From positions 1 to 13,812 of the forward strand of contig RZZF01000012.1 of assembly GCA_009929975.1 (NCBI GenBank): DNA of 13,812 nucleotides. Reading direction: 5' to 3'. This DNA is from Clostridia bacterium (GTDB lineage: Bacteria > Bacillota > Clostridia > Saccharofermentanales > UBA5734). This document shows positions 1-13,812 of the stretch, in pieces. Both the position numbers and the translations under genes were made by a program. Numbering within the stretch: the first letter of the stretch is position 1; each line of letters begins with the position of its first letter. A model generated the notes under the pieces. That model searched no databases. It had not been told where the DNA came from and was given only the letters and a program-made list of their open reading frames with translations.

Positions 1-2
1 GC

Positions 3-128
3 CTTGGGCTTAAGGACGGTAAACTGGTGCAGTATTCGTTAGCCGGCATCAGCCGGCAGATATTTGGCCCGCCTGCGTGCGGGTATGCAATGTATGAGCA
101 TGAAATCCTTGCAAGGATAAAACACTGA
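3..128 (+). CDS. 3' end of an unidentified upstream gene (partial)
   Basis: An open frame runs from the window edge to a TGA at 126-128, giving about 41 residues ending in EILARIKH. Its stop overlaps the sfsA start as TGATG, the usual arrangement for translationally coupled genes in an operon, which is the main reason to believe it is coding. I do not recognise the protein; in enterobacteria thpR/ligT precedes sfsA, but nothing here identifies it. Inside it lie a tandem AGCCGGCA repeat (41-58), a CCCGC/GCGGG inverted repeat (68-83) and the palindrome CCTTGCAAGG (107-116), so a non-coding intergenic reading is also possible. Confidence 0.3.
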   Translation, partial: LGLKDGKLVQYSLAGISRQIFGPPACGYAMYEHEILARIKH

Positions 129-622
129 TGCGATTTGACCCCCCGCTTGAAACCGTGACCCTGCTGCGGCGCTACAAGCGTTTTCTGGCGGATGTGCGCC
201 GTGCCGATGGCAGTGAAATGACGGTGCATTGCCCCAATACCGGCTCAATGAAAAACTGCGTGCTGCCGGGTGTCGAGCAGCCCGCACTGATTTCCGACAG
301 CGGCAACCTCAAGCGCAAGTACCGTCACACGCTGGAGGCCTTGCAGGTGGCCTATGGTCATTGGGCAGGGGTGAATACCAGCCGCACCAATGCGCTGGTG
401 GAAGAGGCCATTCGTGCCGGCCAGATTCCCGAACTGTCACCGCTGACAGGTGTCGAGTGTGAAGTGACCTTTGGTGACAGCCGTTTCGATCTTGCGCTGG
501 GAGAGCGCAAGCAACCGCATACTTTTATTGAAGTGAAAAACGTCACCCTGGGGCCAGGGCCGGATGATCCAGATGATGGCATCATCGCCTTTCCCGACTC
601 GGTGACTGTCCGGTCACCGTGA
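128..622 (+). CDS. sfsA: SfsA-type nuclease, 3'-truncated (sugar fermentation stimulation protein A)
   Basis: SfsA proteins are single-domain DNA/RNA-binding nucleases of about 230-240 aa, named for the sugar-fermentation effect of sfsA in E. coli. The reading frame matches the family from its first residues: PPL near residue 5, RYKRFLADV at 15-23, HCPNTGSM at 34-41, KRKY at 62-65, and the PD-(D/E)XK-like core with Asp121 in SRFD and Glu135/Lys137 in IEVK. The match holds through FPDSVT at about 155-160, then ends in VRSP and a TGA. Roughly the last 70 residues expected after the FPDAVT-RG motif are missing, because the sequence switches to accA. The start is ATG 128, after AAGGAT at 114-119. 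The protein resembles proteobacterial SfsA, unlike the Bacillota-type genes downstream. Identity is secure; the truncation may be a chimeric join. Confidence 0.88.
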   Translation: MRFDPPLETVTLLRRYKRFLADVRRADGSEMTVHCPNTGSMKNCVLPGVEQPALISDSGNLKRKYRHTLEALQVAYGHWAGVNTSRTNALVEEAIRAGQIPELSPLTGVECEVTFGDSRFDLALGERKQPHTFIEVKNVTLGPGPDDPDDGIIAFPDSVTVRSP

Positions 623-1254
623 TCGGACATCGCAAAGGCCACCACCTGGAAGAAAACCAGCGCTGCCAGTTTGGTATGCCGCATCCGGAAGGGTATCGAA
701 AAGCACTGCGTCTGATGAAGCAGGCAGAAAAATTCGGCCGTCCGATTATCAGTTTTATTGATACACCGGGCGCTTACTGTGGTGTCGGGGCGGAAGAACG
801 TGGCCAGGGTGAAGCCATCGCGCGCAACCTGTGTGAGATGGCCAGACTGCGGGTTCCGGTACTTGTCGTCGTTCTGGGAGAAGGCGGCAGCGGCGGAGCG
901 CTGGCGATCGGTGCCGGCGATGAACTGGCAATGCTGTCACATGCCTTGTACTCAGTCATTTCCCCGCGTGGATTCGCGTCGCTCCTGTGGAAGGATCCAT
1001 CCCGTGAACGGGAAGCAGCTGATTCGATCCACATTACAGCCGGTGATCTTCAGGCGCTCGGCATCTGCGACGCGATCATCCAGGAACCGGGAGAGGGCGC
1101 GCACACGGATCTGCGGCAGACCGCGGAAGCGATCCGCTCATATCTGATTACGGCTGTCTCACGCCAGCTGGCAAAATCCGAACAGATTCTGCTGGACCAG
1201 CGGCAGATGAAATTTCGCCGGACCGCTCGCTATCACGAACCGGCGGCCAACTGA
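595..1254 (+). pseudogene. accA: accA 3' fragment: acetyl-CoA carboxylase carboxyltransferase alpha subunit, N-terminus missing
   Basis: AccA pairs with AccD and transfers CO2 from carboxybiotin on AccB to acetyl-CoA, giving malonyl-CoA for fatty-acid synthesis. The frame carries the AccA core: PVTVIGHRKG, FGMPHPEGYRKALRLMKQAEKF, FIDTPGAY, GVGAEERGQGEAIA and the oxyanion-type GEGGSGGALAIG. Homology begins near RLGD at 595-606; about 100 or more N-terminal residues of a protein of roughly 310 aa are absent. The first possible start is GTG 619, inside a conserved strand and with no ribosome site, so it is not a natural start. Two conserved spots differ from the usual sequence: PGAYCG (usually PGAYPG) and SPRGFAS (usually SPEGCAS). 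No other fatty-acid genes are in the window. It is a fragment as it stands, either from a chimeric join or from a real deletion. Confidence 0.85.
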
Positions 1255-1282
1255 TCCGGATGTCCAGGCCATCCCGGATCAG
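1251..1282 (+). terminator. stem-loop at the accA stop codon, terminator-like but without U tract
   Basis: CTGATCCGG at 1251-1259 pairs perfectly with CCGGATCAG at 1274-1282, and the inner ATG/CAT can extend the stem past a one-base bulge. The stem includes the accA stop codon. No run of T follows, so it is a weak or Rho-assisted terminator, or a 3'-end stabilising structure. Confidence 0.4.
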
Positions 1283-1297
1283 TGAAGGGGTGCCTGC

Positions 1298-1326
1298 TTT
1301 ACAGAAAGTGATCAGCCCGCTATACT
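1298..1326 (+). promoter_or_regulatory. SigA-type promoter of the TPP riboswitch/thiT unit
   Basis: TTTACA (1298-1303) and TATACT (1321-1326) are separated by exactly 17 bases, with the start of transcription expected near 1333. This is just upstream of the TPP aptamer, as expected for a riboswitch leader. Confidence 0.8.
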
Positions 1327-1337
1327 ATGTTTACCTG

Positions 1338-1427
1338 CAAGAGGGGAGCTGACCCAAGTCGGCTGAGAGGATATCTGAGGATATCGACCCTGTAACCTGA
1401 ACCGGATAATGCCGGCGGAGGGACCAT
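1338..1427 (+). ncRNA. TPP riboswitch aptamer (THI element)
   Basis: The leader contains the conserved TPP-binding parts in order: GGGGAGC at the 5' side of P1/P2, CTGAGA (1363-1368), a P3 arm from the two GATATC copies (1370-1385), ACCCTGTAACCTGA, and GATAATGCCGGCGGAGGGA (1405-1423). Thiamine pyrophosphate binding should stabilise the aptamer and favour the terminator at 1440-1481, switching off thiT when thiamine is plentiful. Identity is firm because the motifs, their order and the downstream thiamine transporter all agree. Confidence 0.96.
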
Positions 1428-1439
1428 CCAGAGCTTGTG

Positions 1440-1481
1440 AAAGCTTTCCGACAGTCCAACCGGCTGCCGGGAAGCTTTTTT
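1440..1481 (+). terminator. riboswitch-controlled Rho-independent terminator
   Basis: AAAGCTTTCCGACAG (1440-1454) pairs with CTGCCGGGAAGCTTT (1464-1478), a 15-bp stem with one G-U and one A-C, followed by the T run 1476-1481. The segment AGCTTGTGAAAGCT at 1432-1445 can form a competing small hairpin that takes up the 5' arm, so it may be part of the antiterminator. Confidence 0.9.
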
Positions 1482-1537
1482 GTTAACTGCCGGTCAGAAA
1501 GCTTCCTGAGCAAATGCAACACAAGGAGGAACTGAAC

Positions 1538-2143
1538 ATGCCCGACAAATCATCAAAACGATCCGTATCATCAATTCATGAAACCGTACTCGCGACGGCG
1601 AGCGGCGGCCTTTCCATCGCGTTGGCGACCTTGCTTTCACTGCTGACGCTTTATCAGATGCCGCAGGGTGGTACGATTACCCCGGCATCCATGCTGCCGA
1701 TCATTTTCTGCGGTCTGGCCTTCGGCCCCGCCTGGGGCATCGGCATCGGCGCGGTCTATGGCCTGCTCCAGTTCATCATCGCGCCTTTCGCGGCTCACTG
1801 GGCGTCCATCTTCCTTGATTACCCGCTCGCGTTCGCGATGCTGGGCCTGGCTGGCCTGTTCGCGCCGCGCAGAACGGTTCGAACTGGCCAGGGCCATGTG
1901 CTGCGGCGGATCGGCCTGCTGAAGATGACACGAATCATGGCCGGCATCTGGCTGGCGGTTCTTGGCCGACTGATCATGCATCTTCTGTCGGGTGTGATCT
2001 TCTACCGCTCCTACGCGGTTGAAGTCGGCCAGAACCCCTGGATCTATTCGATCATCTACAATGTCACCTATATGGTGCCGGAAGCTGTGATTGTCACAGT
2101 CTTGATGCTGGCACTGTCTTATCTCTTCCGGCCGTCGCGCTGA
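1538..2143 (+). CDS. thiT: ThiT, thiamine-specific S component of an ECF transporter
   Basis: ThiT is the membrane substrate-binding subunit that captures thiamine with high affinity and docks on a shared EcfA/EcfA'/EcfT energy module, which is not encoded here. The 201-aa protein has about six hydrophobic segments and the family signature LYQMPQGGTITPASMLP at residues 38-54, near the thiamine site. Later parts fit the family: AHWASIFLDYPLAF (86-99), GRLIMHLLSGVIFY, and IIYNVTYMVPEA, containing the conserved Tyr/Asn region of the binding pocket. ATG 1538 is chosen over the in-frame ATG 1514 because AAGGAGGA at 1523-1530 lies 7 bases before it, while 1514 has no ribosome site. The TPP riboswitch directly upstream independently supports the function and predicts repression by thiamine. 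Confidence 0.95.
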   Translation: MPDKSSKRSVSSIHETVLATASGGLSIALATLLSLLTLYQMPQGGTITPASMLPIIFCGLAFGPAWGIGIGAVYGLLQFIIAPFAAHWASIFLDYPLAFAMLGLAGLFAPRRTVRTGQGHVLRRIGLLKMTRIMAGIWLAVLGRLIMHLLSGVIFYRSYAVEVGQNPWIYSIIYNVTYMVPEAVIVTVLMLALSYLFRPSR

Positions 2144-2199
2144 CAGCCGCGTAGACTGCCTGCAAGGGAATTAAACTTTTCAATAAACACGAACAGGTA

Positions 2200-2232
2200 A
2201 AGCCCTCCCTGTCTGTTGACAGCGGGGGGCTT
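2200..2232. repeat. strong inverted repeat over the pyrG -35 region
   Basis: AAGCCCTCC + CTGTC (2200-2213) pairs with GACAG + (C) + GGGGGGCTT (2218-2232) around the loop TGTT, about 14 bp with one bulged base and one G-U. No T run follows on the plus strand. It may terminate thiT transcripts, but it contains the TTGACA of the pyrG promoter, so an operator role is equally possible. Confidence 0.6.
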
Positions 2233-2245
2233 AAGTCTATACAAT
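2216..2245 (+). promoter_or_regulatory. predicted SigA promoter of pyrG
   Basis: A consensus TTGACA (2216-2221) is followed after 18 bases by TACAAT (2240-2245), within CTATACAATAT. Transcription would start near 2252 and give a leader of about 50 nt before the pyrG ATG. The leader shows no terminator, and its start does not have the GGGC run used in Bacillus subtilis pyrG attenuation by G reiteration. Confidence 0.65.
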
Positions 2246-2302
2246 ATCATGTAATGTTTCGCTGGATTTTTCAATATGTCGGGGCAGACAAAGGGGGCTT
2301 CA

Positions 2303-3955
2303 ATGTCAACAAAATACATTTTTGTGACCGGTGGTGTTGTATCAGGAATAGGCAAGGGTATCACAGCCGCATCACTCGGCTGCCTGCTGAAGGCTCGCGG
2401 GCTGACGGTGCGCAACCAAAAATTCGACCCCTATATCAATATTGATCCCGGTATGATGAGTCCGATTCAGCACGGCGAAGTCTTCATCACAGAGGATGGC
2501 GCGGAAACCGATCTGGATATCGGTCATTATGAGCGGTTCACCGATGTCAGTCTGGATATCGAGAGTGATATCACGTCCGGTATGGTCTACCGCAATGTGA
2601 TCAACCGGGAACGCTGCGGCGGCTATATGGGGACCACCGTCCAGGTTGTCCCCCATATCATCAATGAGATCAAGAGCCATGTTTTCCATGTCGCACGGCA
2701 TGACCGTCCCGATGTTGTGATCATCGAAATCGGCGGAACCGTCGGTGATATGGAAAGCCTGCCATTTCTTGAAGCCATCCGCCAGATCGCCTATCAGGTC
2801 GGGCATGAGAATGTGCTGTTCATGCATGTGACGCTGATCCCCTATCTGCGTATGGCAGGTGAAGTCAAAACCAAACCGACACAGCACAGTGTCCAGAAGC
2901 TGCTTTCGCTGGGGATACAGCCGGATGTGCTGATCTGCCGCAGTGAAGTGCCGCTGGATCAGTCTGTCCGCCAGAAGATCGCGCTGTATTGCAATGTTAA
3001 TCTGGACTGTGTCATTCCCAATGTGGATGTCGATACCGTCTATCGTCTGCCGCTGATGCTTGAAGAAGCCGGTCTGGCCGACGTTGTCTGCCGCAAGCTC
3101 GGCATCGCCCAGTTTGTCGAACCTGATCTGCGTCGCTGGCAGCAGCTGGTCAGCCGTTTCAAGGCGGTCAACCAGACCGTGAATATCGCACTGGTCGGCA
3201 AGTATGTCTCCCTCCACGACGCGTATCTCAGTGTCGTTGAAGCCCTGACCCATGCCGGGATCGATCTCGGGACCGACATTAATATAGACTGGGTCTCGGC
3301 AGAAGATATCGAGGATGACGGGCCGGAGCCGCATCTGGCCGGCAAGGACGCGATTCTGGTTCCCGGAGGATTCGGTCCGCGCGGTATGGCCGGGATGATG
3401 CAGGCGGCCGAGTATGCTCAGTCGAACATGATACCGTTTCTGGGGATCGGATTGGGCATGCAGATGGCCGTCGTCGCGTTTGCCCGTTCGTCGGCGGATC
3501 TGGCGGATGCCCACAGCACCGAAGCGGAAGTCACCTGCCGGCCGCTGTTTATTCTGCCTGAACTGCCGATTTCCGAACAAAACGGCGTGAGTGAAGAAGG
3601 AATCGGCCTGAAACCTGAAGAAAAACCGATGCGCCGTGGTGCCTGTGACAGTGTGCTCGCGCAGGATTCTTTGCTGCGGCAGATCTATCAGGCTGATCAG
3701 ATTTCGGAACGTCACCACCATCGCTGGGAGTTCAATCCGGCCTATCGTGAGGTGTTGGCTGAAAAAGGCCTGGTTTTCTCCGGCGTATCAGACGACCAGT
3801 CACTGGTCGACGCCGTTGAGTTAAGTGATCATCCGTTTTTTGTCGGTGTGATCTACCATCCGGAATTCCGTTCACGTCCGATCCGTCCGCATCCGCTGTT
3901 TCATGCCTATCTCAGAGCGGCGCTGCAACAGCAGAAATCAGGTCAGCAGAGCTGA
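2303..3955 (+). CDS. pyrG: CTP synthase with a degenerate glutaminase domain (nucleophile Cys replaced by Gly)
   Basis: CTP synthase aminates UTP to CTP using ATP and ammonia, normally from glutamine hydrolysed in its C-terminal class I amidotransferase domain. The 550-aa length is normal. The synthetase domain (about 1-270) is intact: GGVVSGIGKG with Lys18, KFDPYINIDPG with Lys40, Asp72 in DGAETDLDIGHYERF, Glu142 in EIGGTVGD, and KTKPTQHS at 189-196. The amidotransferase domain (about 293-545) keeps GGFG at 355-358, ERHHHRWEFN, and His519/Glu521 in HPEF. However, the nucleophile motif GICLGMQ reads GIGLGMQ, with Gly383 (codon GGA, 3449-3451) in place of the catalytic Cys. The conserved GGTMRLG loop is replaced by EKPMRRG near 439-445. 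It should therefore use only free ammonia. ATG 2303 is chosen over 2276 because AAAGGGGG lies just before it. guaB follows after 15 bases. Confidence 0.95.
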   Translation: MSTKYIFVTGGVVSGIGKGITAASLGCLLKARGLTVRNQKFDPYINIDPGMMSPIQHGEVFITEDGAETDLDIGHYERFTDVSLDIESDITSGMVYRNVINRERCGGYMGTTVQVVPHIINEIKSHVFHVARHDRPDVVIIEIGGTVGDMESLPFLEAIRQIAYQVGHENVLFMHVTLIPYLRMAGEVKTKPTQHSVQKLLSLGIQPDVLICRSEVPLDQSVRQKIALYCNVNLDCVIPNVDVDTVYRLPLMLEEAGLADVVCRKLGIAQFVEPDLRRWQQLVSRFKAVNQTVNIALVGKYVSLHDAYLSVVEALTHAGIDLGTDINIDWVSAEDIEDDGPEPHLAGKDAILVPGGFGPRGMAGMMQAAEYAQSNMIPFLGIGLGMQMAVVAFARSSADLADAHSTEAEVTCRPLFILPELPISEQNGVSEEGIGLKPEEKPMRRGACDSVLAQDSLLRQIYQADQISERHHHRWEFNPAYREVLAEKGLVFSGVSDDQSLVDAVELSDHPFFVGVIYHPEFRSRPIRPHPLFHAYLRAALQQQKSGQQS

Positions 3956-3970
3956 CAGGGAGGGTTGACC

Positions 3971-5488
3971 ATGGCTTATATTTTTCAGGAAGAGTCGCGT
4001 ACATTCAGTGAATATCTGCTCGTTCCCAATCTGACCGGAAAAGCCGATCTGCCGCAGAATGTCGATTTGTCGACGCCGATTGTCCGGTATCGCAAGGGAC
4101 ATGAGGAAAGCCGGCTCCGGATCAACCTGCCTGTGACTTCCGCGATCATGCAGGCTGTTTCCAATGACACGCTGGCCATCGCGCTGGCCCGCTCAGGCGG
4201 GTTGTCGTTCATTTTCAGTTCGCAGCCGGTCGCTTCACAGGTCGACATGGTCCGGCGGGTTAAAAAATACAAAGCCGGAATTGTGACCAGTGATTCAAAC
4301 CTGACACCGGACCGGACTCTGGCTGATGTCATACGCCTCAAAGAGAAAACCGGCCATTCAACCATCGCGATCACCGACGACGGTACAGCGAACGGCCGGC
4401 TGCTCGGGCTGGTCACCAGCCGCGATTACCGGATCAGCCGGACATCGCCTGAAACGCCGGTCCGTGATTTCATGACACCGTTTGACCAGTTGATCTATGC
4501 ACATGAAGGAATCAATCTGAGCGAAGCGAACGATATTATCTGGGATCATAAAATCAATCAGCTGCCGATCATTGATCAAGATGGCCGACTGGCCGGCATG
4601 GTATTCCGCAAGGACTATGATGAACATAAGGAAAACCCGACCGAGCTGCTTGACGCCCAGAAGCGTCTGATCGTCGGAGCGGGGATTAATACACACGACT
4701 ACATGGAGCGTGTCCCGGCGCTGGTTGAAGCTGGTGCGGATGTGCTCTGCATCGATTCATCGGACGGATTCAGCGTCTGGCAGTCAGAGACGCTGCAGTG
4801 GGTGCGCGGCCAATATGGCGATCAGGTGATGGTCGGGGCCGGCAATGTGATTGACGCTGAAGGTTTTCGCTATCTGGCGGAGGCCGGCGCTGATTTCATC
4901 AAAGTCGGCATCGGCGGGGGTTCCATCTGTATCACCCGTGAACAGAAAGGGATCGGCCGTGGCCAGGCGTCAGCGGTTCTCGCCGTCGCCCAGGCCCGTG
5001 ACCAGTATTTCGAGGAGACGGGCATCTACATCCCGATCTGTTCAGATGGCGGCATTGTCCACGATTACCACATGACACTCGCGCTGGCGATGGGCGCAGA
5101 CTTCATCATGCTCGGACGCTATTTTGCCCGCTTTGATGAGAGCCCGAGCCGGCGGCTGCTGGTCAATGGTACCTATGTGAAGGAATACTGGGGTGAGGGC
5201 TCAAACCGGGCCCGCAACTGGCAGCGCTATGATGATGGTGTGATCGATGATGACGATCGCAAAATGGCGTTTGAAGAAGGTGTCGATTCCTATGTTCCAT
5301 ATGCCGGAAAACTGAAAGATAATCTGGATTTGTCGATGGCCAAGATTCGTGCTACCATGTGTGCCTGTGGATCGACCGCTATTGAGCAATTCCAGCAGAA
5401 CGCGCGTCTGGTTGTTGTTTCATCAACCAGTATCGTTGAGGGCGGCGCTCATGATGTCATCCAGAAGGAAAGTGAACGGCGCAGCTGA
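3971..5488 (+). CDS. guaB: IMP dehydrogenase
   Basis: This enzyme oxidises IMP to XMP with NAD+, the committed step of GMP synthesis. The 505-aa protein has a (beta/alpha)8 catalytic domain interrupted by two CBS domains at about residues 100-220. Visible parts are [11 protein letters not shown] near the N-terminus, [17 protein letters not shown], the catalytic loop [20 protein letters not shown] with Cys320, [11 protein letters not shown], and the mobile flap with the Arg419-Tyr420 dyad. The overall form is the one common in Clostridia. ATG 3971 is chosen over the in-frame TTG 3965 because GGGAGG at 3958-3963 is well spaced for it. It lies 15 bases after pyrG, so the two nucleotide enzymes are probably cotranscribed. 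Confidence 0.95.
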
Positions 5489-5533
5489 GTCAGATGATTC
5501 GCTGATAACTGAAGAGTAAGTGAGGATAGCAAG

Positions 5534-6016
5534 ATGGCAGAAAAAATTTATGAAATGACATATGAAGGCATCAAGCGGATGCAGGATGAGCTTGAGCACA
5601 GAAAGACCGTCGTCGCGGCAGAAATCGCTGAGCGTCTCAAAGAGGCTCGCTCACTGGGCGATCTGTCTGAAAACTCGGAATATGATGACGCCAAGAATGA
5701 ACAGGCTGAAAATGAGATGCTGATCATGGAGATCGAGGCGACTTTGAAGAATGCCCGTGTGATCGACGAAGATGAAATTGACAAGAGTAAAGTCACGCTT
5801 GGCGCCAAAGTCCGCATCCGTGATGAAGAGACCCGTGAGGAAATCGACTATATTCTGGTCAGCAATAAGGAAGAAGATATTTTCAGTCATCGTATTTCCA
5901 GCGATTCACCGCTGGGTGCCGCGATTTCCGGAAAAAAACGGAATCAGGTTGTTGATGTGCACACTCCGATGGGTGTGCTGCGCTACAAGATCATGAAAAT
6001 ATCCCGCCCCGACTGA
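5534..6016 (+). CDS. greA: Transcription elongation factor GreA
   Basis: GreA rescues backtracked RNA polymerase by inserting its coiled coil into the secondary channel and stimulating transcript cleavage. The 160-aa length is typical. Residues 1-75 form the antiparallel coiled coil, whose tip carries the acidic catalytic motif [17 protein letters not shown] (about 42-58). The C-terminal FKBP-like domain starts near 80 and contains [13 protein letters not shown], matching the family SP(L/I)G-A(L/I)-GK signature. The ribosome site is GAGGAT at 5523-5528. It lies 45 bases after guaB with no terminator visible between them, and lysS follows, an order common in Bacillota. Confidence 0.96.
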
Positions 6017-6044
6017 TTCGACTGGATCATGTCTGTCAACGCAG

Positions 6045-6077
6045 ACACCGGTTGGCCGACAGGCGGCCGGTGTTTTT
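6045..6077 (+). terminator. terminator-like hairpin between greA and lysS
   Basis: ACACCGGTTG (6045-6054) pairs with CGGCCGGTGT (6064-6073), including two G-U pairs, and is followed by TTTTT (6073-6077). A smaller hairpin, GTCTG/CAGAC (6031-6046), overlaps its 5' foot and could compete with it. The lysS ribosome site starts only a few bases downstream. Confidence 0.7.
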
Positions 6078-6092
6078 CTGAAAGGAGTTCAT

Positions 6093-7589
6093 ATGTCATC
6101 GGATCAACCAATACCCTCGATGGAGACTGATCTGCAGGAACAGGAGCAGATTCGCCGGCAGAAGCTGGCTGAACTGCAGAGAGCCGGCCGTGACCCGTTT
6201 GAACAGGTAACCTGGCCGGTGTCTCATCACAGCAGCGAGATCATTTCGCAGTTTGAGGCTCTGGAAGGGCAGACCGTTCAGATTGCCGGCCGCCTGATGA
6301 GTAAGCGGGGCATGGGCAAGGTCAGTTTTTGCGACCTCGCCGACCGTACGGGCCGGATACAACTGTTTACAAAAATCGACAAGCTCGGTGAATCCGCGTA
6401 TGCGGAATGGCAGAAACTCGACCTCGGTGACTTGGTCGGTATCGAAGGCGAGGTATTCAGGACTCAGCGAGGTGAGATCTCCGTCAAAACAGCCCGTTAT
6501 GAGCTGCTGGCCAAAGCGCTGCGTCCGCTGCCGGAGAAGTATCATGGATTGAAAGACAAGGATACGCGTTATCGGCAGCGATATCTCGACTTGATCGTTA
6601 ATCCGGATGTACGCGAGACCTTCATCCGGCGCAGCCGGATCATATCAGCCATACGCCAGGTCCTTGACCGTCGCGATTTTATCGAGGTGGAGACCCCGAT
6701 TCTCAACGCGATTCCCGGAGGTGCCGCGGCGCGCCCGTTCATCACGCATCATAACGCGCTGGATGTTGATCTTTATCTGCGCATCGCGCCGGAGTTGTAT
6801 CTCAAGCGTCTGATTGTCGGTGGGTTTGAACGTGTCTATGAAATCGGCCGCCAGTTCCGCAATGAAGGGCTGTCAATCAAGCATAACCCGGAATTCACAT
6901 TGTTGGAACTCTATCAGGCCTATACGGATTATCAGGGTATGATGACACTCACTGAAGACCTGCTATCGGCCGCGGCACTAGCGGTGGGTGAGAGCCTTGA
7001 GGTTGAGTACCAGGGGCAGGCCATCAACCTCAAGCCGCCCTTCCGGCGTCTGTCGATGAACCAAGCGATTCTCGAATATGCCGGTATTGATTTTTCGATG
7101 ATCAGCGACGCGCAGTCTGCCCGTCAGGCTGCCCTGGCCGCCGGCCTTGACGATCTTGAGCCGAAGCTGAGCCGTGATGAGATCATGAACGCCTGTTTTG
7201 AGGCTTTCTGTGAAGAGAAACTGATTCAGCCGACCTTCATCTATGACTACCCGCTCGAATTGTCACCACTGACCAAGAAAAAGCCCGGGCAGCCCCAGCT
7301 GACGGAACGGTTCGAACTGTTTATCGGCGGACGTGAGTTCGCCAATGCTTATTCCGAGTTGAATGATCCGATCGATCAGCGTGAACGATTTGCCATGCAG
7401 GCCGCGAAACGCGCCGCCGGTGATGAGGAAGCCAATCTGACGGATGAGGATTTCTGTCAGGCGCTTGAATACGGGATGCCGCCGACCGGAGGACTGGGTG
7501 TGGGAATCGACCGTGTTGTTATGCTGCTGACAGACAGTGCTTCGATCCGTGATGTACTGCTGTTTCCAACGATGAAGCCGCTTCAGTAG
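6093..7589 (+). CDS. lysS: Lysyl-tRNA synthetase, class II
   Basis: It charges tRNA-Lys with lysine using ATP. The 498-aa protein has the class II layout: an N-terminal OB-fold anticodon-binding domain (about 55-150, with [17 protein letters not shown]), then the catalytic domain. Motif 1 and its extension are [16 protein letters not shown] (IPGGA near 207), motif 2 is [14 protein letters not shown] (about 246-259), and motif 3 is [14 protein letters not shown] (about 465-478). The lysine pocket region [14 protein letters not shown] is present. ATG 6093 follows AAAGGAG at 6081-6087. No T-box leader is present. A terminator-like hairpin ends 16 bases before the start, so lysS probably depends on read-through from greA. 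Confidence 0.97.
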
Positions 7590-7595
7590 CCAATG

Positions 7596-7653
7596 ATCGG
7601 TTCGTTAATGGTAACAAGTAAACCGATGGTCATGATTCATTCATGATCATCGG
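7596..7653 (+). repeat. overlapping inverted repeats between lysS and the J-domain-like gene
   Basis: Two mutually exclusive stems share the segment around 7621-7629. In the first, ATCGGTT (7596-7602) pairs with AACCGAT (7621-7627), enclosing GTTA/TAAC (7604-7607, 7612-7615). In the second, a 13-bp stem has arms 7623-7635 and 7641-7653 around TTCAT, with one G-U. No T run follows the second stem. They could be a lysS 3'-end structure, a conditional leader of the next gene, or a protein-binding palindrome. Confidence 0.55.
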
Positions 7654-7679
7654 CTAGAATGGTTCAGGGAGGTGATGGC

Positions 7680-8702
7680 TTGCTCAGTCGGGAAGAATGT
7701 CTGGCGATTATGGATTTGAAACCGGAAGCCAGCAGTTATGATATAGAAAATCGCTACACGACGCTGATCAAACGTTATCGCGGTCAAAACAGCGAAGAAG
7801 CGCAGAAGGAATTGGACCAGATCACGGTCGCCTATCAGATCCTGACCGATCGCTTTATTGAGCGGGAACCGGAGGATCCACGGCTGGATGTCCGTGTTCT
7901 TGGCAAGACCCGGCGCCAGTGGCAGAATATCTGGTACTATGGCCGGATACCACTGCTTGCCGCGATTCTGGGTCTATCGTTTATCGGATATCTGATTTAT
8001 TCCGCTGTCACCAATGAGCCGCCGGATTTCCAGATTGTCGCAGCGGGTCCCTTTGCCAGTGCCGAGGACATTGACGAAAAAACCAGCGCCTATGTCTCAC
8101 AGGTGCTGCCTGAGGTTGAGAATCTCAGTTTCCAGCTGGTGCCGCTTGATCTGCGGACCGGCGATTATCTTGACGATCCGGCCGGTGCTGAAGATCAGAA
8201 CATCGATATGCAGAACCAGTACGCTTATGTCATGAAGATGCTGACCTTGCTGGCCGCTGAAAAAATCGACCTGTTCATTCTGGACGCGCTTGCTTTTAAT
8301 GAATATGCCGCTCAGGGCGCTTTTCTGCCGCTGGATGATTTTTATGAGACGCTCGATCAGCTGCCGGAAGAAGCCGTCAGTAAAATTATCGCGCAACGGC
8401 GCATCATCACGACGGATGAGGAGTATCAGACTGATCCGATGGCAACACCGACCCCCGGGCCGTCTGAGGCCAGCATGAACGAAAATGAAAGTCTGGCGAT
8501 TTATGGTCTCGAAGTGACCGATCTCGACCTGGCAGAGGGTCTCGGACTGTATGGTCATCGCCAGATTGTGGCGATCGGCTTCCGGACAGAACGGCTGGAA
8601 CAGACTGAAACGCTGCTGCGCCGCTGGATCTCCGATTACGAGTTGATGACCCGGCAAAAAGAAGCTTATGATGATTACCTGATTGATAAATATGGCGAAT
8701 AA
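7680..8702 (+). CDS. J-domain-like single-pass membrane protein with a solute-binding-like outer domain
   Basis: The function is unknown. Residues about 5-57 resemble a J domain: a leading helix with CLAIMDLKPEAS, helix II DIENRYTTLIKRYR, and helix III KELDQITVAYQILTD. The Hsp70-activating HPD is absent; the turn reads RGQNS. A single membrane segment, about residues 90-110 (IPLLAAILGLSFIGYLIYSAV), follows a charged WYYGR boundary, so the remaining 230 residues are probably outside the cell. That part contains IDLFILDALAFNEYAAQG followed by PLDDF, reminiscent of solute-binding proteins, and a Pro/Thr-rich linker ATPTPGPSEAS. TTG 7680 is chosen because GGAGG (7668-7672) lies 7 bases before it; ATG 7659 has no ribosome site and would place that site inside the coding sequence. 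Confidence 0.7.
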   Translation: MLSREECLAIMDLKPEASSYDIENRYTTLIKRYRGQNSEEAQKELDQITVAYQILTDRFIEREPEDPRLDVRVLGKTRRQWQNIWYYGRIPLLAAILGLSFIGYLIYSAVTNEPPDFQIVAAGPFASAEDIDEKTSAYVSQVLPEVENLSFQLVPLDLRTGDYLDDPAGAEDQNIDMQNQYAYVMKMLTLLAAEKIDLFILDALAFNEYAAQGAFLPLDDFYETLDQLPEEAVSKIIAQRRIITTDEEYQTDPMATPTPGPSEASMNENESLAIYGLEVTDLDLAEGLGLYGHRQIVAIGFRTERLEQTETLLRRWISDYELMTRQKEAYDDYLIDKYGE

Positions 8703-8709
8703 GCCATGA

Positions 8710-9429
8710 TTAGTCCAGATTGACCGACTGATACAGCCGGTCAATTTCATTTTGAGTGAGAAAGCGGACCTGGCCGGGCTGAAGATCGGGATCAAGTTCA
8801 ATCGGGCCGATCTTCCAGCGATGCAGAGCCAGCACGGTGCGGCCGCCTGCCAGCATCATACGCTTGACCTGATGGTATTTTCCTTCATGGATTTCCAGAT
8901 CCGCGGTCTGGGGATCGATCAATGCCAGTACCGCGGGTCGGCAGACCAGACCGTCCGGCAGGACAAGGCCTGCCGCAAAAGCCCTGACATCTTGTTCGGT
9001 CAGTGGCGGACCGCTCACTGTGACACGGTATGTTTTGCCGACGGACCAGCGGGGACTGGCCAGTCGATGGCAGAGCATCCCGTCAGTTGTCAGAATCAAA
9101 AGGCCGGTTGTATCCCGGTCAAGGCGGCCGACCGGAACGAGTCCGCGGTTCATCCAGTGCGCCGGCAGGCAATCCGTGATGGTCGCGTGCCGGAGATCAT
9201 CAAGCGCGGTGATCAGCCCGGCCGGCTTGTGCATCATGATCGTGAGATGCTGCCGCAGCAGAACCGGCAGACCATCGACCAGGACATCTGGTGCTGCCTC
9301 CGGATCAAGATTGAGACCGGCATCTTCGGCAATACGGCCATCGACCTGGACGCGCCGGGCCCGAATCCACTTTTTCATTTCTGAGCGTGAGCCACAGCCG
9401 GCCTCTGCCAGCAGACGATCCAGACGCAT
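8710..9429 (-). CDS. rsuA: RsuA/RluB family pseudouridine synthase (probably 16S rRNA)
   Basis: These enzymes isomerise uridine to pseudouridine in rRNA; RsuA acts on position 516 (E. coli numbering) of 16S rRNA. The 239-aa protein has an N-terminal S4 RNA-binding domain (about 1-60, RLDRLLAEAGCGSRSE). The catalytic domain contains MHKPAGLITA (66-75), the active-site motif VGRLDRDTTGLLILTTDG with Asp104, KTYRV, and KYHQVKRMM. The GRLDRDTTG form and short length favour RsuA over RluB/E/F, but the exact target is not settled by sequence. The ribosome site AGGGGGG is just upstream of ATG 9429 on the minus strand. It is transcribed toward the preceding gene, with only 7 bases between the stops. 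Confidence 0.88.
   Translation of the reverse strand: MRLDRLLAEAGCGSRSEMKKWIRARRVQVDGRIAEDAGLNLDPEAAPDVLVDGLPVLLRQHLTIMMHKPAGLITALDDLRHATITDCLPAHWMNRGLVPVGRLDRDTTGLLILTTDGMLCHRLASPRWSVGKTYRVTVSGPPLTEQDVRAFAAGLVLPDGLVCRPAVLALIDPQTADLEIHEGKYHQVKRMMLAGGRTVLALHRWKIGPIELDPDLQPGQVRFLTQNEIDRLYQSVNLD
8719..8753 (+). terminator. Rho-independent terminator of the J-domain-like gene, inside the rsuA 3' end
   Basis: ATTGACCG (8719-8726) pairs with CGGTCAAT (8738-8745), and the stem continues past an A-C mismatch with CTG/CAG around the loop ATA. TTCATTTT follows on the plus strand. It starts 17 bases after the stop codon at 8700-8702 and lies within the last codons of the convergent pseudouridine synthase gene. 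Confidence 0.7.
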
Positions 9430-9468
9430 GATATGCCCCCCCTGTCCCTAAATCTTTCATAAGCCTAG

Positions 9469-9496
9469 ATTATAGCAGACAATGGTCTCAAGACAA
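9469..9496 (-). promoter_or_regulatory. predicted promoter of rsuA
   Basis: On the minus strand, TTGTCT (9496-9491) is followed after 16 bases by a perfect TATAAT (9474-9469), about 40 bases before the rsuA start. The spacer contains a small AGAC/GTCT inverted repeat, which might bind a regulator. Confidence 0.6.
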
Positions 9497-9546
9497 GAAC
9501 GGATGACGAATGAGCGCTGGTTGCTTTTGTGTTTGATACCAGTACG

Positions 9547-9555
9547 TGTTAAAAT
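9547..9555 (+). promoter_or_regulatory. predicted extended -10 promoter upstream of smr
   Basis: TGTTAAAAT provides a TGn extension and a TAAAAT -10 box about 37 bases before the smr start. The best -35 is weak (TTTGTG, 18 bases upstream). It is the only promoter-like element between the divergent rsuA and smr genes on this strand. Confidence 0.4.
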
Positions 9556-9591
9556 CTAAGAATAGAGATATGATCGATGTTGAGGTGAGAA

Positions 9592-9933
9592 ATGCCAGCC
9601 AGGCTGATAAATTTAGAAGATGGACGACCGAATGTGGAGACAGCGATGATGCGGCTGCGTCTTGAACTGTCGACGCTGCGCAGGGTCGGTGTCAGGACGG
9701 TCAAGGTTATTCACGGCTACGGATCTTCCGGAACCGGCGGCGCGATCCGCCAGGCTGCACACAGCTTCCTCAATGATCAGCTAAGCCAGCGGCGGATTAA
9801 GGCGTTCTGCCCGGGTGAGAGTTTCGGCCCTTTTGAGAATCGTGGCCGCAATATTGTGGATATGGCATCTGATCTGCGCAACGACCCCGACTGGGGCCGG
9901 CAGAATGATGGAATCACCATCGTCGTACTTTAA
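9592..9933 (+). CDS. Small Smr-domain protein (Smr/MutS2 C-terminal type)
   Basis: Smr domains are small nucleic-acid-binding folds, some with nicking endonuclease activity, found alone or at the C-terminus of MutS2. This 113-aa protein is almost only that domain. INLEDGRPNVETAMMRLRLEL replaces the usual LDLHG-x-EA start, followed by VRTVKVIHGYGSSGTGGAIRQAA, which matches the HGxGxGxLR core, and a C-terminal GITIVVL strand. The glycine-rich HGYGSSGxGGAIR variant is, as I recall, typical of short Smr proteins in Clostridia. The substrate is unknown. The ribosome site GAGGTGAG is at 9581-9588. It heads a plus-strand run with a uracil-DNA glycosylase, so a DNA-maintenance role is plausible but inferred. 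Confidence 0.8.
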   Translation: MPARLINLEDGRPNVETAMMRLRLELSTLRRVGVRTVKVIHGYGSSGTGGAIRQAAHSFLNDQLSQRRIKAFCPGESFGPFENRGRNIVDMASDLRNDPDWGRQNDGITIVVL

Positions 9934-9948
9934 GCCGGCCGTGATCTT

Positions 9949-9993
9949 GACTGGTTGATCGCGAGATGACCGGTTGATTCCTTAACAATCAAC
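9949..9993 (+). repeat. direct repeats and a small palindrome upstream of udg
   Basis: GACTGGTTGATC (9949-9960) and GACCGGTTGATT (9968-9979) match at 10 of 12 positions with 19-base periodicity. The second copy also forms GTTGATT/AATCAAC (9973-9979, 9987-9993) around CCTTAAC. A weak promoter (TTAACA 9982-9987, 18 bases, TTTATA 10006-10011) overlaps it. The function is unproven. Confidence 0.4.
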
Positions 9994-10029
9994 AAGATGA
10001 CTGACTTTATATTTGACCGAGGAGGCACC

Positions 10030-10659
10030 ATGTCCGTTCTGGTACAATCTGACCGGGAAACCGCTTGGCAGGCGTTCAGCGAGTCCTGCCGACAATGTCA
10101 GCAATGCTCACTCAGTACAACCCGAAAAAATGTTGTGATCGCCAGAGGGCGTGTTCCCGCGCCGCTGATGATCATCGGCGAAGGACCCGGAGCGGATGAG
10201 GATGCCCAGGGAATTCCTTTTGTCGGAGCAGCCGGGAAACTGCTCAACCTGTTGTTGTTCGCCTTTGATCTGACGGACCAGGACTATCATATCTGCAATA
10301 TCGTCAAATGCCGGCCGCCGCAGAATCGCGTACCGGCACCCGATGAAGCCGCTGCCTGTAAACCGCTTCTGGCACAGCAGTTTCGCCTGGTTCAGCCGCG
10401 TGTCATTGTCCTTCTCGGCGCGACCGCCTGTCAGTACTTCCTCGGAACCAAGACCGGAATCACGAAACTGCGCGGCCAATGGATCGAAAAGAACGGATAT
10501 TTCATTATGCCGACATTTCATCCCGCCTATATCCTGCGCAATAACAATGAGCGGATCCGCCTCTGGCAGGATATCGGCCTTGTCCGCGCGAAACTGGAGG
10601 AACTGGGGTTTCTGCAGCCGCTGGACGATATCCCGGTGATGCCTCGTGGCCGTCAGTAA
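10030..10659 (+). CDS. Family 4 uracil-DNA glycosylase with [4Fe-4S] cluster
   Basis: It removes uracil arising from cytosine deamination or misincorporation, starting base-excision repair. The 209-aa protein has the four-Cys set for the iron-sulfur cluster: Cys23 and Cys26 (CRQCQQC), Cys94 in NIVKCRPPQNR and Cys110 in EAAACKPLL. The uracil-binding motif is GEGPGADEDAQGIPFVG (50-66), including the family 4 GExPG form, and the C-terminal FHPAYILR contains His164. Family 4 enzymes were first known from thermophiles but are widespread in Bacillota. ATG 10030 is chosen over 9997 because GAGGAGG (10019-10025) is just before it, and the protein then begins where the family does. The VanZ-like gene follows within 12 bases, suggesting cotranscription. 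Confidence 0.93.
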   Translation: MSVLVQSDRETAWQAFSESCRQCQQCSLSTTRKNVVIARGRVPAPLMIIGEGPGADEDAQGIPFVGAAGKLLNLLLFAFDLTDQDYHICNIVKCRPPQNRVPAPDEAAACKPLLAQQFRLVQPRVIVLLGATACQYFLGTKTGITKLRGQWIEKNGYFIMPTFHPAYILRNNNERIRLWQDIGLVRAKLEELGFLQPLDDIPVMPRGRQ

Positions 10660-10670
10660 GGGGGCTTGTG

Positions 10671-11171
10671 ATGTATCTGGAAAATAATCGGACGCGCCAT
10701 TCGCCTGTTCGTCTTCTCTTGGCCTGGGCGGCAGTCATCAGTGTCATGGTCCTGATTTTCATTCTCTCTCATCAGTCCGTATCGGGACTGTTTTTTACCC
10801 GGATTGCCGACTATGTGCAGCAACGTGTCAAGTTCTCTACGGCCGGTACGGTGCTGACTGCAGATTTTGCCCGTATGACGATCTACGGCAGCCTCTATCT
10901 CATTCTCTCACTACTTCTTGCCGGGGCTTTAAGTCGAAGTGGCGTTCATCACGTGAAGAACGGGATTCTGGTTTTGCTGATCAGCGGTCTTTTCGCCGTA
11001 TCAGATGAACTGCATCAGTTTTTGGTGCCAGGCAGAGTCAGTCGTCTTTCAGATATTCTGGTTGCCCTCGGCGGCATCCTGACGGGTATCATCCTTTATC
11101 AGATCGGATCTTTGCTGCATGACATTGGCACTGAACGCAGTGTGCGCCGGGATGAGGCGCCACGCCTCTAG
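10671..11171 (+). CDS. VanZ-like membrane protein
   Basis: VanZ-like proteins are small polytopic membrane proteins; the founding member gives low-level teicoplanin resistance, but most homologues have no known role. This 166-aa protein has four hydrophobic segments at about 14-34, 69-86, 95-112 and 125-146. It carries the family signatures FILSHQS after the first segment, SDELHQFLVPGR before the last, and SRLSDILVALGG. It begins 11 bases after the UDG stop; AAGGGGG at 10658-10664 suits ATG 10671 better than the adjacent GTG 10668. Membership is clear. Antibiotic resistance should not be inferred, since no van genes are present. Confidence 0.82.
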   Translation: MYLENNRTRHSPVRLLLAWAAVISVMVLIFILSHQSVSGLFFTRIADYVQQRVKFSTAGTVLTADFARMTIYGSLYLILSLLLAGALSRSGVHHVKNGILVLLISGLFAVSDELHQFLVPGRVSRLSDILVALGGILTGIILYQIGSLLHDIGTERSVRRDEAPRL

Positions 11172-11203
11172 TCCCTGGCGAGAGGCTGAAAGGAAGGCTA
11201 TGT

Positions 11204-12031
11204 ATGAAATGGAGAGAGCTTGTACCGCAGGACTTTGAACGCATGGTTCGGGATGGCGCTGTCTGTGTGGTTCCAATGGGATCACTGGAGCGCCATGGCG
11301 AACATATTCCGTTCGGCTGTGATCTTGATGTAGCCGAAGAAATCGCGATTCGAGCGGCTGAAATAACCCCGGCTGTTGTCTTCCCCGGTTATTTCCTCGC
11401 CCAGGTGCATGAAGCGGCTTGTTTTACCGGCACCGTTAATCTGCCACAGACTCTGGCGATCGAGGTGCTGGCACATGTTCTGGACGGCATCGCCGCCAAT
11501 GGATTCAAAAAAATCGTGATCGCCAATGGCCACGGCGGCAATCGCCACTTTCTTGACTACTTCTGCATGAGCCAGCTCGATCGCCCGCGGGATTATGTTC
11601 TGTATGTCATCGAGTCAGATTCCGCGATGACAGATGACGAAAAGCAGACGATGAACCAATTGTGGGAATCGGATGAGCTCGGTCATGCCTGTGAGCTGGA
11701 GACCAGTATCTACATGGCCTGCCGCCCCGGACTGGTCCGGCTTGATCTGGCGGGAAAAACTCCGATACACGCTCTGCATCGGTTTGACCATCTGAGAAAA
11801 ATCGGGATTCATAACGCGCATTGGTGGTATGCGGACTACCCGCAGAATGTTCTTGGCTCGCCCTATCTGGCAACACAGGAAAAAGGTGAAGCGGCCGTTG
11901 CGTTGATGGTACGGGCGACTGCCCGGGCGCTGCGGATCATAACGGATGATCAGGAAGCACCTCGTCTGCAGGCTGAATTTCTTGCCAGGGTGCAGACGAA
12001 AGGCCAGACAAGGTCATCTTTGATCGATTGA
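11204..12031 (+). CDS. Creatininase-family metal-dependent amidohydrolase
   Basis: Members are binuclear-metal hydrolases acting on cyclic amides and related C-N bonds; they include creatinine amidohydrolase, the mycofactocin protein MftE and archaeal FAPy deformylase. The 275-aa protein shows the metal-site motifs: GSLERHGEHIPFGCDLD (Glu29, His31, Asp40), ANGHGGN (His110) and GHACELETS (Glu164, Glu166). True creatininases carry GHYEN, with a metal-binding Glu, where this protein has GHGGN, so creatinine is unlikely to be the substrate. No creatine, mycofactocin or flavin genes are nearby to suggest an alternative. AGGAAGG (11191-11197) lies 6 bases before ATG 11204; ATG 11200 is out of frame. 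It is probably the last gene of the smr-udg-vanZ run, though no clear terminator follows. Confidence 0.85.
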   Translation: MKWRELVPQDFERMVRDGAVCVVPMGSLERHGEHIPFGCDLDVAEEIAIRAAEITPAVVFPGYFLAQVHEAACFTGTVNLPQTLAIEVLAHVLDGIAANGFKKIVIANGHGGNRHFLDYFCMSQLDRPRDYVLYVIESDSAMTDDEKQTMNQLWESDELGHACELETSIYMACRPGLVRLDLAGKTPIHALHRFDHLRKIGIHNAHWWYADYPQNVLGSPYLATQEKGEAAVALMVRATARALRIITDDQEAPRLQAEFLARVQTKGQTRSSLID

Positions 12032-12096
12032 TAAATTCATCAGCGTCACGAGACCGGGTCCATGGGAAAATTCTGGAAAAGGCCGGGTGATAGCCC

Positions 12097-12125
12097 TTGC
12101 ATTCCAAGATGATATATGATAATAT
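12097..12125 (+). promoter_or_regulatory. promoter of tRNA-Gln
   Basis: TTGCAT (12097-12102), a 17-base spacer and TAATAT (12120-12125) predict a start near 12132. The short leader before the tRNA contains a perfect GCTGAC/GTCAGC hairpin (12133-12138, 12145-12150). Confidence 0.75.
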
Positions 12126-12158
12126 TTTGCGTGCTGACACTCTCGTCAGCTCGCAAAT

Positions 12159-12232
12159 TGCCGGATTGTGTAATGGTAGCACTACTGACTCTGGATCAGT
12201 CTGTCTGGGTTCAAATCCTAGTCCGGCAGCCA
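12159..12232 (+). tRNA. tRNA-Gln (anticodon CTG)
   Basis: The acceptor arms TGCCGGA (12159-12165) and TCCGGCA (12222-12228) pair fully. The D arm contains TAATGGTAGCA. The anticodon stem ACTGA/TCAGT encloses the loop CTCTGGA, giving anticodon CTG. The T arm contains GGTTCAAATCC. G73 and an encoded CCA complete the molecule. A weak U1-A72 first pair and this loop are typical of glutamine tRNA. It has its own promoter and terminator and reads CAG codons. Confidence 0.96.
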
Positions 12233-12235
12233 AAT

Positions 12236-12274
12236 AAGACCGCCAAAACAATAGGTTTGGCGGTCTTGTGTTTT
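12236..12274 (+). terminator. Rho-independent terminator of tRNA-Gln
   Basis: AAGACCGCCAAA (12236-12247) and TTTGGCGGTCTT (12256-12267) form a perfect 12-bp stem with an 8-base loop, followed by GTGTTTT. It starts 4 bases after the CCA end. The next gene's ribosome site follows closely, so some read-through into that gene is likely. Confidence 0.9.
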
Positions 12275-12290
12275 CACGGAGGTCAAGATC

Positions 12291-12701
12291 ATGTGGCAGT
12301 GTCCGAATTGCAAACGAACATTCAGGAACGATCACCAAGCTCATTATTGCGGTGAATCGATCGCCTCAATCGATGACTATATTTCTGAACAGGATGCTGC
12401 GATTCAGCCGATCCTGCGCCAGGTCCATCAGTCGATCCGTGCCGTGCTGCCAGAAGCCGAAGAGCGGATTGCCTGGCGCATGCCGACCTATTGGCAGGGA
12501 CACAATATCATTCATTTCGCCGCCTTCAAACACCACATGGGTCTTTACCCCGGACCGGAGGCCATCGTGGCATTTTCCGAGCGTTTGGCACCGTACAGGA
12601 CGAGCAAAGGGGCCATCCAATTCCGATATGAACAGCTGGTTCCGCTCGATCTGATTGCCGATCTGGCGAAGTGGTGTCTTGAGACAGGTCATCATCATTG
12701 A
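12291..12701 (+). CDS. Zinc-ribbon DUF1801/DUF5655-like protein
   Basis: The function is unknown. The 136-aa protein starts with a putative metal-binding knuckle, C4PNC7 followed by HQAHYC20 (His15, His18, Cys20). The rest resembles the YdhG/DUF1801 fold: IDDYISEQD, a helix with ILRQVHQSIRAVLPEAEERIAWRMPTYW, IIHFAAFKHHMGLYPG, and SKGAIQFRYEQLVPLDLIADLAKW. Members are sometimes annotated as iron chaperones by a weak link to the frataxin-like fold, which I would not assume here. GGAGG at 12279-12283 precedes ATG 12291. No promoter is visible between the tRNA terminator and this start, so it probably relies on read-through from tRNA-Gln. It converges with the aldo/keto reductase, with 24 bases between the stops. 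Confidence 0.8.
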   Translation: MWQCPNCKRTFRNDHQAHYCGESIASIDDYISEQDAAIQPILRQVHQSIRAVLPEAEERIAWRMPTYWQGHNIIHFAAFKHHMGLYPGPEAIVAFSERLAPYRTSKGAIQFRYEQLVPLDLIADLAKWCLETGHHH

Positions 12702-12725
12702 GGATCAACCCGGTATCGACACTCA

Positions 12726-13772
12726 TCAGGCGAAAACTGACTCAATTTGAGCACGATCGTCGGCCGACAGGTCCAGTTTTGACGCGGCGGCGTTTTCCTC
12801 AAGCTGATACAGGCTGGAGGCCGCCGGAATGACCGGCCCCATTCCGGGCAGGGTCAGTAGGTAGGCCAGTACCAGCTGCACCAGGCTGACATCTTTTTTC
12901 CGGGCAATGGCATCTAGTCCGCTTAGTTTACGCAGGACGCCCTCATCACGGTAGCGATGATTGTCCTGATCATACAGGCGGTCGCCATGGCCGACTTTGC
13001 CCGGCTGCAGATATCGACTGGTCAGCAGACCTTCAGCCAGGGGACTCCAGGCGATCATGGACAGACGGTGGTCGGCGCAATAGCGCAGAACACCCTGATG
13101 CTCAGGGGTTTCACCATCGAGAAGATTATAGCTGTTCTGGACGGCGCAGACTTTCGCGCGCAGGCTCGGCCCGATATGATGCTCCGTCGATTGGTAATGC
13201 TCCAGTTCGCTGACACTGAAGTTCGAGACAGCGAAATAACGGACCAGGTCCTGGCGGATCAGGTCGTCGACCGCGAGAATGGATTCTTCCGCTGAAACAC
13301 GATGATCAGGCCGATGGAAATAGAGCAGATCAATTTTGTCGATGCCCAGCCGTTCGAGACTGGCATAAACGGAGTCCTTGATATTCTGCCGTGACAGCCC
13401 GCAGTGATTCGGTGTCCGGCCGTCCATCAGGCCGGTCAACTTGGTCGCCAGAACGATATCGCGCCGTTTATCAGGGTTTTCAGCCAGCCAGCGTCCGATG
13501 ACACGTTCAGAATTTCCGGAAGACGCGTTATAGCGATTGGCTGTATCCCAGAACGTGACGCCCAATTCATGGGCGCGATCAAGAATCGCCATCGCCGCAA
13601 CCTCATCAACACGCGATTGATCACCGGTTTCCGGATAACCGAATTTCCAGGTGCCCAGCCCGATCACACTGGTTCTCAGGCCGGCTTGCCCAAGCGGGCG
13701 ATAAGGCATGCCATTGAATTCATCTGTTGAGAAGGGAAGACCATAAAGACTGGTATCAAGTGTCTGTTTCAT
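12726..13772 (-). CDS. Aldo/keto reductase
   Basis: Aldo/keto reductases are NAD(P)H-dependent (beta/alpha)8 enzymes that reduce aldehydes and ketones. The 348-aa protein has the full catalytic tetrad: Asp76 and Tyr81 in WDTANRYN, Lys111 in LATK, and His153 in YFHRPD. It also has YRPLGQAGLRTSVIGLGTW at the N-terminal strand, AVSNFS, QNSYNLLD, AWSPLAEGLLT and the C-terminal cofactor loop VIPAASSLYQLEENAAA. It most resembles the potassium-channel-beta/YghZ/general stress 69 type; the substrate cannot be read from sequence. The start at 13772 is chosen because GGGAGG (13785-13780 on the minus strand) lies 7 bases before it. Starts at 13802 or 13778 lack a usable site. Confidence 0.9.
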   Translation of the reverse strand: MKQTLDTSLYGLPFSTDEFNGMPYRPLGQAGLRTSVIGLGTWKFGYPETGDQSRVDEVAAMAILDRAHELGVTFWDTANRYNASSGNSERVIGRWLAENPDKRRDIVLATKLTGLMDGRTPNHCGLSRQNIKDSVYASLERLGIDKIDLLYFHRPDHRVSAEESILAVDDLIRQDLVRYFAVSNFSVSELEHYQSTEHHIGPSLRAKVCAVQNSYNLLDGETPEHQGVLRYCADHRLSMIAWSPLAEGLLTSRYLQPGKVGHGDRLYDQDNHRYRDEGVLRKLSGLDAIARKKDVSLVQLVLAYLLTLPGMGPVIPAASSLYQLEENAAASKLDLSADDRAQIESVFA

Positions 13773-13812
13773 TTTCATACCTCCCAGTAAGGCCAAGCGC
13801 ATTGGATCGATG

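Follow-up and report, generated by a model that had tools for sequence, protein, structure and literature searches.

Glutamine is regarded as the proper nitrogen donor of CTP synthase, and the use of ammonia as a side activity. What, then, would be the nitrogen source of a CTP synthase whose glutaminase nucleophile has become glycine? This question is raised by a pyrG gene in a stretch of 13,812 nucleotides from a Clostridia bacterium; the whole of that stretch is called the window here. The genes and residues of the window to which the argument refers are listed below.

2303..3955, + strand: pyrG, coding for a CTP synthase with a disarmed glutaminase domain (550 amino acids; a further in-frame ATG lies at 2276)
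2453..2455, + strand: Met51, opposite E. coli Thr51, which is among the GTP-activation residues in passages of PMC9138612; Leu in 37 of 42 aligned Gly-clade sequences
3449..3451, + strand: GGA, the codon of Gly383, opposite the glutaminase nucleophile Cys379 of E. coli in the alignment to 1s1m
3626..3628, + strand: Pro442, aligned opposite E. coli Thr438, part of the CTP-synthase-specific GTP-activation motif in passages of PMC9138612
3716..3718, + strand: His472, aligned opposite E. coli Arg468, for which passages of PMC9138612 report a purine contact of GTP
3857..3865, + strand: His519-Pro520-Glu521, with the two remaining triad residues; present in the window and lost in some relatives
3974..5488, + strand: guaB (IMP dehydrogenase), the next gene downstream of pyrG; the pair is conserved with Gly-type pyrG
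5534..6016, + strand: greA, a conserved neighbour
6093..7589, + strand: a lysS-like gene, named by eye, a conserved neighbour

The original prediction held that Gly stands at the nucleophile position of this enzyme while the other two triad residues and the whole synthetase domain remain, and this was borne out. Counted from the ATG at 2303, residue 383 is Gly (GGA, 3449-3451) within IPFLGIGLGMQMAVVA, and it was aligned opposite Cys379 of the E. coli CTP synthase (1s1m). His519 and Glu521 are both read in GVIYHPEFRSRP, leaving a Cys-His-Glu triad that is incomplete only at the Cys. In the synthetase part, the catalytic residues that were checked (E. coli K18, K40, D72, E140, K187 and K223) are retained. 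A degenerate pattern for GIGLGMQM gave one match in the window and none in 200 shuffles. Going beyond the prediction, it was found that the enzyme also differs from E. coli PyrG (1s1m) at residues of GTP activation, with Met51 for Thr51, Pro442 for Thr438 and His472 for Arg468, while Arg470 and Glu68 are retained; the clade to which it belongs likewise has Gly for Cys379 and changes at 51, 438 and 468. Pfam recognised both domains of CTP synthase in the protein, PF06418 (E 3.9e-122) and the class I GATase domain PF00117 (E 5.5e-28), and the cut-offs of two CTP synthase models were exceeded (NF003792, 752 bits; TIGR00337, 714 bits). No CPSase domain was found in it by Pfam, which places it outside the carbamoyl phosphate synthetase family; what it has in common with CPS1-type ammonia-only amidotransferases is a kept glutaminase domain with a replaced nucleophile. 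The product is a CTP synthase by descent, and it should not be filed as glutamine-hydrolysing, as the name of TIGR00337 would have it. For Gly-type pyrG genes this automatic label misleads.

Could the Gly be an error of sequencing or assembly? The contig comes from a fragmented bin and contains an odd sfsA/accA junction near 620, but the same residue occurs with differing codons in 20 of the 20 nearest genomes and in 36 named GTDB records, and the order pyrG-guaB is conserved. Such an error is already refuted by the relatives, and its probability is practically nil. The first search for relatives returned 31 loci, 22 with Gly (two of which are the window itself) and nine with Cys; all 20 of the nearest loci (L003-L022, from 20 other genomes) have Gly, and the Cys loci are more distant. 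It had been proposed that residue 383 be aligned with the PyrG of close relatives, and no Cys was found at that place in any of the 20. That a single sequencing error does not explain the residue was likewise confirmed, all four Gly codons being in use (GGC 14, GGA 13, GGT 10 and GGG 5 among 42 aligned Gly sequences).

The species genomes of GTDB were scanned with the single pattern GIGLGMQM, which misses other replacements and Gly beside other residues, and 46 stretches were obtained. By tblastn, 41 of them encode a CTP synthase and five do not. Identity and common residues assign 36 of the 41 to the window's kind, and five are apparently independent: L080 (Alphaproteobacteria), L088 (Holophagaceae), L110 (Cystobacterineae), L093 (Sedimentibacter) and L094 (Clostridia). 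A tree of 66 rows unites 41 Gly sequences in a single branch, which has a support of 100/100 and contains no Cys type. Cys types from the same order surround this branch, and the closest of them are L023, L024 and L034. L080, L088, L110 and L094 fall outside it on long branches (L093, a partial sequence, is not in the tree); the joining of L088 and L110 may be an artefact or one event. On these comparisons, Gly at the nucleophile position is evidently an inherited trait and not an error. The isolate codes of clade members presumably stand for digesters, soda-lake sediment and termite guts; no link to ammonia-rich habitats is claimed, because the clade is known mostly from such samples. A passage of PMC11306104 places Mageeibacillus indolicus in Saccharofermentanales.

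Both domains of the Gly-type enzyme are under purifying selection. In 13 close pairs of the Gly clade the glutaminase half showed a dN/dS of 0.033-0.134, and the synthetase half one of 0.003-0.025 in 12 of the pairs (dS was saturated in the 13th). In the Cys-type control the glutaminase half gave 0.035-0.153 in six of seven pairs, with dS saturated in the other. A pseudogene was ruled out by the low dN/dS. In Cys types, too, the glutaminase half changes faster than the synthetase half (dN ratio 1.0-3.6, seven pairs); the ratio in the Gly clade is about 2 to 30 by our own arithmetic on the 13 pairs, and therefore the constraint on the glutaminase half looks relaxed, not gone.

The residues that changed together with the nucleophile were examined in a table of 42 Gly-clade sequences, 20 Cys sequences and four independent Gly sequences. 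It should be noted that these groups were set by the residue at 379, and therefore the test of the clade is the tree and not that column. No variation is seen at K18, K40, D72, E140, K187 and K223 among the 42 Gly-clade and the 20 Cys sequences, bar one masked and one gapped cell; in one of the four independent cases residue 187 is Arg, and in one residue 223 is Arg. Nine columns (E. coli 51, 73, 116, 120, 379, 387, 414, 438 and 468) are near-fixed, that is at least 90% in each group, for differing residues in the Gly and Cys sequences. Four of the nine are among 18 triad and GTP-activation positions, a list that we assembled ourselves from review passages (PMC9138612) and the triad; the p-value of about 1e-4 (0.0013 without 379) is descriptive only, because the clade members are related. 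Arg468 has become His in 42 of 42 Gly-clade sequences, Thr438 has become Pro in 39 and Thr51 has become Leu in 37, and the motif GTMRLG is present in none of the 42 as against 13 of the 20 Cys sequences. The three nearest Cys types retain the ancestral residues at 51, 379, 438 and 468.

The rest of the triad has begun to vary in the Gly clade. His515 is His in 36 of 42 sequences, Asn in four and Glu in two, and Glu517 is Glu in 31 and Gln in 11, whereas all 20 Cys types have both residues; the losses, confined to sub-lineages, represent later decay. Gly352, Gln383, Glu403 and Arg470 (E. coli) of the glutaminase site are invariant in the clade, and therefore glutamine might still bind. Could glutaminase activity survive through a replacement nucleophile? 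The triad His and Glu of most members and the invariant Glu403, Gln383 and Arg470 would agree with this, but no Cys of the glutaminase domain is common to all clade members, the commonest (E. coli 408) being present in 32 of 42. Ser or Thr occupies a column in at least 40 of 42 only at 307 and 520, both of which are Ser in Cys types too, and His515 and Glu517 are gone in sub-lineages. For want of any Cys common to the whole clade this candidate was rejected, and its likelihood is close to negligible.

The Gly-type enzyme is very probably a naturally occurring CTP synthase that uses ammonia only, comparable in its way of working to vertebrate CPS1. The synthetase half would work normally, UTP being activated by ATP and its oxygen replaced by ammonia. 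The glutaminase half would be unable to hydrolyse glutamine, since Gly has replaced the Cys that forms the thioester and the GTP switch by which the glutaminase is activated has been altered. Ammonia would come from solution, most likely via the former GTP cleft, where the ammonia tunnel opens; plugging of this cleft would no longer be needed, and the glutaminase domain would be retained as structure. According to passages of PMC9138612 and PMC8325340, GTP activates the glutaminase of CTP synthase; it does not speed the use of ammonia, which in E. coli it inhibits, and the GTP cleft is proposed as the way in for external ammonia. An enzyme that lives on free ammonia needs neither Cys379 nor GTP control, and therefore their joint loss is what an ammonia-only enzyme predicts. 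The retention of Arg470 and Glu68 in the GTP site counts against this explanation. An AlphaFold model has a pLDDT below 50 at residues 47-60 and 62-69, the tunnel included. We infer the ammonia-only activity, the route of ammonia entry and the service of glutamine use by other copies where these are present.

Known systems offer partial parallels. In human CPS1, according to passages of PMC4655335, Ser294 stands in place of Cys, only ammonia is used, and the class I glutaminase domain is kept but inactive. Gly-type pyrG likewise keeps a class I glutaminase domain without a nucleophile; unlike CPS1, which is another enzyme of another pathway and needs N-acetylglutamate, it has Gly and a changed GTP site. 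Passages of PMC9138612 describe the E. coli mutant CtpS G352P, in which glutamine activity is undetectable and activity with NH4Cl is almost full. That mutant was made and has Cys379 in place, whereas the loss in the Gly type is natural and inherited. Ammonia and glutamine forms of one activity exist in some bacteria, as AsnA and AsnB and as two kinds of NadE; AsnA is unrelated to AsnB, and the ammonia-type NadE is without the extra domain. Gly-type pyrG differs from these pairs in that it keeps the whole glutaminase domain, disarmed. Among the matches listed in a search of the open-access literature, no report of a natural CTP synthase without its Cys was found. If the ammonia-only reading is true, the use of ammonia is able to carry the CTP supply of a cell, and the Gly type, as a naturally occurring enzyme whose GTP switch is altered, lends itself to the study of ammonia entry.

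The number of CTP synthases per genome bears directly on this reading. Of 188 genomes of the order that were searched, 44 contain the Gly pattern, all of them in the families f1 (12) and f3 (32). No CTP synthase other than the Gly enzyme was found in 30 of 38 f3 genomes, with one CTP_synth_N match each (29 by the pattern and G120 by reading GIGLGMQL; for G108 the location of the match was not listed and its identity with the Gly gene was assumed), and a completeness of 90% or more is reached by 14 of these 30. As for the remaining f3 genomes, G121 has two matches, G029, G057 and G104 have two CTP synthases, and none was found in G024, G040, G105 and G106. In a set overlapping this count, 30 of 41 named genomes with the Gly enzyme have one CTP synthase match. 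Many f1 genomes contain both a Gly-type and a Cys-type copy. Glutamine synthetase gave no match in 10 of the 17 Gly-only f3 genomes searched, and it is absent also in G029, which has both types of CTP synthase, and in G025 and G028.

The original prediction had left a choice between an ammonia-only enzyme and one that has lost amidotransfer while another copy supplies it. For the clade the former is strongly supported by the 30 f3 genomes in which no other CTP synthase was found; the latter fits the many f1 genomes with a Cys-type copy. The prediction also proposed a search for a second pyrG in the window's own genome. This bin, 86% complete, has one complete CTP synthase, which is of the Gly type. 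Two C-terminal pieces that resemble the Cys type lie at contig ends, and their nucleophile region is off the contig.

Coexistence with a Cys-type copy in many f1 genomes would also suit a Gly paralogue that is a regulator and not an enzyme, for example a CTP-sensing or filament partner of that copy. The 30 f3 genomes would then need another source of CTP, and the catalytic synthetase residues checked are invariant, which makes a purely regulatory role very unlikely. Alternatively, glutamine could still be the nitrogen source, split by a stand-alone glutaminase or by the Cys-type CTP synthase in a mixed tetramer. A Cys-type copy is at hand for this in many f1 genomes, and three of five genomes of genus g26 have, by motif, a glutaminase gene immediately upstream of Gly-type pyrG, one of them confirmed by Pfam (L201:8962-9894; PF04960, E 2.7e-99). 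However, no glutaminase neighbour was seen in the window, nor in those other clade loci whose upstream gene could be read, and 30 of 38 f3 genomes are without a Cys-type copy; we regard this route as improbable. Ammonia from a free glutaminase would arrive from solution, and therefore the Gly enzyme itself would still be ammonia-only.

In 27 of the 188 genomes of the order no match to CTP synthase was obtained. Family f4, with G025 and G028 as examples, accounts for eight such genomes among its 12, two of them being single contigs rated 97-99% complete. A distant protein like the C-terminal domain of CTP synthase, with the motif GTCQGAQ, is coded at L041 (G006:C28:5825-6529).

The surroundings of the gene are conserved as well. 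guaB comes next after Gly-type pyrG in nearly all loci with a readable next gene, and greA and the lysS-like gene then follow in the longer annotated stretches of both families. A gathering-threshold search with Rfam in nine stretches gave two tRNAs and one TPP riboswitch, and no RNA switch tied to the ammonia or glutamine sets. The riboswitch (RF00059) lies in the window at 1332-1441, upstream of a thiamine transporter gene (PF09515, 1514-2143). At 128-1254 of the window, an SfsA without its C-terminal part (PF03749 matched at 2-71 of 138) meets an AccA without its N-terminal part (PF03255 from 108 of 310) near 620; this junction is a deletion or a contig misjoin, and pyrG is untouched by it.

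Is CTP synthase the only amidotransferase affected? In relatives, the glutaminase domain of GMP synthetase (a short GuaA) has collapsed; compared with the two-subunit archaeal enzyme, this GuaA keeps a shrunken piece of the domain fused in front. The CarA of the pyr operon is disarmed in relatives, Cys having become Gly or Asp, and it is present in the window's own genome. PurF has Ser for its N-terminal catalytic Cys in four genomes of genus g13 (L301-L304). Glutamine-using copies near glnA are retained in some genomes. One stretch of G005 contains, confirmed by Pfam, a class II ribonucleotide reductase, BtuR, CarA (motif intact), MurT, a GATase_3 protein (GatD-like) and GlnA, and further an ANTAR-domain protein, DapF, an aminotransferase, PurA and GuaA; a GATase_2 protein, by eye a glutamate synthase, lies in its flank. 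A similar order was recognised by eye in G003 and G022, and in G020 a part of it whose last gene is a Cys-type pyrG. Glutamine synthetase is on one contig with intact CarA in five of nine f1 genomes ('intact' being judged by the His-Pro-Glu motif, with the Cys seen in alignment for six) and with Gly-type pyrG in none of 12, counts that are suggestive only because the bins are fragmented.

The parallel losses in GuaA, CarA and PurF suggest that whole lineages are off glutamine as the nitrogen donor for nucleotides. We lean, with some reserve, towards a lineage-wide switch from glutamine to free ammonia, in which CTP synthase, GMP synthetase, the pyr-operon CarA and, in one genus, PurF would have been disarmed. 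Some f1 members would hold an ammonia set in housekeeping operons and a glutamine set around glnA with the ANTAR-domain gene, a possible nitrogen-status switch; most of f3 would have dropped the glutamine set, part of them even glutamine synthetase, and a myxobacterium would have come independently to something similar.

That myxobacterium is the bin G092, which has a CTP synthase with Gly. Its CarA reads PLAGIGLGYQ and IQFQPSG and its GuaA reads PVLAIGGSAY, while its TrpG-like and PurF-like proteins retain Cys; to judge from these motifs the bin shows a similar state reached independently. The Holophagaceae bin has an intact GuaA and a CarA with its Cys retained and a motif ending in HPD, and the glutaminases of GuaA and CarA were both missing from the results for G075 and G076. 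The Alphaproteobacteria bin has intact GuaA and CarA, and also a Cys-type CTP synthase.

The 358-aa GlmS-like stretch of G008 was not counted as a disarmed GlmS, as it scores higher as a NagB-II deaminase. Lack of GlmS does not set Gly-only genomes apart, since G022, G057, G029, G025, G028 and G092 gave no full match over the cut-off and G000 gave pieces only. At L292 (G092:C6:38883-39956) a GlmS-like protein of 370 aa lacks the glutaminase half, matching TIGR01135 at positions 247-605 and below cut-off. There are also exceptions to the separation of the two sets: in G012 a short guaA is on the same contig as a Cys-type-like pyrG fragment, and at L262 (G006:C212) an intact guaA is followed directly, in tandem, by a short guaA with a collapsed glutaminase domain.
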